From positions 186,001-250,000 of the forward strand of contig NZ_ATYB01000009.1 of NCBI RefSeq assembly GCF_000427465.1: 64,000 bases of DNA, written 5' to 3'. Positions within the stretch are counted from its first letter, which is position 1. Each line of letters opens with the position of its first letter. Of the stretch, positions 1 through 64,000 are shown piece by piece. The stretch is from Sinorhizobium arboris LMG 14919 (GTDB lineage Bacteria > Pseudomonadota > Alphaproteobacteria > Rhizobiales > Rhizobiaceae). The translations under genes and the position numbers were made by a program. The notes below the pieces were generated by a model. It ran no database searches, was not told the origin of the DNA, and saw only the letters and a list, made by a program, of their open reading frames with translations.

Positions 1-257
1 CGCGCCGCTTCCTCGCGGAATTTTATGCCATTGCGCTTGCAGGTCCGTTCGAGCGAATTGTGCACCACCTCCGCATAGGGCTTCCAGTCGCCGAGAATCT
101 CGTCGAGGCGATAGGCGGCGAAATTCTTGATGAACTCCGCCATGCGCGGCTCGTCGAGTTGTTCGCCGTAGAGGTCGCGCGCTGCTTCTGCCATCTGGAA
201 GTTGGTCAGCGTGCCGTAGCAATCGAAGGTGATATATTTCGGACGGAAGGTCGACAT
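1..257 (-). CDS. Type II haloacid dehalogenase-like HAD protein (N-terminal part, runs off the window)
   Basis: The reverse strand opens at ATG 257-255 and reads MSTFRPKYITFDCYGTLTNF, then about 65 more residues without a stop to the window edge. The FDCYGTLTNF segment is HAD motif I, with a nucleophilic Asp and the CYGT of type II (L-2-haloacid dehalogenase) members. Such proteins hydrolyse small halogenated or phosphorylated acids, and the true substrate is often unknown. A second protein of the same subfamily lies at 3043-3756, so the cassette carries two paralogs. Only about 85 residues are visible, so the catalytic Lys and the C-terminal Asp cannot be checked. Confidence 0.85.
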   Translation of the reverse strand, partial: MSTFRPKYITFDCYGTLTNFQMAEAARDLYGEQLDEPRMAEFIKNFAAYRLDEILGDWKPYAEVVHNSLERTCKRNGIKFREEAA

Positions 258-576
258 GTGAACTATCCTCGAAAGAGCCGGACTAGGGGTTTACGTGTAA
301 GATCATAGGCGCCAGCTCATCCCTCGGCTCACCTGATTTCGCGACAATCGAAGCAGATTCTATCGTATCCAAAGTCGGCTTTGGCAGAAGGTTGCGGAGC
401 TTTGCCGCCGCGCTGCTTCTTACCGGCGGCATTTTCGCTCCCGCTCTTGCCTGCCAGCATAAGATGCGGCGGCCCGTAAGAGCAAAGCTATAAGATATCG
501 CGCGGGCCGCGGTCTTCAGCCGATCTGCCGGCCGCCACTCCTGCAGACTTCAGGGCAGGAAATGAAGGACATCCCC
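258..576. other. Divergent intergenic region between HAD gene and GNAT gene
   Basis: About 300 bases with no supportable gene. It separates the leftward HAD gene from the rightward acetyltransferase and must hold both promoters. I see no convincing sigma-70 box, operator palindrome or terminator. Confidence 0.5.
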
Positions 577-1413
577 ATGCAGACAAATCAGATCGACATC
601 ACCGCCTTCGGTCCCGAGCATCTGGAAGCCGCCGTCAGGCTCTCCCGGCAGGCGGGCTGGCCGCATCGCCCGGAGGATTGGCAGATGGCGCTCACCCTGA
701 GCGAAGGCGTGGTGGCTATCGAGGATGCCCGAGTTGTCGGCACCGTGCTCGTCACCCCCTATAAAGCGGACTGCGCGACGATCAACATGGTGATCGTCGA
801 CGAGGCGATGCGCGGCCGCGGTCTCGGTCGGATGCTCATGGACGCCGCTCTGCGGATCGCCGGCGACCGGCCGCTCCGGCTCGTCGCGACCGCCGAGGGA
901 TTGCCGCTCTACGAGAAACTTGGCTTTCGGGAGACGGGGCGCGTGCTGCAGCACCAGGGCGTGGTCGGCGACGTCGCCGCGCCGCTGGGGATCGAGGCTG
1001 CAACCGCTGCCGATATCGGCGCTATCGCCGCACTTGACCGCCGGGCCTTCGGCGCCGACCGGGAAGGATTGATCGCTTATCTCGCCAAGGTGGGCGAGTT
1101 CGCCGTCCGCCGTCGCGACGGCCGCATCTCGGGTTGCGCGGCGATACGCCCCTTTGGCCGCGGCGAGGTTATCGGGCCCGTCGTTGCCGCCGATCTTGAT
1201 GATGCCAAGGCGCTTGTCGCGCATTTCATTGCCGCGCGGCCTGGCCGGTTCCTCAGACTGGACACCACGGCCGACACCGACCTCGCGCCCTGGCTTGCCG
1301 AACAGGGCCTCGCCCATGTCGGCGGCGGCATCGCGATGATGAAGCCGCCGATCCACCGCGCCGCAGATCGCGCCGCTAACATCTTTGCCCTCGCCAATCA
1401 GGCGTTCGGCTGA
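577..1413 (+). CDS. GNAT-family N-acetyltransferase with C-terminal Acetyltransf_18-like domain
   Basis: About 278 residues. The first half is a GNAT fold: the acetyl-CoA pyrophosphate loop reads RGRGLGRMLM near residue 85, followed by YEKLGFRETGR, the usual beta6-beta7 ending. The second half (GCAAIRPFGRGEVIGPVVA region) resembles the Acetyltransf_18 domain often fused to such proteins. ATG 577 is preferred because AAGGAC lies six bases upstream; an in-frame ATG at 562 gives five more residues. The gene lies 14 bases before the aminotransferase, so the two are probably co-transcribed. The acceptor is unknown; acetylation of an amine substrate or intermediate would fit. Confidence 0.82.
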   Translation: MQTNQIDITAFGPEHLEAAVRLSRQAGWPHRPEDWQMALTLSEGVVAIEDARVVGTVLVTPYKADCATINMVIVDEAMRGRGLGRMLMDAALRIAGDRPLRLVATAEGLPLYEKLGFRETGRVLQHQGVVGDVAAPLGIEAATAADIGAIAALDRRAFGADREGLIAYLAKVGEFAVRRRDGRISGCAAIRPFGRGEVIGPVVAADLDDAKALVAHFIAARPGRFLRLDTTADTDLAPWLAEQGLAHVGGGIAMMKPPIHRAADRAANIFALANQAFG

Positions 1414-1427
1414 TCCGGAGATCTTTG

Positions 1428-2801
1428 ATGTACAGCAATTCCCTCATCGAACTCGATCGTGCCCACCTCATCCATCCGGTCGCTTCCTATCGCAGCCACG
1501 AAAAGCTCGGCGTGCGCGTGCTCGCCTCGGCCAAAGGCGCGACCGTCACCGACGCCTCAGGTAGACAATTGATCGACGGTTTCGCCGGCCTCTGGTGCGT
1601 CAATGCCGGCTACGGACATGAGAGTATCGTCGAGGCGGCGGCGAAGCAGATGCGCGAACTCCCTTACGCGACGGCCTATTTCGGCCTCGGTTCGGAACCT
1701 GCGATCCGCCTTGCCTCGGAATTGGCCGAACGCGCGCCGGGCGACCTCAACCACGTCTATTTCACGCTCGGCGGTTCCGATGCCATCGATAGTACGATCC
1801 GCTTTATCCGCTACTATTGGATTGCCCGCGGCGAACCGCAGCGCGATCAGTTCATCTCGGTCGAGCAAGGCTATCACGGCTCCTCGACGGTCGGCGCCGG
1901 TCTGACCGCGCTACCGGCCTTCCATGCCGGTTTCGGCATCCCCTTCGACTGGCAGCACAGGATTCCGTCGCACTACGCCTACCGCAACCCGGTGGGTGGA
2001 GATCCGCAGGCAATCATTGAGGCATCGCTGGCTGCACTCCGTCGCAAGGTCGAGGAGATCGGCCCCGAACGCGTCGCCGCCTTCTATGCCGAACCTATCC
2101 AGGGCTCGGGCGGCGTGCTGGTGCCTCCCAGGGGTTGGATGAAGGCGATGCGCGAGCTGTGCCGCGAGCTCGGCATCCTCTTCGTTGCCGACGAGGTGAT
2201 CACCGGTTTCGGCCGAACCGGACCGCTCTTTGCCTCAACCGCGGACGAGATCGTCCCGGATTTCATCACCACGGCGAAAGGGCTGACTTCGGGCTACGTG
2301 CCGATGGGCGCGGTCTTCATGGCCGATCATGTCTATCAGACGATCGCCGACGGCGCGGGCGCTGCCGCCGTCGGTCACGGCTACACCTATTCGGCGCATC
2401 CGGTGAGCGCTGCTGTCGGCCTCGCCGTCTTGAAGCTCTATGAGAACGGTCTCCTCGACAACGGCGTGAAGGCCGGTGCTCGGCTGATGGAAGGTCTCGA
2501 AAGCTTGAGGGACCACCCGCTCGTCGGCGATGTGCGCGGCCGCGGCATGTTGGCGGCCGTCGAGCTCGTTGTAGACAAGGGGAAGAAGACGCCCTTGCCG
2601 GCGGCCGCGGAACCGGCCCGGCGCATTTTCGATCGCGCCTGGGAAAACGGACTTGTCATCCGCGCCTTCGCCAATGGCGTGCTGGGCTATGCGCCGCCTC
2701 TCTGCTGTAGCGACGAGGAAATCGGCGCAATTATCGAGCGTACCCGCCAAACTCTGGATGAGACCCTGGAAGACCCGGATGTTCGCCGGGCTCTGCGCTG
2801 A
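1428..2801 (+). CDS. Class III (omega) aminotransferase, PLP-dependent
   Basis: 457 residues, normal length for the fold-type I class III family (putrescine-pyruvate, beta-alanine-pyruvate and similar transaminases). Visible landmarks are GYHGSSTVGAG, the VADEVITGFGRTG strand with the PLP-contacting Asp, and TTAKGLTSGYVPMGAV, in which K284 is the expected Schiff-base lysine. ATG 1428 has GGAG seven bases upstream; an in-frame TTG directly before it is less likely. It would transfer an amino group from an amine or omega-amino acid to a keto acid. With the amine-type ABC importer and the FAD oxidase at 9885, it suggests a pathway degrading an amine or amino acid. The exact substrate cannot be read from sequence. 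Confidence 0.92.
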   Translation: MYSNSLIELDRAHLIHPVASYRSHEKLGVRVLASAKGATVTDASGRQLIDGFAGLWCVNAGYGHESIVEAAAKQMRELPYATAYFGLGSEPAIRLASELAERAPGDLNHVYFTLGGSDAIDSTIRFIRYYWIARGEPQRDQFISVEQGYHGSSTVGAGLTALPAFHAGFGIPFDWQHRIPSHYAYRNPVGGDPQAIIEASLAALRRKVEEIGPERVAAFYAEPIQGSGGVLVPPRGWMKAMRELCRELGILFVADEVITGFGRTGPLFASTADEIVPDFITTAKGLTSGYVPMGAVFMADHVYQTIADGAGAAAVGHGYTYSAHPVSAAVGLAVLKLYENGLLDNGVKAGARLMEGLESLRDHPLVGDVRGRGMLAAVELVVDKGKKTPLPAAAEPARRIFDRAWENGLVIRAFANGVLGYAPPLCCSDEEIGAIIERTRQTLDETLEDPDVRRALR

Positions 2802-3042
2802 CGGTGCGGGGCGCGATATATCGCGAAAACGTCATATTCGAAATTTTGTGCCGCTCCAGAATGTCTTTTCGGACACTTCCGCGCGGCACAAGTGCCAAAC
2901 TCAAATCAACGAAAAGGGCCGTATCCCAGCAAATGCGGGCCTTTTCACCAAGAGCGGGAAAAACATCCGCCGCCGGGAACAGAATAATCTTCTTCACGAA
3001 GCCGGTGCTCCCGAGCGAGCGCCCGAAAACTGGGGAATTGAC

Positions 3043-3756
3043 GTGCGCAAGAGCCTTCCGGAATTCAAGTACATGACTTTCGACGTCGTCGGCACGCTGA
3101 TCGACTTCGAGGCTGGTATAAAGCACTGCCTCGCAGAGATCGCCGCCGAGGCGGGTGTCGCGATCGATGGCGAGGAAGCGCTCGGCCTTTACCGCGCGGC
3201 GCGCTACTCCAAGGACGCCGACCTCTTCCCGGATGATCTCGTCCGAGTCTATCTCGCTATCGCTCCGAAGCTTGGCCTGCCAGCCGAACGGAAACAGGGG
3301 CAACGTTTCAGGGACTCGGCGAAGAACTGGAAGGGTTTCGCCGACAGCGCCGAGGCGCTTGCGCGCCTTGCCAAAGGTCACCGCCTCATTGCGATGACCA
3401 ATGCCCGTCGCTGGGCCTTCGATTTCTTCGCCAGGGAGCTGGGCAATCCCTTTTACGCCGCCTTTACGGCCGACGACACGGGTACTGAGAAGCCGGACCC
3501 CGTCTTCTTCGAGAAGGTCTTCGCCTTCGTCGACTCGGAAGGAGATTCAAAAGACGACATCCTCCATGTCGCCCAGAGCCAGTACCACGACATCGGCATT
3601 TCCCGAAAACTCGGGCTGACCAATTGCTGGATCGAGCGTCGCCACGCCCAGAAGGGCTATGGCGGCACGATCGAGCCCGCCGAATTCACCGAGCCCGATT
3701 ACCACTTCACCTCCATGGCCGGCCTTGCCGATGCCGTGGCCGTCGAACGCAGCTGA
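3043..3756 (+). CDS. Type II haloacid dehalogenase-like HAD protein
   Basis: 237 residues starting at GTG 3043 (MRKSLPEFKYMTFDVVGTLIDF), which aligns with the start of the paralog at 1-257; ATG 3073 would cut into motif I. HAD landmarks: the FDVVGTLIDF nucleophile loop, the MTNARRW motif II, and HVAQSQYHDIGIS in the C-terminal part. Glycine replaces nothing obvious, but CYGT of the paralog is VVGT here, so the two are not recent duplicates. A reading frame open upstream to 2653 overlaps the aminotransferase end and is not taken as coding. The gene sits between aminotransferase and ABC importer and is likely part of the same unit. Confidence 0.85.
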   Translation: MRKSLPEFKYMTFDVVGTLIDFEAGIKHCLAEIAAEAGVAIDGEEALGLYRAARYSKDADLFPDDLVRVYLAIAPKLGLPAERKQGQRFRDSAKNWKGFADSAEALARLAKGHRLIAMTNARRWAFDFFARELGNPFYAAFTADDTGTEKPDPVFFEKVFAFVDSEGDSKDDILHVAQSQYHDIGISRKLGLTNCWIERRHAQKGYGGTIEPAEFTEPDYHFTSMAGLADAVAVERS

Positions 3757-3825
3757 CCAGTTCACCGGATCGGGTCGAAGCCCACCGAAGAAGGGCAGCC
3801 CGCCAATAGACGAAAGGGGAATGAC

Positions 3826-5436
3826 ATGAACGACAGGATCACCAATTGGAACAAATCCGATGACGCTATGGTCGAAAACGCCATTCGTCGCGGCGCGACG
3901 CGACGCGAACTGCTGCAGATGATGCTCGCGAGCGGCGTCGCCCTCTCCGCGGGCAGCCTGGTGCTCGGCCGAGCCGGTAATGCGGTTGCGGCAACACCGA
4001 TCTCGGGCGGCGCGCTCAAGGCGGCCGGCTGGTCATCCTCCACCGCCGACACACTCGACCCGGCCAAGGCATCGCTCTCCACGGACTATGTTCGCTGCTG
4101 CTCCTTTTATAACCGCCTGACCTTCCTCGACAAAAGCGGTACGCCACAGATGGAACTGGCCGAAGCGATCGAAACCAAGGATGCGAAGACCTGGACCGTC
4201 AAGCTGAGGAAGGGCGTCACGTTCCATGACGGCAAGCCCCTAACAGCAGACGATGTGATCTTCTCGCTGAAGCGTCATCTCGACCCGTCCATCGGATCGA
4301 AGGTTGCAAAGATCGCCGCCCAGATGACCGGCTTCAAGGCGGTCGACAAGCAGACCGTCGAGATCACGCTGGCCAATGCGAACGCAGACCTGCCGACGAT
4401 CCTCTCGATGCACCACTTCATGATCGTCGCCGACGGCACCACCGACTTTTCCAAGGGGAACGGCACGGGCGCATTCGTAAGAGAAGTCTTCGAGCCCGGC
4501 GTGCGCTCCGTCGGGATCAAGAACAAGAACTACTGGAAGTCCGGACCGAACGTCGATTCCTTCGAATATTTCGCGATCAGCGACGACAGTTCCCGGGTGA
4601 ATGCACTCTTGTCCGGCGACATCCACCTGGCCGCCACGATCAATCCGCGCTCCATGCGCCTGGTCGAGAGCCAGGGTGACGGCTTCGTGCTCTCGAAGAC
4701 CACCTCCGGTAACTATACCAACCTGAACATGCGGTTGGACATGGAACCCGGCAGCAAGCGCGATTTCGTCGAGGGCATGAAGTACCTCGTCAACCGCGAG
4801 CAGATCGTCAAATCGGCGCTGCGCGGCTTGGGCGAAGTCGGTAACGACCAGCCGGTATCCCCGGCAAACTTCTATCACAATCCGGACCTGAAGCCGCGCG
4901 CCTTTGATCCCGAGAAGGCCAAGTTCCACTTCGAGAAGGCCGGCGCGCTCGGCCAGTCGATACCGGTGGTTGCCTCCGATGCAGCGAACTCGGCGATCGA
5001 TATGGCGATGATCATACAGGCTTCCGCTGCCGAGATCGGCTTGAAGCTCGATGTCCAGCGCGTTCCCGCCGACGGTTACTGGGATAATTACTGGCTGAAG
5101 GCGCCGGTCCACTTCGGCAATATCAACCCGCGTCCGACGCCCGATATCCTCTTCTCGCTGCTCTACGCCTCGGAGGCTCCGTGGAACGAGAGCCAGTACA
5201 AGTCGGAGAAGTTCGATAAGATGCTGATCGAGGCGCGCGGCTCGCTCGACCAGGAGAAGCGCAAGGCGATCTACAACGAGATGCAGGTGATGGTCGCCAA
5301 CGAAGCCGGCACCATCATTCCGGCCTATATCTCCAATGTCGACGCGATCACCAGCAAGCTCAAGGGCTTGGAGGCCAACCCGCTCGGCGGACAGATGGGC
5401 TATGCTTTTGCGGAATATGTCTGGCTCGAAGCCTGA
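3826..5436 (+). CDS. ABC transporter substrate-binding protein, family 5 (Dpp/Opp/opine type), Tat signal
   Basis: 536 residues. The N-terminus has a twin-arginine-like signal (ATRRELLQMMLASGVALSAG, then an AVA-AT cleavage region), so the protein probably reaches the periplasm folded. The mature part is a family 5 solute-binding protein: DTLDPAKASLSTD near the start, WTVKLRKGVTFHDGKPLTADDV, and WNESQYKSEKFDKML near the C-terminus. Family members bind peptides, opines, nickel or other amino-containing solutes. AAAGGGGA precedes ATG 3826 by 6 bases. It is the first gene of the importer set 3826-8993 and separated from the permease by 91 bases. Confidence 0.93.
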   Translation: MNDRITNWNKSDDAMVENAIRRGATRRELLQMMLASGVALSAGSLVLGRAGNAVAATPISGGALKAAGWSSSTADTLDPAKASLSTDYVRCCSFYNRLTFLDKSGTPQMELAEAIETKDAKTWTVKLRKGVTFHDGKPLTADDVIFSLKRHLDPSIGSKVAKIAAQMTGFKAVDKQTVEITLANANADLPTILSMHHFMIVADGTTDFSKGNGTGAFVREVFEPGVRSVGIKNKNYWKSGPNVDSFEYFAISDDSSRVNALLSGDIHLAATINPRSMRLVESQGDGFVLSKTTSGNYTNLNMRLDMEPGSKRDFVEGMKYLVNREQIVKSALRGLGEVGNDQPVSPANFYHNPDLKPRAFDPEKAKFHFEKAGALGQSIPVVASDAANSAIDMAMIIQASAAEIGLKLDVQRVPADGYWDNYWLKAPVHFGNINPRPTPDILFSLLYASEAPWNESQYKSEKFDKMLIEARGSLDQEKRKAIYNEMQVMVANEAGTIIPAYISNVDAITSKLKGLEANPLGGQMGYAFAEYVWLEA

Positions 5437-5527
5437 TTGAGTAGCGGGGCTTGGGGCTGCAGCCGCAACGCTGCGGCCCCGGGCATGATGGTTCGAAACC
5501 TGTCTTGAAAGCGGAAAGGGAGCGCGC

Positions 5528-6478
5528 GTGAACAACCGGGTCCTATCCCTTGTGCTGAGCAGATTGCTCATTGCACTGATCACCTTGGTGATCGTCTCCT
5601 TCGCTGTCTTCTTCGCGACGACGCTCCTGCCGGGTGATACCGCGTCGATCCTGCTCGGCCAAGCCGCCACGCCGGAGGCCGTCGAGGGTCTGCGCAAAGC
5701 CATGCATCTCGACGAACCGGCAATCTTCCGTTTCCTGCGCTGGATCGTCGGTCTCCTGCAGGGCGACCTTGGCACCTCCTATGCCAATGAGATGCCGGTC
5801 GCGGATCTGATCGGCGGTCGGTTCGTCAACACACTCCAGCTCGCCGGCGTCACCGCACTCTTCTCCGTGCCGATCGCACTCACGCTCGGGATCACGGCGG
5901 CCATGCTGCGCGGCTCGCTCTACGACCGCATCGTCACCGTGCTCACGATCGGCGTCATCTCCGTGCCGGAATTCATGATCGCGACCTCAGCCGTGCTGAT
6001 CTTCGCCGTCTATCTGAAATGGCTGCCGGCGCTTTCCTTCGCCAATGAGGTGACGTCGCTCACCGATCTGCTGCGCATCTATGCCATGCCGGTGATCACG
6101 CTCACCTTCGTCATCTCGGCTCAGATGATCCGTATGACCCGGGCGGCAGTGATCGAGACACTCAACACGCCCTATGTGGAGATGGCGCTGCTCAAGGGCG
6201 CCTCCCGGGCTCGCATGGTATTTCGCCACGCGCTGCCAAATGCTCTGGGGCCGATCGTCAATGCGGTCGCGCTTTCGCTCTCTTATCTGCTGGGCGGCGT
6301 CATTATCGTCGAGACGATCTTCAACTATCCCGGTGTTGCCAAGCTGATGGTCGATGCTGTCTCGACCCGCGACCTGCCGCTGATTCAGAGCTGCGCGATG
6401 ATCTTCTGTCTCGGCTACCTGCTCCTGATCACGACAGCCGACATCATCGCCATCCTTTCCAATCCGAGGCTACGATGA
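5528..6478 (+). CDS. ABC transporter permease (DppB-like)
   Basis: 316 residues starting at GTG 5528, with GGGAG about seven bases upstream. About six hydrophobic segments; the EAA-type cytoplasmic loop reads EMALLKGASRARMVFRHALPNALGPI, which contacts the ATPase. The N-terminal ...TLLPGDTASILLGQ segment is typical of DppB/OppB first permeases. It overlaps the next permease by 4 bases (ATGA), so translation is coupled. It forms the inner-membrane pore with the protein encoded at 6475. Confidence 0.93.
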   Translation: MNNRVLSLVLSRLLIALITLVIVSFAVFFATTLLPGDTASILLGQAATPEAVEGLRKAMHLDEPAIFRFLRWIVGLLQGDLGTSYANEMPVADLIGGRFVNTLQLAGVTALFSVPIALTLGITAAMLRGSLYDRIVTVLTIGVISVPEFMIATSAVLIFAVYLKWLPALSFANEVTSLTDLLRIYAMPVITLTFVISAQMIRMTRAAVIETLNTPYVEMALLKGASRARMVFRHALPNALGPIVNAVALSLSYLLGGVIIVETIFNYPGVAKLMVDAVSTRDLPLIQSCAMIFCLGYLLLITTADIIAILSNPRLR

Positions 6479-7338
6479 CAATGACCCATTCTGAGACCAA
6501 GTCTGCCCGGATTTCCGGAACCCGGCTCGGCTATCGCTTCAATATCGTCGGGATATTCGGCCTTTCGATTATCCTTTGCTGGGCGCTCGTCGCGATCTTC
6601 GCGCCGCTGATCATCCCCTATCCGGTCGGGGAAATCGCTGACCTCGATTACTTCGGCCCGATGAGCCGCGACTTCTGGCTCGGCTCCGACTACCTCGGCC
6701 GCGACATGCTTTCGCGGATTCTGATGGGTGCCCGCTACACCGTCGGCATCTCGCTTGCGGCAGTCACGATCGCCTGTTTCAGCGGCGTGGTCCTCGGCAT
6801 GATCGCAGCAGTCGCCGGCGGCTGGCTCGACACGCTCTTGAGCCGCTTCCTCGACGCCCTCAACTCGATCCCGAGCAAGCTCTTCGGCCTCGTCGTGGTC
6901 GCCGCTGTCGGCTCCTCGATTCCGGTGCTCATCCTCACGCTCTCGGTGATATACATTCCAGGCGCCTACCGCTTCGCCCGCGCGCTTGCCGTCAACATCA
7001 ATGCGATGGACTTCATCACCGTGGCCCGTATCCGTGGCGAAAGCACGCTTTATCTCATTCGTTCGGAGATCCTGCCGAACATCATCGGCCCGGTTCTTGC
7101 CGACCTCGGGATCCGCTTCGTCTTCATCGTCCTTTTGCTCTCCGGCCTCTCCTTCCTCGGCCTCGGCGTCCAGCCGCCCTATGCCGACTGGGGGGCGCTC
7201 GTTCGCGAGAACATCGGCGGCCTGCCCTTCGGCGCACCGGCGGTCATGTTCCCGTCGCTTGCCATTGCCAGCCTCACGATCAGCGTGAACCTGCTGATCG
7301 ATAACCTGCCGCAGAAGATCCGCGATCGGAGCGAATGA
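6475..7338 (+). CDS. ABC transporter permease (DppC-like)
   Basis: 287 residues. An N-terminal OppC-type extension is followed by the FWLGSDYLGRDMLSRILMGAR segment typical of the second permease of peptide/opine importers, and an EAA loop TVARIRGESTLYLIRSEILPN. Five to six membrane segments. ATG 6475 overlaps the stop of the upstream permease, and its own stop overlaps the ATPase start at 7335, so the three genes are translationally coupled. Confidence 0.93.
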   Translation: MTMTHSETKSARISGTRLGYRFNIVGIFGLSIILCWALVAIFAPLIIPYPVGEIADLDYFGPMSRDFWLGSDYLGRDMLSRILMGARYTVGISLAAVTIACFSGVVLGMIAAVAGGWLDTLLSRFLDALNSIPSKLFGLVVVAAVGSSIPVLILTLSVIYIPGAYRFARALAVNINAMDFITVARIRGESTLYLIRSEILPNIIGPVLADLGIRFVFIVLLLSGLSFLGLGVQPPYADWGALVRENIGGLPFGAPAVMFPSLAIASLTISVNLLIDNLPQKIRDRSE

Positions 7339-8993
7339 TGGCCAATCTCGCAGAAATCCGTGACCTGAAGGTCGAAGCTACCACCGATTCCGGCCGCCGC
7401 GTCGAGATCATCAAGGGCGTCAGCCTCGATATCGCCGAGGGCGAGATCGTTGCGCTGATCGGCGAAAGCGGTTCTGGCAAGACAACGATAGCGCTGACAC
7501 TGATGGGATATGCCCGTCCGGGCTGCCGCATTGCCGGCGGCAGTGTCTCGGTGGCCGGAAAGGACATGACAACCCTTAGCGAAAAACAGCGCGCGAGGGT
7601 GCGTGGCACCGAAGTCACCTATGTTCCGCAATCTGCTGCCGCCGCATTCAACCCGGCCGCTACGATCATGGACCAGGTGATCGAGGTCACCCGTATCCAC
7701 GGGCTAATGGCGGCCGACGAGGCGCGCGCCCGCGCCGTCGGCCTATTCCGGGCGCTGTCCTTACCAGAGCCCGAGACGATCGGAAGCCGCTATCCGCACC
7801 AGGTCTCCGGCGGGCAGCTGCAGCGTCTTTCCGCGGCCATGGCGCTTATCGGTGATCCCAAGCTCGTCATCTTCGACGAGCCGACAACAGCGCTCGACGT
7901 AACGACCCAGATCGAGGTGCTGCGCGCGTTCAAGTCTGTGATGAAGAAGGGCGCGATCGCCGGCGTCTACGTTTCGCATGACCTCGCGGTGGTCGCCCAG
8001 ATCGCCGATTATATTGTCGTGTTGAAGGGCGGCGAAGTACAGGAGGTCGGCACCACCGAGGAAATCCTCTCGAACGCCAAGCACCCTTACACGCGCGAAC
8101 TCCTCTCCGCCTTTGAACCAAAGCCCCGCGAGGCTGCCGACACAGGCAAGACCGCACCGGCTCCGCTTCTGAAGATCGAAAACCTGGTCGCGGGATACGG
8201 TCCGTCCCAGAGCGACGGCCTGCCGCTCGTGCGCGCCGTCGAGCATGTCAGTCTCAAGGTGGAGAAGGGGCGCAACCTCGGTATCATCGGCGAGTCGGGT
8301 TGCGGCAAGTCGACGCTCGCCCGCGCCATTGCCGGCATATTGCCGGCCGCCGCAGGCAAGATCGTTTTCGACGGCAAGGAACTCGGTCGCAGCGCCCGCG
8401 AGCGCTCGCGCGATGAATTACGCGAAATGCAGATCGTCTTCCAATACGCCGATACGGCGCTGAATCCGGCGAAATCCGTCGAGGACATCTTAGCCCGGCC
8501 ACTTACCTTCTATCACGGGATGAACGCAAAGGCGCGCAACGCACGCATCGACGAGCTGCTCGACATGGTGCGCCTGCCTCGCAACCTGCGTCATCGCCGG
8601 CCCGGCGAGCTATCCGGCGGCCAGAAACAGCGCGTCAACTTCGCCCGGGCGCTTGCCGCCGATCCGAAGTTGATCCTTTGCGACGAGATCACCTCGGCGC
8701 TCGACACGGTGGTCGCCGCAGCCGTCATCGAGCTGCTGAAGGAGTTGCAGCGCGAGCTCGGTCTCTCTTACATCTTCATCAGCCACGATCTCTCCGTGGT
8801 GGAGGCGATTTGCGACGAGATCGTCGTGATGTATGGCGGCAAAAAGGTTGAGGACATCACTCCGGCCACGGTCAAGACGCCGCATCATCCCTATTCGCAG
8901 TTACTCTTCTCGTCGGTCCCGAAGCTCGACCCCACCTGGCTCGATGGCCTCCAGCGGGATCCGGAACTGGTGCGAGCCTATTGTCGGCGCTGA
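7335..8993 (+). CDS. Fused dual ABC transporter ATPase (DppD-DppF type)
   Basis: 552 residues with two complete nucleotide-binding domains. Domain 1 has Walker A GESGSGKTT near residues 43-51, signature VSGGQLQR and Walker B VIFDEPTTALD. Domain 2 has Walker A GESGCGKST near residue 319, signature LSGGQKQR and Walker B LILCDEITSALD. In many peptide/opine systems these are two genes; fusion into one chain is common in rhizobia. In domain 2 the usual DEP of Walker B is DEI, which keeps the catalytic Glu. It energises the importer of 3826-7338 and is the last gene of the unit; the next gene converges on it. Confidence 0.94.
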   Translation: MMANLAEIRDLKVEATTDSGRRVEIIKGVSLDIAEGEIVALIGESGSGKTTIALTLMGYARPGCRIAGGSVSVAGKDMTTLSEKQRARVRGTEVTYVPQSAAAAFNPAATIMDQVIEVTRIHGLMAADEARARAVGLFRALSLPEPETIGSRYPHQVSGGQLQRLSAAMALIGDPKLVIFDEPTTALDVTTQIEVLRAFKSVMKKGAIAGVYVSHDLAVVAQIADYIVVLKGGEVQEVGTTEEILSNAKHPYTRELLSAFEPKPREAADTGKTAPAPLLKIENLVAGYGPSQSDGLPLVRAVEHVSLKVEKGRNLGIIGESGCGKSTLARAIAGILPAAAGKIVFDGKELGRSARERSRDELREMQIVFQYADTALNPAKSVEDILARPLTFYHGMNAKARNARIDELLDMVRLPRNLRHRRPGELSGGQKQRVNFARALAADPKLILCDEITSALDTVVAAAVIELLKELQRELGLSYIFISHDLSVVEAICDEIVVMYGGKKVEDITPATVKTPHHPYSQLLFSSVPKLDPTWLDGLQRDPELVRAYCRR

Positions 8994-9174
8994 GGTGCCG
9001 CTGGAATGCCCCTCATGAGCCTGCCGGAACCTTCTCTCCGCACCGGAGCGAAGCAGACTCGGGGCATGCTCGTGCCTACGTCATCGCTGGAGGACGAAGG
9101 CCACCGCAGGCCCTCCCCTAGCCCTGCCTGCCGCGAAAGGGCCAGAGTGGGAGACGAATACAGATTCGAGAATT

Positions 9175-9651
9175 CTACGTCCGAAACAGGCTGGTCAGCG
9201 GCATGTGTGCCTTGACGATCGGCGACTTCAGTACGACGAAGCTGAAATATTTGTCGATGCCGACGTCCATGTCGGTAAGGCGTTCCATGATCGTCTGGTA
9301 TTCGCCGATCCCGGCCGTGACGAATTTCAGAAGATAGTCGTAGCCACCGGACACCAGATGGCATTCGATCACCTGGTCGACCTTGTCAATCGCCGCAAGG
9401 AAGCGGGCAAAGTCGATCTGCCGGTGGTTCTTCAGCGTGATCTCGGTGAAGACCGTCAGGGTCTGCCCGAGCTTGCTCACGTTGATCTGCGCCGAATAGC
9501 CCTCAATGTAACCCTCCGACTGCAGCTTCTTGACCCGCATCAGACAGGGGCTTGGCGACAGGTTGACCAACTCGGCGAGTTCCACATTGGTGATGCGGCC
9601 ATTCTTCTGCAGTTCGTATAGAATCTTGATGTCGATCCGGTCGAGTTTCAT
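9175..9651 (-). CDS. Lrp/AsnC-family transcriptional regulator
   Basis: 158 residues from ATG 9651. An N-terminal winged helix (LDRIDIKILYELQKNGRITN, then LSPSPCLMRVKKLQ recognition part) is followed by a RAM/AsnC ligand-binding domain (HLVSGGYDYLLKFV). The frame is open further upstream but MKLDRIDIKIL is the classical start. It is divergent from the FAD oxidase at 9885, with 233 bases between. Lrp-type proteins usually sense the amino acid or amine whose catabolic gene lies next to them, so it probably controls the oxidase and perhaps the whole 577-11210 cassette. Confidence 0.93.
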   Translation of the reverse strand: MKLDRIDIKILYELQKNGRITNVELAELVNLSPSPCLMRVKKLQSEGYIEGYSAQINVSKLGQTLTVFTEITLKNHRQIDFARFLAAIDKVDQVIECHLVSGGYDYLLKFVTAGIGEYQTIMERLTDMDVGIDKYFSFVVLKSPIVKAHMPLTSLFRT

Positions 9652-9884
9652 GGCGCGCCTTCCCCCCTGCTGAGTGGCCAACGGGTCAGCAGATTGTGCT
9701 GCGACTTTCCCATTCATGACCTTAACACACTGGAGAGACGTGTCGATTTCGTTTGTCACAATGCGCCAAAGCAGAAAGGGCGGTATTGCTCCCGCAAGAC
9801 AAAATCTTGTGCTGCGCGCCGTCGCAGTCCGGCAACGCCGTTGCGCCAAAGCCGCTAGACTGTGGTCGTAACGGAGGTCACGAC

Positions 9885-11210
9885 ATGCCCGCACCGCTGA
9901 AACTCATCGACACAACGCCGCAGTTGCCCGAAGACGCCGATGCCGTGGTGATCGGCGGCGGCATTGTCGGCGTGTTTACGGCCTACTACCTTGCCCGCCG
10001 GGGATTGAATGTCGCCCTCGTCGAGAAAGGACGGATCGGCGCGGAACAGTCGAGTCGTAACTGGGGTTGGTGCCGCCAGCAGAACCGGGACGCCCGCGAA
10101 TTGCCGATGGCGACGAAGAGCCTCGATCTATGGGAGCGTTTCGCCGCCGAGAGCGGTGAGGACACCGGTTTCCGCCGCTGCGGGTTGTTCTATCTCAGCA
10201 ATAGCGAAGAGGAATTGGCCGGCTGGGCACGCTGGCGCGATTTCGCCCGGACCGTCGGTGTCACCACCCATATGCTCGACGGCGGCCAGGCGACCGAGCG
10301 CGGCCGCGCAACCGGCAAGCCATGGAAGGGCGGCGTCTTTTCGCCGACCGACGGCACCGCCGATCCGGCGAGCGCAGCACCCGCGGTCGCGCGTGCGATC
10401 CTGAAGCTTGGCGGCACCGTGCACCAATCCTGCGCCGCCCGCGGCATAGAGACAGAAGGCGGTCGCCTATCCGGTGTCGTGACCGAGCATGGCACCATCC
10501 GTACGAAAACGGCCGTCCTCGCCGGCGGCGCCTGGGCCTCCTCCTTCTGCCGTCAGCTCGGCATCCGCTTTCCGCAAGCTGCCATCCGTTCGTCGATTCT
10601 TGCCGTCTCGCCGGGTGCCATCGGCCTTCCGGATGCGCTGCATACGGCCGCCGTTTCGGTGACACGCCGCGCCGACGGCGGCTATACGCTCGCCATCAGC
10701 GGCCGCGGCCGTGTCGACCCGACGCCGCAGCAACTCAGGTTCTCGCCGCAATTTCTGCCAATGTTCGTCAAACGCTGGCGCAGCCTGGCGCCAGGCGGGC
10801 TTGAGGGCTTCCACTCCGGCCATGAGACCTTGGCTCGCTGGCGGCTCGACGAGCCCACGCCGATGGAGCGCATGCGCATCCTTGATCCTGCGGTCGACAA
10901 GGGCACCATTCGCCTCACCCATTCGCGCGCGCTCGACCTCCTGCCTCCCCTGAAGAACACCAGCATCGCCGCCGCATGGGCGGGCTATATCGACAGCACG
11001 CCCGACGGCGTGCCGGGTATCGGCGAAATCGCCGCTATGCCGGGTTTTATCCTCGCCGCCGGGTTCAGCGGGCACGGCTTCGGAATCGGTCCTGGCGCCG
11101 GCCACCTGATCGCAGACATCGTGACCGGTAACGAGCCGATCGTTGATCCCCGCCCCTACCATCCGGACCGTTTCCGAAAATCCGCCTGGGGTAAAGTCGC
11201 TGACTTTTAG
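9885..11210 (+). CDS. FAD-dependent amine/amino-acid oxidoreductase (DAO family, PuuB/DadA-like)
   Basis: 441 residues. ATG 9885 has GGAGG seven bases upstream. The N-terminal Rossmann fingerprint AVVIGGGIVGVFTAYYLARRG binds FAD and ends with the E of LVEKG; SSRNWGWCRQQNRD follows, a motif common in rhizobial members of this family. The C-terminal part AAGFSGHGFGIGPGAGHLIAD closes the FAD site. It would oxidise a primary or secondary amine or amino acid to an imine. Position next to Lrp and the Dpp/aminotransferase cassette supports a role in catabolism of an imported amine. Substrate unknown. Confidence 0.9.
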   Translation: MPAPLKLIDTTPQLPEDADAVVIGGGIVGVFTAYYLARRGLNVALVEKGRIGAEQSSRNWGWCRQQNRDARELPMATKSLDLWERFAAESGEDTGFRRCGLFYLSNSEEELAGWARWRDFARTVGVTTHMLDGGQATERGRATGKPWKGGVFSPTDGTADPASAAPAVARAILKLGGTVHQSCAARGIETEGGRLSGVVTEHGTIRTKTAVLAGGAWASSFCRQLGIRFPQAAIRSSILAVSPGAIGLPDALHTAAVSVTRRADGGYTLAISGRGRVDPTPQQLRFSPQFLPMFVKRWRSLAPGGLEGFHSGHETLARWRLDEPTPMERMRILDPAVDKGTIRLTHSRALDLLPPLKNTSIAAAWAGYIDSTPDGVPGIGEIAAMPGFILAAGFSGHGFGIGPGAGHLIADIVTGNEPIVDPRPYHPDRFRKSAWGKVADF

Positions 11211-11315
11211 AACCTACCAACGGGCCAGGGCCGACGCCGCCCTGTGCATCAGCTCGAGGCGACGATGCCATCACGATGCCGGTGACGGTGCGACCGCCCA
11301 ATCTGTGGCGCGGTC

Positions 11316-11555
11316 TCAAGGCGCGCGATCGACAAGGGCCTCTGCTCCCTCCTGTTCCGCGCAATGTGCACAGCAGTAGATCGTGTCACCCTGCTCCACG
11401 CCATGCCCGATGATTCGGACGCTGCAATGCGGGCATGTCGGCGCAAGTTTCTGGATTGCGCATTCGAAACTATCGAAAGTGTAGGTTGTTTCGTTTCCAA
11501 GGCTCACCTGGAAAGCCTTGTCATAGTCATTGCCGCATTGGTCGCATCTGGCCAT
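11316..11555 (-). CDS. Small cysteine-rich metallothionein-like zinc protein
   Basis: 79 residues. Cysteines are arranged as CDQC, FEC, CPHC and CCAHC, with His residues nearby, so the chain probably folds around one or more Zn(II)/metal ions, like the prokaryotic metallothionein-type proteins annotated in rhizobia. The start ATG 11555 has GGAGG upstream and is preceded by an EcfG-type promoter at 11583-11607, so it should be induced in stress and stationary phase. It is not part of the bufferin operon to its right, which is transcribed in the same direction, but the shared metal theme is suggestive. Confidence 0.85.
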   Translation of the reverse strand: MARCDQCGNDYDKAFQVSLGNETTYTFDSFECAIQKLAPTCPHCSVRIIGHGVEQGDTIYCCAHCAEQEGAEALVDRAP

Positions 11556-11582
11556 GGCTGTATCCTCCTGCTCACTCGGACC

Positions 11583-11607
11583 AACCTCGCGAGCAGCGAT
11601 AGGTTCC
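11583..11607 (-). promoter_or_regulatory. EcfG-type (general stress response) promoter
   Basis: On the minus strand GGAAC (11607-11603) and GTT (11585-11583) are separated by 17 bases, matching the alphaproteobacterial EcfG -35/-10 pattern GGAAC-N16/17-cGTT. The -10 lies 27 bases before ATG 11555 of the metallothionein-like gene. Confidence 0.6.
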
Positions 11608-11751
11608 GTCCAGGCTTCGGCTCAAGCCAGGACCGGTCATGTTGCCGCGTCCCTATTGGGACCGATGTCGAGTTTTTTCCAGGCCGGACAGTTCATTCGA
11701 CGTCTGGCACGGTTGAACCGATTCGAACCCGAGACCAGTGAATTGCGGGCT

Positions 11752-11937
11752 TTAGGTTTCTTGATAGTTCCAGGGATTTACGACGGTAAGTCCTGCCGCC
11801 TCGAAGGAACTTATATCACGCGTCGCTACGATAAATCCTTTGGAGGCGGCAATGGCGGCAGTATATCCGTCGGGCGTCGGGAACCCCTTGCCAGCCGTGC
11901 GGGCCTTCACGGCCAAGTCGGTATAATGCCGAAGAAC
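11752..11937 (-). pseudogene. VapC-type PIN-domain toxin, C-terminal remnant
   Basis: The frame from 11937 reads KGFPTPDGYTAAIAASKGF, then VATRDISSFEAAGLTVVNPW and a stop at 11752. This is the C-terminal third of a VapC PIN-domain ribonuclease: the D of TPDGYTAAIA and the D of ATRD are two of the four acidic metal ligands. The N-terminal half with the first Asp, and the VapB antitoxin, are absent; the DUF3307 gene starts right upstream. It cannot be an active toxin. Confidence 0.75.
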
Positions 11938-11943
11938 GAAAAC

Positions 11944-12321
11944 CTATGCCAGCGCGGCAAGAATCAGCGCCGCATAGGTGAGCTGGTGCATCAATTGATC
12001 GGCGCCGTGCATCGCCCAGTAGGTCCTCGTCGTCGCATCGGCGCGGCTGTGCCGCGACAGCAGTGCCTTGCCATAGTCGATGAGATAGTGAGCTATGAAT
12101 TCGGCGAGCACGAGAATGGCGACGCGCGTCATGCCGGCGCCGGCAAGCATCAGCGCCGGCACGGTTCCGAGCGCGTGCCCGCCCGCATGGACATAGCCGC
12201 CGATCATGCGGAAATTTCCTTTGCCGCGCAGGATCCAGGCGGGCTGCAGCACATAATCAGCGACGAAGTGCTTGAGCTGCATGCAGGCTAGCATCGCCAC
12301 CGTCGTAATCGCCATTTCCAT
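11944..12321 (-). CDS. DUF3307 membrane protein
   Basis: 125 residues with three to four hydrophobic segments. The N-terminus (CMQLKHFVADYVLQPAW) and the HAGGHALGTVPAL and EFIAHYLIDYGKALL stretches are characteristic of DUF3307. No biochemical role is known for the family. The ATG at 12321 lies inside the last 65 bases of the upstream cyclase gene, so it is probably read through from the bufferin operon and is its last gene. The His/Asp residues inside membrane segments hint at metal or proton handling, which is only a guess. Confidence 0.82.
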   Translation of the reverse strand: MEMAITTVAMLACMQLKHFVADYVLQPAWILRGKGNFRMIGGYVHAGGHALGTVPALMLAGAGMTRVAILVLAEFIAHYLIDYGKALLSRHSRADATTRTYWAMHGADQLMHQLTYAALILAALA

Positions 12322-14179
12322 CGCTTCCTCCCGCGGATCGAGCGTTTAGCTGGTCCATCGTATGCACGCCGACGGGCCTGGTCTTGCCGCGGACGGTCGC
12401 AAGCCCGAGCGGCCTCGTCATCAGCTCTGCCCCGAGTTCCCGCATCGTTGCGTCGCTGAGCACGATTTCGACGCCGCGCTCCTTGGCCACGTTCACCAGC
12501 CGGCTCGCGAGATTGACCGTGTCGCCGATCGCGGTGTAGCTCAGCCGCTCGGCGGAGCCGATATTGCCGATCAGCGCCATGCCGCTGTTGATGCCGATGC
12601 GCACGCGGATCGCATTCTCGCCGGCCGCGATTGGTGGCTCGTCATGCATTGCCGTCCGAATTGCGACAGCCGCGCGGCAGGCGCGAGCAGCATGATCCGC
12701 CTGTTTGCCCGGCGCGTTCCAGATCGCCATGACGGCGTCCCCGATGTACTTGTCGACGGTGCCTCCCTCGGCATGGATAGCTGCGACCGCGATCGTCAGG
12801 AAACGCGTCAGATGCGGCTCGACGCCGGGTCCGAGCCTCTCCGTCAGCTCGGTGAAGCCGGGCAGGTCGGCGAACATGACCGTCACTTGACAGAGCTCGC
12901 CGCCGGGCTTCGGCTCGATGCCGCCCTCGACGAGCGGTCGCACGACGTCGAGCGGCATATAGCGGGCGAAGGCCGAAAGCCCGACCGCCATCCGCTTCAA
13001 CGCCTGGGACAAATCGTTGAGCTCGGCGAGAAAGGTCGGGTGATGGCGGACGCTCTCGAGCGAGAAGCGCTCGACCGCGCGCAGTTGCTCCGCCAGCCGG
13101 GCGAGCGGCCGGGCGAAGAGGAAATTCGCAAAGCCTACGGCAGTTGCTGCGGCAAGCGCGGCCATGACGAGCACGACTATGGCTATGCGGCGGATATTCT
13201 TGTCGATAGCGCCTGCGAAGGTCGAGCGCGGGGTGGCGGTCACCAGGCGCCAGTTCTCGAAAGGCAGGCGCGACGACGACACGAAGACCGGCCCCAGCAA
13301 AGCGTTTGGCACTACGGCGCGGAAGGCGTCGACCTTATTGGCCGCGACGGCGTCGGCGGCGGCCGTCGCCACCGCATCGGAGGCCGGAAAGTCGGAAAAA
13401 TGCGCCGCCATCACGCCGTCGGAAGGTTGCGATGTCGCAAGTACCTGCCCGCGCTCGTCAAGAACGAAGGCTTTGCCGAGCGGCGGTAGCTCGAGCGCCT
13501 GCAGGGTCTCGGAAAGGCGCCGGAGACTCACGGCCACCATCACCACGCCGGTAAACTTCCCGAAGGTCACGACACGCTTCGACAGCACCATCGCGGGCTC
13601 GAAACCATTCGGCAGCACATTGGTGACCGTCCAGACGGGCTCTCCGGTTTCCTTGCCCAGCCGGTACCAGGGGGCGCCGAGTGCCACATAGGCGCTCTCC
13701 GCCTTGATGCGCTCCTCGAAAAAGATGTCGCCCGGGATCGGCCGGTAGAGATCGCGCCGCAGCGGACGGAGTTCGCCGGCTTTCGCAGCCCCGATTTCGA
13801 CCATCTCGATTCGCCCGTCGGCGGTCGCATGCGACCCGAAGAAACGCCCGTCCGGAAAGCCGAAGCCGATCCAGGCGATCGCCGGCTGCTCGCGCAGCAG
13901 CGACAGGAACAGGAATTCGCGCTTGACCTCGTCATCGGCGCCGATTGCCCCCTGGAAGAAGATCGAGCGGACAACTTCGGCGGTGCTCGTCACGAGCGCC
14001 AGCGTCCGGGAAAGGTCGTTCCGGACGGATCCCGCCGTCTGGCCATCGAGACTCGCGACGATCACCTCGATGTTCTCGCCGGCTGCACGCTGCCAGATCA
14101 AATGGATCAACGCGGCGGTGGAGAGTACCGCCAGCATGAGGATAACGATGATGACCTGGGCGAGCTTCGGGCGATACAT
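12257..14179 (-). CDS. Membrane-bound class III adenylate/guanylate cyclase with extracytoplasmic sensor and HAMP
   Basis: 640 residues from ATG 14179 (MYRPKLAQVIIVILMLAVLS). Order: one N-terminal membrane segment; a periplasmic Cache-like sensor of about 300 residues; a second membrane segment (IAIVVLVMAALAAATAVGFAN); a HAMP-like linker (RPLARLAEQLRAVERF); and a C-terminal class III catalytic domain. The catalytic part shows VMFADLPGFTELTE (first metal Asp) and DKYIGDAVMAIWNAP (second metal Asp), both intact. It would make cAMP or cGMP in response to an external signal. Its start is two bases after the NADH dehydrogenase stop, placing it in the bufferin operon. Long frame upstream of 14179 overlaps the NDH gene and is not used. 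Confidence 0.9.
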   Translation of the reverse strand: MYRPKLAQVIIVILMLAVLSTAALIHLIWQRAAGENIEVIVASLDGQTAGSVRNDLSRTLALVTSTAEVVRSIFFQGAIGADDEVKREFLFLSLLREQPAIAWIGFGFPDGRFFGSHATADGRIEMVEIGAAKAGELRPLRRDLYRPIPGDIFFEERIKAESAYVALGAPWYRLGKETGEPVWTVTNVLPNGFEPAMVLSKRVVTFGKFTGVVMVAVSLRRLSETLQALELPPLGKAFVLDERGQVLATSQPSDGVMAAHFSDFPASDAVATAAADAVAANKVDAFRAVVPNALLGPVFVSSSRLPFENWRLVTATPRSTFAGAIDKNIRRIAIVVLVMAALAAATAVGFANFLFARPLARLAEQLRAVERFSLESVRHHPTFLAELNDLSQALKRMAVGLSAFARYMPLDVVRPLVEGGIEPKPGGELCQVTVMFADLPGFTELTERLGPGVEPHLTRFLTIAVAAIHAEGGTVDKYIGDAVMAIWNAPGKQADHAARACRAAVAIRTAMHDEPPIAAGENAIRVRIGINSGMALIGNIGSAERLSYTAIGDTVNLASRLVNVAKERGVEIVLSDATMRELGAELMTRPLGLATVRGKTRPVGVHTMDQLNARSAGGSDGNGDYDGGDASLHAAQALRR

Positions 14180-14181
14180 CG

Positions 14182-15498
14182 CTAGGCCTCGTGTTGGCCG
14201 GTAATCAGCCGCGCGGCGCGATCGTTGCGGACATAGGCGAGCGCCCAATCGAGAAAGACGACGAGGCGATTGCGGAAGCCGACGAGGAACCAGAGATGGG
14301 CGAAGTTCCAGACGAGCCATGCGGGATAGCCGGAGAGCCTGGCCCTGCCGAAATCCGCAACTGCTGCTTTGCGGCCGATGGTCGCGAGATTGCCGTAGTC
14401 ACGGTAACGGAAGGGCGCCGATTGCCGTCCCGCCATGTCGCCGAGAATCGCGCGGGCCGCGTAACGCCCCATCTGCTTGGCCGCCGGCGCTACGCCCGGT
14501 ACAGGACGCCCGGCCGCATCGGCCACCGAGGCCGTGTCACCGATGACGAATATTTCGTCGTGCCCCGGCGGATTGAGGCGCTCGTCGACCAGGACCCGAC
14601 CGGCGCGGTCGGCCGCCGCAGCGATCCACTTGGCGGCGCGCGAAGCCACGACGCCTGCAGCCCAGAGAATGCAGGCGGAGCCGATTTCAGTTCCGTCGGC
14701 CAGCCGCACGCCGCTGTCGTCGCAACCGGCGACGGCATTGCCGAGCAGCAACTCGACGCCAAGGCTTTCGAGTTGTCTCTGAGCCTTTCTCGAAAGGCAG
14801 GGCGGCATCGCCGGCAATATCCGCTCACCCGCTTCGACGAGAACGACCCGGGCCGAGGATGAATCGATGCGCCGGAAATCACGGACGATCGTCCTACGCG
14901 AGAGCTCGGCGATGGCGCCGGCGAGTTCGACACCGGTCGGCCCGCCGCCGACGACAACGAAAGTCAACAGCGTCTGACGCAGATCCGGATCATCGGTCAC
15001 CTCCGCCCGTTCGAAGGCGGAGAGGATACGCGCGCGGATCGCCGTCGCATCCGTGATTGTCTTCAGGCCCGGGGCGTAGTCCGCCCAAGCATCGTTGCCG
15101 AAATAAGTGTGGCGGGCACCGGTCGCGACGATCAGGTAGTCATAGGGGATGCACCGACTGCCGGTCATGACGCATCGCGCGGCGGTATCGACCGCCTCGA
15201 CCTTGTCCATCAGGACCGTGGCATTCGACTGCCGCGAAAGAATGCGGCGGATGGGCATCGCAATCTGCGCCGGCGAGAGCCCCGCGGTCGCGACCTGGTA
15301 AAGCAGAGGCTGGAACAGGTGATAGTTTCGCCGGTCGATGACGGTGACCTCGACCGGCGCGCGACGAAGCGCGATCGCCGCGTTCAATCCGCCGAAGCCC
15401 GCGCCGAGAATGACCACGCGCGGCCGGTGCTTTGTCTGGTGCGAGGCGGCCGCGATCTTGCCCGTCACGGAGTCGCTCTGAAAAGGCGTCACCGACAT
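14182..15498 (-). CDS. Type II NADH dehydrogenase-like FAD oxidoreductase (NDH-2)
   Basis: 438 residues. The FAD-binding Rossmann motif is VVILGAGFGGLNAAIAL at residue 29 onward; the NAD(P)H motif is VVVGGGPTGVELAGAIAELS near residue 165. IFVIGDTASV and PVPGVAPAAKQMGRYAA are typical of NDH-2. The C-terminal amphipathic/membrane-anchoring segment (AWLVWNFAHLWFLVGFRNRL) fits a non-proton-pumping, membrane-attached NADH:quinone oxidoreductase. Its start is three bases from the DoxX stop and the cyclase begins two bases after its stop. An NDH-2 next to DoxX fits DoxX-linked redox or thiol chemistry. Confidence 0.9.
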   Translation of the reverse strand: MSVTPFQSDSVTGKIAAASHQTKHRPRVVILGAGFGGLNAAIALRRAPVEVTVIDRRNYHLFQPLLYQVATAGLSPAQIAMPIRRILSRQSNATVLMDKVEAVDTAARCVMTGSRCIPYDYLIVATGARHTYFGNDAWADYAPGLKTITDATAIRARILSAFERAEVTDDPDLRQTLLTFVVVGGGPTGVELAGAIAELSRRTIVRDFRRIDSSSARVVLVEAGERILPAMPPCLSRKAQRQLESLGVELLLGNAVAGCDDSGVRLADGTEIGSACILWAAGVVASRAAKWIAAAADRAGRVLVDERLNPPGHDEIFVIGDTASVADAAGRPVPGVAPAAKQMGRYAARAILGDMAGRQSAPFRYRDYGNLATIGRKAAVADFGRARLSGYPAWLVWNFAHLWFLVGFRNRLVVFLDWALAYVRNDRAARLITGQHEA

Positions 15499-15501
15499 CG
15501 C

Positions 15502-15975
15502 TCAGCCTCCGGCACGGATGCGTCGGGCGACCAGATGATCGACGGAAATGGCTCCCGCGCCCCGCGACAGGATGAGCAAGAGCAGGCTCGTCCACATCAG
15601 ATGCTCGACCCAATGATCCGGGTAGACGAATATCTGAATGGTAGCGACAACGCCTAGCAGCATCAGCGACGCGAGCCGCGCGAGCAGTCCCAAGGCGAGC
15701 ATCGCCGCGCCACTGAGTTCCGCCGTCGTCGCCAAAAGGGCGGCCAGCCCGGGATCGAGCAGCGGCACGCGATATTCGAAGGCGAACAGCTGAAGGGTTA
15801 CCGGCCAGGATGCGAGCTTCGTCTGGGCGGATTGCCAGAAAACCTCCGCGATCGCCACGCGGGCCGCCAGTTGCACGATCGATAGCGGCAGTGCGGTCGC
15901 CCACTCCACGGCCGTGTCGTGAAGTCTGTATATCGTTCTGGAAACACTGATCGGTGTTGCGCGCATTGTGGTCAT
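15502..15975 (-). CDS. DoxX-family membrane protein (bufferin cluster)
   Basis: 157 residues and four predicted membrane helices. RVAIAEVFWQSAQTKLASWP is the DoxX signature start, and LALGLLARLASLMLLGVVATIQ follows. DoxX proteins are integral membrane partners of redox enzymes and are frequent companions of DUF692/DUF2063/DUF2282 genes. It overlaps the DUF2063 gene by four bases, so it belongs to the bufferin unit. Confidence 0.9.
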   Translation of the reverse strand: MTTMRATPISVSRTIYRLHDTAVEWATALPLSIVQLAARVAIAEVFWQSAQTKLASWPVTLQLFAFEYRVPLLDPGLAALLATTAELSGAAMLALGLLARLASLMLLGVVATIQIFVYPDHWVEHLMWTSLLLLILSRGAGAISVDHLVARRIRAGG

Positions 15976-16772
15976 GACACTCTCTCCTGCTGGTTGGAAG
16001 CCCCCTTCATGCGATGGATGCCGATGACGAGCTCGCTGACGAAAAGACCCGTCAGCGCGCGGGCGATATCGAACTCAGGCGAATGGCGGCAGGCGCGAGC
16101 GACCGCAGCCTCGAGTCTGCTGCCCCGCATCAACACGTGCCAGAACGCAAACTCCGCGGCGTTGAGGCGCAGGAAGCGAACGGTGTCGGCATGTCTCCAC
16201 AGTGCAATGCGCTCCGGCTCGCGTTCGAGGTGCGCGAGCCTGTCGGGATCGCCTCCCTGCTGGTGCGCCGCCCAGATGCTGAGGGCGGGCCAGCGGCAGA
16301 AAACAAGTCGCAGTGAAGGCTGCAGGAAGAGTGCGAAGGACCCGCTCGAAAGCCCCTCGTAGAGCTCGATGAGTGTGCTTGGCCGCTCCAATGGCGCGTC
16401 GAGCGCTTCGGCGATCTTCCACTCCAGGCGCGCCACCTCGGAAACAAAGGGCATATCGGCGGTTCCCTCGAAGCGCGCGAGGAATGGCGCAAATCCTGCG
16501 CCGTAGCGCGAAAGGCGCGGCTCCTGTGGCGGGCTGTTCCGGATGAAACAGCCGGCCACATAACTGAAGTAGCGCTCGTCGAGCAGCCGCACCGTCACGG
16601 GGAACACGGCCTTCAATGTTGTCGTGAGCGAGACCAGCGTGTTGTTGCGGTAGATATTGAGCCGCCTTGCGGGATCGAAACGGCCCCGCTCGAGGAGTGG
16701 CAGGATATCGGCGGGGCCGGTCGTCAGAACCGCGCGCGCGACGACGCTCTGCAGGGTCTCAATGGAGGACAT
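15972..16772 (-). CDS. bufC: DUF2063 protein, partner of the MNIO enzyme (BufC-like)
   Basis: 266 residues from ATG 16772, which has AGGAGG seven bases upstream; this decides the start over longer in-frame options. The N-terminal DUF2063 (putative DNA-binding) domain shows FDPARRLNIYRNNTLVSLTT and AVFPVTVRLLDERYFSYVAGCFI, the family core. In bufferin/MNIO clusters the DUF2063 protein acts as partner of the DUF692 enzyme and recognises the precursor peptide; despite the family name, DNA binding is not the expected role. It overlaps bufB by 14 bases and DoxX by 4. Confidence 0.9.
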   Translation of the reverse strand: MSSIETLQSVVARAVLTTGPADILPLLERGRFDPARRLNIYRNNTLVSLTTTLKAVFPVTVRLLDERYFSYVAGCFIRNSPPQEPRLSRYGAGFAPFLARFEGTADMPFVSEVARLEWKIAEALDAPLERPSTLIELYEGLSSGSFALFLQPSLRLVFCRWPALSIWAAHQQGGDPDRLAHLEREPERIALWRHADTVRFLRLNAAEFAFWHVLMRGSRLEAAVARACRHSPEFDIARALTGLFVSELVIGIHRMKGASNQQERVS

Positions 16773-17790
16773 GGCCGTGCCTCCTGCAACCATCCGATGC
16801 GCACTTGCCGCAAGCGGCTTTGACTGCCGCGATTGCGGCAAGCGCCGGGAAACGGATGCCACTCGCGTCATCGCGGCCGGGCAGCTTCATGGTCTCGAAA
16901 CGGCTGTCCGGCATGGTGACCGGCGGCTCCTCCGGGCGCTCGCCGAAGGCGATACTGCGGGCCAGCATGTCCGCCCACATGGCTTCGCCCAACAGGACCT
17001 CGAGCGGCGGCACATCCGTGTCCCATTCGATCAGTGTCGGTCGCGGGCCGATCCTGCGGAGAGCGTGGGCATAGAGCGACCAGACGGCCGGCGGCACGCG
17101 CGACCCATGGTCGTCGATGAGAATGACGTCGCCATCCACTTCGTTGACTGCATGGCCGGCCAGGTGGATTTCGCCGATCGCATCGGCAGGCAGGGCGTCG
17201 ATGAAGGCGAATGCATCGTAATCGAGGTTGCTTGCAGAGACATGGACGTTGTTGACGTCCAGCAGCAAGCCGCAACCGGTGCGGTTGACGAGCTCGCTTA
17301 GGAACTCGGCCTCGGTCATGCTCGATTCCGCGAAGGCCAGATAGGCGGAGAGATTTTCGATGAACACCTGACGCTTGAGCGTGTCCTGCAGCCGGCCGAT
17401 GTTCCCGCAAACGATGGCGAGCGCCTCATCGTCATAACGGAGCGGCAGGAGGTCGTTGAGGTAGGCGCCGTCGGCGACGCTCCAGGCAAGGTGCTCCGAG
17501 ACGATCGCCGGTTGGAAGCGCTCGCAGACGAGACGCAGCCGCTCCAGATGCGCTCGGTCGACACCCGATGCGCTGCCGAGCGACAGTCCGACGCCGTGCA
17601 CCGAAAGCGGATAAACCTCGCGCAGCTTCTCGAGCGCATCCACGGCCGCTGATTGGCCCATGTAGTTTTCGGCATGGACTTCCAGCCAACCCGCAGCGGG
17701 CCTGCGGGAAAGCATGTCGGCAATGTGTATCGAACGGAGGCCGATGCCCGCAGCGCACGGCACCGGGTGGGTTGGAAACGTCTTGGGCAT
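16759..17790 (-). CDS. bufB: DUF692 multinuclear non-haem iron oxidase (MNIO), RiPP-modifying (BufB-like)
   Basis: 343 residues, slightly longer than the usual 280 because of the C-terminus. A TIM-barrel of the MNIO family with the expected metal-ligand segments all visible: EVHAENYMG, LSVHGVGLSLGS, SEHLAWS, FIENLSAYLAF, LLLDVNNVHVSA, IGEIHLAGHAV and LIDDHGSRVPP. These supply the His, Asp, Glu and Asn ligands of a two- or three-iron centre. MNIOs install modifications on cysteine of a ribosomal peptide; in bufferins cysteines become 5-thiooxazoles that chelate copper. The C-terminal tail carries extra Cys and His residues (KAACGKCASDGCRRHGH), which is unusual and may bind metal. Confidence 0.92.
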   Translation of the reverse strand: MPKTFPTHPVPCAAGIGLRSIHIADMLSRRPAAGWLEVHAENYMGQSAAVDALEKLREVYPLSVHGVGLSLGSASGVDRAHLERLRLVCERFQPAIVSEHLAWSVADGAYLNDLLPLRYDDEALAIVCGNIGRLQDTLKRQVFIENLSAYLAFAESSMTEAEFLSELVNRTGCGLLLDVNNVHVSASNLDYDAFAFIDALPADAIGEIHLAGHAVNEVDGDVILIDDHGSRVPPAVWSLYAHALRRIGPRPTLIEWDTDVPPLEVLLGEAMWADMLARSIAFGERPEEPPVTMPDSRFETMKLPGRDDASGIRFPALAAIAAVKAACGKCASDGCRRHGHVLH

Positions 17791-17825
17791 CGGTCTACTC
17801 CCTTTTTGCTTGTTGTCGGAGGCCG

Positions 17826-18095
17826 TCAGGCCTTAGGGGCGTCGCTGCCGCCGGCGATCTTTCCGCAGGTGCCGGCAGGCACGTAGATCCAAGCGTCGGC
17901 CTGGTCGTCCATCGTCGAGGTGCCCGCGCAGGAATGGGTGGCTGTCTGGCAGTCGTTCTGCCCGGCCTTGACGATGCCGTAGCACTTCTCGAACGAGAAC
18001 TCGGGCTGGGCGGCCGGTCCTGCCGATGCGGTCGACGCCGAGACGGAGGCGATTGCGGCAAGCGCGGAACTGATGAGCGTACGAGTGTTGATCAT
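17826..18095 (-). CDS. bufA: DUF2282 exported precursor peptide of a bufferin-type RiPP (BufA-like)
   Basis: 89 residues from ATG 18095, with AGGAGA upstream. A signal peptide (residues 1 to about 26, ending ASTASAG) precedes a mature part with exactly four cysteines: C38 (EKCYGI), C49 (QNDCQT), C56 (HSCAG) and C77 (GTCGKI). This spacing and the [13 protein letters not shown] core are diagnostic of DUF2282, the precursor family of copper-binding bufferins. The MNIO at 16759 with the DUF2063 partner would modify some cysteines before export. It is the first gene of the minus-strand operon. The longer open frame to 18287 lacks sense upstream of the ribosome site. Confidence 0.93.
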
Positions 18096-18241
18096 TGAAC
18101 ATCTCCTGGATCTGACGTTGTTCGGACCGGGTATCGGCCTGACAATGACAAGCTTCGCAGACCGCTCGCGCTCTTTGAAATGCTGTTCAGGCATGGTTTC
18201 GATAGGCCGAACTATCCGCCGGCGACGGGCGCACCTGAGAC

Positions 18242-18276
18242 AAAAAAAGTCCCCCGATCGGACCGTATCGGGGGAC
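18242..18276 (-). terminator. Rho-independent terminator after the patatin gene
   Basis: Arms GTCCCCCGAT (18249-18258) and ATCGGGGGAC (18267-18276) form a perfect 10-bp stem with an 8-base loop, followed on the minus strand by seven T (18248-18242). It lies after the patatin stop at 18362 and before bufA, so it insulates the bufferin operon, whose promoter must be between about 18096 and 18241. Confidence 0.92.
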
Positions 18277-18361
18277 AGGACTGCCATCGGGAGGGAGATG
18301 GCAAGGAGGTGCGTTCGGCCAATGGCGACGCGCCGTGATTGGTCGGGAAGCGCTGAGCCGT

Positions 18362-19447
18362 CTAAAGGTAACGCGTACTGATATCGACGCTCGAGCGTTT
18401 CCCTATCGCGTCATAGTTCGCCATCAGCCAGTCCTCCGCGCACTGTCGACCGCGGTCACGGAGGTCTACGAGGGCTCCCCACTCGGCATTGAGCTTGCTG
18501 GAGACGCTGAGGTTTCTCATCGTCTCGTCGTCGGAAATGCCATGTACGAAAATGCGTTTGAGGCCAAGGGAATTGCCGGCCTCGGAATCGATCAGGTGCG
18601 TCACGAAGGCGATTGCCCGCATCTCCCTCAATAGTGACGAGTTGAAGCTGATTTCGTTGATCCTGTTGAGGATTTCGGCCGCAGTGCGCGGCAGTTCTGT
18701 TCGCTCAAGCGGATTGATGTGCACCACCAGCACATCCGGGGTCTCGCAGCCATAGATCAGCGGGAAAATGGCGGGGTTTCCCATGTAGCCTCCATCCCAA
18801 TAGGCCTCGCCGTCGATCTCTACGGCTTGAAACAGGAACGGCAGGCAGGCCGAGGCCATGACGGCGTCGATCGAGATCTCGTCATTGGAAAACACCTTGA
18901 CCTTGCCGGAGCGCACGTTGGTGGCGCAGATGTTCAGCTTCACGGGACAACGGGACATGCGGACCGCATCGAGATCGATCGACTGTTCCAGGACATGGCG
19001 CAGCGGATTGTAGTTCAACGGGTTGAACTGGTAGGGCGATAGCAGCCGCGTCACCATGTCGAAGACGACGAAGGCCGGCGAATGCTCCAAGGATTTCGAC
19101 CCGGTCAGGCGGTCGAGCAAACTCGGCTGCAGAGGACTGAAGGCTGCCGCATGGCTGATGCGACGCCAGAAATTGGCGAGAGCCCTTTGCGCGCCGCTGC
19201 GTCCGCCCTCCGCAAGCCCATAGGCGAGGACCGCGGCGTTCATCGCGCCAGCGCTGGTCGCAACGATGCCTTCGAAGGAAAGGTTCGCCTCGTCGAGCAG
19301 CCGGTCGAGCACGCCCCAGGTGAATGCGCCGTGCGCACCGCCGCCCTGAAGCGCGAGGTTTATCGTTCGCGGCGGACGCAGGTCGGCCTCCGAGCGCCGC
19401 ACCTGGTGCTCGGATTCCGGCAGGTCCACATGGGTGTGCTTGTTCAT
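18362..19447 (-). CDS. Patatin-like phospholipase/esterase
   Basis: 361 residues from ATG 19447 with GAGGAG seven bases upstream. The oxyanion loop is [13 protein letters not shown] (residues 33-45). The nucleophile elbow reads [10 protein letters not shown] with S65 as catalytic serine, so the usual G-x-S-x-G has Ala at its first position; DGGYMGN supplies the catalytic Asp. Patatins release acyl chains from lipids. The gene follows the 3-hydroxybutyrate dehydrogenase by 17 bases in the same direction, an arrangement that suggests a role in polyhydroxybutyrate or lipid turnover. The open frame further upstream overlaps that dehydrogenase and is a shadow. Confidence 0.92.
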
Positions 19448-19464
19448 GGCTTTGCTCCTCTCGA

Positions 19465-20295
19465 TCAATGGGCCGTCCACCCGCCATCGACGGGAATAGC
19501 CGCACCGGTGATCGAGGCGGCCGCGCTGCTGCACAGGAAGACGCTGAGCGCCCCCATCTCTTCGACCGTCGCGAAGCGCTTGGTCGGCTGGTTCTTCAGG
19601 AACACGTCGCGGATAACCGCGTCGCGGGCGATCCCGTGCGACTTGGCCTGGCCGTCGATCTGCGCCTCCACCAGCGGCGTCCAGACATAACCCGGGCAGA
19701 TCGCATTGGCCGTAATGCCGAATTCCGCGCCTTCGAGCGCCACGACCTTGGTGAGTCCGACGAGCCCATGTTTGGCAGCCACGTAAGCGGACTTGAACGG
19801 CGAGGCGACGAGACCGTGAGCCGAGGCGACGTTGATGACGCGTCCGTAACCGCGAGCGCGCATCTGCCCGTAGGTCGCCCGAACGAGGTGAAACGCAGCA
19901 GAAAGATTGATCCCAAGGATCGCGTCCCATTTGGTCTCGGGGAATTCGGCGATCGGCGCAACATGCTGGATTCCGGCATTGTTGACGACGATGTCGACCT
20001 GTCCGAAGCGGGCGCCGGCGCGCTCGGCCATCATCCGGATGGCCTCCGGGCTCGACATGTCGGCGCTGTCATAGGCGACGTCGACGTCGTTCTCCTCCGC
20101 CATCTCGGCCCGCTGCCGTTCGATTTCGGCCGGATCGCCGAAACCGTTGAGCATCACTGCCGCGCCCGCCTTGGCCAGCGCCTGGGCGATGCCGAGACCA
20201 ATGCCGCTGGTGGAACCGGTGACGATGGCGCTGCGCCCCTCGAGCGCCCTGCGCCCGAACATCGCGTCGATTTCAGCGTCGGTACTTTTGAGCAT
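19465..20295 (-). CDS. 3-hydroxybutyrate dehydrogenase-like short-chain dehydrogenase
   Basis: 276 residues. SDR landmarks: the NAD(H) motif TGSTSGIGLGIAQALA (residues 26-41), NNAGIQHVAPIAEF, the catalytic Ser in NVASAHGLVASP and YVAAKHG with the Tyr-x3-Lys pair. The NNAGIQHV, AICPGYVWTPLVEAQI and GGWTAH segments match D-3-hydroxybutyrate dehydrogenases, although the N-terminus is about 15 residues longer than in the classical enzyme. It would interconvert 3-hydroxybutyrate and acetoacetate in PHB turnover. It is the first gene of a two-gene unit with patatin and diverges from the LysR gene across 264 bases. Confidence 0.88.
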   Translation of the reverse strand: MLKSTDAEIDAMFGRRALEGRSAIVTGSTSGIGLGIAQALAKAGAAVMLNGFGDPAEIERQRAEMAEENDVDVAYDSADMSSPEAIRMMAERAGARFGQVDIVVNNAGIQHVAPIAEFPETKWDAILGINLSAAFHLVRATYGQMRARGYGRVINVASAHGLVASPFKSAYVAAKHGLVGLTKVVALEGAEFGITANAICPGYVWTPLVEAQIDGQAKSHGIARDAVIRDVFLKNQPTKRFATVEEMGALSVFLCSSAAASITGAAIPVDGGWTAH

Positions 20296-20559
20296 GTCCG
20301 CGTCTCCTCACGTTTTGGCCGAAAGGCCCTTTCCGGGAAGAGAATGGCGCTCTATTCATTTCAACTGAAATGCCACTGTGCTATGAATTCGATAGGTGAA
20401 TTGCATTGGCAAGGGCGGCGCACACAGGGGAAGTTCATCGCCTCGACTTCGGCGCTGCCAGGACCCCATGGTGGGTCTCTATAGCATTTTCAAATGATTG
20501 ATTTCTAGGTCGGATCCGATCCGAAGCAATATGCCGTAGAAGCCTTCCGGGGGGCAGGT

Positions 20560-21471
20560 ATGGACATTCACCACGTTCGCTATTTTCTGGCGGTCTGCGA
20601 AACGCGCAACTTCACGCGCGCCGCCGAGAAATGCAATGTAACGCAGCCGGCATTGAGCCGCGCAATCCAGCAACTCGAGGACGAGGTCGGCGGCCTGTTG
20701 TTCCGGCGCGAGCGCAACCTCACTCATCTGACCGATCTTGGAAACCTGCTGCGGCCTCGCTTCCAGTCGATTCTAGACGAGTTGTCGGGCGTCCGGCAGG
20801 AGGCGTCCCGCTTTCTTTGTCTCGAGGATGCGCATGTGAAGGTCGGCGTCATGTGCACGATCGGGCCGCGGCGTTTCACCGGCCTGCTCACCGATTTCAA
20901 TGTGCGCCATCGCGGCATTCAGCTTCAGCTGGTGGAAGGGGTGCCTCTCGGCCTTTCCGAACTGCTGGGGGCTGGTGAGATCGATGTGGCGATCATGGCA
21001 AGCAGCGACCAGTTTCCCGAGCGTTTCGATATCACGCCGCTGTTTCGCGAGCGGTTCATGCTGGCCTTCCCTGCCGGGCACCGCTTGAGCCAGTACGAGG
21101 CAATCCCCATCTCGGCAATCGACGGCGAAGTCTATCTCAAGCGGGTCAACTGCGAATTCAACGACTATCTCTCCGATGTCTGCAATGCTTGCGGCGTGCG
21201 TACCCAGGATTCCTATTCGAGCGAGCGCGAGGATTGGATCCAGAACATGGTCGCGGGCGGCCTCGGCATCTGCTTCCTGCCCGAATACAGCGCCGTCATT
21301 CCGGGCCTGCAGGTGCGTCCCGTCACCGATCCGGAAGTGAGCCGGGAGGTCTGCCTCGTGACCGTCGCGGGCAGGCGGTTTTCGCCAGCCATGGCGACAT
21401 TCGTGAGCGCCGTGAAATCCTTTGGCTGGGCCTCTCCGCATTCGGGAATAGACATGCGGCGCATTGCCTGA
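20560..21471 (+). CDS. LysR-family transcriptional regulator
   Basis: 303 residues. The N-terminal winged HTH reads FLAVCETRNFTRAAEKCNVTQPALSR, followed by a linker helix and a periplasmic-binding-like effector domain (VGVMCTIGPRRFTG, LLGAGEIDVAIMAS). Several cysteines sit in the effector domain (residues in FLCLEDA, VNCEFN, DVCNACG), so thiol or redox sensing is possible. It is divergent from the dehydrogenase/patatin pair and upstream of the cupin, MFS and DUF302 genes; either set could be its target. Confidence 0.92.
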   Translation: MDIHHVRYFLAVCETRNFTRAAEKCNVTQPALSRAIQQLEDEVGGLLFRRERNLTHLTDLGNLLRPRFQSILDELSGVRQEASRFLCLEDAHVKVGVMCTIGPRRFTGLLTDFNVRHRGIQLQLVEGVPLGLSELLGAGEIDVAIMASSDQFPERFDITPLFRERFMLAFPAGHRLSQYEAIPISAIDGEVYLKRVNCEFNDYLSDVCNACGVRTQDSYSSEREDWIQNMVAGGLGICFLPEYSAVIPGLQVRPVTDPEVSREVCLVTVAGRRFSPAMATFVSAVKSFGWASPHSGIDMRRIA

Positions 21472-21618
21472 CCCTGCAGCGCAGCGCGCCCCTTCTCGCG
21501 CAATAGCTCTGAGCTATGGAATTCAAAAGCAGGCGGCATTTCTTTGTCGGCGGAATCTCCCGCAATCTCCTTGTGCCGCCGGAATTTCTCCGGCGTTACC
21601 GACGAAGGAGAACCCGAC

Positions 21619-22110
21619 ATGCCTCAGAAGTTCACTGCAGGCCGCCTGCCGCTCGCCCTTGCAACGCTCGGCCTATTTGCCTCCACCTTCGCAACCGTGC
21701 CTGCTCTTGCCGGAGAATGCCCAGCCGATCAGGTGGCGGCAGGTGCCATGGCGCCTGGCGCAACCGCACCGGACGGCGTCACCGATGACGTCCTCGCCTC
21801 GATCGATCTCTCCCCCAGGGGCGGCGACTGGAAAGGAAGCGCGCTGCGTTTTCGCAAACTGGTCGTCCAGCCGGGCGGCGTCGTGCCGTGGCATTCGCAT
21901 GAGGCACGTCCAGCCAACATCCTGATCCTCGAAGGCACGATCACCGAATATCGCAGCACCTGCAAGGTTCCTATCGAGCACAAGGCGGGCGAAGTCACCG
22001 CCGAATTCGGCGAGCTTGCCCACTGGTGGAAGAACAACGGCTCCAAGCCGGCCGTGCTCTACTCGGCCGATATCCTGCCGCCGATGTCGAAAGACGATCA
22101 CACCATGTGA
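21619..22110 (+). CDS. Secreted cupin-domain protein
   Basis: 163 residues. ATG 21619 has AAGGAG eight bases upstream. A Sec signal peptide (to about VPALAG, residue 31) precedes a single cupin barrel: VVPWHSHEARPANILILEGTITEY gives the two His and the Glu of cupin motif 1, and the later HWWKNNGSKPAVLYSAD gives a His for motif 2. The metal-dependent activity is unknown. The MFS gene follows after 82 bases in the same direction. Confidence 0.85.
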   Translation: MPQKFTAGRLPLALATLGLFASTFATVPALAGECPADQVAAGAMAPGATAPDGVTDDVLASIDLSPRGGDWKGSALRFRKLVVQPGGVVPWHSHEARPANILILEGTITEYRSTCKVPIEHKAGEVTAEFGELAHWWKNNGSKPAVLYSADILPPMSKDDHTM

Positions 22111-22192
22111 GCCGCAAGGCGACAGCACCGCAACCATCGCGGACGTTTCCGGCCGCTGGCGGGAAACGTCCACATTTATAGGAGGACAAGCG

Positions 22193-23455
22193 ATGGCGAA
22201 CCTCGATCATGCCTCGCCGCCGGCGTCCATGTCCGTTCTGGCAAACCCCGTAGCCGACCGCTGGCATTTCGGCATCATTGCGCTCATCGCATTCCTGACC
22301 CTCGTCGATCTTTTCGCCGCCCAGGCGATCCTGCCATCGCTGCAGCGGGAATTCGGGGTCAGCCGCGCTACAATGGGCCTCGCGGTCAATGCCAGCACGT
22401 TCGGTATGGCGGCCGCTGGCCTTGCCGTCGGCATCTTCGGACGCAACCTGGATCGGCGAAACGGCATCTGGATCAGTCTCGCACTGCTTGCAGTGCCTAC
22501 CGTGTTGCTCTCGACGACCCGAGACATTGCGACCTTTGCCGGCCTGCGCGTGGCGCAGGGCCTGTGCATGGCGACCGCCTTCACGCTTACCATGGCCTAT
22601 CTTTCGGAGCGTTTCCCGGCCGAGCGGTCCACCGGCGCGCTTGCGGCCTATGTCACCGGCAATGTCGCGAGCAACCTTTTCGGCCGCATTCTCTCGGCGG
22701 CAGTTGCCGACCTCGGCGGATTGTCCGTCAACTTCCAGACTTTCGCGCTGCTCAATCTGGCGGGCGCGGTGCTCGTTTGGACCACGTTGATGCGGACCGA
22801 ACGCATGATGGCGGACCGACACAGGCGAAGCAGGAGCGGAAACTGGCGCTCGGTGCTCGGCAATCGACGCCTGCAGAGCGTGCTCGCCATTGGTTTCCTG
22901 ATCCTCTTCGTCTTCATCGGGACATTCACCTATGTCAACTTCCGGCTTGTCGAGCTCGGGCTATCGCCGATGCAGCTCGGCCTCGTCTATCTGGTATTTC
23001 TGCCATCGCTGTTCACGACGCCGCTCGGCGGGTATATCTCGCGTCGTCTCGGCGCCGGGGCCGGCATTGTGCTGACGCTCCTATGCGCTGCGCTCGGGCT
23101 CCTCGCCCTTCTGAGCAGCAGCCTCGCCGCTGTGCTTGCCGGTCTCGCCATCGTCGCCGTCGGCACGTTTCTCGCGCAGGCGCTTGCAACCAGCCAGGTC
23201 GGCCGCATCGCCGAAACGGAAAAAGCGACGGCAAGCGGCGCCTACCTCGCCTCCTATTACACGGGCGGGCTGTTCGGCAGCCTGGTGATCGGCCAGGTCT
23301 ACGATCGCTTCGGATGGAGCACTTCAGTGCTGATGCTCGTGGCAATGGTCGTGCTCGCCATGCTCCTTGCCGTGCCGCTGCACGCCATGAGGTCCGGTTA
23401 TCGAAATGGACAAGAGACGGCATTATCAAATCGCAACGGCGAGCCGCATCCTTGA
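22193..23455 (+). CDS. Major facilitator superfamily transporter
   Basis: 420 residues, twelve predicted helices. ATG 22193 has GGAGGA upstream. FGRNLDRRNGIWISLALL is the loop 2-3 MFS motif and RIAETEKATASGAYLASYYTGG marks the second half. It resembles drug/metabolite exporters of the YnfM/Bcr type. Together with the cupin and the LysR gene it may form a small efflux or detoxification unit. Substrate unknown. Confidence 0.9.
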   Translation: MANLDHASPPASMSVLANPVADRWHFGIIALIAFLTLVDLFAAQAILPSLQREFGVSRATMGLAVNASTFGMAAAGLAVGIFGRNLDRRNGIWISLALLAVPTVLLSTTRDIATFAGLRVAQGLCMATAFTLTMAYLSERFPAERSTGALAAYVTGNVASNLFGRILSAAVADLGGLSVNFQTFALLNLAGAVLVWTTLMRTERMMADRHRRSRSGNWRSVLGNRRLQSVLAIGFLILFVFIGTFTYVNFRLVELGLSPMQLGLVYLVFLPSLFTTPLGGYISRRLGAGAGIVLTLLCAALGLLALLSSSLAAVLAGLAIVAVGTFLAQALATSQVGRIAETEKATASGAYLASYYTGGLFGSLVIGQVYDRFGWSTSVLMLVAMVVLAMLLAVPLHAMRSGYRNGQETALSNRNGEPHP

Positions 23456-23475
23456 ATAAGCCCATCGGGGGCTAC

Positions 23476-23575
23476 TGCATGATTCCTAAATCGGAATCGG
23501 TTCAAGGACCAAATCATGCAGCAACTCAAATTGCTACAGCGACCTTTGCGCGTCCGGTCGGACGCGGCGCTGTAG
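23476..23575. repeat. RIME-like palindromic intergenic repeat
   Basis: Two adjacent hairpins. TGCATGATT (23476-23484) pairs with AATCATGCA (23512-23520), and CTACAGCG (23534-23541) pairs with CGCTGTAG (23568-23575) around an inner GCGTCC/GGACGC stem. Elements of this kind recur in intergenic regions across Rhizobiaceae (Rhizobium intergenic mosaic elements); I recognise the pattern from memory, and the exact class is not certain. It sits between the MFS and DUF302 genes. Confidence 0.7.
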
Positions 23576-23589
23576 AGAGGAGCTTTGAA

Positions 23590-24069
23590 ATGATGAAGAT
23601 CAGCAATGCGATACTGACGGCAGCCTTGCTCACCACGATGACGGCACCGGGTCCTGTTTCGGCGGCCGGGGCCGCAGACCGGGACGGCATCGTCACGGTC
23701 AAGAGCCGCTATTCGGTCAGCGAGACCGTGAACCGCATAAAGCGCAGCGTCGAGGATAAGGGCATCACCCTCTTCGGCGTCATCGACCAGGCCAAGCTCG
23801 GCAATGCCGCTGGCAACGAGGTGCGTCCGTCGCGCCTGGTGATGTTCGGCAACCCGGCACTCGGCACGACTTTCATCACCGCCAATCCTCTCGCCGGACT
23901 CGACTGGCCCGTCCGGGTCCTCGTCTATCAGGCGAAGGACGGATCCGTTTATGCGGCGTACACGGACTTTGACTGGATCGCCAAACGCCATCGAATTTCG
24001 AATCGGAAGGGCGAATTCGCCATGGCGTCGCAGGTGATCGAAGCTGTCACATCAATCGTTAGAGAGTAG
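23590..24069 (+). CDS. Exported DUF302 protein
   Basis: 159 residues: a signal peptide to about PVSAAG, then one DUF302 domain (YSVSETVNRIKRSVEDKGITLFGVIDQ, LVMFGNPALGTTFITANP, LAGLDWPVRVLVYQ). The family is small and widespread, and its function is not known; periplasmic binding of a small ligand has been suggested. GGAG lies seven bases before ATG 23590. The RIME-like repeat directly upstream separates it from the MFS gene. Confidence 0.87.
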   Translation: MMKISNAILTAALLTTMTAPGPVSAAGAADRDGIVTVKSRYSVSETVNRIKRSVEDKGITLFGVIDQAKLGNAAGNEVRPSRLVMFGNPALGTTFITANPLAGLDWPVRVLVYQAKDGSVYAAYTDFDWIAKRHRISNRKGEFAMASQVIEAVTSIVRE

Positions 24070-24301
24070 ATGCGCGAGGCCAAAGCGCTCATCCCCGGCT
24101 CCTTCCAGGAGCCGGCGAGCGCCTCTGCATTTCTCGACCGGCTTGAAGGCTCTCGACGAGAGAGCCTCGGCCATACGTGCTCGCCTTGAAGGGAATGGAA
24201 CCAGCGACCCCGTCTTTACAACCGCCCCGCCAGTGCCCCGCGCCCGCAAGGCATGGGGCACACCGTTTCAGGCTGAAGAATTGGCGGAATGATCGTTCGA
24301 C

Positions 24302-24627
24302 TCAGCCTGGCAGCGCGACCGCGTCGGCACCCGCGGGCAGGCGCAAGGGGCAGTCGGGTTCCGTGACGGCGCGCCAGATCGCAGCATCGACATCTCGGGG
24401 CTCGACGACCTCTTTATTCCCGCCTCGGCATGGGCAGAGAAGACGCGCCCGGCCAGTGGGCGATAGGCTTCGGGAATCCCCCCGCCCCCTGCCATCTTGG
24501 CCCGCGCACTTTTCGCGAAGCGGGTCCCCCGGGCCTGGCCGGGCAGCACCAGCCGGGTGCGGATACCGAACGGCTCGAGCTCGTGCGCGAGGCATTCGGT
24601 GAACGCACGCCCGCATCTCGGCACCAC
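24302..24627 (-). pseudogene. Short-chain dehydrogenase, frameshifted C-terminal remnant
   Basis: From 24607 leftward one frame reads AFTECLAHELEPFGIRTRLV, then LPGQARGTRFAKSARAKMA; after a frame change near 24430 the family-like end EPRDVDAAIWRAVTEP is reached in another frame. The segment covers the last third of an SDR; the NAD-binding half and the catalytic Tyr-Lys are missing. Confidence 0.65.
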
Positions 24628-24633
24628 CGGAGA

Positions 24634-24915
24634 TCAGGCGCGGTAGAGGCTTTGGAGATAGGCGCAGAACATGTCGGCCAGGGCGTCGGCGTAAGCCTCG
24701 ATCTCCGCTGGCGTTCGTGGCGTCTCCGAAAAGCGCTTGCCGACCGAACTCAACGTCGTGGTGATCAGGTCGCCAACCAGATCGCGGATTGGCTCGGAGG
24801 CTTCGGGCAGCACCTCCCGTATGAAGGCTTCGAAAATGCGGTCTCCTGCCGCACGGGCCCCCTGCGCCTCGGGTGCATTGCGATAGAGAGGAGCTGCATC
24901 GTCGAGTGCCACGCG
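24634..24915 (-). pseudogene. TetR/AcrR regulator, C-terminal remnant
   Basis: Reads FEAFIREVLPEASEPIRDLV, then VGKRFSETPRTPAEIEAYAD and ALADMFCAYLQSL to a stop at 24634, typical of the C-terminal helices of a TetR-family regulator. The N-terminal HTH is missing: upstream of about 24930 the DNA belongs to a DUF3500 gene on the other strand. It probably once regulated the SDR whose remnant lies right after it. Confidence 0.65.
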
Positions 24916-24947
24916 CACGGCAGCTTCATCACATTCGGCACCGCGGC

Positions 24948-25421
24948 GCAACCCTCCGGCCCCAGCTCGACGAGCTGGAGACGTTCGTTGCGCTGCTCGC
25001 TTCGCTCGACCCGCGTCAAAAGGCGACGGCCGAACTCGCCGATGAACAGGAGAAGATGCTGCTGGGCCCCGAAGCGCGGAACAAGGACTGGAATTTTCCT
25101 GCCAGGGCTCAGGGCATTCCGGCTTCATCACTGAACGGGGAACAGCGCGCTCTGCTGATGAAGGCGATCAGCCTGTACGTGAACGACGTTGCGGACGCGA
25201 CCGCTGCCACGATCCTCGCCCGGTACGCGCGGGAGCTGGATTCCACCTATCTCAGCTTTTCCGGTTCGGGTTCGCTCACCAGGACCGGTGATTACGTCCG
25301 CATCGACGGACCGTCGGTGTGGCTGGAGCTGGTCATGGACCCTCCGTACTCGACCAACCGGCCGCACACGCATGCCGCCTGGCGCGACAAGCGCACGGAC
25401 TATGGTGACACCAGGGGCTAG
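24948..25421 (+). pseudogene. DUF3500 protein, C-terminal remnant
   Basis: The plus frame from about 24948 reads QLDELETFVALLASLDPRQK, then WNFPARAQGIPASSLNGEQR and DPPYSTNRPHTHAAWRDKRT before the stop at 25421. This is the C-terminal half of a DUF3500 protein; the N-terminus with its signal peptide is lost at the junction with the TetR remnant. Confidence 0.65.
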
Positions 25422-25533
25422 CTGCTGTGTCTCGTCTTTCCTCTCTGCCTGCAAATAGCAGAGCAAACCGATTGCTTCGGCAGCATGTTGTCGAACGCAA
25501 TACCGTCACGCAATAACATCGAAGAATAAGGAC

Positions 25534-25690
25534 ATGCATGTATTCGTAACAGGTGCCACGGCTGGGTCGGCTCCGCAGTGGTTGATAAGCTCATCAATGC
25601 CGGCCACCAGGTCACGGGCCTTGCTCGCGACAAGGACAAGGCCGCTGTACCTGCAGCGAACCTTCGACGGTTACCCAACCGGATTTCGAT
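25534..25690 (+). pseudogene. NAD-dependent epimerase/dehydratase, N-terminal remnant
   Basis: ATG 25534 begins MHVFVTGAT. With one missing base near 25561 the reading becomes GWVGSAVVDKLINAGHQVTG followed by LARDKDKAA, the usual Rossmann start of NAD-dependent epimerases. Homology stops at about 25690, where the end of the convergent MarR gene begins. Confidence 0.65.
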
Positions 25691-25703
25691 CGTGGGGCAG
25701 AGG

Positions 25704-26171
25704 TCAGGCTTCATTTTTGCTAGGCTTACCGTCGGTGGTGGCCAGTCTATCCAGGTTGCCAATGAGCCGTCTGAGAAGATCGACTAACATCTTCTTGTCA
25801 GCTTCGGAGAAGCCGGCCAGGGCATCGCGATTTCCCTGCATGACGGCCTCTGTCGCCCGCGGAAGACGGCCGCGCGCTGCCTGGGTCAGAGCTATTCGAC
25901 TGCTGCGTCGATCCAGCTTATCACGTGTTCTTGTAATCAGCCCATCGCGCTCCATTCGCGCGAGCATCTGCGCCATTGGTGGCTGCTCAATCCTGGCGAA
26001 ACGGGTGAGATCCTTCTGAGTTGTGGCGATGCGGTTCTCGAGCGCGACGAGAACCGGAAGGTGTCCAACTCCAAAGCCAAGTGGCCCCAGACGGTCTTCG
26101 CTGAGACGGGCAAAGGCCCGCGCCGCCAGACTCACGAGGTGCCCTGGAGTGTTGAGTACATCTTCGTTCAC
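25704..26171 (-). CDS. MarR-family transcriptional regulator
   Basis: 155 residues. The winged helix is visible as TTQKDLTRFARIEQPPMAQM followed by LARMERDGLITRTRDKLDRR (recognition helix and wing), with dimerisation helices on both sides. It is divergent from the NTF2-like gene at 26277 across about 105 bases that contain a short perfect palindrome. It most likely represses that gene and itself and responds to a small aromatic or oxidant. Confidence 0.92.
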   Translation of the reverse strand: MNEDVLNTPGHLVSLAARAFARLSEDRLGPLGFGVGHLPVLVALENRIATTQKDLTRFARIEQPPMAQMLARMERDGLITRTRDKLDRRSSRIALTQAARGRLPRATEAVMQGNRDALAGFSEADKKMLVDLLRRLIGNLDRLATTDGKPSKNEA

Positions 26172-26209
26172 GTCGCACCTCGAATCGCAGTTGACGGCAA
26201 CTATATACG

Positions 26210-26219
26210 TACATATGTA
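26210..26219. promoter_or_regulatory. Candidate MarR operator
   Basis: The perfect palindrome TACATATGTA lies in the MarR/NTF2 intergenic region, 39 bases from the MarR start and 58 from the NTF2-like start. AT-rich short palindromes are usual for MarR operators. Assignment rests only on position and symmetry. Confidence 0.4.
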
Positions 26220-26276
26220 TCTTGATGTCGAGCGGGTGCATCCCTGCTCAAGAACTTATCAAGCGAGGTCAGCAGC

Positions 26277-26660
26277 ATGTTTGACAACGACGTTCGGACA
26301 ATGGGGCATCTGTACGAGCGCTTTAACGCAAGGGACATCGATGGCGTGCTGGAGGCACTCAGTGGCGACGTTCAATGGGCAAACGCCATGGAGGGCGGCC
26401 ACGAACGCGGACACGAGGCTGTCCGAGCGTATTGGACGCGTCAGTGGGCACTGGTTAGTCCTACTGTGACGCCAAAGACGTTCTCTCGCTCACCTTCCGG
26501 GGCGGTGCTGGTTGAAGTGGAGCAGCGTGTTTTCGATCTCGAGGGTCGGCCGCTTTCAGGAGAGCAGGGACATGATCTCAAGGACAAGACGGTCACTCAC
26601 ATCTTCCACATGGAGGGGGGCAAGGTTGCTCGCTTTGACGTGGATGATCCCGCAAAGTGA
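26277..26660 (+). CDS. NTF2-like (SnoaL-type) small-molecule-binding protein
   Basis: 127 residues. The alpha+beta cone fold pattern is clear: HLYERFNARDIDGVLEALSG, VQWANAMEGG, HEAVRAYWTRQW, and the C-terminal VTHIFHMEGGKVARFDVDD strand pair. Such proteins are isomerases, hydrolases or binding proteins; no specific substrate is evident. It is probably controlled by the divergent MarR gene. Confidence 0.87.
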   Translation: MFDNDVRTMGHLYERFNARDIDGVLEALSGDVQWANAMEGGHERGHEAVRAYWTRQWALVSPTVTPKTFSRSPSGAVLVEVEQRVFDLEGRPLSGEQGHDLKDKTVTHIFHMEGGKVARFDVDDPAK

Positions 26661-26884
26661 AACAGCGTCCCGGCCCCGTTCCCATCCGATCGGAAGGGCT
26701 AAGGCGAAGGCGATTGCGACTTGATCACGTCGTGGAGCAGCCGCTCTAGATAAAGACCCAATTCCATTTTTTCGCTGCACATGGTCTTGTCGATACAGCT
26801 GAGCGTTGCTCGGGTGGCGCCGAAGCTGCGTGGAATGCATTGCCTTCCGTGAAGAAGCTGAGTTTCAAAGAACCTCTTTGCCCC

Positions 26885-26909
26885 AACTTGAGCGTACGGG
26901 ATACGTTCC
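26885..26909 (-). promoter_or_regulatory. EcfG-type promoter before a broken small ORF
   Basis: Minus strand: GGAAC (26909-26905), 17 bases, GTT (26887-26885). The -10 lies 44 bases before ATG 26840 of the unrecognised small ORF ending near 26699. Confidence 0.5.
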
Positions 26910-26942
26910 AACAGACCTGCGGCAGTGGGACGCCGCCGTTCC

Positions 26943-27100
26943 TACCGCACTCCAGTGCCGCATACGCGTTCCTACTTGCGATCCTGCGCGCTTCGGGCAA
27001 GCACGCTCGGAAAGATGAATGCCTTCGATCTCGTCGTCACGGTTGCGCTGGGATTTGCCCTCGCGACCACTCATGAAGGAATCGCGCTCCTCGAAGCGAA
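26943..27100 (+). pseudogene. DUF421 (YetF-like) membrane protein remnant
   Basis: Two frames joined by a one-base shift near 27012 give LLAILRASGKHAR then KMNAFDLVVTVALGFALAT, the conserved R-x-SGKR...KM-x-FD-x-VVTVALGS-x-LAT core of DUF421 proteins. Nothing else of the gene is present. Confidence 0.6.
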
Positions 27101-27177
27101 TTGCGGCAGGAAACACCGCGCGGCCCAGCGGAGTGAGCAGATGGTCAGCTGCACCTCGCCGGCTCAGAACAATTACC

Positions 27178-27202
27178 GGAACCATTGCAGTCGGTCGCGG
27201 TT
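27178..27202 (+). promoter_or_regulatory. EcfG-type promoter
   Basis: GGAAC (27178-27182), 17 bases, GTT (27200-27202), 73 bases before ATG 27276 of a small exported protein, in the correct orientation. Confidence 0.55.
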
Positions 27203-27275
27203 GGCCTGACAGAAAGATTAGTCGCCTCGACGGAAGTGCGGCGGTTCCGATGGGGCCGATAGAAGGGCCCGTCCG

Positions 27276-27569
27276 ATGACAGAATACAGACACTCTTTCG
27301 CGATTCCGCTGCTCGCATTCGCGGCCTTGATCGCCACGCCTGCCCTGTCGCAGGCACCTTCACCGAGTGCCGAGGCCGACCCCTGCCGCGCCGTCCCGGG
27401 CGCCGATCAGAAGCCGCTTACCCAACAGCTCGATGACTGCAATGGCGTGCTCAAGCCGCCAAAGGTCGGCGACACGGAAATTGTCGCGCCAACGCCAGAC
27501 GTGGGCAAGTCACGGGTGATACGTCCGGGAGACTTACCTGCACAACAAAGCGGTGCCGGCGTGCAGTGA
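27276..27569 (+). CDS. Small exported protein of unknown function
   Basis: 97 residues. A clear signal peptide (hydrophobic IPLLAFAALIATPALS, cleavage after SQA) is followed by a short Pro-rich mature part with two Cys (DPCRAVPG and DDCNGVL) that could form a disulfide. No family recognised. The EcfG-type promoter upstream predicts stress or stationary-phase expression. Confidence 0.7.
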   Translation: MTEYRHSFAIPLLAFAALIATPALSQAPSPSAEADPCRAVPGADQKPLTQQLDDCNGVLKPPKVGDTEIVAPTPDVGKSRVIRPGDLPAQQSGAGVQ

Positions 27570-28264
27570 GAGAGTAGGAGAGAGCTGCAGTCGAGAGGGT
27601 CGCGCTTTTCCGGTGGGATATGAGCCGCTCGACACGTCCGGTTGCGGCGTCGACCAGCTCTTCGACGACGCCGTGCGGGGCGGCGCGATGGTGAAGAAAT
27701 CGGCGACGTGGAGAATATCGTCTTCAATGGGAAGGGCGAGGTTCTTTCGCTGATTGTGGAGGTGGGCGGCCTGTAGCGTGTAGGGATACGCATTTCGGCA
27801 TCCCCAATCCCTTACGTGGCAACTAGCCACTGCTGATTTGAAGTCAATTAAGGTAGCCGGCTAAATACATTGTGGTTTCCTATGCCGCTTTTTTGACGGT
27901 GGATCGGATCACCTCCCACGCCCGAAACCTCCCCTCCCCGTCATCTCGCGTTAGACTAGCCCAGTTTGCCAACGATTCGAAGCGCCAGCTGCGGCGTGAC
28001 ATCGAGCGACCTGGCAACCATGGCACCGAAAACGAGTGGCCCTACGATGACGAGGTTCGCCTGCCGCCCGTGGTCAGCCCTTGAGCGATGGCGAGCGACA
28101 CGATGAATGGTTCGGTTTGGCCTGAAGCAGTCAGCCAATCCACCGCCCGATGTGTGTGGGGGGGTTATTGGCTGCCGAGTTGAGGGGCACCGTACCCAAA
28201 GAAGAGATTCGCTTTGCAGCGGGAGCTATCCTCGCGCCCCACAGCCGCATCGGGAGGGGACGCC
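27570..28264. other. Decayed stretch with PRC-barrel remnant
   Basis: About 700 bases with no intact gene. Apart from the PRC-barrel end at 27687-27776, the minus frame at about 27959-28080 reads ANLVIVGPLVFGAMVARSLD, which looks like a membrane-protein fragment I cannot name. Confidence 0.5.
27687..27776 (+). pseudogene. PRC-barrel domain remnant
   Basis: The frame from 27687 reads DGEEIGDVENIVFNGKGEVL then SLIVEVGGL and a stop at 27776. This is the core of a PRC-barrel domain (DG-x-x-IG-x-VEDVVFD...VIEVGGF). It ends earlier than usual and the upstream half is not found in any frame. Confidence 0.6.
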
Positions 28265-28575
28265 ATGTTCATCAAAACGATCGAACCTGACGAGGCAACG
28301 GGTGAAATCGCATTGCTTTACGAGGCCGAGAAAAAATCAATGGGCCGTGTGATGCAGGCGCCGCAAGCCTGGTCCGCCTGCTGATCGTCGGGCCCGGAGT
28401 TCCGGTAACCCCTCAAACCGCCAGCTCGCCAACGCGGAGCAGATTACGCGCGATGGATCACAGGTAACCAAAGCCAATATACAGCGGCTGCGGGACGTCG
28501 GCTTCACCGATGTCAACATAGCCGACATCGCATTGGCCGCCTCGTTCCGCAATTTTGCCCGCAGGCCTGCTATGC
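28265..28575 (+). pseudogene. Carboxymuconolactone decarboxylase-family (AhpD-like) protein, internally deleted
   Basis: ATG 28265 has a GGGAGGGGA ribosome site and starts MFIKTIEPDEATGEIALLYE, the N-terminus of a peroxidase-related CMD-family protein. The frame stops at 28384. From 28431 another frame gives RDGSQVTKANIQRLRDVGFT then DVNIADIALAASFRNF, the C-terminal part. The middle, which carries the Cys-x-x-Cys active site, has been deleted. Confidence 0.7.
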
Positions 28576-28690
28576 CGGCGGCCCCGGCCGCTTCCGCTAC
28601 CTGCTCTACAAGGACGTCAATCGTCACCCAGACCTGTGAGCAAGGCGGAATGGCGACGTCGCAACCGAGACGTCGCCATCGCATCGGGTG

Positions 28691-29722
28691 CTAGACGCCC
28701 AGCCAGAGCGCTGCCAGGATGAAAGCGGCCAGGAAGACGGTTTCAGCAATCAGCACGGCGAAGGCCTTGCCGCCGACGCCGAGGATGCGGGGCAGGGATG
28801 TCTTGATGCCGACGGCGGCGATGGCGATCAGCAGCGCCCAGCGGGAGAGGTTCCCGGCAAGCTCCGTCACGGGTCCGGGGATATTGAGCCAGGAATTGAT
28901 GCCGGCCAGCACCAGGAAGACGAGGACGAAGCCGGGGATGAGGGGCGCGCGCGCGGCATTCTCGGGCATGCGGCTGCGGAAGACGAGCGCGGCCGTCAGC
29001 ACGACAGGGGCGAGCATGGTGACGCGGATCAGCTTGACGAAGACCGCCGTCTCGCCTGCGGGAACGGAGACCGAGAAGCCCGCGCCCGCGACCTGTGCCA
29101 CGTCGTGGATCGTCGCACCGAGGAAAAGGCCGGTCAGGACATCGGACAGTCCGAGCGAGGCGGCAAGAACCGGGTAGAAGATCATCGCGAGCGTCGACAG
29201 GAGCGTGACGCCGATCACGACGAAGACCATTTCGCGCTCCGCCTCATTGGATTTCGGACGGGCGATGACCGCGGCGATCGCCATGGCTGCCGATGCGCCG
29301 CAGATCGCTACGGCGCCACCGGTCAGGGTGCCGAAGCGGGCATCCTTGCCGGTCAGCCGGGCAGCCAGCAGACCGAAGCCGATCGTTGCGACGACGGCGG
29401 CTGCCAGGACGAGGAGCACGGACAGGCCGAGATCCGAGAACATGGCAATGCTGACGCGAAGGCCGAGAAGGGCGATGCCGGCGCGCAGCAGCGTGCGCGA
29501 GGCGAAGTCGAGGCCGGCCGCACTGCGTTCGTCCTCCGACAGGAAATGCAGCGCCAGGCCGATGAGAATTGCGAGAAGCATGGCCGGAGCGCCGTAGTGC
29601 TCGGACAGGAAGGATGCCGCCAGCGATACCATCACAGCAACGGAGAGGCCGGGAAAAATGGTACGCAGGTATAGGGGAAAGCTGGTCTTTGCCATCTGGT
29701 CACGGGCGGCAGGCTCGGTCAT
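28691..29722 (-). CDS. YeiH-family putative sulfur-oxyanion exporter (UPF0324)
   Basis: 343 residues with about ten membrane helices. Family landmarks: LAILIGLALHFL, GIALLGLRVS, GGAVAICGASAAMAIAAVI and GATIHDVAQVAGAGFSVS. The family is annotated as putative sulfate exporter, and some members are tied to sulfonate degradation. It is the last gene of the minus-strand unit 35396-28691, 63 bases after the TRAP binding protein. In a pathway in which a monooxygenase releases sulfite, export of sulfite or sulfate is the obvious job; this is inferred from context. Confidence 0.88.
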   Translation of the reverse strand: MTEPAARDQMAKTSFPLYLRTIFPGLSVAVMVSLAASFLSEHYGAPAMLLAILIGLALHFLSEDERSAAGLDFASRTLLRAGIALLGLRVSIAMFSDLGLSVLLVLAAAVVATIGFGLLAARLTGKDARFGTLTGGAVAICGASAAMAIAAVIARPKSNEAEREMVFVVIGVTLLSTLAMIFYPVLAASLGLSDVLTGLFLGATIHDVAQVAGAGFSVSVPAGETAVFVKLIRVTMLAPVVLTAALVFRSRMPENAARAPLIPGFVLVFLVLAGINSWLNIPGPVTELAGNLSRWALLIAIAAVGIKTSLPRILGVGGKAFAVLIAETVFLAAFILAALWLGV

Positions 29723-29785
29723 GCGGTTCTGGGTGTCCTGATCGTGGCGGGAGGACGGCGGGAAATTCCGCGCCGCCCCTGATTG

Positions 29786-30847
29786 TCAGTTGATGTCGGC
29801 GGCGCGCTCAGCGTCGACCGTCTTCTGGGCTTCGCTGACGGCCGCCCCGAAGAGGTCAAAGACCTCCTGTCCGCGCGTCACATTGGCCTTGAACCACTCG
29901 AACACCGGTTCCACGGCCGCCTTGAACTCCGCCTTTTCGGCATCCGTAGGAACGTAAACCTCGCCGCCGGCCTTGGCGAAATCGGCATAGGCGCCGATTT
30001 CCTTGCGCTTGGGGCTGGCGAACGTCGCCTGCTGCAGGGCTGCGAAACCGTCGATCACGATCTTGCGCTGGTCTTCGCTCAGTTCGAGGAAGCGGTTGTT
30101 GGACATCCACCAGAAGGCGCCCATGTAGCTGTGGCCGTCCAGTGTCAGGTATTTGAGGCCTGCATCCGGAAACTTCATGCTCATGATATCGGTGATGCCG
30201 TTGGCGGTTCCTTCCACCACGCCGGTCTGCAGCGAGGTGAAGAGTTCCGGCCACGGAATGGGCGTCGGCGCGGCACCCACGGCTGTGGTGATCTTCTGCG
30301 GCAGGTCGGCCGGAACGGTGCGCATCTTCAGCCCGTTGAGGTCGGCCGGCGTCTTGACGGTGCGCCGCGTGTTGGCGTAGTTGCGCCAGCCGCCGGTATT
30401 GCCGATCGTCATGAGACGGATCGTGTTGTTGCTGTCTTCAAGCGCCATGTCCCGCAGCTTCCGGGTGAAGTCGCCCTCCAGAACGGTCTCGGCCACGCGG
30501 TCGTCGCTCATCAGGTAGGGCAGATCGAGAACCTGAATATAGGGGAACAGACCGGCAGCGCCCCCGGAGGTCGAGATATAGATGTCGATGGAGCCGTCTC
30601 CGACGCCCTGAAGGCATTCCTCGCCGGTCGCGCAGAGTTGCGTCCCGATGAAGAGCTCGACCGCGATTGCGCCATTGGACGCGTTCTCGATGTAGTTCTT
30701 GAAGACCACGAGGCCATCGTAGTCCTCGTCGTTCTCGTTGGAGTTGGCGGTCGCCCGCAGGGTGATGTCGGCGGCATGCGGCAGCGTCGTTGCAGCCATC
30801 ACCAGCGAACTGGCGACCAGAAGTGTTTTCATCAGATGTTTGAGCAT
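29786..30847 (-). CDS. TRAP transporter substrate-binding protein (DctP type)
   Basis: 353 residues from ATG 30847 with GGAGG upstream. Signal peptide (LLVASSLVMAATTLPHA) then a DctP domain: GTQLCATGEECLQGVGDGSI, LKMRTVPADLPQK with the conserved Arg that binds a carboxylate or, in sulfonate binders, a sulfonate, and TGVVEGTANGITDIMSMKF. It captures the substrate in the periplasm and hands it to the DctQM membrane complex encoded just upstream. Confidence 0.92.
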   Translation of the reverse strand: MLKHLMKTLLVASSLVMAATTLPHAADITLRATANSNENDEDYDGLVVFKNYIENASNGAIAVELFIGTQLCATGEECLQGVGDGSIDIYISTSGGAAGLFPYIQVLDLPYLMSDDRVAETVLEGDFTRKLRDMALEDSNNTIRLMTIGNTGGWRNYANTRRTVKTPADLNGLKMRTVPADLPQKITTAVGAAPTPIPWPELFTSLQTGVVEGTANGITDIMSMKFPDAGLKYLTLDGHSYMGAFWWMSNNRFLELSEDQRKIVIDGFAALQQATFASPKRKEIGAYADFAKAGGEVYVPTDAEKAEFKAAVEPVFEWFKANVTRGQEVFDLFGAAVSEAQKTVDAERAADIN

Positions 30848-30885
30848 TTTGGTTCCTCCCTTTTTTCTCAATCTCTTGTTTCGGT

Positions 30886-32178
30886 TCAGTCGATAAACCC
30901 CGCCAGACGGGGAACCGTCAGGCAGATCGCGGGAAAGTATGTAATCAGGAGAATCGCCACCACCTCGACCAGCAGGAACGGAAGCGTCGCGCGGGCAACC
31001 GTCTCGACCCTCAGGCCGGAAACGGAGGACGTGACGAAAAGCACGAGTCCCATGGGCGGTGTCAGAAGGCCGACGGTCAGGTTGACCGCCATGATGATGG
31101 CGAAGTGAACCGGATCGACGCCGAGCGAGGTGAAGATCGGTCCGAGGATGGGTCCGAGAATGATGATCGCCGGGCCGGCGTCCAGAAACATGCCGACGAT
31201 GAACAGCAGCAGGTTGATCAGCAGCAGCAGGATCAGCGGATTGTCCGACAGTGTCAGAATGAAGGCTGCCAAAATTTCCGGCGTGTGCGCGAGGCTGGCG
31301 ACGGTCTTGAAGGCCATCGCCGCGCCGACGAGCAGCAGGACGACGGCTGACGTCATGCCGGCGCGGATCAGGATGTCGGGCATGTCGCCGGCGCGAAGAC
31401 TGCGCAGCACGAATATTGCGATCAGCGCCGCATAGCCCGCGGCGATCGCGGAGGCTTCGGTGGGGGTGAAAATGCCGCCGAGAATGCCGCCCATGATGAT
31501 GACCGGGGTCATCAGCGGCCAGAAGGCCTTGAGGCTGGCATCGCCGCACTCCTTCCAGCTTGAGCGCTGGGTGGCCGGCGGCAGGTTCTCCCGGTTTGCC
31601 AGCAGGCGCACGACCACCATCAGACTGACGCCGATGAGGATGCCCGGCACGATGCCGGCCAGGAAGAGGGCGGCGACGCTCTCGCCCATGACATAGGCGT
31701 AGATGATCATGATGCCGGACGGCGGAATGATCGGCCCGATGATCGAGGACGCGGCCGTGACGGCGGCGGCAAAGCGGCGCGAATATCCCTGCCTTTCCAT
31801 GGCCGGGATCAGCATGGAGCCTAGCGCCGAGACATCGGCGACCGCAGAGCCCGAGAGGCCTGCAAACAGCATCGACGACAGGATGTTGACATGGGCAAGG
31901 CCGCCGCGCAGATGCCCGATGACGGCCTGCGAGAACTCGACCAGCCGGAGGGTGATGCCGGCCCGGTTCATCAGTTCGCCGGCCAGCATGAAGAACGGAA
32001 TGGCCATCAGCGGGAAGCTGTCCATGCCGTTATAGACATTGCGGTAGAGCAGCACGATGTCGCGCTCCTGGCCGTTCAGCCAGAGCAGGATGGCGGGCGC
32101 GGCGATGAGGCCGAACATGACCGGCAGGCCGAGCATCAGGAAAACGAGGAAAAGCGGCAGGAACAGTCCCAGCATCAT
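30886..32178 (-). CDS. TRAP transporter large permease (DctM type)
   Basis: 430 residues, about twelve helices. Landmarks: GLPVMFGLIAAPAILLW, MAIPFFMLAGELMNRAGI, GPIIPPSGIMIIYAYVMGES and the C-terminal TPPMGLVLFVTSSVSG. It carries the Na+/H+-coupled transport path. Its start overlaps the small permease stop by four bases. Confidence 0.94.
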   Translation of the reverse strand: MMLGLFLPLFLVFLMLGLPVMFGLIAAPAILLWLNGQERDIVLLYRNVYNGMDSFPLMAIPFFMLAGELMNRAGITLRLVEFSQAVIGHLRGGLAHVNILSSMLFAGLSGSAVADVSALGSMLIPAMERQGYSRRFAAAVTAASSIIGPIIPPSGIMIIYAYVMGESVAALFLAGIVPGILIGVSLMVVVRLLANRENLPPATQRSSWKECGDASLKAFWPLMTPVIIMGGILGGIFTPTEASAIAAGYAALIAIFVLRSLRAGDMPDILIRAGMTSAVVLLLVGAAMAFKTVASLAHTPEILAAFILTLSDNPLILLLLINLLLFIVGMFLDAGPAIIILGPILGPIFTSLGVDPVHFAIIMAVNLTVGLLTPPMGLVLFVTSSVSGLRVETVARATLPFLLVEVVAILLITYFPAICLTVPRLAGFID

Positions 32179-32765
32179 TCAGCCCCCAAGGTGGTGCTCA
32201 TCGGAATCGGCAGCAGTCGCGATGCGGCGCCGAAGAGGCTTGCGACGCACCGCAGGATCAGTTCGACATTCACGGCAAACATCACGGTCACACCGGTCGC
32301 AAGCGATGCCATCATCCAGCTTCGCGGCACCTTCATCCATTGCGCAAGGTCGAGCGACACGGGGATGCTGAGGGACGGCATGGTAAAGCGTCCGCCAAGT
32401 CCTGTTACCTCGTTCCAGCCGATGCGCAGGCCCCACCACAGGACCACTGCGGATATGAGGAGAAGAACAAGGTTGAGGATGGCTGCGGGCAATCTCGGAA
32501 GAACGGAGACGACCAGCTCAATGCTGACGAAGCCGCCGCGGCGGAAGGCCGTCGGCGCCATCAGGCCCGTCATCCAGAGCATGAGGAAGCGGGAAAACTC
32601 CTCCGTCCACGGCAGGGCGTTGCCCAGGCCGTAGCGGAAGAGAACCTGAACGAGGATGACGATGACCATGACGCCAAGGCAGGCGCCGCCGAGCCACCGG
32701 CCGATCGTCAAAAGGGTGGCATTCACTCTGCCAAGATGTCCGGCAGCCGCCAGAAGTAGGTCCAT
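32175..32765 (-). CDS. TRAP transporter small permease (DctQ type)
   Basis: 196 residues with four helices; PWTEEFSRFLMLWMTGLMAP is the DctQ signature. ATG 32765 has GGGAGGAA upstream. It sits 53 bases after the flavin reductase, so monooxygenase and transporter genes form one unit. Confidence 0.92.
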   Translation of the reverse strand: MDLLLAAAGHLGRVNATLLTIGRWLGGACLGVMVIVILVQVLFRYGLGNALPWTEEFSRFLMLWMTGLMAPTAFRRGGFVSIELVVSVLPRLPAAILNLVLLLISAVVLWWGLRIGWNEVTGLGGRFTMPSLSIPVSLDLAQWMKVPRSWMMASLATGVTVMFAVNVELILRCVASLFGAASRLLPIPMSTTLGAE

Positions 32766-32818
32766 TTATTCCTCCCGGGCGCTGTCCGGCTTCTCCTCCG
32801 AAGCCGGATGCGCCAGCT

Positions 32819-33349
32819 TCATGCCATCTGAGCGAAGCGTCCGAAGCTCCCCTTCGAAAAGCAGAGCGGTTCACCCTCCCGGTGTGCCGCCCGCAGGACA
32901 CGTCCGAGAAGGATCGTGTGGTCGCCGGCATCATAGCGGTCGGCGCGCGCGCATTCGAAGCGGGCAAGCGTGCCCCTGATCACCGGCACGCCTTCGGAAT
33001 TTTCCTGCCAGTCGATGCCGTCGAAGCCGCGTCCGCCGCGTGTGAACCGGGCGCTGAGTTCGTTCTGGTCGGCGCTGAGAACGTGGATGACGAAATGGTC
33101 TGCGGCCGTGAACAGTTCATGGCGGCTGGAACTCTTGGCCGGCGACCACAGGACCAGGGGCGGATCAAGGGAGACGGACGCGAAACTGTTGACGGTCATG
33201 CCCGAGGGACCCTCCGGCCCGGACACGGTGACGACCGTGACACCCGTCGTGAAACTGCCGAGTGCGTTGCGCAGCGACCGGGCGTTGGTCGGCTCGGGTA
33301 TGAAGAGATGTTCACCGTTCGAAGTGGCAATATTGGCAGCCATCATCAC
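32819..33349 (-). CDS. NAD(P)H:flavin reductase (HpaC/SmoA-like), partner of the monooxygenase
   Basis: 176 residues. The FMN-binding split-barrel is clear: RNALGSFTTGVTVVTVSGPE, GMTVNSFASVSLDPPLVLWS, HFVIHVLSADQ and the C-terminal FSKGSFGRFA. It supplies FMNH2 to the two-component monooxygenase at 34239-35396. It overlaps the aldo/keto reductase by four bases. The equivalent gene in the sulfoquinovose monooxygenase pathway is smoA. Confidence 0.9.
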   Translation of the reverse strand: MMMAANIATSNGEHLFIPEPTNARSLRNALGSFTTGVTVVTVSGPEGPSGMTVNSFASVSLDPPLVLWSPAKSSSRHELFTAADHFVIHVLSADQNELSARFTRGGRGFDGIDWQENSEGVPVIRGTLARFECARADRYDAGDHTILLGRVLRAAHREGEPLCFSKGSFGRFAQMA

Positions 33350-34239
33350 GCGACCTCCTGTCCTGTCGCCAGAGTGTAGAGTTCAAACCAGGTTTGCCGG
33401 TCCATCTCAATCCTGGCCGCTTCCGAGATCCGCGAAATGCGCTCGAGAGTGTTGGTGCCGAGAACCGGGAGGATCCGCGCCGGATGACGCAGCAGCCAGG
33501 CAATTGCTGCCGCACCCGCATCCGTTCCGAATGTGGCGCCGAGCTTTTCCAGCGCGGCGGTCAATTCGCCGTTCGATGCCGAAAAGAGCGCTCCGCCGCC
33601 GAGCGGCGACCAGGCCATCGGCGGGATCCTGCGTTCCTGCAGAAAGGCCAGATCCCCGTTGGTGAAGGCCTCGGTGGCAACCAGGCTCATTTCGATCTGG
33701 TTGGTCGCAAGCCGCGTCTGCATGGCCGATTGCAGCAGCGAGAAATCGAAGGGCCTGAAATTCGAGACGCCGACGGCCCTGACCTTGCCGGAGGCGACCA
33801 GCGCGTCAAGCGCCGATCCGGTTTCCTCGGGATCGATCAGCGGGTCGGGGCGATGGATCAGAAGCAGGTCGACACGATCGGTCGCAATGTCGCGCAGCGA
33901 AGCCTCGACGGAGGCCGTGATGTGGGTACGGGTCGTGTCGTAGTGCTTGACGCGCGCGCTCGCATGGCGGCCGGCAGGCGCGACGATCCCGCATTTGGTG
34001 ACGATCTCGATCCGCTCGCGCAGATGTGGCGCTGCGCGAAGGGCGCCGCCGAGAATGGCCTCGGCGGTATAGCCACCGTAGATGTCCGCCTGGTCGATCG
34101 TGGTAATGCCCTGTTCGAGGCAGCGCTCGATCTTCGCCTGAACATGCACCGGCGACGTGTCGGCATCGTCGCCGATCCGCCACATGCCGTAGACGAGGCG
34201 GCTCAGGCTCAGGTCGGGGGAAAGGGAAATGCGGTCCAT
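33346..34239 (-). CDS. Aldo/keto reductase (YdhF-like; SmoB role possible)
   Basis: 297 residues. The AKR tetrad is visible: the Asp of TIDQADIYGGY, the Tyr of the same segment, the Lys of VTKCGI and the His of LLIHRPDPLIDPEETG. GVSNFRPFDFSLLQ follows, and the closest family I recall is YdhF. It sits between the monooxygenase (1-base overlap, TAATG) and the flavin reductase (4-base overlap), so it acts in the same pathway. In the sulfo-SMO pathway an AKR reduces 6-oxo-glucose to glucose; that role is plausible here but not proven. Confidence 0.9.
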   Translation of the reverse strand: MDRISLSPDLSLSRLVYGMWRIGDDADTSPVHVQAKIERCLEQGITTIDQADIYGGYTAEAILGGALRAAPHLRERIEIVTKCGIVAPAGRHASARVKHYDTTRTHITASVEASLRDIATDRVDLLLIHRPDPLIDPEETGSALDALVASGKVRAVGVSNFRPFDFSLLQSAMQTRLATNQIEMSLVATEAFTNGDLAFLQERRIPPMAWSPLGGGALFSASNGELTAALEKLGATFGTDAGAAAIAWLLRHPARILPVLGTNTLERISRISEAARIEMDRQTWFELYTLATGQEVA

Positions 34240-35396
34240 TAGCGGCGAACTCCTATGCCAAGCGGGGTTGCCGGCGTTTCATCGGGAACGCGGCCGTATT
34301 CGTGCGGGAGAGAGCAGGTCTTGAGCTGAGGCAGAACCTTCGTGCCGAAATGCTCCGCCTCGTCGAGATGCGGGTATCCGGACAGGATGAACGCGCGGAT
34401 GCCTATTTTCCGGTAGGCTTCCAGCTCGCTGAGGATGCGATCGGTGGAGCCGACGAGGGCCGCGCCGCAGCCGGAACGGGCCCGGCCGACGCCGGTCCAC
34501 AGGTTCGGCTCGATATAGCCGAACTGGTCGGCAAGTTCGCGGGCGCGGGCCTGATGCGAGACGCCGAGGGAAATGCTGTCATGGGCCCGGTCGCGGATAA
34601 GCTTGCCATATTCGTCGTCGAGCCGGGAGACGAGATGCTCAGCATATTCGCGGGCTTCCTGCTCCGTGTCGCGCACCACCATGTGGACGCGCAGACCGTA
34701 GTCGAGCGTGCGGCCATGGGCCTCGGCGCGAGCGTGGGCGGCCTTCATGCGGCCGGCAAGCGCCTCGCGGGTTTCCGGCCACATCAGGTAGACGTCGCAT
34801 TGCGCGCCGCACAGTTCGAGCGCATCGGGAGAATAGCCGCCGAAATAGAGAAGCGGGCCGCCATTCTGCTGGTAGGGCCTTGCCGGGTCCGTGGAAACGC
34901 CCTTGAAATTGTAGATCTCGCCGTCATGGTCGATCGTGTCGCGGGTCCAGGCCTGGCGCAGGATCTCCACCACTTCATGGCTGCGGCGGTAGCGATAGGC
35001 GCTGTCGGCGGTCTCGCCGGGGAAGTCCGAACTGATGACGTTGAGAGTGAGGCGGCCCTTGAGCATGTGGTCGAGCGTGGCGACCGTGCGCGCCAGCATG
35101 ATCGGCTGCATCTCGCCGCAGCGAATGGCGGCCAGGAAGTTGATGTCGCTGGTAAGCGGCGCGCAGCCGGCAACGAAGCTCAGCGTATCCTGTCCGACCT
35201 GATAGGAGGACGGGCAGAGAATGTTGCGGAAGCCATGCTTCTCCGCCGCTTTCACGATGTCGGAGCAATGCTCGAAGCTCGAGCGCAGCGCGCCGTCGGG
35301 AACGCCGAGATAGGCGTAGTCATCCGAGCAGAGCGCCGCGAACCACGAAACTTCCGCGGCGTCCAGATCCGCCGATGTCACAGGGACGATGCTCAT
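34239..35396 (-). CDS. FMNH2-dependent sulfonate monooxygenase (SsuD/SmoC-like, LLM class)
   Basis: 385 residues. ATG 35396 has GGAGGAG upstream. A luciferase-like TIM barrel with the SsuD-type active-site stretches: YGLRVHMVVRDTEQEA (Arg and His of SsuD R226/H228), VGRARSGCGAALVGS (R297 region, which contacts the sulfonate) and LSGYPHLDEA (Y331). The enzyme inserts oxygen at the C-S bond and releases sulfite plus an aldehyde. The companions (flavin reductase, aldehyde-reducing AKR, sulfur exporter) point to a sugar sulfonate such as sulfoquinovose rather than a simple alkanesulfonate. No SsuABC transporter is nearby. Confidence 0.92.
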   Translation of the reverse strand: MSIVPVTSADLDAAEVSWFAALCSDDYAYLGVPDGALRSSFEHCSDIVKAAEKHGFRNILCPSSYQVGQDTLSFVAGCAPLTSDINFLAAIRCGEMQPIMLARTVATLDHMLKGRLTLNVISSDFPGETADSAYRYRRSHEVVEILRQAWTRDTIDHDGEIYNFKGVSTDPARPYQQNGGPLLYFGGYSPDALELCGAQCDVYLMWPETREALAGRMKAAHARAEAHGRTLDYGLRVHMVVRDTEQEAREYAEHLVSRLDDEYGKLIRDRAHDSISLGVSHQARARELADQFGYIEPNLWTGVGRARSGCGAALVGSTDRILSELEAYRKIGIRAFILSGYPHLDEAEHFGTKVLPQLKTCSLPHEYGRVPDETPATPLGIGVRR

Positions 35397-35440
35397 AAAT
35401 CTCCTCCGGGTGCTGCAATTTCCTCTTGCCTATCATCCGC

Positions 35441-35456
35441 ATTGATGTAGATCAAT
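35441..35456. promoter_or_regulatory. Candidate GntR operator in the divergent promoter
   Basis: ATTGAT-GTAG-ATCAAT is an inverted repeat with 6-base arms and a 4-base spacer, followed at 35460-35466 by another GTATCAA half-site. It lies 45 bases before both the monooxygenase start (35396) and the GntR start (35502), where an autoregulating GntR/UTRA repressor would bind. Confidence 0.5.
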
Positions 35457-35501
35457 AGTGTATCAATTTTTCCTGCGCAGCGTCGCGACGGTTTCGAAGC
35501 C

Positions 35502-36206
35502 ATGAATCAAACGAACGGAAGTCTGCCGATCTATCTCCAGATCACGGAGCTGCTGGTGCGCGATATCGCGGCCGGCCGGCTGATCGACGGGGAAAAGCTC
35601 GCGCCGGAGCGGGACATGGCGGAAAAACTGGGCATCGCCGTCGGGACATTGCGCAAGTCGCTTGCCGAATTGCAGGCGCGCGGACTTCTGGAGCGGGTTC
35701 AGGGCTCGGGCAATTACGTCCGTGCAATCAGCGATCCGCAGAGCGTCTATTCGATGTTTCGGCTGGAGCTTCTGGGCGGCGGTGGCCTGCCGACGGCAGA
35801 AGTCCTCGATGTCACCCGGCTGGAAAAGCCGGCAGAGTTACCAGAATTCGGCACGTCCGCCGAAGGGCACCGGATCCGCCGAATCCGGCGGCTGAGCGGC
35901 AAGGTCGCCGCGCTGGAGGAAATCTGGCTCGACGGTTCCTTTGCCGATGTGGTGACGCGCGAGGATCTTTCGGAATCGCTCTACCTCTACTACCGGACGC
36001 GGCTTGGCCTGTGGATCGCGCGGGCGGAGGACCATGTCTATCTGGACAGCGTGCCCGACTGGGCGCCCGAGGTCTTCGCCCTGCGGCCGGGAGCCCCCAT
36101 CACTCATGTCCTGCGCATCAGCTATTCCCAGAGCGGAACGCGGGCCGAAGTGTCCCGCACATGGTTCGATCACGATGTCGCGCGCTATGTGACGCGGCTC
36201 AAGTAG
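35502..36206 (+). CDS. GntR-family regulator, HutC/UTRA subfamily
   Basis: 234 residues. The N-terminal winged helix reads LVRDIAAGRLIDGEKLAPER and GTLRKSLAELQARGLLERVQ, followed by a UTRA effector domain (RIRRIRRLSGKVAALEEIWL; ITHVLRISYSQSG). It is divergent from the monooxygenase operon and 22 bases upstream of the Gfo/Idh/MocA gene. UTRA domains commonly bind sugars or sugar phosphates, which supports a sugar sulfonate as pathway substrate. Confidence 0.92.
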   Translation: MNQTNGSLPIYLQITELLVRDIAAGRLIDGEKLAPERDMAEKLGIAVGTLRKSLAELQARGLLERVQGSGNYVRAISDPQSVYSMFRLELLGGGGLPTAEVLDVTRLEKPAELPEFGTSAEGHRIRRIRRLSGKVAALEEIWLDGSFADVVTREDLSESLYLYYRTRLGLWIARAEDHVYLDSVPDWAPEVFALRPGAPITHVLRISYSQSGTRAEVSRTWFDHDVARYVTRLK

Positions 36207-36227
36207 AGAGCAGAGAGGAAGACAGCC

Positions 36228-37340
36228 TTGACACCCAGTTACGGTATTATCGGTTGCGGCATGATGGGGCAGGAGCATCTGCGCAACATCGCATTGCTGC
36301 CGGAGGCATCGGTCGCCGCGATTTTCGAGCCGGACCCCGCCATGCGGGCGCTGGCCGCCGAAAATGCGCCGGGAGCCGTGCTGGCGGACAGCATCGAGGC
36401 GCTTCTTTCGGTGCCGGAGGTGAACTGCCTGCTGATTGCCAGCCCCAACCATCTCCATGTGCCGCAGATGGAGGCGATTGCGCGGATCCGGCCGCTGCCG
36501 GTCCTGGTGGAAAAGCCGCTCTTCACGGCACCTGCCGATGCGGCGAAGCTGGAAGCGCTGCGCCGTGTCTATCCGGCGCCCGTCTGGGTGGCGATGGAAT
36601 ACCGCTACATGCCGCCCGTGGCACGCCTCATCGAGGAGGCGGATGCCGTGACCGGCGGCATCCGGATGCTGACCATCCGCGAGCATCGCTTCCCCTTCCT
36701 CAGCAAAGTCGGCGACTGGAACCGGTTCAACCGCAATACGGGCGGCACGCTGGTCGAGAAATGCTGCCACTTCTTCGACCTGATGCGCCACATCCTGCAA
36801 TCGGATCCCGTCCGGGTCATGGCGTCCGGTGGCCAGGCGGTCAATCACCTCGACGAACGCGTCGGCGACGAGCGGCCGGACATCTGGGACAATGCCTATG
36901 TCATCGTCGACTTCCAGTCCGGCGCGCGCGCCATGCTCGAACTCTGCATGTTTGCGGAAGGCGCGCGCTATCAGGAGGAAATTTCCGCGGTCGGGCCGAA
37001 GGGCAAGATCGAGTGCCTGGTTCCGGGGCCGGGCCGCTTCTGGCCGGAGCACCTCGGAGAGCCGCCGGTCGCACAGGTGATCGTCTCGCCGCGCGCACCG
37101 AAGGGGCCGAAATTGGTGAAAATCCCCGTCGATCCGCGGCTGCTCGATGCGGGCGATCACAACGGATCGACCTTCTACCAGCACCTCCGCTTCCAGCGCG
37201 TGGTCATGGGATTGCAGGATGTCGAGGTCACGCTCGACGACGGCTTGTGGGCCGCGGCAATCGGCATGGCAGCCCAGCAATCCGCCATGACCGGGCGCGC
37301 GGTGGAGTTCGATCGCCAGAGCTACAAGGTGGCCGTCTGA
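36228..37340 (+). CDS. Gfo/Idh/MocA-family NAD(P)-dependent oxidoreductase (candidate NAD+-dependent sulfoquinovosidase)
   Basis: 370 residues. The start is TTG 36228 (AGAGGAAG upstream), because the first ATG at 36261 would cut the Rossmann motif YGIIGCGMMGQEHLRNIA. LVEKPLFT is the EKP motif, followed by the EYRYMPPVARL and NRNTGGTLVEKCCHFFDLMR stretches of the substrate domain; the CHFFD part supplies the His and Asp expected in the active site. Members oxidise sugars or inositols. The GH188 branch uses bound NAD+ to hydrolyse sulfoquinovosides. No classical GH31 sulfoquinovosidase is present, so this gene could fill that gap. Confidence 0.85.
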   Translation: MTPSYGIIGCGMMGQEHLRNIALLPEASVAAIFEPDPAMRALAAENAPGAVLADSIEALLSVPEVNCLLIASPNHLHVPQMEAIARIRPLPVLVEKPLFTAPADAAKLEALRRVYPAPVWVAMEYRYMPPVARLIEEADAVTGGIRMLTIREHRFPFLSKVGDWNRFNRNTGGTLVEKCCHFFDLMRHILQSDPVRVMASGGQAVNHLDERVGDERPDIWDNAYVIVDFQSGARAMLELCMFAEGARYQEEISAVGPKGKIECLVPGPGRFWPEHLGEPPVAQVIVSPRAPKGPKLVKIPVDPRLLDAGDHNGSTFYQHLRFQRVVMGLQDVEVTLDDGLWAAAIGMAAQQSAMTGRAVEFDRQSYKVAV

Positions 37341-38133
37341 TCTTGGAACTGTACGCATGACCGCGCAGACCGGCCAGACGATCGCGGCGGCTGCGACGGC
37401 AAAGTGCCACATAGGTGTCAAGCCAGGACGATAGGAGCTAGTGCCAGGTCTCGATGACCGGTCCGATCGGGCCCATCATCGGGATCTGGCCACAATTTTT
37501 CCGGAAGGATGCTCCTGTCGCTTGGCATTTCAGGGTGTCGACGTGATCCACGGTGTTCCTGCAATGAGCGAACCGGTACGAGATTGCCGCCTTGAGCAGC
37601 GCCTACGTTCTATTCCGCCGCGAGACCTTCCTTGCCGACCATTGTCGCCATGCACCGTGACGGTCTTGCGCTTTCGACGGACACGACCCCGGGTCAACGT
37701 CTGCCGACACCGTCGCCGATCCCCAGTCCAAGCAGGGCACGCGTTGTCTTTTGCTGATGCAGAAACTGCAGCCGCGCGACGATCATTTCATTCAGCGGCG
37801 CGAGGCCGGCCGCCCTATCAGCCAGTTCGACGCAGAGATTGCCGCGATCGCCCGCTCCCGCGGCGCGGCGTTGGCAAGGCGCAATGTCGCGGACTTCGAA
37901 GGCACCGGCATTGCCATCACCAATCCCTGGGACCACCAGCTCCCGTGATTTCGCATCCCCTCAAGCGATGTGAGCGTTGCAGATCGCCAGCGTGCTCGGG
38001 ATTCTGGCGGGTATCTGTCCGGCGTTGACGAGGCCGGCCTCGCGTCAATCTGGAATGCTGCTCATCACGGCCATTTGTTGCGTTCTTGAAGTCCGCTATT
38101 TTGCGCAAAACATCCCAACGCTCAGGAGGACTC
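37341..38133. other. Decayed stretch at the right border of the sulfonate island
   Basis: No intact gene. It contains a VapC remnant (37735-37948). On the minus strand at about 37442-37600 a frame ending RKNCGQIPMMGPIGPVIETW then His-stop looks protein-like but I cannot assign it. The codon pattern of the island ends sharply after 37340. Confidence 0.5.
37735..37948 (+). pseudogene. VapC-type PIN-domain toxin, C-terminal remnant
   Basis: The plus frame reads AGRPISQFDAEIAAIARSRG, then AALARRNVADFEGTGIAITN and a short tail, the C-terminal third of a VapC ribonuclease. The Asp residues of SQFDAEIAAIA and RNVADFEG are PIN metal ligands. The first half is frameshifted and missing. It is a different subfamily from the remnant at 11752. 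Confidence 0.75.
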
Positions 38134-38655
38134 ATGACGAAGCATCGCATCTATTCGGTCAGCGTCGCGAGCGTCTATCCGCATTATGTCGCCAAGGCGG
38201 AGAAGAAGGGGCGCAAGTATGGCGTCGGAGCGATGGTGGTTTCCCAGCGACCGTCCGAAGTCGACGAAACAATCCTCTCTCAGTGCGGCACGCTGGTGGC
38301 GCTGAGGCTGACCAATCCGACGGATCGCGGACGTGTCAAAGGCGCGCTGCCGGACAATCTTTCCGGGCTGATGGACTTGCTACCTGTTCTACGCACGGGC
38401 GAAGCCATAATTGCTGGAGAAGCCGCACGGCTTCCTGTCAGGACCCGCATATTCCTGCCCCCAGAGGAACACCTGCCCAAGAGTGCGGATCCCGATGTCG
38501 CTTCCGCATGGAAAACAAGGCGCGTGGCCGAAGGGTACGACAGGGTCGTCGCGTCCTGGCGTGCCCAGAGCACGATCGCAGTCGCGCGTAACCTTGAAAT
38601 CGAGAGACATTTGGTTCCGGACTTGGCTGAGGAACAATCGAACAATGATGCGTGA
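38134..38655 (+). pseudogene. DUF2200-HerA chimeric ORF (HerA ATPase C-terminal remnant)
   Basis: 173 residues. Residues 1 to about 25 ([20 protein letters not shown]) are the start of a DUF2200 protein. From [20 protein letters not shown] onward the chain is the C-terminal RecA-like end of a HerA/DUF87 ATPase, with [19 protein letters not shown] and [20 protein letters not shown]. Walker A is missing. The junction falls where both families carry a GRK-like stretch (AEKKGR versus EGRKYG), so recombination at a few shared bases fused them in frame. It overlaps the KTSC gene by 11 bases, as HerA genes often do. It cannot be an active ATPase. Confidence 0.8.
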
Positions 38656-38857
38656 TCCCGTAGCTTCCAGCACCGTCGTATCTATCGGGTATGGCCAAGC
38701 CACAGAAACACTAGAAGTCGAGTTCCTGAATGGTGGCATTTATCAGTACTACAATGTGGGTCAGGTCGTTTACGACGAGTTCCTGACCGCCCCGTCCAAA
38801 GGGCAGTACCTCTATCTCAACATCCGGAATTTCTATCCGTACTCACGGGTGGGCTGA
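38645..38857 (+). CDS. KTSC-domain small protein
   Basis: 70 residues. [38 protein letters not shown] and [18 protein letters not shown] form the whole KTSC domain (named after the C-terminus of lysyl-tRNA synthetase-like proteins). KTSC genes are often coupled to HerA-type ATPases and phage or defence loci. Two start codons, 38645 and 38648, are equivalent. It is intact and starts inside the HerA remnant. Confidence 0.88.
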
Positions 38858-38948
38858 TGCATGCCGACAGCGGTGTCCCGTCCGGGATCGCCCTTGACGG
38901 CAAGGGCGCTATCGGCAACTTTAACTTGAGGAATCTGTTGGGGGGCCT

Positions 38949-40004
38949 ATGTCTACAATTGAAGAGAGTCTGCGGGCGATATCAGAGCGCGTCAAATCAC
39001 ATTCCAGCACCATGGCAACCGAAGAGGCAGTGAAAACGGCCGTCGTCCTGCCGTTTCTCCGCTCCCTTGGTTACGAAGTATTCGATCCCACCGAGGTGAT
39101 ACCGGAGTTTACGGCCGACGCTGTGGGCAAAAAGGGCGAGAAGGTCGACTACGCGATCAAGATCGACGGCGAGATCCGAATCCTTATCGAGTGCAAACCG
39201 ATCTCGGTAACACTGGAAAAGAAGCATCTGGACCAGCTCTATCGCTACTTCAGCGTGACGAACGCCAAGTTCGCCATACTGACGAATGGCCGAACTTTCA
39301 ATTTTTACACGGACCTCGAAGCTCCGAACAAGCTTGATACACGCCCCTTCTTTGTTTTTGACGTCACTGATTTCAACGCTGGAATCGTGACCGAGCTGCG
39401 TAAATTCGAAAAGGCCTCTTTCGACGTATCTGCCATTCTCGCGACGGCCGAGCGACTGAAGTACACGTCCGGTGTCAAGCAAGTGATTTCCAAGCTTATC
39501 GAAGAGCCTTCCGAAGACTTCGTACGGCTCGTCGCCGGAAACGTCTACGAGGGCAGGATCACGGCCCCGGTAAAAGAGATGCTGACCGGAGTGGTTAGGA
39601 CCGCCTTCCGTGACGTGATCATGGACTCGGTTAAGAACCGACTTTCCAGCGCACTTGCCGACACCGAAGAAGTCATTGAAAGGATCGACGAACCCGTCGA
39701 GGGAGAGCCCGAGGTCGTCACGACCGAAGAGGAGCGTGAAGGGTACATGATCGTCAAAGCGATCGTCCGAGACACGATCTCACCGAAACGCGTCGCTATG
39801 CGCGATCAAAAGTCCTATTGCGGCATCCTGGTCGACAACAACAATCGCAAGCCACTGGCAAGGCTACACTTCAATCGTTCGGTCAAGTACATCGGGCTTT
39901 TCGATGGTGAGGCGGAGGAGAGACTCATCATCGACTCTCTTGATCAGATCTACGACCACAGTGACCGACTCAGGGCTACGGCGACGAAGTACGCAGGCGA
40001 ATAG
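38949..40004 (+). CDS. Type I restriction R-subunit N-terminal-like nuclease (HSDR_N family)
   Basis: 351 residues. The N-terminal half is a PD-(D/E)XK nuclease of the HSDR_N type: E26 in TEEAVKTAVVLPFLRSLGY, then D67 in KVDYAIK and E81-x-K83 in LIECKP. The C-terminal part (KSYCGILVDNNNRKPLARLH, VKYIGLFDGE) is the conserved extension of the stand-alone family found in phages and defence islands. No helicase, HsdM or HsdS genes lie nearby, so it is not a complete type I system. It follows the KTSC gene by about 90 bases. All catalytic residues are in place. Confidence 0.88.
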   Translation: MSTIEESLRAISERVKSHSSTMATEEAVKTAVVLPFLRSLGYEVFDPTEVIPEFTADAVGKKGEKVDYAIKIDGEIRILIECKPISVTLEKKHLDQLYRYFSVTNAKFAILTNGRTFNFYTDLEAPNKLDTRPFFVFDVTDFNAGIVTELRKFEKASFDVSAILATAERLKYTSGVKQVISKLIEEPSEDFVRLVAGNVYEGRITAPVKEMLTGVVRTAFRDVIMDSVKNRLSSALADTEEVIERIDEPVEGEPEVVTTEEEREGYMIVKAIVRDTISPKRVAMRDQKSYCGILVDNNNRKPLARLHFNRSVKYIGLFDGEAEERLIIDSLDQIYDHSDRLRATATKYAGE

Positions 40005-40197
40005 CGTAGGGCCAGCCGGTACCTCCCAAAATCGATACCTGTGAGAACGCTCCGCCAGGCTCTCTGGCGGAGTCTATTGATCGAAATTGCCCACCTCTTG
40101 GGTCCTTGTGGCACTTTCCTCCCGAACTCGCTGGCCCCAGGCCCAGCGAACTAGCGGCCGCCATACGCCATGGCAGATTTCGCACCACTCCGTCATT

Positions 40198-40485
40198 TCA
40201 GCGTTTAACACCCGATCGAAAGAAGCGAATTGCTCCCCGTTCCTTGTACAGTCCGATGGTCAGCGTGGCCGATGCCGCGATTTCCCGCACGTGATCACCA
40301 CATTCCAGCCTACCCAAAAGGCGGCGTGCCTCTTTTGGGTTGGGCGCATCGATTTCAGTATCTTCCAGGCGCAACCGGACACGCCGGGAGGTCACCCAAA
40401 CGTTCAAGTAGTCTGGACCTTTCCAGATAATAACTGCGATGAGACCGGGCCAGGACGCAGAAAGCAGGTCAAGAATCTCGGTCAT
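40198..40485 (-). CDS. Small single-span membrane protein of unknown function
   Basis: 95 residues. One N-terminal membrane segment (SWPGLIAVIIWKG), then a charged cytoplasmic part with RLEDTEIDAPNPKEARRLLG. The pattern of membrane anchor plus EIDA-like strand is shared by many small unannotated proteins near phage and defence genes. The ribosome site is weak. The gene converges on the nuclease gene. Confidence 0.5.
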   Translation of the reverse strand: MTEILDLLSASWPGLIAVIIWKGPDYLNVWVTSRRVRLRLEDTEIDAPNPKEARRLLGRLECGDHVREIAASATLTIGLYKERGAIRFFRSGVKR

Positions 40486-40834
40486 AGAGCGAACCAGCGC
40501 CGTGAATGGTTGTCCCCATAAACTAGCCGCAGGCAGAGACTGTTAAATGCGAAACCCAGAATCTTGAGGTTTTCTGGCGTTTCGGTTCGCAGATCATGAT
40601 TCGTGAGCTGTTAAATGCGCCGGCCGCACTTTTTGAGGCGTCGCCGGCGACCGTCCGGAACATCGATCACAGCGACGCGTCGCCCTTCGGCGATGCTGGC
40701 TGTTGCCATAGCCAGTCCTCCTCGAGCCTTGGTGCGGGACAATTCCCCTGGCAGCGGATCTCATTGTTGAGACCGTTCATGTCGAAGAATGTCTGCTCGT
40801 CTCCGACATGAATGACAAAGCGGCCGCGCTGATA
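40486..40834. other. Stretch left of the Tn3 end
   Basis: About 350 bases without a supportable gene. The 12-mer CTGTTAAATGCG occurs twice (40540 and 40609 onward) in direct orientation. I see no other structure. Confidence 0.4.
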
Positions 40835-40872
40835 GGGGTCGTTTGCGGGAGGGGGCGAAATCCTACGCTAAG
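40835..40872. repeat. Tn3-family terminal inverted repeat (single end)
   Basis: A 38-base sequence beginning GGGGTCGTTTGCGGG and ending TCCTACGCTAAGGC matches the terminal inverted repeats of a rhizobial Tn3 branch: GGGG start, usual length, and overlapping the tnpA stop at 40868. No second copy is seen nearby, so only one transposon end remains. Confidence 0.7.
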
Positions 40873-41536
40873 GCTTTGGCCAACGATATTCTCGGGTGAG
40901 ATTGATGTGTTCCCAGCCGAGGGGTGAGACATGGGCCAGCAAATCGGGCGGCAGCAGTCTTCCTGCGCGTTTCTGGCTGGCGACTACCTCTCCCAGCTTC
41001 ATGGTGTTCCAGAAGATGATGATCGCGGCGAGCAGGTTCATGCCGGCGATGCGGTAATGCTGGCCTTCGGCTGAACGGTCGCGGATTTCACCCCGGCGAT
41101 GGAAGCTGATTGCCCGCTTCAGCGCATGATGCGCCTCGCCTTTGTTGAGCCCGATCTGGGCACGGCGTTGCAGCTCGGCATCCAGAATCCAGTCGATCGT
41201 GAACAGGGTTCGCTCGACGCGGCCGACCTCGCGCAGAGCAGTATCAAGTTCGTTCTGCCTCGGATAGGAGGCGAGCTTGCGTAAAATCTGGCTGGGCGCG
41301 ACGCTACCGGCCGCAATGGTGGCAGCGATGCGCAGAATGTCAGGCCAATTGCGCTCGATCATGGCCTGGTTGATCTTTCCGCCGATCATAGTTCGCAAAT
41401 GGGCTGGCGCTGACGAAGGATTGAATGCGTATAGCTTTTTGGATGGCAGATCGCGGATGCGTGGAGCGAACCGATAACCGAGGATAGCACAGGCGGCAAA
41501 CACGTGATCGGTGAACCCGCCTGTATCAAAGCGCCA
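40868..41536 (-). mobile_element. tnpA: Tn3-family transposase, C-terminal remnant
   Basis: About 223 residues. From about 41536 the frame reads WRFDTGGFTDHVFAACAILG, then RFAPRIRDLPSKKLYAFNP, RTLFTIDWILDAELQRRAQI, GLNKGEAHHALKRAISFHRR and the C-terminal VSPLGWEHINLTREYRWP. This is the conserved last quarter of Tn3 transposases. The usual length is near 1000 residues, so three quarters are missing; the upstream edge abuts the CxxC gene. It is inactive without help in trans. Confidence 0.9.
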
Positions 41537-41554
41537 ATTCCAACTCGGGGCACC

Positions 41555-41755
41555 TTATCCGGCGCCACCGACCGGAGTGATCACCTTGCCCGTCCCGCCG
41601 CAGTCTGGGCATGGTTCGGCGTCGAGCCTGCCTGTTCCCGCGCAGCGGCGGCAGATATTTTCGCCCGAGCCGGGCGTGCCGGCGGGAACCTCGTCCGGAT
41701 TGGATGAACTGGGCCGGGTATTGGATCCGGTCGTTTGCTTGGGCTTCTGAGTCAT
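41555..41755 (-). CDS. Small CxxCxGxG zinc-finger-like protein
   Basis: 66 residues from ATG 41755, where AGGGA lies eight bases upstream. The Ser/Pro/Thr-rich N-terminus is disordered; the C-terminal part ICRRCAGTGRLDAEPCPDCG has two CxxCxGTG motifs like the DnaJ central zinc repeat, enough for one zinc ion. Similar short proteins occur widely in rhizobia. The Tn3 remnant ends just downstream of its stop without damaging it. Confidence 0.75.
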   Translation of the reverse strand: MTQKPKQTTGSNTRPSSSNPDEVPAGTPGSGENICRRCAGTGRLDAEPCPDCGGTGKVITPVGGAG

Positions 41756-42097
41756 TACGCTGTCCCTGTTTCCTCCGGTGGCGCCTTGCAAGCCCGCTCT
41801 TCGTTACCTTGGTGTCAGATAGCAAAAGCGACCAGATCATCGGAGCGATCCAGCGAAGGAGCCGCGTCACGCGGTGTTGCTGACCTGAGGCAGCACCCGC
41901 CGTATTGCCGCCACTGTTCTCTTGCGCATCGGAGGACTGACGACGCCCCGGATTGCGAATTGGCACCTAGTAATCCCTCAGGCGCCAAATTGTTCCTGGG
42001 CAACTGCTTTGCTGCCGCATGCCGGCCGGCACCCACGCTCGGAGCTCTGGAAGGGAAATGGTCGGGGCATCGGTTCTCGAGCTGGCGCCGGCCGCTA
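41756..42097. other. Intergenic stretch between CxxC protein and membrane protein
   Basis: About 340 bases. A minus-strand reading (SDAQENSGGNTAGAASGQQH near 41900) resembles a disordered tail of a small rhizobial protein but has no start or recognisable domain. Nothing else is seen. Confidence 0.4.
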
Positions 42098-42712
42098 CTA
42101 AGGCCGGAAAAGTCGCTTCAGCACGAGATGAACCGGCAGATAGGCAACCGCGGGAAGCAACACCATGTAGAGCCCTAGATAGGTGCGCGGAGACAGCACC
42201 TTTTGCGCCTCCGGCCCCGGGCCGATCCCGTGCACCCAATTGATGTTCTTCTCGGGAGGAGTGAGCCAGTAGCTCGCGAGAAGCACTCCCCAGGCGAAGA
42301 CGGTCTGCGCCTTGAATGCCCGGCGATCGTAGCCTTGCCGCATCAGCATGAATAGCATGAGCACCGGCAGGAAGAGATGAAAGCCGGATAGCAACCGCAT
42401 GTGCGCCGGCTCCTTCGGATCGAACATATAGGCGGCGAGCCCGATGAACCTGCCGCCGGTGAGGAAGTCGACACACCAGGCCAGTTCGAGCGGCAGAACG
42501 CCGACCGCCATCATCGAATAGAAAAGCCGAATGCCTGTCCAAAGTGCAATGAGCACCGCAAAGAGGGCGAGATCGGAGAACCAAAGGAAATTGCCGGCGC
42601 CGTATCGCAGCCAATAGAAAGGCGCGAGGACAGCGACGAACAGCGTATATGGCAGGGTGATCCAGAGCGGATAGGCTGGGATCGGGTCTTTGCTGCGCTG
42701 TTTGGCTATCAT
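42098..42712 (-). CDS. Polytopic membrane protein of unknown function
   Basis: 204 residues from ATG 42712 (GAGG six bases upstream). Six hydrophobic segments, for example PLWITLPYTLFVAVLAPFYW and LGLYMVLLPAVAYLPVHLVL. The loop WVHGIGPGPEAQKVLSP lies between the last two helices. I recognise no family. The EcfG-type promoter at 42760-42784 places it in the general stress response. The neighbour BON gene in the same direction has its own EcfG promoter. Confidence 0.75.
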   Translation of the reverse strand: MIAKQRSKDPIPAYPLWITLPYTLFVAVLAPFYWLRYGAGNFLWFSDLALFAVLIALWTGIRLFYSMMAVGVLPLELAWCVDFLTGGRFIGLAAYMFDPKEPAHMRLLSGFHLFLPVLMLFMLMRQGYDRRAFKAQTVFAWGVLLASYWLTPPEKNINWVHGIGPGPEAQKVLSPRTYLGLYMVLLPAVAYLPVHLVLKRLFRP

Positions 42713-42759
42713 CGCTCGCCTCGGTCGCGGAACCGGCATCAGCGGCGCCGGCAAAGCCT

Positions 42760-42784
42760 AACTCCGCAGCCGCAGGGCTGTTCC
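42760..42784 (-). promoter_or_regulatory. EcfG-type promoter
   Basis: Minus strand: GGAAC (42784-42780), 17 bases, GTT (42762-42760), 47 bases before ATG 42712 of the membrane protein. Confidence 0.6.
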
Positions 42785-42936
42785 CGCGTCGGACGGCCCG
42801 CGTCGTCGGAGTCAAACGGTTTCGAGCGCTCGATACGTTCGCCTCCCGGCGCTCAGGTCTCGCGTTTTGATTCCGGACTGGTCGTGCTGCTTCCGGTCGT
42901 CGTTCCCGCGCCGGTTGTTCCTTCTGTTCCTGTTGT

Positions 42937-43728
42937 TCAGGTTGGGGATCTTCCGCCCGCAGTCCAGCCTTGCTGGCTCACGCGCAGATTATTCTGCACG
43001 TTCTTAACGCCTGAGACTTCTTCCACGCAGTCTTCGGCGCAGCGCTTTTGCTCCCGGCTTTCGACGGTGCCGCTCAGCGTGACCTCGCAATTGCTGACGT
43101 GCACCTCGATTTCCGAGGCATCGACCGAACGGTCATCGCTAAGCCGCTCGCAGACGTCTTCGCGGATGCGTTCATCGGATCGCTGGTAGCCTTTCGGCCC
43201 CCGACCACGATATTGTCCGAAGCGCTCGCTGCCGGGCTGTCCATAGCCACCGCCATACATCCCGCCGCGATATCCCTCGCCGCCGTATCCGCCGCCGTGC
43301 CCGGCGCCATATCCCTCGCGCCCATAGCCGGCGCCGTATCCGCGGCTGAAGTCACGGCCGTAACCGCTCTCCCCACGACCAAAGTCCTGATCTTCAAAGA
43401 CCGCCTCCGTACTCTCGCTGCCGCCACCGTAGCGCTCGGCACCGAAGCCCCGTCGCGATCCGTACTCACGGCCATATCCGCCCATCCGCTCATTCATTCC
43501 ACGACCGCCATATTCTCCCCAATGAGCCCTACCGTGGCGTTCGCGACCGTAGTCTTCGCCACCGGAAGAATAATCGCCCCAACGGCTCTGGCTGCTACGA
43601 TAGCCGGCCCTGTCGTCTTCGAAGCCCCGGTCGGAGGAGCCGTAGCGTCCCCTGTTTTCATCACGGTCACGGCCGTACTCGCGACGATATCCATAGTGCT
43701 CGTCTCGGCGATTTCTATCGTTGGCCAT
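42937..43728 (-). CDS. BON-domain protein with long Gly/Tyr/Arg-rich low-complexity region
   Basis: 263 residues. Residues 1 to about 175 are extremely rich in Gly, Tyr, Arg, Asp and Ser with repeated RGYGAGYG, GYGREY and YGGGYG units, the composition of phase-separating RG/YG proteins. Residues about 180-250 form a BON domain (RIREDVCERLSDDRSVDASE, IEVHVSNCEVTLSGTVESRE, VQNNLRVSQQ), which in other proteins binds membranes or phospholipid. It has no signal peptide, so it is cytosolic. After the TGA at 42937 the same frame runs on for about 28 Thr/Gly/Ser residues (STTSPESKRET) to 42853, so the original protein may have been longer. Preceded by an EcfG promoter. Confidence 0.88.
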   Translation of the reverse strand: MANDRNRRDEHYGYRREYGRDRDENRGRYGSSDRGFEDDRAGYRSSQSRWGDYSSGGEDYGRERHGRAHWGEYGGRGMNERMGGYGREYGSRRGFGAERYGGGSESTEAVFEDQDFGRGESGYGRDFSRGYGAGYGREGYGAGHGGGYGGEGYRGGMYGGGYGQPGSERFGQYRGRGPKGYQRSDERIREDVCERLSDDRSVDASEIEVHVSNCEVTLSGTVESREQKRCAEDCVEEVSGVKNVQNNLRVSQQGWTAGGRSPT

Positions 43729-43787
43729 CTCGATTCCTCCCTAGCAATCGGGAGCTCAGCTGCGATGCCAAGCTCCGCGCTGCGTAG

Positions 43788-43812
43788 AACCAGCGGACCG
43801 CACGGCTGTTCC
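43788..43812 (-). promoter_or_regulatory. EcfG-type promoter
   Basis: Minus strand: GGAAC (43812-43808), 17 bases, GTT (43790-43788), 59 bases before ATG 43728 of the BON gene. Spacing matches the promoter at 42760. Confidence 0.6.
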
Positions 43813-43945
43813 CTTGTGCTTGTTTCTTTACAAGCGGAACAAACAACTTCGGAAGCGATTTTGATTTGAGCAGCCGACGAGAGTTGGCCCGCTTGCACAC
43901 CCGAGTGTTCCGATAAAGCATCGCAAACCGAGAAGATCCAAAACG

Positions 43946-44893
43946 GTGAACCTGGACTCGATGATATTCTGCCTAGGTAGCATCAATGCCGATTTAACAT
44001 TCGGCGGCATAGCAGACATGGCGGCCGGCGGCACGATACGCACCGGGCAATTCCATCAGCGCGCTGGCGGCATGGCAGCCAATTCGGCTTACTTCATTCA
44101 TTGCTTGGGTGTTCCGGTGCAGCTCCTCGGGCGCGTCGGCGACGACCACTTCGGCAAGATCGCTCTTAATCCGTTGCGAAAGGCAGGCCTGCCACTCGAC
44201 GGAGTCTCTATAGCCGAAGGCGAATTCACAGGCGTTGCCGTGATTGCCGTTGCGAAGGATGGAAACAAAACGATGCTGTCGGCGTCGAACGCCAACAACA
44301 GCTGGCCAAAAGAGGCCGTTGCCGCAGTCGTCCAACGCATCATGCTGGCGCCCGATGGTTCGATGCTCGTTGCCGACTTTGAGGTGCCCCGGTCAGTTCT
44401 GGAGGCGGCATTCGACGCCTGCGAACGCAGAGGCTTTGACATCGTTGTCGATCCAACATTCCCGGAGGAGATGAGAAAGCCAGACTTTTCGCGGCTCCGT
44501 GCCATCACTCCCAACGCGCAGGAAGCGTCAGCGCTCGTCGGCACGCAGGTCAGCGATGAGGCGAGCGCCAGGGAGGCAGCCCGGGTACTTAATGAATGGG
44601 GCGTTGATATTGCCTGTCTCAAATTGCCTGAAGGCGGATGTATTGCGGCGAAGGGAAACGAGCTTTTTACCATTCACGCCCCGAAGGTCGAAGTAGTTGA
44701 CAAAACCGGGGCGGGCGATGCGTTCGTCGGAGCCTTGTCCATAGCCCTGCTGAGGGGACTGCCCTTTGGTGAGGCCGCTCGATGGGGCGTTGCTGCTTCG
44801 AGCATATCGGTCAAGCGAAGCGGGGCTCAGGAATCGTTTCCCCCTGCAGAAGAATTCAACCGAATGCTTGAGGTCGTCAGAGCGGCGGCATAA
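43946..44893 (+). CDS. PfkB/ribokinase-family sugar kinase
   Basis: 315 residues. The start is probably GTG 43946 (MNLDSMIFCLGSINADLTFG); ATG 43961 is an alternative. PfkB signature 1 is QRAGGMAANSAYFIHCLGVP and signature 2 is VVDKTGAGDAFVGALSIALL, with D in DKTGAGD as catalytic base and the GAGD anion hole. The substrate-side residues resemble ribokinase or deoxyribokinase more than 1-phosphofructokinase. There is no sugar transporter next to it, so it is an orphan kinase. Confidence 0.92.
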   Translation: MNLDSMIFCLGSINADLTFGGIADMAAGGTIRTGQFHQRAGGMAANSAYFIHCLGVPVQLLGRVGDDHFGKIALNPLRKAGLPLDGVSIAEGEFTGVAVIAVAKDGNKTMLSASNANNSWPKEAVAAVVQRIMLAPDGSMLVADFEVPRSVLEAAFDACERRGFDIVVDPTFPEEMRKPDFSRLRAITPNAQEASALVGTQVSDEASAREAARVLNEWGVDIACLKLPEGGCIAAKGNELFTIHAPKVEVVDKTGAGDAFVGALSIALLRGLPFGEAARWGVAASSISVKRSGAQESFPPAEEFNRMLEVVRAAA

Positions 44894-45083
44894 CCGCGGG
44901 CGGAATTTCGGGGATGCGGCGAGCAGATGCGTTCAGAAGTGAAACAAATCGTGTCCTCCGACTGTTAGGAACTCATTCGATGCCGGGCAAGGGCCCGATC
45001 GCAAGCCCGCAGCATTGGCGAAGGCAGCCAGGGCCCGCCGAGGTCTACCCATCAACGAGTTGGATTCAGATCGTGGAGGCACC

Positions 45084-45362
45084 ATGTTGACCGAAGCACA
45101 GAAATTGACGCTGGAGCAAAGCGTCCGTGACGTTCTGCAGGATTTCGACCAGAGCGGTGCCGCCTTTACGACGCCGATGCTCATCTCTGCCCTTAGAGAA
45201 ACCGATATGGCCGCAGACGAGCACCTGCTCGACGAGGCCGATACAGAAGCGTTCATCACCGACATTGTTACACGCCGACGCGACGAACTGGACGGAGGTC
45301 CACGCCAAATCGTTGTGCTGGAAGTCGATCCAGAGCAGAAATGGGGGTTCAAAGATGCGTAG
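45084..45362 (+). CDS. Hypothetical protein, 92 residues
   Basis: ATG 45084 is preceded by GGAGG five bases upstream. Acidic and mostly helical (TLEQSVRDVLQDFDQSGAAF; DEHLLDEADTEAFITDIVTR), with no Cys and no membrane segment. No family recognised. Confidence 0.6.
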   Translation: MLTEAQKLTLEQSVRDVLQDFDQSGAAFTTPMLISALRETDMAADEHLLDEADTEAFITDIVTRRRDELDGGPRQIVVLEVDPEQKWGFKDA

Positions 45363-45532
45363 CGGCGGCTCTCGTCGCAACGGCTGGAAGGGGCGACGCC
45401 AGAACACGATAACGTGGTCCCCACCACCGCCTGCACTTTGAAAGCGAAGGCCAACGAACACGATTGCGGACGACTCTCGCGAGCGAAAGGTTTCCTACAG
45501 CGGCAATCTGCTGTGAGAAGTCGAGGATGGTT

Positions 45533-45605
45533 ATGGCCACTTGCACCGTTAGGTTCTTCAATGGAGAAATAGGATTTGGGTTCATTACGCTATGTAAAGA
45601 GCTAC
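45533..45605 (+). pseudogene. CspA-family cold-shock protein remnant
   Basis: ATG 45533 starts MATCTVRFFNGEIGFGFIT, matching the N-terminus of CspA proteins (MATGTVKFFN-x-x-KGFGFI) including RNP1 FGFI. The rest of the 70-residue OB fold does not follow; the frame continues into unrelated Arg-rich sequence. Confidence 0.65.
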
Positions 45606-45789
45606 ACGGCGTTAGCCGTCCGCCGCGTTTACGTCGCTGCCAGGTGCTCCTCAGTGAGGGCAAGGTGATCCATACGTGCAAGATAGCACAAGCGGTCGCG
45701 CTTCACGTTTCAGAGCGCCCCGAAGACGAAGCTCGCGCGGAACATCGCGACGTTGTAGCGATTGGGCTGTTCAAACCGGAAACGATCGA

Positions 45790-46400
45790 ATGGCAGCCAT
45801 TGCGCGCGATCCTTCTTCAGACAGCACCTTGTCCCCGGACCAGCGGATCCGTGCGGCCCGTCTTGAACGCCGGTCGCTGCAAAGCCGCAGCAGCACGTTC
45901 ACGTCGGCGGTGGCCAGCGGAACGATAGCAAGCCTGATCACGACGGCGGCATTGGCGCTGCTCGCTGGATTGGAGGGACGGAACGTCTTTCAGCCAACCA
46001 ATGCCACGAGCCATTGGTTTCAGGGCGGAAATGCCGGCCGCGTCAGGGTCGCAGACGCGAAGCACACCTTGCTCGGCTACTGCACTCATCATCTGTCGGC
46101 GATCTTCTGGGCTCTGCCCTTCGAAGCATGGCTGGCGGCGGGCCGTTCCAGGGAACCGTCGTACTGCGGAAGGCGGCGCTGACCGCCGCCGTTGCCTACT
46201 TAGTCGACTACCACCTGGTTCCGAAGCGGCTGACCCCCGGTTGGGAGACCGTTCTCTCGAAGGACTCGATTGGAATGACCTATGCCGCACTGGCGCTGGG
46301 TCTGGCGGCGCGAGCGATGCTGTCACACATATCGCAACATCGGCCTTGGGGCAACCGCAGCATTGGCGACGAAAAAGAAATCGACCTGAATTCCAGGGCC
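45790..46400 (+). pseudogene. Membrane protein split by a frameshift
   Basis: The first frame from ATG 45790 gives AVASGTIASLITTAALALLA and HHLSAIFWALPFEAWLAAG; near 46140 a one-base change in a GC-rich run moves the sense to the frame reading FQGTVVLRKAALTAAVAYLV, DYHLVPKRLTPGWETVLSKD and MTYAALALGLAARAML. Together they make a plausible protein of about 200 residues with four helices. Family not recognised. Confidence 0.6.
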
Positions 46401-46686
46401 GAGGTCATACCGGTTCGCGCTGTGTCAACGTGCATGATCAAAGGCAGATCGGCCAGCGACTCGTGTGAGACCTTTAAGCACGCTCCATGCTCGCGACCAT
46501 TGCCCAGATCGCCCGGCTTAGGGCAACTTGTCCGACGGGACCACACCGAATGGCTGTTCCCCCCATTCCAGGATCAAGGCGGACCGATGGACCGACCGTT
46601 CTTCGGAAAGCCGGCACTGCATGTCTCGCCTTGAGTGGATACGAACCACGGGCCCACCAATAGTTTCGGCGGGAATGTCCGAGCGG

Positions 46687-47016
46687 TCAGTGATTGTTCG
46701 GCTCCTGCATCCATTGCGGAATGTCTTGCTTGGCATGTAGCACGCGCCACACATCCACATGATCTGGCTGGTCGCGATAGAAAATGAGATAGGGATATCG
46801 CTTCAGAGAGACACTCCGCAGGTCAGGCAATCCCAATTCGTATGCATACCGCAACGATCCGGCCTCAGGATGGCTTGCGATCAAAGCGTACGCCGCTTGA
46901 AGTGCGTCGATGAATCCGAGGGCGGCCTCGGTTCCTGCTTCGCGTGCATAATAGTCAATGGCCGCCTCGACGTCGCTGCGCGCCAACTGCCGCAGGATAA
47001 TAGTCTTATTATTCAC
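46687..47016 (-). CDS. parE: Type II toxin-antitoxin toxin, RelE/ParE superfamily
   Basis: 109 residues. ARSDVEAAIDYYAREAGTEA, SHPEAGSLRYAYELGLPDLR and the C-terminal KRYPYLIFYRDQPDHVDVWR-VLH form the ParE fold; ParE toxins poison DNA gyrase. It overlaps the antitoxin gene by four bases, the usual order (antitoxin first). Intact. Confidence 0.92.
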   Translation of the reverse strand: MNNKTIILRQLARSDVEAAIDYYAREAGTEAALGFIDALQAAYALIASHPEAGSLRYAYELGLPDLRSVSLKRYPYLIFYRDQPDHVDVWRVLHAKQDIPQWMQEPNNH

Positions 47017-47252
47017 TTGGTGTGCTGACCACGAACTCGATCGCGCAGACTGGTGAAATATTCCGCGTCGACCGGCTCAGTTCGCGCGGACGAGGCTCCG
47101 TCAAGCAACAACCTGCGTAACGCGAGGCGATCCTGATCTCGACGTATCAACTCCCGAATATACTCACTGCTTGTCCCATAACCCCGTCCGGCGACTTGCT
47201 CATCGACGAAGCTCTTAAGATGGTCCGGCAGGGAAATGTTCATTGTGCCCAT
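47013..47252 (-). CDS. parD: Type II antitoxin, ParD family
   Basis: About 79 residues, starting MGTMNISLPDHLKSFVDEQV (ATG 47252 or 47243; no strong ribosome site decides). The N-terminal ribbon-helix-helix with YGTSSEYIRELIRRDQDR binds DNA and autoregulates; the C-terminal tail wraps the toxin. The longer open frame upstream is not convincing. Pair with parE. Confidence 0.9.
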   Translation of the reverse strand: MGTMNISLPDHLKSFVDEQVAGRGYGTSSEYIRELIRRDQDRLALRRLLLDGASSARTEPVDAEYFTSLRDRVRGQHTK

Positions 47253-47594
47253 GCAAGTGACCATACCGGCCTTGGCAAAAATTGGCAAGACCGCTCGCTT
47301 CTCTTGAACCACGAGACCGACGTCGCGATGCCGAATCGCGGTATGGCAGCAGGTTCCTGTTGATACATTATGCGATCTTCTCGGCCTAAAACATGAACAT
47401 CCTCGCAAGAAGCCGTGCACACGGCTCGTGAACAACGGCGGCCTTCGACCCAAAGTCGCGTTCCCGAGAGCATCCGGAATTTCGGGTGCCAGCCCGCACA
47501 GCAGAAAAGTATTCGCACGCTTTTGGCTGAGACACAGATATTGCGTCCGGGGCACTGTCGGCTAGCGTCACCGGCTAATTTAGTTTTGGCTATA
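47253..47594. other. Intergenic stretch upstream of parDE containing dispersed repeat copy 1
   Basis: About 340 bases between parD and the broken XRE gene. It holds the first copy of the dispersed repeat (47346-47413) and the parDE promoter. No gene supported. Confidence 0.45.
47346..47413 (+). repeat. Dispersed repeat, copy 1
   Basis: About 68 bases sharing with copies at 56246 and 62814 the pattern CAG-x-TTCCTGT-GAT-ATTATGCGATCTT followed about 20 bases later by GAACATCCTCGCA. The core ATTATGCGATC is at 47367-47377. Same orientation in all three copies. Confidence 0.65.
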
Positions 47595-48019
47595 TCAATT
47601 CTCCCGCTCGCTAACCCACGCCGCAAGGCTTTGGACCAGGCTGACAACGCGCTTTCTGACTTTCGCGTCGCGAATTCGTTCGAAGGCTTTGTTCAGGGCC
47701 AAGCCCTCGTCACTGGACACAAACTCGGTCAAATCATTGTGCGGAATCGGCTTGGCGGACTCGTCGTCCTGACCGCCCGGCATGTTCCCGAAAAGTACGA
47801 GGGTGCCACTTCGAGCACTTTGGCAATCGCTTGAAGCCGGCTTGCTCCGACCCTATTGGTCCCCTTCTCGTACTTCTGCAACTGCTGGAATGTAATCCCG
47901 AGCGCCTTGGCAAGGGTCTCCTGGGTCATCTCGATCCAGAGTCGGCGCATACGGATTCGGCGGCCCACGTGAATGTCGATGGGATCAGGTTTCTGCCTCT
48001 CAGGGCTATGAGTGAACAC
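47595..48019 (-). pseudogene. XRE-family regulator, frameshifted
   Basis: The first part from 48019 (IDIHVGRRIRMRRLWIEMTQ, then ETLAKALGITFQQLQKYEKG and NRVGASRLQAIAKVLEVAPS) is an intact HTH of the rhizobial XRE type. At about 47783 the frame is lost by a one-base deletion in a T run; the expected C-terminus (NDLTEFVSSDEGLALNKAFE, VRKRVVSLVQSL) follows in another frame to 47595. The DNA-binding part may still be made as a truncated protein. Confidence 0.8.
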
Positions 48020-48133
48020 GCATTACCCCCTTGGTGTTTGTTGATTTCCGAGCCAACGCCCGCCCGCGTGCCTGGATCTAAAACTCCTGCCGGCGGGCAC
48101 CTGGACAATCTCTCCGTGGGCGCACGAGCATGC

Positions 48134-48925
48134 TTAAAACCGCAGCACGAGGCCCAGGATTGGCCCCTGCTGAACGGCGTCGAACACGAACCCGTTGTTG
48201 CTATAGTCCACGCCCAGTGCGCGGTAGCCGGCGACCGCCGAAATCGTGTCACTGAACCGGTAGCCGATCGCCGCGGCGACGTCCCAGTCGAGATCGGCGC
48301 CACCGGCACCGACGAGCCCCCAGCCTGTCAGGTAGATTTCGGATGTCAGCGAATAGATTCCGCGAAAGCCGGCCAGACCGTCTACCCAGGTGGCATCATC
48401 GCTTCTGGAGCGCCCATCGAGAAGCCTGCCGCTAAAGGAAAGCTGGCTTTCGACCGACCATACGCGCAGACCGCCCACCACGTCCAAACGCGCTGTCCCG
48501 CTTTCGAAGACAGAGTACCCCGCACCGAGCAGTCCTGCGAATGTTTCGGATGCGAGCTCAACGTCCGTCGCGAGAACACCTCTTGGTGTGCCCGCCTGCC
48601 CCGAAATCTTTGTATACATCACGTCAGCGAAGATGCTGTACGGGCCGTTGCGGGCTTCGCCTATTGCCATCGCACCGAACTCAAGATTATCGAAAATGTC
48701 GCTGAAACTGGCATCGACATCCACCGCCGGCAGCCCGAACTGGGCAACGTCACCCGACAATCCGGCCGCCCAGAAATAAGGGGCAAAGGAAAAGGTCCAT
48801 CCGCTATCGGTGGTCGTCTGCTGAAGCTCCGGCGTCATTGGGGAATATATTTCCGCAGCGTTGACCGTCCCGACAACGAGGCACGCTCCGATTGCCGCCA
48901 CAGTACAGGAGATGCAACTGTTCAT
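48134..48925 (-). CDS. Outer-membrane beta-barrel protein
   Basis: 263 residues. ATG 48925 has GGGAG six bases upstream. Signal peptide to about VNAAEI, then alternating strands rich in aromatic and small residues (GWTFSFAPYFWAAGLSGDV, YSIFADVMYTKISGQAG, RLDVVGGLRVWSVESQLSF) and a C-terminal ...GPILGLVLRF with terminal Phe recognised by the BAM complex. Similar to the YfaZ/OmpW-like porin-type families of rhizobia. Function unknown. Confidence 0.85.
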   Translation of the reverse strand: MNSCISCTVAAIGACLVVGTVNAAEIYSPMTPELQQTTTDSGWTFSFAPYFWAAGLSGDVAQFGLPAVDVDASFSDIFDNLEFGAMAIGEARNGPYSIFADVMYTKISGQAGTPRGVLATDVELASETFAGLLGAGYSVFESGTARLDVVGGLRVWSVESQLSFSGRLLDGRSRSDDATWVDGLAGFRGIYSLTSEIYLTGWGLVGAGGADLDWDVAAAIGYRFSDTISAVAGYRALGVDYSNNGFVFDAVQQGPILGLVLRF

Positions 48926-49120
48926 GATTTCTCCCTATAACGGTCGCTGTTGCGACCAACCTGTGTTGGTGGTCCGCGTTCAACCCGCTGAGATGGATTG
49001 GCGCTGCGCCTCGACCGCACTGTTCTGACACCGATCTGTGTGACACAGGAGATCGATGATTTGTTTTTCGCAGCCGCCACGAACAGCGCCGTCGCGGCTG
49101 CATGCACGCCAACACAGATA

Positions 49121-50563
49121 TCAACTCACCTTCGTCACTGGCGGTATCGTCCAGGAACCATCGATTATGGATGGATTGCTTTCGTTGGGCCAATAAAGGC
49201 GCATCATGAGGATGAATTTTCCCTTGGGCGCCGGAAGCCAGTTCGATTCCTTGTCCGCTCCCGGTGACTCGTGCTGGATAAGCAGGTCGATCGAGCCATC
49301 GGGGTTCGCCTTGAGTGGCTGGCGCGCACTGATTGAGTAGCGATTCAGTGAATTGTCGACAAAGAAGTAGTCTGCATCATACATGGTCAAGGACCAGAAA
49401 CCCGAAACGGGCGGCGTTAGGCCTTTGTTGAACGTCAGAACGTACTTCTCGGACCCGTTATATGCCCGCTTAATTACTCCGCTGCCGGACTTCAGCGAGG
49501 TTGGGTAAATCGCATCCTGGGGCCGGTTAGCTCCAAGACCGATCGCGGTAACCAGGGCACGCTGGATATAGTTGGTGCCGTAAATACCGGTCTTCGTCGT
49601 GAAGCCCCAGCCATCAATATCCTGCACGTCCCCGTCGCTGAATTTGAAGTGCATCATGATGCGTGCGAAACCGAGCTGCGGCACCCGCTTCAGGAAGGCC
49701 GGGTCGAACTTGGTCTTGTCGAAGTCCTGGCCGGGAACGATCCCGATTTCGGCGAGCTTAGCGACCATGGGCGCATCCGCATCGGTCGGCGGATTTCTTT
49801 TCAGGAGCTCGGCGAAGAGGGTGAAGTACTCGACGGCGTCCATATTGTTGACCTGCTCGCGAACGGCGGTCTTCATGTCGATCGCCGGATCGACCTTGCC
49901 CTTGGGTGGAGCCCAGTCCTTCCCCCATGCGCTTAAGGGGTAAAGCTTCACTTCATCCTGCAGCTTATGAACTTCGGCGTAGTCCTCCGGGGTTCCCGTG
50001 CAATAGATGCGCCCAAGCAGCCACACGATGCTCGTCGGAGACCTGTATTCGGTCACACCCTCCGGAAGCGTCCCATCCCACCCAGGGCCGGTCACCACGA
50101 ACGTCTGTGGGCCCGTGCCAGTGGTGCGCTTTCCGGGAACGTCGAACACTGTCGTCCAGCCATCCAGCATTGGAAACAGGGCATAGCGGTCTTTCAAGTC
50201 CGGCAGGCTGACGACCCAAGGCTCATTTCCCACATCGAAGAACGCGGTCGTATAGAGGGTATCGGCATTGGGCGCCGTCACGTCCCGGAACTTGGCGTCC
50301 GGATACTGGCGCAACTTGATCAGATGCCCCATGGGGCCCCTGCTTCCCTCCGCTTCGGCGACGTTGGTAATCACCCGGCGGGTCATTTCCATCGTTACCA
50401 GAGGATAGGCGTAAATATAGGCCTCGACAGCCAGCGCGAACTCGTCGAGTCCTTCCGGAAAATCGGCCACCAACCCGTCTCCGGCCATCGCCGGCGAACC
50501 GAGAGACCCAGCCGCCAGCGCCCCAAGACCGGCCTTCGTCAAGTCACGACGTGTAATATCCAT
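49121..50563 (-). CDS. DUF1254/DUF1214 exported protein, Tat signal
   Basis: 480 residues from ATG 50563. The N-terminus MDITRRDLTKAGLGALAAGS is a twin-arginine signal. The DUF1254 part (VEAYIYAYPLVTMEMTRRV, PNADTLYTTAFFDVGNEPWV) is followed by the DUF1214 part (GFWSLTMYDADYFFVDNSLN, WLPAPKGKFILMMRLYWPNE). Enzyme activity of the family is not established. The gene follows the small exported protein and DUF2092 gene in the same direction with short gaps. Confidence 0.92.
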   Translation of the reverse strand: MDITRRDLTKAGLGALAAGSLGSPAMAGDGLVADFPEGLDEFALAVEAYIYAYPLVTMEMTRRVITNVAEAEGSRGPMGHLIKLRQYPDAKFRDVTAPNADTLYTTAFFDVGNEPWVVSLPDLKDRYALFPMLDGWTTVFDVPGKRTTGTGPQTFVVTGPGWDGTLPEGVTEYRSPTSIVWLLGRIYCTGTPEDYAEVHKLQDEVKLYPLSAWGKDWAPPKGKVDPAIDMKTAVREQVNNMDAVEYFTLFAELLKRNPPTDADAPMVAKLAEIGIVPGQDFDKTKFDPAFLKRVPQLGFARIMMHFKFSDGDVQDIDGWGFTTKTGIYGTNYIQRALVTAIGLGANRPQDAIYPTSLKSGSGVIKRAYNGSEKYVLTFNKGLTPPVSGFWSLTMYDADYFFVDNSLNRYSISARQPLKANPDGSIDLLIQHESPGADKESNWLPAPKGKFILMMRLYWPNESNPSIIDGSWTIPPVTKVS

Positions 50564-50609
50564 TCTGTCCCTCCAAAGAAAAATTGAGTTGCAACGCAAC
50601 GCGTTGAGT

Positions 50610-50930
50610 TCAGTCGATGTAAACGACGACGTAGCGCCCGCCTTCTGGTTGGTAATAGACCCCGCCACAACGCCATACCACGACACCGTTCACGCTGGTT
50701 TTGACGCAACCGGCTGGCAGAGTGGCGGCATACACCGAGGAGCGGCGGATCACTCGACGCGTCGTACGGCGGGCGACGCCAGCCACACTTCCCGGCGTTA
50801 TTGGTCGGCCTATGACTGCGTGCGCCTCCGACACAAACGGGCCGAACGGCGTGGGAACAACGTTGTCCACCGCAAGCAGCGCCAGACCAACGATGGCGAT
50901 TGAAAGGACCTTCAACTTGCGCCTCTTCAT
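50610..50930 (-). CDS. Small exported protein, 106 residues
   Basis: Signal-anchor KLKVLSIAIVGLALLAVDNV then a mature part with a short Arg-rich helix (ARRTTRRVIRRSS) and the C-terminal GCVKTSVNGVVVWRCGGVYY, whose two Cys may pair. It overlaps the DUF2092 stop by four bases, so it is co-translated with it. Family not named. Confidence 0.78.
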   Translation of the reverse strand: MKRRKLKVLSIAIVGLALLAVDNVVPTPFGPFVSEAHAVIGRPITPGSVAGVARRTTRRVIRRSSVYAATLPAGCVKTSVNGVVVWRCGGVYYQPEGGRYVVVYID

Positions 50931-51727
50931 TGCGCCGCCTCCAGTGAAAGCTCGCCAGTGACGTCGGCATGGTGGTGTTCAACTTTGTTCGCGGCGGCTG
51001 GCGGCGCGAATTTAAACTGTGCCGTATCGATCGCGTCCGAATTCCAGTTGCTCAGTCGCAGCGTGTATTGCGGCGCCCCGGTCATCCATTTGGTCGTGAT
51101 GACATACTTGAGCGGTAATGGCTTGCTGCCCTTGCTGATCCAGATTTGCCAGTCGACGATATCGGTCCTGAAGGCGAGATGATCGCATTCGACGCCGTTG
51201 ACGAAGGCCGATCCGACGACGGTTCCCTCGGTGACGCCATCAGTGAGGACCCCATAGGGATCACTTGCCAGCAAGTCCGCTCCCGGAGCGTCCAGTTCGC
51301 TTGTGGCGCGAAGTTCCTCAGTCGCATCTTCAATGCTGCGGCCTGGACTTTGCAGTTGGGCATAAGTATTTGTGATCCGATCATGGAGCGATATCGTGGT
51401 GCCGTCGAATATCACCTCCGCCTGGGCAAAGGGCCCCATTCGATTCATCCGGAACCCCTTCGCGCGATCGAGTGCAATGGAGCCGGATGCGCTGTACTGA
51501 ATCTTCTGGCCATCCAGAGTGACGATTTCCTGATCTGCATCGTAGTCGACACTAAGAGTCGGCATCGACCTGAGTTTTTCGCTCATCGCAGCCAGGATCC
51601 TATCGGCTTCGGGATCAATCCCGTCTCGCGCTGAGGCCGGCCGAGCGATCGCGCTGACTGCGAGCATGGATATCAGTGCGTACGAGCGCCATGCCGTACC
51701 AAGCTGTCTCATTATAGGTCCATTCAT
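50927..51727 (-). CDS. DUF2092 exported protein
   Basis: 266 residues from ATG 51727, which has an AGGTGAG ribosome site, and a new signal peptide (SYALISMLAVSAIARPASA). DUF2092 landmarks: ADRILAAMSEKLRSMPTLSV, ASGSIALDRAKGFRMNRMGP, EVIFDGTTISLHDRITNTYA and DIVDWQIWISKGSKPLPLKY. The family resembles lipoprotein-carrier (LolA/B-like) barrels. The frame is open upstream to 51922, but that part is a leftover of a second copy. Confidence 0.85.
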   Translation of the reverse strand: MNGPIMRQLGTAWRSYALISMLAVSAIARPASARDGIDPEADRILAAMSEKLRSMPTLSVDYDADQEIVTLDGQKIQYSASGSIALDRAKGFRMNRMGPFAQAEVIFDGTTISLHDRITNTYAQLQSPGRSIEDATEELRATSELDAPGADLLASDPYGVLTDGVTEGTVVGSAFVNGVECDHLAFRTDIVDWQIWISKGSKPLPLKYVITTKWMTGAPQYTLRLSNWNSDAIDTAQFKFAPPAAANKVEHHHADVTGELSLEAAQ

Positions 51728-51922
51728 TTGCTCACCTGCCGCCTGCAACTGGTCGGTCATGGCGCGCCGTCCGGAGTCCGCATCCGGGTCTATTGCTTCT
51801 TGGGCCCGGGACGGCGCATGCGGGAGCACGACGGCAATCACGGTGGCCGCCAATCCCGTCGCGCGACGCCTGGTCCAGGAGACTACATCGGCATGCACGT
51901 TCTGTTGCTTCATCTCGCTCAC
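51728..51922 (-). pseudogene. N-terminal remnant of a duplicated DUF2092 gene, in frame with the intact copy
   Basis: ATG 51922 starts a signal-peptide-like chain (GLAATVIAVVLPHAPSRA) ending QEAIDPDADSGRRAMTDQLQ, which parallels RDGIDPEADRILAAMSEKLR of the intact copy. The frame then runs directly into the ATG of the intact gene. It looks like a tandem duplication collapsed by deletion. Confidence 0.6.
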
Positions 51923-51977
51923 TCTCAGCTAGTGGGATTCCGGGATGCATCGCCAATGTCTTGATCGGAGGAGCCCT

Positions 51978-52277
51978 TCAGTCGGAGTTTCCCAAGCCGG
52001 GCTTCCACCCTCCCCGCCCTTCGAGGGCTTCGCCGATTTCGGCGACGAGGCAATTGATAAGCTCCTGCCATTCGCGCTCCCGCTCTTCACGCAGCACCCT
52101 GTCGGACTGCAGAACCTGGGCGAGCGCGTGCTCGGCTTCCGCGAGCTCTCCGCACAGATCGAAGAAATCCTCGCTCATTCTCATCAGACGGCGGATCGCG
52201 AATTCGGCCCGCGGGAAGCGACGCGCCGCCGCTGAAAAAGCCAGCTCCTCGCCCTTCTGGTCGTTGATCCAGGTCAT
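51978..52277 (-). CDS. Hypothetical protein, 99 residues
   Basis: ATG 52277 has GGAGGGG six bases upstream. MTWINDQKGEELAFSAAARR starts a nearly all-helical protein (RRLMRMSEDFFDLCGELAEA, REREWQELINCLVAEIGEAL) with a coiled-coil-like middle. No family recognised, though similar small proteins exist in rhizobia. Confidence 0.75.
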   Translation of the reverse strand: MTWINDQKGEELAFSAAARRFPRAEFAIRRLMRMSEDFFDLCGELAEAEHALAQVLQSDRVLREEREREWQELINCLVAEIGEALEGRGGWKPGLGNSD

Positions 52278-52538
52278 CGCCCCTCCGATAAGCAGGCAGC
52301 CTATGCGGAGTTTCGGTTCGTGCGTAGGTGGAGGGCTGTAACTTACGTGATCATCTGTTGCGGCCGGGTGCCGCGAGGCGCTCGCCATTTTGCCGCCGCC
52401 CTATGGCGCGCTGCAGTCGATCGACGGTTGTCGCTGTTGCACTTTACACGCCTGATCTATAGTTTGTGGCTGCTAGATGCGGCTTTCGGCCGAAGGGAAC
52501 GGCCGGCACAATTCTCGCTTTTCACGCACGGGGGTGTC

Positions 52539-54736
52539 GTGATTTACACTGCAGCATCGGACCCGGAAAAACCGCAGTCCACGGACGCCAGGTGTCTGGC
52601 CCAGCTCGCCCGCATCCGGCAGAGCGCGGATTTCGATGCGACCGAGCGCGAACACCGCTTTCTCCAGTATGTCGTCGAGGAGACCCTCGCCGGCCGCGGC
52701 GGTCGGATAAAAGCCTATACCGTCGCCGTGGAAGTGTTCGGTCGGGACAGTACGTTCGATCCACAGAACGATCCGATCGTGCGCATTGCTGCGAGCCACC
52801 TTCGCCGGTCCCTGGAGCGCTATTACCTGACGGCCGGGAAGTCCGATCCTATGGTCATCGAGATTCCCAAGGGCGGTTATGTCCCTATCTTCTCGGAGCG
52901 AGCCTCGCCTGAGCCCGCCGCGGCCACAATGCTGCCTCCGGCTCCAGGACCGATGGACGCCTTCTCGGTTTCAGCGGTTCCTTCCTCTGACGACGTTCGC
53001 GCCCAGCTCGAGCGGATAGTCTCGAACCCGGAATTTCACGGTGGCGGGCGAGGAACCGCGCTCCTGCGCTATATTGTCGAGGAGACGCTTGCTGGCCGAG
53101 CCGAGCGGATCAAGGGCCACTCTATCGCAACCGAGGTCTTCAAGCGCGACGAGAGCTTTTCGCAGGACGACCCGGTCGTGCGGATCGAAGCGGCCCGGCT
53201 GCGGCGGGCGCTCGAGCGCTACTACCTGGTCGCGGGGCAGACCGATTCGCTGCGAATAGAGGTCCCCAAAGGCGGGTACGGGCCGACGTTCAGATGGAAC
53301 AATCTCGTGCCTTCCGAAGCGGACAGGGCGTCGGTTCCGAATATGTCCGAGCCAGCTCCCCTCAGAAGGCGGCGGTATGGGGCATTTCTGGTCGCAGGCG
53401 TCGTGGCAGTCGCGGCCGCGATCCTCGGCTACTCGATGATCGGTCGGTCGGGACTGCTTTCCGCCTCACCAGCAGACGCTGTTCCGGTGCCGGATGGTCC
53501 CACTCTCGTGATCGCGCCCTTCGCCAATCTTGGAGAGGGGCCGAATGCCGTCATCTATACAGATGGCCTGACGGAGGAACTCCTGACCGCTCTTCCCCGC
53601 TTCAAAGAGATCAAGGTCTTCGGTCGCGAGACATCGAAATCGCTGCCGCCGGACGTGGACGTGTCGCAGGTCCGGGATGAACTGGGCGCGCGGTATCTAC
53701 TTGCGGGCGGCGTGCGGACATCGGGCAGCCGCATCCGGGTGACCGCCCGACTCGTCGATGCCTCCGACGGAGTGATCCTGTGGTCGGAAGACTATGACGA
53801 CGATCTGAAGTCGCGCGATCTGTTCGCAATCCAGTCCGATGTCGCGAGCAAGGTGGCGACCACCGTTGCGCAGCCGTACGGCATCATTGCCCAAGCCGCT
53901 GCCGCCATCCGCCGCCAGACGATCTTGGCGCTTATCGGTGCACGCTGAGGTTCTACGACTACCGCGCCGAGCTAAGCGTGGAACGTCACGCCGAGGTCAG
54001 GGCATGTCTCGAAAGCGCGGTCGCCCAATATCCGACCTATGCGACTGCCTGGGCGATGCTGTCCATCGTCTACCTCGATGAGGAGCGATTCAGTTTCAAT
54101 TCGAGGTCCGGCGCCCCCACTGCCATGCAACGGGCGCTCCACGCGGCGCGGAGAGGAACTCAGCTCGATCCCGGCAACACCCGCGGCCGTCAGGCGCTGA
54201 TGACCGCATTGTTCTTCAACGGGCAATATGCCGAGGCGATGCGCACCGGAGAGCAGGCGCTTGCCATGAACCCTAACGACACCGAGCTCTTGGGTGAATT
54301 TGCGACCCGGCTGGCGATGGGCGGACAGTGGCGCCGCGGCGCGGCGCTTCTGGACCGGGCAATCGCGCTCAATCCGGGCGGAGGGGGGTACTATTACGGA
54401 GCTCGTGCCCTAGCGGCCTACATGCTTGGAGACTACCCGGCGGCGGCGGCCGGCATCAAACAGGCCGACCTCCAGAAATTCCCGCTTTTCCATGCCGTCG
54501 CCGCGGTCATCTATGCGGATGCCGGGATGCCAGACGAGGCCCGGCGAGCGGGCGAGACGTTCATGCGGATGCGCCCTGACTTCATTCACAACATTCAGGC
54601 TGAACTCACGACGCGAAACTACACGCCGAAAGATCAGTTGCGCCTGGTTGCAGGGCTTCGAAAGGCGGGCCTGCCAGTACCGGAGGGCGTTGAGGCCGCT
54701 ATCGCGCGTGCGGCGAACGATGCACGGCCGCGCTAG
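52539..54736 (+). pseudogene. TPR/FlgO-like adenylate-cyclase-associated protein, frameshifted, with duplicated N-terminal module
   Basis: The start is probably GTG 52539. Two tandem modules of about 100 residues (about 19-118 and 152-252) share the pattern VEETLAGR-x-x-RIK, VEVF-x-RD, DP-VRI-A-x-LRR-LERYYL, IPKGGY-P-F. A membrane segment (FLVAGVVAVAAAILGYSMI, about 283-301) is followed by a FlgO/TolB-like domain (LVIAPFANLGEGPNAVIYTD, ARYLLAGGVRTSGSRIRVTA). Near 53905 the frame shifts by one base; the second frame continues DDLGAYRCTLRFYDYRAELS and TPR-like repeats (NPNDTELLGEFATRLAMGGQ) to 54736. Intact relatives read through. The chain as read stops at 53946. Confidence 0.75.
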
Positions 54737-54880
54737 AGGGTCACGATAACTACACGTAACTACCCTGATGCTACGGGCGTGCCGCTCTGCCTTCACCTAA
54801 ACTTCGTGCATCGGCCGTGGGGCAGACTCGACCGGAGGATGTCGCGTTTCGCACGACGCACTCTTAACATGGGGATACCA

Positions 54881-56200
54881 GTGACCAGTCAAAATCGCCT
54901 CACGAAACACTCCGGATTCTTCCGGCTTTTTCAAAGCATGGTGGTCTGCGGAACGTTCGTGGTTATGACTGGATGCGGCGGGCATCCCAAAGGCGTGCTG
55001 ACGCCTGTCGCCGAGGGCACGCCTGCGACGAGCCGCGTCGATATGCTGATCACCACCACCCGTGGCCGTTCGGAGGTGGCCGGAGAGATGTTCACGGGCG
55101 AACGAGCGCGCGCCCCGGCCTTCGCGAATATCACGGTTTCGATTCCGCCTGTCCGCAGGGTCGGCGAGGTTGCCTGGCCGAAGAAACTTCCGTCCAATCC
55201 GGCCACTGATTTCGCGACGTTAAAGGCGGACGAACTGACCAGGGATGGAGCCAAGACCTGGCTCAACACAACGGTCAGGAAGAGGCCAGACCGCAGCGTG
55301 CTCGTCTTCATCCACGGCTTCAACAACCGCTTCGAGGACTCCGTCTATCGCTTCGCGCAGATCGTCCATGACTCAGGAATCAAGAGTGCGCCTGTGCTGG
55401 TGACATGGCCGTCGCGAGGCAGCCTGCTTGCCTATGGCTACGACCGCGAAAGCACCAATTACACCCGCAATGCGCTAGAATCGCTCTTCCAGTATCTCGC
55501 CGCAGATAAAGAGGTGAAGGAGGTATCAATCCTCGCACACTCGATGGGGAACTGGCTCACGCTCGAAGCTCTCCGCCAGATGGCGATCCGCAATGACGGC
55601 CTGCCGAACAAATTCAAAAACGTGATGCTTGCGGCTCCGGATGTCGATGTCGACGTCTTCCGTTCGCAGATCGAGGACATGGGCAGCCAGCATCCCCGGT
55701 TCACCCTGTTCGTATCCCGCGACGATCGAGCTCTCGCCTTCTCTCGCCGGGTCTGGGGCGACATTCCCCGGCTCGGTTCGATCGACCCGGAGGCCGATCC
55801 CTACAAGCAGGAACTCGCGGACAACGAGATCAACGTCATCGATCTGACGAAGATCAAGGACGGCGACGGCATGCATCACGGCAAGTTCGCCGAATCCCCG
55901 GAAGTCGTGCGGCTCATCGGCGCACGCATCTCCGAAGGTCAGTCTCTGACGGACAGCCGGTTGGGCCTCGGGGACCATCTCATTGCAGGAACGACGGGAG
56001 CCGCCGCGGCAGCCGGCAGCGCTGCCGGCCTCATCCTCGCTGCTCCGGTCGCCGTCATCGATCCGCATACCCGAGACAACTACGCCCACCACGTTGGTTC
56101 GGCGATGGGACAATCGGGTGGCAAGCAGAAGGTGGCCGTGAAAGGCTGCGGTGCGAGACAGTCGGCTGAACGCGATCCGGCGTGCGCGCCGCAAAACTAA
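54881..56200 (+). CDS. Lipoprotein alpha/beta-hydrolase (DUF900 family)
   Basis: 439 residues from GTG 54881 (GGGGA six bases upstream; ATG 54869 or 54839 are in-frame alternatives). The signal ends at lipobox MTGC, so it is a lipoprotein. The DUF900 hydrolase domain: RSVLVFIHGFNNRFEDSVYR (oxyanion), VSILAHSMGNWLTLEALRQM with S221 as nucleophile, KNVMLAAPDVDVDVF (Asp) and DGMHHGKFAES (His). The C-terminal Ala/Gly-rich stretch and VKGCGARQSAERD tail are not conserved. Substrate unknown; no partner gene is evident. Confidence 0.9.
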   Translation: MTSQNRLTKHSGFFRLFQSMVVCGTFVVMTGCGGHPKGVLTPVAEGTPATSRVDMLITTTRGRSEVAGEMFTGERARAPAFANITVSIPPVRRVGEVAWPKKLPSNPATDFATLKADELTRDGAKTWLNTTVRKRPDRSVLVFIHGFNNRFEDSVYRFAQIVHDSGIKSAPVLVTWPSRGSLLAYGYDRESTNYTRNALESLFQYLAADKEVKEVSILAHSMGNWLTLEALRQMAIRNDGLPNKFKNVMLAAPDVDVDVFRSQIEDMGSQHPRFTLFVSRDDRALAFSRRVWGDIPRLGSIDPEADPYKQELADNEINVIDLTKIKDGDGMHHGKFAESPEVVRLIGARISEGQSLTDSRLGLGDHLIAGTTGAAAAAGSAAGLILAAPVAVIDPHTRDNYAHHVGSAMGQSGGKQKVAVKGCGARQSAERDPACAPQN

Positions 56201-56668
56201 TTTGGTTTCGTCCCGGGGAACTCGATTAGTGCCTACCCTAGAAAGGGAGCAGACAGTTCCTGTCGATGTATTATGCGATCTTTTCATCACAGAACGGGAA
56301 CGTCTCCCTGCTGCGCGCGCGTTGGGACAGCTTCCTCTATACGCGTTGCGCGCTCTGATGAAGGCGAGCGCAATCACGGTTCGTGTCGTCGCGGGCGGCA
56401 ACGATGAAGGGTGCGGTCAAGCGGCTGCATTGGCGAAAGCCTCGGTCACTTGGACGGCCGCTTCCGGGGTGCATCCCCAGCGGCTCCCAAATATGGCCGT
56501 CGAGATCCTCGAAGCAGCGGCTGTACATGAAAGCCCTATCCTGCGGCTTTTCGCGCGCCTCGCGTCCACCGCACGACCGTCTTTTCGGTGATCGCATCCA
56601 CCGCCTCGCGGCGATCCGGATCTCAAGAAGATCCGCAGAAGCACTGAGCCGACTCTGGGAAGGGTTTG
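56201..56668. other. Stretch with dispersed repeat copy 2
   Basis: About 470 bases with no supportable gene apart from the repeat. Reading frames are Arg/Pro-rich on both strands. Confidence 0.45.
56246..56321 (+). repeat. Dispersed repeat, copy 2
   Basis: GAGCAGACAGTTCCTGTCGA is followed by the core ATTATGCGATC (56270-56280), a TTTTCAT segment and GAACGTCTCC. Compared with copies 1 and 3 the left half is well kept and the right half more diverged. Confidence 0.6.
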
Positions 56669-56760
56669 ATGATCGAGGCTCTGACCGGGCTTGTCGTCGT
56701 CATCGCGCTCGCGGCCTACCTGGTCGTGACGCTTCGTGCGGCCGGAACGGTTCTTCAATA
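56669..56760 (+). pseudogene. kdpF: kdpF-like small K+-ATPase subunit, frameshifted
   Basis: ATG 56669 (AAGGG upstream) reads MIEALTGLVVVIALAAYLVV then TL; one extra base then hides the expected ending VRPERF, which is present in the next frame (GTG CGG CCG GAA CGG TTC). This matches the single-helix KdpF peptide. The genes kdpA, kdpB and kdpC do not follow; the next gene is on the other strand. Confidence 0.55.
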
Positions 56761-56786
56761 CCTTTTCCCGCTACCAGAGCTTTGGG

Positions 56787-57860
56787 CTAGTACCCGGTCA
56801 TCTCCAGGTAGCCCCTCCCACTGACACTGCCTTCAAAGGCAATCGGGCCCTCCCAATACGGTATGGACGTTGACATCCACGCATGGTCGTTCAGAGGCTG
56901 GGTTGTGACGTCAAAGCCGCGACTGGGAATCTGGACGTTCCATGAAACGGGAATTTGACGTCCTGCGACTTTGGCGGTTCGCACGGGAACGATCTTGAGA
57001 GCTGCCGCGGGTAAGGGGTCCGGTCGCCCATCGGCAGTGATCCAAGTGGCGGAGGTAAATCCCTCTCCTTCATTTCTGAGACGGAAGCCCATGAGCTTCT
57101 CCCCTGTATCGAGATGCAGCGAGAACCAGTCCCAACCGGTCTGATCTTCCGCAAGCGGCTGCGACGACCACTCGCGGTCAAGCCAAGCTTTCCCCGTCAC
57201 CTCGACATTCCCGGTCGGTAGCGAAAGCGAGCCGGTCACCGCATAGAACGGTTGCGAATAGTAGTAGCTGGCCTGTCCCTTCGCTGATTTCAGCGAATAG
57301 CCGTTATCGCCATGCGACACCAGCGGGCCCGTGGCCAACAGGCGGAGTTCGTAGCCGAATTCCTCTGCCGTCGCAGTCAGGCTGAGATCGGCCAGCTGAT
57401 CCGCTCCTGGGACGGCATGTCCCTTCATCTGCCAATCATCGATCCAGGCCGAGAAGGGCTCCGCGACAACCCCAGCCTGCCCCACTCCCCCGCGTGCAAT
57501 ACGCTCTGCCACGAAGTGGTCCCCTGAAGTGGTGACGGCCGCGTGACCCATCCAGAGTTGGGGGCTCGACCACCCGTTGACCTCCCTTGGAGCAAGCGCT
57601 GACCGGAAAAGGGTCCACTGCGCTCCGTATTGAGTCCCGTCGGGAGCTTCAAGATTGGCTGTTAGATACCACCACTCTATCCGGAAATCCGGATGTGGGC
57701 CGTGGTCGGCAGGGAACCGGAACAGCAGGCCGGGCTGCGGCTCCGAGAACCCTCCGGCAACCGAGCCGAGGCCAGCAAAACCCTCGGAGGCCGCTTGGCT
57801 TCCGGACAAGCTGGCCATTGTCATCATCGCAACGGCGATCGCAGTCGATCTAACGCTCAT
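56787..57860 (-). CDS. AttH/CrtC-like lipocalin-type protein
   Basis: 357 residues with a signal peptide (AVAMMTMASLSGSQAAS). FRFPADHGPHPDFRIEWWYL and GYSLKSAKGQASYYYSQPFY, SGKAWLDREWSS-like VTGKAWLDREWSSQPLAEDQ and GWDWFSLHLDTGEKLMGFRL mark the AttH/carotenoid-hydratase-like double lipocalin family. In Agrobacterium-type attEFGH operons it follows an FtsX-type ABC exporter, as here (overlap of 11 bases with the permease). It may accept the lipid-like substrate in the periplasm. Confidence 0.9.
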   Translation of the reverse strand: MSVRSTAIAVAMMTMASLSGSQAASEGFAGLGSVAGGFSEPQPGLLFRFPADHGPHPDFRIEWWYLTANLEAPDGTQYGAQWTLFRSALAPREVNGWSSPQLWMGHAAVTTSGDHFVAERIARGGVGQAGVVAEPFSAWIDDWQMKGHAVPGADQLADLSLTATAEEFGYELRLLATGPLVSHGDNGYSLKSAKGQASYYYSQPFYAVTGSLSLPTGNVEVTGKAWLDREWSSQPLAEDQTGWDWFSLHLDTGEKLMGFRLRNEGEGFTSATWITADGRPDPLPAAALKIVPVRTAKVAGRQIPVSWNVQIPSRGFDVTTQPLNDHAWMSTSIPYWEGPIAFEGSVSGRGYLEMTGY

Positions 57861-60259
57861 TGGCGAAAGCCTTCAGAAGATCCGACGGCGCGAGTCCCGC
57901 CAGCCGGCGAAGCGGGATCAGTACGGAAACGACCGCAGCGGCGAGCGCGACGAGACCGAGCCTGACCCACTCGTAAGGAAAGATATGCATCGGCAGACGC
58001 CAGCCGAAGGCTTCGACGTTCACCACCGCGAGAAGCACCCACGCCAGCGCCAGGCCGAGTGGCAAAGCGGCAATAAATGTCGCCAGCCAGAGCAGCAGCA
58101 TCCTCAGAAGCTCGAGGAGAGCGAGATCGCGTCTCGTGACCCCCATCGCCCACACGGGTGCAAGCTGCGGGAGGCGCATGTCCGAAAGCGTGAGGAGGCT
58201 CGAGAACATAGCCAATGCCGCAACCCCAAGCGTGAATATATTCAACGCGCCAGTAACCAAAAATGTGCGATCGAAGATCCGCCGTGACTGTTCCTTCAGT
58301 GCCGCTTGATCGACGATGTTCTCTGGTGGAAGTCCGAATTCGTCCGAGAGGCTCGAACGTAGGTCTGCAACCTGTTCAGGCTGGACCCGCAGACCGTAGC
58401 GCAGGCGCGAGACGTGCGGGTAGCGAGAGGTCAGGGCGTTTATTCCGGCGATGACCTGGCCCTTTGGGTTCCCGTAATCCGAATAGACGCCCACAACCGC
58501 CGCACTCCAGTCGCTCGCCAATTCCAGCTGATCGCCGATGCGGAGCCGCTCCCGCCTCCAGAACTGTTCGTTGACCAACACCCCTTCACCGGACGCCACC
58601 AGATCCCAGACGTCCGGCCTGCCAACGATCAGGGGCCAGTGCTTCCTATAGGTCGGATCGTCAACGACACCGAAGATCTGCATCGGCTGCCCCCGGATCT
58701 CGGCGTCTATGCTGGAGATCGGCAACACCGATTCCACCTTGGTTGCGAGCCATGCCTTGAGCCTGTCTGCCTCGCCTTCGTTCCGGGCGGCAACGTAAAG
58801 CTCCGCGGCGAGACGTTGGTCGAGCCAGCCGACGAACGTAAGACGGAAGCTCGACACCATGGTTCCGACGCCTACATTTGCCGCCAGCGCAAGAAGCAAC
58901 GCCATGAGGGCAAGGGAAAGTCCGGGGAGCTGCTGCCGCGCGTCGGCCCAGAACCATGTGACGAGCGCTCGCGAAGACGTCCACTGCATCAAGGTGATGA
59001 ATCCGGAGAGCACAGCGGGGAAAAGTAGCGACGCCCCGAGCAGAAGACAGCCAAGCACGCCAAAGCCCGCCTGGAGTCCATCAGCCGACAGAAGAAGAGC
59101 TCCCGAGAGGGCTAGCAAAGCCGCTGCGGCCAGCACCTGAAACCGCCGCCCCGCTTCCGACGATCGCCCCCAGGTCTGGGGCTGGGCCGCCGCGAGCAAA
59201 GGCACCCTCATCAACCGCAACAGGCTGGGCCGACGAAACCAATGTTCCGGCCACTGCGATGGCGAAGCCAGAAACCCACCACTCCGGACGCAGGGAAAGC
59301 GTGCCGGGCACGCTGGCTCCGTAGAGTCCTTCGAGGGTTGCGGCCACTCCGGGTAGCAGCAGCGACGCGACCAAGTATCCAATGGCGACGCCGACCACCC
59401 CGGCGGCAAGGGCAAAAAGGATAAGCTCGGCGAGCAGCAGAACCGCAAGCGCACTCATCGAAACCCCAAGGCAGCGAAGCGTTCTGAACGTCGGCCGCCG
59501 TTGCTCGAAGGCGAGGCCGATCGTCGAGTACACTATTAACAGCCCGACAGCGAAGGCGAGAAACCCGAAAGCCGTCAAATTGAGATGGAAGCTCTCGGTA
59601 AGATGCTCGACGTCGGCTTGTGCATTTGGCTCGCGAACCGAGAGCGTTGGAACAAGCTTCCCAAGCGGCTCCAGACCGGGACGTTGGTTTTCGGCGATCA
59701 CGATCCGACTGAGCTCGCCCTCTCGTCTCAATAGCCGCTGAGCCAAGCCGATATCGATGAAGGCAGCCCCGTCTAACATCCGATTCGAAACATGCAGCGC
59801 GAGGTCGGTCTGCCCTCGGATTTTCTCCACTGTTCCAGGAGAGACGACTATCATGCCCGGAGGCGTGATGAAGGAAAGCAAGTCCTCGGCATTTCTCAGG
59901 TCGACGGTCTGCGTCTCCGCGGGCATCGTCAGTGGCTCTATCCCAATCACCCTTAACCGGGTGGCTCCGAACCGATATTCCCCCTCCAAAACTGGCGACA
60001 CGTTCCAGCCCGCCAGTCTGAGCCGCACGAAGACGGATTGAGGAATCGAGCGGTCGTTTGGGGAAACCAGGTTCGCCAACCCTTTCTGGTCGAGCACAAC
60101 CGCGGCGCGGGCGTAGCTCGCGCGGGCTTCTGCATTGATTGCCTGCACTCCGGACCACAAGGCCGTCGCCAGTGCCAGGCCCGACAAGAGAGCGCCGAGT
60201 TGCAGCGGTCGTCGTCGCCAGTGGGACAGAAGTGCTGTGGATTCGGTCCACATCGTCAT
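57850..60259 (-). pseudogene. FtsX/MacB-type ABC permease (AttF/G-like), frameshifted
   Basis: ATG 60259 overlaps the ATPase stop (ATGA). The first 345 or so residues (LQLGALLSGLALATALWSGV; LTAFGFLAFAVGLLIVYSTI; VPGTLSLRPEWWVSGFAIAV) run to about 59225, where one base is lost or gained; the sense continues in another frame (VPLLAAAQPQTWGRSSEAGR, LALMALLLALAANVGVGTMV, LFSSL-type FtsX core, IPLRRLAGLAPSDLLKAFAN) to 57850. Joined, they make about 800 residues with eight to ten helices, the usual size of double FtsX permeases. The ATPase and AttH genes on either side are intact. Confidence 0.85.
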
Positions 60260-60912
60260 TCGATCCGCCCGCACCGCAGATGGACCTGCCGGTCGAGCCT
60301 GTCCGCCAGTCTTTGCGAGTGTGTCACCACGAGCAGCGTTGATCCAATTCCCTTCGAAAGCGAGAGCATCAGATCCAGGACGGCGTCTCCATTGGCCTCG
60401 TCCAGATTCCCCGTGGGTTCGTCTGCCAGAACCAAGCCGGGACGAGCGGCAAGGGTTCGTCCGATTGCCACCCGCTGCTGCTGTCCGGTGGAAAGCTGCT
60501 CGGGATATCTGGTCAGCAATGGCCCGATTCCGAGGCGCTCCACGAGTTTATTTTCCCACGCGAGATCGTGGCGTCCCGCAAGCTTGGCGTGGAAAGCGAC
60601 ATTCGCGGCCACGTCTAGTGAGGGGACAAGGTTGAACTGCTGAAATACGAGGCCGACTTCGGTTCGCCTGTAGGCGGCGCGTTCCCGATCGTTCAACTTG
60701 GAGATGTCTCGGCCCCCGATCTCGATCTCGCCTGAGTTCGGGCGGTCAAGGCCGGCTACGAGATGCAGGAGGGTGCTCTTTCCGCTGCCCGACTCCCCTG
60801 TCAGGGCAACGCTCTCGGCCGCGCCGAGATCGAGATTGATCCCTCTCAACACTTCAAGCCGCCCTTCGGCGGTCTCATAGGATTTCCTGAGATTGCGGAG
60901 AGTGATCACCAT
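60256..60912 (-). CDS. ABC transporter ATPase, LolD/MacB type (AttE-like)
   Basis: 218 residues from ATG 60912 (MVITLRNLRKSYETAEGRLE); a GTG at 60954 gives 14 more. Walker A GESGSGKST (39-47), LVFQQFNLVPSLDVAANVAF (Q-loop), signature LSTGQQQR, Walker B LVLADEPTGNLDEANG and H-loop VTHSQRLADRL. It drives the FtsX-type exporter downstream, with which it overlaps four bases. Confidence 0.93.
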   Translation of the reverse strand: MVITLRNLRKSYETAEGRLEVLRGINLDLGAAESVALTGESGSGKSTLLHLVAGLDRPNSGEIEIGGRDISKLNDRERAAYRRTEVGLVFQQFNLVPSLDVAANVAFHAKLAGRHDLAWENKLVERLGIGPLLTRYPEQLSTGQQQRVAIGRTLAARPGLVLADEPTGNLDEANGDAVLDLMLSLSKGIGSTLLVVTHSQRLADRLDRQVHLRCGRIE

Positions 60913-61145
60913 GGCGGCCAAGATTAGGAAGATTTCACATATGTAACTCTCCACGGCCGCTTGGAAAGGCCCACGGAGAGGAGATGCGAATGCTGAGCTC
61001 GTCGAACGTCAGGTCCTGCGCAAAACGGCTCGTCTTTCGAAGGAGACAAAGCTGTTTTTCCGGGGCCGCCTTAGCGCCTTTTCGGGAATGAACTTAGGGC
61101 CTAGGTCCTACACAAGCGGGCCGATGCCCAGACTTGAAGAATTCG
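60913..61145. other. Intergenic region with a near-palindrome
   Basis: About 230 bases containing TAGGGCCTAGGTCCTA (61095-61110), symmetric at 14 of 16 positions. It could be an operator, but it lies closer to the stop of the 61146 gene than to the ATPase start. No gene seen. Confidence 0.35.
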
Positions 61146-61394
61146 TCACATGGCGTCGGGGGTGTCTCGTGAATGCGAGCGTTGGTACATCGTCAGCGCC
61201 CACTCCGTTCGAAGTTCGTCCAGATACAAAATGTAAACGTTACCGTCACTGCCCCTGACCTTAAAGTAGCGGTAGTCGGCGCCGTGCCACTGATCGATGT
61301 TTTCGGCCACTTCGATCTGCCGGCCGTTGAGGTAAAATCGTCGGAGCTTTTCGGCACCGCCGTCGTCCATAAAGGTTTCGACCTGAACTTGCAT
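61146..61394 (-). CDS. Hypothetical protein, 82 residues
   Basis: ATG 61394 starts MQVQVETFMDDGGAEKLRRF; the beta-rich rest (YRYFKVRGSDGNVYILYLDE) looks like a small soluble domain with good codon pattern. No family recognised. The longer open frame upstream is Arg-rich and unlikely. Confidence 0.65.
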   Translation of the reverse strand: MQVQVETFMDDGGAEKLRRFYLNGRQIEVAENIDQWHGADYRYFKVRGSDGNVYILYLDELRTEWALTMYQRSHSRDTPDAM

Positions 61395-61613
61395 GGCGTG
61401 CTTGCTGTCCCGCGGCCGAAAGGCGCAGGACCGCGCCTCCTGCCGGTCGAACCGGAATCTCTCTCGGTGATTGGACAAATAGCTGAGGGTGGACGAGAAG
61501 AAAAGGTGCACGGCGCGCTGGCCTCGACGAGGCATTGGAACGACCTTCCGATGCGGTGGCGGAGACGAAGCCGGCGCCGACGCCCTCTCGACGGTCAGGA
61601 ACGGTATTGGGAC

Positions 61614-61853
61614 ATGGTGAACGATATGGATTGGACGGGTCTCCTGCAGGGGGCGCTGCCACAGCTCGACCTACCCTGGCCTGGGTTCCGGAAGGTGCGG
61701 CGCCAGGTTTGCAAGCGCCTGAGGCGGCGCATGCATGATCTCGGCCTCGAAAGTTATGCGGCTTATCGCGCCCGCCTGGAAGCCGATTCGGCGGAATGGC
61801 GAATCCTCGCGCTCGACAATGCACACCCGGGCCGACCGGGAACGCAGCGCTAA
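61614..61853 (+). pseudogene. CheR-like methyltransferase, N-terminal remnant
   Basis: ATG 61614 starts MVNDMDWTGLLQGALPQLDL, then RWPGFRKVR-like WPGFRKVRRQVCKRLRRRMH and YAAYRARLEADSAEWRIL, the all-helical N-terminus of CheR-type SAM methyltransferases (CheR_N). The SAM-binding domain is absent; after EWRIL the sequence has no further similarity and stops at 61853. Confidence 0.7.
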
Positions 61854-61904
61854 ACCAAGAGGTCAGCCAGCGTAGGTGCGAGACCGCGTGCCGTGCCTTC
61901 GAAG

Positions 61905-62072
61905 CTAAGGGGCGTGTTCGCCATTCGGGTTTGGCGCCGGCGCCTCTCTTGTGTCCCGAGGCGGATTTTCGCGTTCAACGGACTTTGGTGTCGATTCCTG
62001 AGGGTCGGGACGGCGGAGGGGCCGCACTTTGGGATCGCCCTTCTTGGGCCGAATAGGAACTTTTTCCATCAT
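61905..62072 (-). CDS. Small Pro/Arg/Lys-rich protein, 55 residues
   Basis: Starts MMEKVPIRPKKGDPKVRPLR, then RPDPQESTPKSVERENPPRD and ends in NGEHAP; intrinsically disordered and basic. GGGAG lies nine bases before ATG 62072, and an EcfG promoter with perfect -10 lies upstream. Similar short proteins are found in rhizobia next to general-stress genes. Function unknown. Confidence 0.7.
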   Translation of the reverse strand: MMEKVPIRPKKGDPKVRPLRRPDPQESTPKSVERENPPRDTREAPAPNPNGEHAP

Positions 62073-62101
62073 GGTACGTTGCTCCCGTCTTCCACAAGAA
62101 G

Positions 62102-62126
62102 AACGGCTCGGCAGAAGCAGAGTTCC
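62102..62126 (-). promoter_or_regulatory. EcfG-type promoter (best match in the window)
   Basis: Minus strand: GGAAC (62126-62122), 16 bases, CGTT (62105-62102), 30 bases before ATG 62072. Both the -35 and the full four-base -10 match the consensus. Confidence 0.7.
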
Positions 62127-62306
62127 AATCGAATGCGAGTATCTCAGCCTTGTGGGGCCCCCGACGCAGCCTCGCTCCGCTGCGGTTGGGCTTGAGCCCG
62201 CGCCCGCTGTAGCGGATTCATGGTCTCGTGGAGAGAGCGCGCCGCTCAGGCGATGAAATTCCAGGTGGTGGGCAAGCAACATAGCGCTGGTCCTCGGCAA
62301 TTTCCC

Positions 62307-62534
62307 CTAACCTTGCGGAGCAAGGCTCGTGCGGATGCCGGCCGCGGCAAAGCGGGTCAACTGTATCTGAGTTGCCTCCTCGGTATAAAGAACATGAACA
62401 GCGCGACCGCTGGCCGTGAGCTTTTCAGCCTCGTTAAAGGCTTCTTCGAAACTGACGGGAATTGCGTCGGTGGGGGTGGAGAGATCGTCCTGTTCCAATA
62501 CGTAGAACCTGGCGTTTCGGATATCAGTGGTCAT
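62307..62534 (-). CDS. Hypothetical protein, 75 residues
   Basis: ATG 62534 has AGGAG seven bases upstream. DIRNARFYVLEQDDLSTPTD, SFEEAFNEAEKLTASGRAVH and VLYTEEATQIQLTRFAAAGI suggest a small alpha/beta protein. No family recognised. Confidence 0.65.
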   Translation of the reverse strand: MTTDIRNARFYVLEQDDLSTPTDAIPVSFEEAFNEAEKLTASGRAVHVLYTEEATQIQLTRFAAAGIRTSLAPQG

Positions 62535-63442
62535 CGGCACTCTCCTTTCGCACAACAATAGCTGGCGAGCGCGTTGGTTCCTGATGACAAGGATTTACCT
62601 GACGCTGCATGGACGGTGGCCAGAAAACCGCAACCGGCTCGTCGGCCTCATGTCTATCCGCCGGCGACGCATTGTCGATGATAACGTCTCTGGCGGAGGT
62701 CGGGTCCTCCTTGTTCCAGGTTATACCAAGCCCGATCTTGAGATCGTCGCCACGCACGCACTCAGCTCGAAGTTTTCTGAAGCGTTGGCTCCCACCGACA
62801 GCTAACTTCGTCCGACTGCAGTTGCAGACGATAGATTATGCGATCCTTTGAGCACGGAACGCGAACATCCTCGCAAAGAGACGGGCAAGATTAAACCACG
62901 CGCGAGACTAAAGGCGATCGGTGGCCGGCCGATGCGGCGCCGTGGCGCCGTGACTGTACAATCCCCTCGCCATGAGAGGAATCGAACCGTTTCGATGTTG
63001 CGTAATTTGTTTAATGGCATAGGACCTGTCGCGCTATTCGCTTTGGGGCCTGACAGTTCCGCCGGCGGCTCGCCGGGCGCCTTACCTGCCGCGGATGATG
63101 GCGTCTCTTCCGCCTGCCGTTGAGCGGAACCGGTCAATTCCGAATAATCGTCGGCTGAGAGCCGAGAGTTTATTTTACTGAACCGAAAACGGCTCCCGAA
63201 GTCCCTGAAACTTTCGAGTAGGCAACTGTTTCATCGAAGGCGAGATTCGGCGACCGAGGAGAGATCGAAAGCAAGCAGCTCTTCAACGCCTCGCGACGGT
63301 CGTTCAGCCATCTGGCGTCGCGGAAGACCAAAACTGTAGCGAAGATGATGTCGGCCCCGAAAAGCAGGCCTGGCATGGGCCCGCCTACGCCAGCCCGCCC
63401 TAACAAGGCCAGAGATTTAGGCGTAGGGCTTTTGGGGGCTGT
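62535..63442. other. Decayed stretch with dispersed repeat copy 3
   Basis: About 900 bases without a recognised gene. Minus-strand frames at 62524-62757 (LKIGLGITWNKEDPTSARDV) and 63170-63406 (GADIIFATVLVFRDARWLND) look protein-like but lack a ribosome site or known domain. Confidence 0.45.
62814..62890 (+). repeat. Dispersed repeat, copy 3
   Basis: GACTGCAGTTGCAGACGATA leads into the core ATTATGCGATC (62835-62845), then TTTGAG and GAACATCCTCGCAAAGAG. The right half (GAACATCCTCGCA) is identical to copy 1. Confidence 0.65.
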
Positions 63443-63860
63443 TTACTTGTCGTCGTCGCGCCAGATACGCTCCATGGAAATGAAGGTAAAAGACGCCGAC
63501 CAAGCAATCAGCACAAGCCCGTTTAACCCTTCCAGTCCGGCGATAATTCGCATGTCGCCCGTGGCGTAAACATCGCCGAATCCCATCGTACTGTAGCAAC
63601 TCAGCGAGAAATAGAAGAAGTCTGTGGTGCCTGATCCTGCCAGCCCTGCAAGTGAACCAAATTCAGGGTGATAGTGCATCCAGGCACCCAAGGAACACGA
63701 TCAGTTCGGTTCGTTTCGAAAGTAGCTTGCTGCGGCGCGGGGTCGCCACGCCGGTCATGATCTTAAAATGAGTAGCGCTTGTCACGACGACGAGCGCGGC
63801 TGACAGGAGGCAGACCCACACAATCCCTGGCACGTATCAACCTCGACATGGTGCTTGTCG
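63443..63860 (-). pseudogene. Potassium-channel (Ion_trans_2) protein, damaged
   Basis: The C-terminal half is well kept: TDFFYFSLSCYSTMGFGDVY holds the pore helix and K+ selectivity filter TMGFGD, followed by the outer helix LNGLVLIAWSASFTFISMER. Upstream (to about 63860) another frame gives IVWVCLLSAALVVVTSATHF, the first helix. A frame change plus loss of about 15 residues near 63685 separates them. Confidence 0.7.
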
Positions 63861-64000
63861 CAGTCGTTATCGGCGCTCCTAAACGGGACCGTACCCAACT
63901 GGTTCAAGTACAATAGCAGGGAGCCCTAGTGGGCCGCGAGCTTATAACATGGTCCGCATGCGCGAGATCCAGTCATCTCGCATCGAAGCTCAAAATATCC

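What the first reader, a model, noticed from the sequence alone, without database searches (positions are those of the whole stretch)
28691..37340. TRAP-fed sulfonated-sugar degradation island resembling the sulfo-SMO pathway
SsuD-like monooxygenase, AKR and flavin reductase overlap by 1-4 bases, as smoC, smoB and smoA would, followed by DctQMP and a YeiH exporter, and divergent from GntR/UTRA and a Gfo/Idh/MocA gene. Known rhizobial/Agrobacterium sulfo-SMO clusters use an ABC importer and a GH31 sulfoquinovosidase; here a TRAP system and no GH31 are present. The island is intact while both flanks are decayed, which suggests recent selection or transfer.
Basis: partly seen in the sequence, partly recalled or inferred. 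Interest (0 to 1): 0.8.

Follow-up and report, generated by a model that had tools for sequence, protein, structure and literature searches.

The report
Sulfoquinovose breakdown cluster with TRAP importer
A bacterium carries an intact nine-gene set predicted to import a plant sulfolipid sugar, cut it free, split off its sulfur as sulfite and use the rest as glucose; the chemistry is a known pathway, and the likely new point is a family of TRAP importers that seems dedicated to this sulfonated sugar.

Summary
The monooxygenase, aldo-keto reductase and flavin reductase are SmoC, SmoB and SmoA of the known sulfo-SMO pathway: SmoC is 341/384 and 327/384 identical to two solved chains, SmoB 231/297. 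So GH31 is replaced, not missing.

The layout is common: of 80 SmoC loci, 23 have GH188+TRAP, 31 have GH31, none has GH31+TRAP. Rhizobium and Roseobacter-type plasmids share it.

New and useful: DctP relatives, searched independently of SmoC in 397 genomes, sit beside sulfo-SMO or sulfo-EMP2-like genes in 17 of 22 loci, own included. That points to a TRAP subfamily for sulfoquinovose or its glycosides. A 26-bp element between smoC and the GntR gene is conserved.

Transfer is plausible (SmoC in 1 of 33 genus genomes); 'both flanks decayed' is only partly true.

The parts
28691..29722 (-). YeiH/SuyZ-type (PSE family, PF03601) exporter, predicted sulfite export
   Evidence: PF03601 210.5 bits; TIGR00698 124.7 bits, below its cut-off of 232.6; found in the fetched stretch of 13 of 23 GH188+TRAP loci
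29786..30847 (-). DctP, TRAP solute-binding protein, predicted SQ / SQ-glycoside binding
   Evidence: PF03480 186 bits; signal-peptide-like N-terminus (by eye); relatives beside sulfo-SMO or sulfo-EMP2-like genes in 17 of 22 loci, own included
30886..32178 (-). DctM, TRAP large permease
   Evidence: PF06808 399 bits
32175..32765 (-). DctQ, TRAP small permease, 4-base overlap with dctM
   Evidence: PF04290 73 bits
32819..33349 (-). smoA, flavin reductase supplying FMNH2
   Evidence: PF01613 137 bits; closest NCBIfam model FerA 223.5 bits, below its cut-off of 260
33346..34239 (-). smoB, aldo-keto reductase (6-dehydroglucose to glucose, by homology)
   Evidence: 231/297 identical to PDB 7bby
34239..35396 (-). 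smoC, FMNH2-dependent SQ monooxygenase
   Evidence: 341/384 identical to 7olf and 327/384 to 7oh2
35442..35467 (-). 26-bp conserved element, candidate SmoD operator
   Evidence: ATTGATACANNATTGATYTACATCAA, 0 mismatches; next best in the 64-kb window has 7; conserved across loci
35502..36206 (+). smoD, GntR/UTRA regulator
   Evidence: PF00392 and PF07702; present in 79 of 80 SmoC loci
36228..37340 (+). sqgA, GH188 NAD+-dependent sulfoquinovosidase
   Evidence: 8zn9 533 bits, 8qc3 377 bits, 187/356 identical to 8qc3; 8 of 9 named active-site residues map

Best explanation
A complete sulfo-SMO cluster for sulfoquinovose (SQ) and its glycosides. DctP binds SQ or sulfoquinovosyl glycerol (SQGro) in the periplasm and DctQM imports it. 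In the cytoplasm SqgA (GH188, NAD+) frees SQ from the glycoside. SmoA makes FMNH2; SmoC uses it with O2 to cut the C-S bond, giving sulfite and 6-dehydroglucose; SmoB reduces that to glucose. YeiH/SuyZ exports sulfite. SmoD (GntR/UTRA) represses the divergent smoC and smoD-sqgA transcripts through the conserved 26-bp element until an SQ-type inducer arrives. Shown here: gene order, intactness, family assignments, conserved SqgA residues, conserved element, co-occurrence. Inferred from characterised relatives: all catalytic steps. Inferred from context only: TRAP ligand, exporter substrate, SmoD-element pairing, transcript units.
For: SmoC and SmoB identity to solved chains. 7oh2 is 384/384 identical to SmoC of L065 (Xaviernesmea oryzae) and 7olf 381/384 to L019 (A. 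tumefaciens MAG); the A. tumefaciens pathway is described in PMC12890257 (passages). SqgA match and residues; GH188 replaces GH31 in sulfo-SMO and other SQ clusters (PMC10755693, text parts 1-3 of 4). TRAP was never seen with GH31 in 80 SmoC loci. DctP relatives sit with two unlike SQ-type gene sets. SmoC in 20 and DctP in 22 of 397 genomes, both in 10, against about 1.1 by chance (my arithmetic). YeiH/SuyZ as probable sulfite exporter: PMC11582611 (passages).
Against: No activity or binding data for this organism. The nearest PDB relatives of DctP are distant (best phmmer 112.7 bits), and its AlphaFold model was too poor to use (mean pLDDT 45.7). Four of 22 DctP loci show no SQ genes and one is cut by its contig. 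Ten of the 20 SmoC genomes in the order have no DctP match of this kind. The four GH31 genes beside DctP relatives do not look like SQases (L131's scored and aligned; the other three by similarity to it). TIGR00698 and FerA cut-offs are not reached. Co-occurrence counts are not phylogenetically independent: 7 to 8 of the 10 shared genomes lie in one family.
Confidence: 0.87

Rival explanations
1. The enzymes do sulfo-SMO chemistry, but the TRAP system imports something else, for example a sugar acid or another sulfonate, and SQ enters by another route.
For: TRAP binding proteins mostly take organic acids (established knowledge). Four of 22 DctP loci have no SQ genes nearby. One relative sits with GH188 and also a galactarate-dehydratase-family gene (L129). 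Half of the SmoC genomes of the order lack this DctP.
Against: The TRAP genes follow smoA on the same strand in the window and in the seven plasmid records with TRAP whose annotation I opened. The subfamily recurs with GH188 and with isomerase-aldolase-kinase sets. No other importer lies between 28691 and 37340.
Confidence: 0.12
2. A general alkanesulfonate or taurine desulfonation set (SsuDE type).
For: SmoC matches the SsuD model TIGR03565 with 243 bits.
Against: It is far below that model's cut-off (518) and 89% identical to a SmoC chain, against 203 bits to the SsuD chains 1nqk/1m41; an SQ-type glycosidase and SmoB lie alongside.
Confidence: 0.03
3. A cluster for a different sulfosugar, such as sulfofucose or another SQ stereoisomer.
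For: Specificity for the sugar epimer was not tested; a sulfofucose pathway exists in Paracoccus (PMC12421959, start of abstract and passages).
Against: SmoC, SmoB and SqgA are close to SQ-characterised enzymes, and the eight mapped SQ-contact residues of SqgA are kept.
Confidence: 0.04

Closest known systems
sulfo-SMO (sulfo-ASMO) pathway of Agrobacterium tumefaciens, smo cluster
   Same: SmoC, SmoB and SmoA orthologues in the same order, divergent GntR/UTRA regulator
   Different: The Agrobacterium locus L013 has a four-gene ABC importer and a GH31 SQase on the other side of the regulator (the names SmoE-H and the reading of those four genes as ABC parts are mine, not a Pfam call); here TRAP importer, GH188 SQase and YeiH exporter
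GH188-containing sulfo-SMO clusters of Roseobacter and relatives (Kaur et al. 2023, PMC10755693)
   Same: GH188 beside the regulator; Ruegeria, Salipiger, Roseivivax and Paracoccus plasmids have smoCBA-dctQMP with divergent regulator-GH188, as here
   Different: None found in kind; a YeiH-type gene is adjacent in Rhizobium SL42, Salipiger and Roseicitreum, a few genes away in Ruegeria TM1040, and not in the stretch shown for others. The paper's Figure 5 was not visible; its legend lists a Mesorhizobium strain among the gene-cluster representatives
GH188 NAD+-dependent sulfoquinovosidase SqgA (8qc2, 8qc3)
   Same: 187/356 identity to 8qc3; catalytic and sulfonate-binding residues kept
   Different: Closer to 8zn9 (533 against 377 bits), for which one search found no relevant paper
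TRAP importers for sulfonates: isethionate DctP (8t9t), taurine TauKLM
   Same: Same superfamily; R176 is invariant in 20 of 20 DctP rows and aligns with an Arg of 8t9t; TauMLK is listed as a taurine transporter in PMC5320631 (passages)
   Different: Low similarity to 8t9t (119.7 bits for the profile); predicted larger, sugar-sulfonate ligand

Membership tests
sulfo-SMO pathway cluster | Both SmoB and SmoC encoded (criterion used in PMC13372026, passages) | tested here: met
   SmoC 341/384 to 7olf and 327/384 to 7oh2; SmoB 231/297 to 7bby; source organisms placed
sulfo-SMO pathway cluster | SmoA (flavin reductase) next to SmoB and SmoC | tested here: met
   flavin reductase (PF01613) overlaps smoB by 4 bases
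sulfo-SMO pathway cluster | A sulfoquinovosidase, GH31 or GH188, in the cluster (usual, not strictly required) | tested here: met
   GH188 at 36228-37340; no GH31 SQase match in the genome
sulfo-SMO pathway cluster | Sulfite and glucose from SQ | not testable with these tools
   needs enzyme or growth assays
GH188 sulfoquinovosidase | Sulfonate triad Arg166, Leu170, Lys172 (ArSqgA numbering) | tested here: met
   R154, L158, K160
GH188 sulfoquinovosidase | Lys107, Tyr136, Glu189, His193, His321 at the sugar | tested here: met
   K96, Y125, E177, H181, H311
GH188 sulfoquinovosidase | Glu163 at the position of GH109 Tyr226 | tested here: inconclusive
   at the offset that fits the other eight, residue 163 of the 8qc3 chain reads Val and 164 Glu; the window has Glu (E152) at the latter
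GH188 sulfoquinovosidase | NAD+-dependent cleavage of SQ glycosides | not testable with these tools
   needs assay
TRAP transporter (DctPQM) | All three subunits intact with family domains | tested here: met
   PF03480, PF04290, PF06808; no inner stops
SQ/SQGro-specific TRAP subfamily (proposed here) | Orthologues reside in SQ catabolic clusters | tested here: met
   17 of 22 loci; 1 cut by contig, 4 without; met as a tendency, not without exception
SQ/SQGro-specific TRAP subfamily (proposed here) | Ligand binding | not testable with these tools
   model pLDDT 45.7, no docking attempted
YeiH/SuyZ (PSE) exporter | PF03601 full-length membrane protein | tested here: met
   210.5 bits over 24-322 of 343 aa; TIGR00698 cut-off not reached

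The most novel reading that the evidence does not exclude
This DctPQM belongs to a TRAP subfamily dedicated to sulfoquinovose or its glycosides. It is shared by sulfo-SMO clusters and by isomerase-kinase-aldolase (sulfo-EMP2-like) clusters, mostly with cytoplasmic GH188, and is regulated in sulfo-SMO clusters by SmoD at a 26-bp operator. It would be the first TRAP route for a sulfosugar that I know of.
Probability: 0.72. Interest if true: 0.5.

Novelty: new member of a known kind. Interest (0 to 1): 0.4.

Why it matters
Sulfoquinovose is made on a scale of about 10 billion tons a year (PMC10755693, abstract). How bacteria take it in decides who degrades it and in which chemical form. The only binding protein I know of for SQ glycosides is the ABC-type SmoF (recalled). 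A TRAP subfamily marked by its neighbours gives a testable uptake system and a genomic marker for SQ users in rhizobia and Roseobacter. It also fits a cytoplasmic NAD+-dependent SQase, which needs the intact glycoside to be imported. The pathway itself is not new.

Tried and rejected
SsuD-type alkanesulfonate or taurine role: rejected on score and identity. FNR/FixK box: the inner TTGATN4ATCAA fits the FNR consensus (recalled), but the conserved block is longer, its left part is kept even in GH31 loci that lose the right half, and the exact 14-mer occurs once in the genome; a GntR operator is preferred, not proven. The third cluster type with GH88, KduI and large unknown genes (15 of 80 loci) looked like a new SQ module, but GH88/KduI suggest a neighbouring uronate cluster; not followed. 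DctP structure: model unusable, no fold search was run. A DctP profile search of the PDB at E<=1e-40 listed nothing; at 1e-10 the best was 4p47 at 4e-40. Literature: searches listed no paper that I could see to treat TRAP uptake of SQ. Of the 12 papers I looked for 'TRAP' in four (PMC11659671, PMC11968277, PMC6278857, PMC12421959): every passage shown was about an instrument, a column or 'trapping'. 'TRAP' does not occur in PMC12890257, PMC9594981 or PMC13372026. The two papers were not opened. Not held, so unread: Sharma 2022, Liu 2023, Ma 2025; supplements were closed by the cap. The empty-site comparison in relatives was not done.
Full report
WHAT IS THERE. Nine intact genes lie at 28691-37340. 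Seven on the minus strand: LLM monooxygenase, AKR, flavin reductase, DctQ, DctM, DctP, YeiH. Two divergent on the plus strand: GntR/UTRA regulator and Gfo/Idh/MocA protein. Overlaps are 1 base (monooxygenase/AKR), 4 (AKR/flavin reductase) and 4 (DctQ/DctM). Pfam and NCBIfam agree with these names. DctP starts at 30847 with a signal-peptide-like stretch.

CORE ENZYMES. The monooxygenase is 341/384 identical to PDB 7olf and 327/384 to 7oh2; the next relatives, SsuD chains, fall to about 203 bits. The depositors' names ('methanesulfonate sulfonatase', 'alkanesulfonate monooxygenase') do not say SQ, so I traced them: 7oh2 equals the SmoC of Xaviernesmea oryzae (L065, 384/384), and 7olf differs by three residues from that of an Agrobacterium tumefaciens MAG (L019). 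The AKR is 231/297 identical to 7bby, itself 292/297 and 286/297 identical to proteins of a Rhizobium rhizogenes and an A. tumefaciens locus. That these are the published SmoC and SmoB structures is recalled. The sulfo-SMO pathway of A. tumefaciens is described in PMC12890257 (passages only).

THE MISSING SQASE IS PRESENT. The Gfo/Idh/MocA protein matches 8zn9 (533 bits), 8qc3 (377) and 8qc2 (370); the next hit, 6jw6, has 55 bits. 8qc2/8qc3 are the GH188 NAD+-dependent sulfoquinovosidases of Kaur et al. 2023 (PMC10755693; text parts 1-3 of 4 read). Of nine active-site residues named there, eight map at one offset to K96, Y125, R154, L158, K160, E177, H181 and H311; for the ninth (Glu163) the numbering is off by one, and the window has Glu at the neighbouring position. 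The genome holds one such gene at E<=1e-20 and no match to a GH31 SQase; the GH31 query found its own gene in a control genome, and nothing in the genome of A. albertimagni, whose locus L014 has GH188.

HOW COMMON IS THE LAYOUT. SmoC is in 80, the regulator in 79, SmoB in 72, SmoA in 72. GH188 in 47, GH31 in 31, neither in 2; both of those (L035, L048) run out of contig. TRAP in 24: 23 with GH188 (13 of them with YeiH), one (L035) cut. GH31 with TRAP: 0 of 80. GH31 with the Agrobacterium-type ABC system: 23. GH188 with that ABC system: 1. GH188 with another ABC system and GH88/KduI-type genes: 15. Sixteen loci with an SQase have no match to the transporters I looked for. This sample is biased to close relatives. 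Among 21 plasmid records with a SmoC match, 11 are at 73% identity or more. TRAP genes are annotated beside SmoC in 10 of these 11: seen in the annotation of Rhizobium SL42, Ruegeria THAF33 and TM1040, Salipiger, Roseivivax THAF197b, Roseicitreum and P. seriniphilus, and from match listings for Ruegeria AD91A, Roseivivax THAF40 and Qingshengfaniella. Marinovum has an ABC system instead. The other 10 records (under 60% identity) were not looked into. On a SmoC tree the modules have changed partners several times: starred branches force at least 6 changes for the GH188+TRAP label.

WHAT THE TRAP SYSTEM CARRIES. I searched for DctP independently of SmoC in 397 genomes of the order: 22 match at E<=1e-100, own included. 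Wider stretches were fetched for 20 of the 21 others; the last (L115) is a contig end. Result: own locus and nine others (L120-L128) are sulfo-SMO with GH188. Three (L129, L137, L139) have GH188 with all eight residues, plus an isomerase, LacD-type aldolase and PfkB-type kinase, but no SmoC match. Four (L130, L131, L133, L134) have the same three enzymes and a GH31. L115 shows only a kinase. L132, L135, L136 and L138 show nothing of the kind (L136 has a weak kinase hit). The genes of L131 were named by Pfam and NCBIfam, part of those of L129, L137 and L139 too, the rest by similarity to L131. The isomerase of L131 hits the sulfoquinovose isomerase model NF048012 with E 5e-80 but at 269 bits, below its cut-off of 700, so 'sulfo-EMP2-like' is an inference. 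That GH31 scores higher with the alpha-xylosidase model (455 bits) than with PRK10426 (210 bits, which I recall as the YihQ model) and lacks the stretch WCEDWVGLRQTSFGARLFWDW of the Agrobacterium SQase. In total 17 of 22 loci carry an SQ-type set. On a DctP tree L129 groups within the SMO-associated set (SH-aLRT 91, not starred; short search, no bootstrap). SmoC is in 20 of the 397 genomes and both proteins in 10; chance would give about 1.1 (product of the two frequencies, kinship ignored). Ten SmoC genomes have no such DctP. Only the few best candidates per genome were scored, so absences may be misses. The invariant R176 of 20 DctP rows aligns with an Arg of the isethionate-binding DctP 8t9t; the role of that Arg in binding acid groups is recalled.

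EXPORT. PMC11582611 (passages) argues that SuyZ/YeiH-type proteins more likely export sulfite than sulfate. PMC5320631 (passages) lists tauMLK among taurine transporters and tauE/tauZ among sulfite/sulfate exporters. Both fit a desulfonation cluster.

REGULATION. Upstream of smoC, 77 of 81 rows (80 loci and the window) hold the anchor ATTGAT[CT][TC]; aligned on it, 75 different sequences give the consensus ATTGATACA.tATTGATtTACA, whose left repeat was not part of the anchor. The right part ATCAA is kept mostly in GH188 loci. The 14-mer TTGATYTAYATCAA is exact in 40 of 80 loci and the window (34 of 47 GH188 loci, 5 of 31 GH31 loci, 1 of 2 without SQase), and in 0 of 4050 plain shuffles of the upstreams. 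It occurs once in the 6.85-Mb genome, with three one-mismatch sites elsewhere. Of eight named plasmid loci, the 26-mer is exact in four, within 1-2 mismatches in three and absent in Marinovum, where smoC and the regulator are not divergent. Of nine sulfo-SMO loci of the order-wide set it is exact in seven, one mismatch in one, missing in L128; in all 11 non-SMO DctP loci the best match has 7 or more mismatches. It therefore tracks smoC-smoD, not the TRAP genes. That SmoD binds it is inferred.

FLANKS AND ORIGIN. Near the island lie remnants: DUF3500 C-terminus, a weak HerA-like piece, Tn3 transposase C-terminal part. Five genes at 14-21.5 kb match their domains nearly in full, an MFS ORF at 22 kb only in part; on the right PfkB, DUF2092 and DUF900 genes match nearly in full. 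Island GC (0.62-0.665) and GC3 (0.76-0.86) resemble the genes at 14-23 kb (GC 0.61-0.66, GC3 0.70-0.79); the nearest left genes (GC 0.58-0.59) and the right side (0.54-0.61) are lower. SmoC is in 1 of 33 genomes of the genus and in two other sampled genomes of the family. Gain by transfer, or wide loss, both fit; recent transfer is not shown.

VERDICT. A full sulfo-SMO cluster with GH188 SQase, a known kind. The better question it opens is whether this TRAP subfamily is the SQ or SQGro importer. I found no held paper that says so (searches; few of the listed papers opened), but three key papers and all supplements were out of reach.

Noticed in passing
L130 (2638-8130), L131 (10802-16354), L133, L134: TRAP relatives beside an SQ-isomerase-like protein, LacD aldolase, PfkB kinase and a GH31 closer to alpha-xylosidase than to the SQase: either a new SQase type or a different sugar sulfonate.
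   Followed up: partly
L129 (3889-16310), L137 (2349-9978), L139 (1003-8905): GH188 with all eight mapped active-site residues plus isomerase, aldolase, kinase and TRAP, without a SmoC match: sulfo-EMP2-like clusters fed by the same TRAP subfamily.
   Followed up: partly
L012 (1026-8330), L028 (11162-20407) and 13 further loci: SmoC/GH188 loci beside an ABC system, GH88, KduI and an 826-851 aa protein without any Pfam match (domains checked in L012 and L028 only); in 8 of the 15 no SmoB match lies in the fetched stretch.
   Followed up: partly
window 40868-41503 (-): ORF covering only profile positions 184-389 of the Tn3 transposase domain, in a lower-GC stretch right of the island.
   Followed up: partly
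window 15972-17790 (-): MbnB/TglH/ChrH (DUF692) and DUF2063 pair, a RiPP-modification type pair.
   Followed up: no
window 38949-40004 (+): HSDR_N-domain protein of 351 aa with low GC (0.539), near the Tn3 piece.
   Followed up: no
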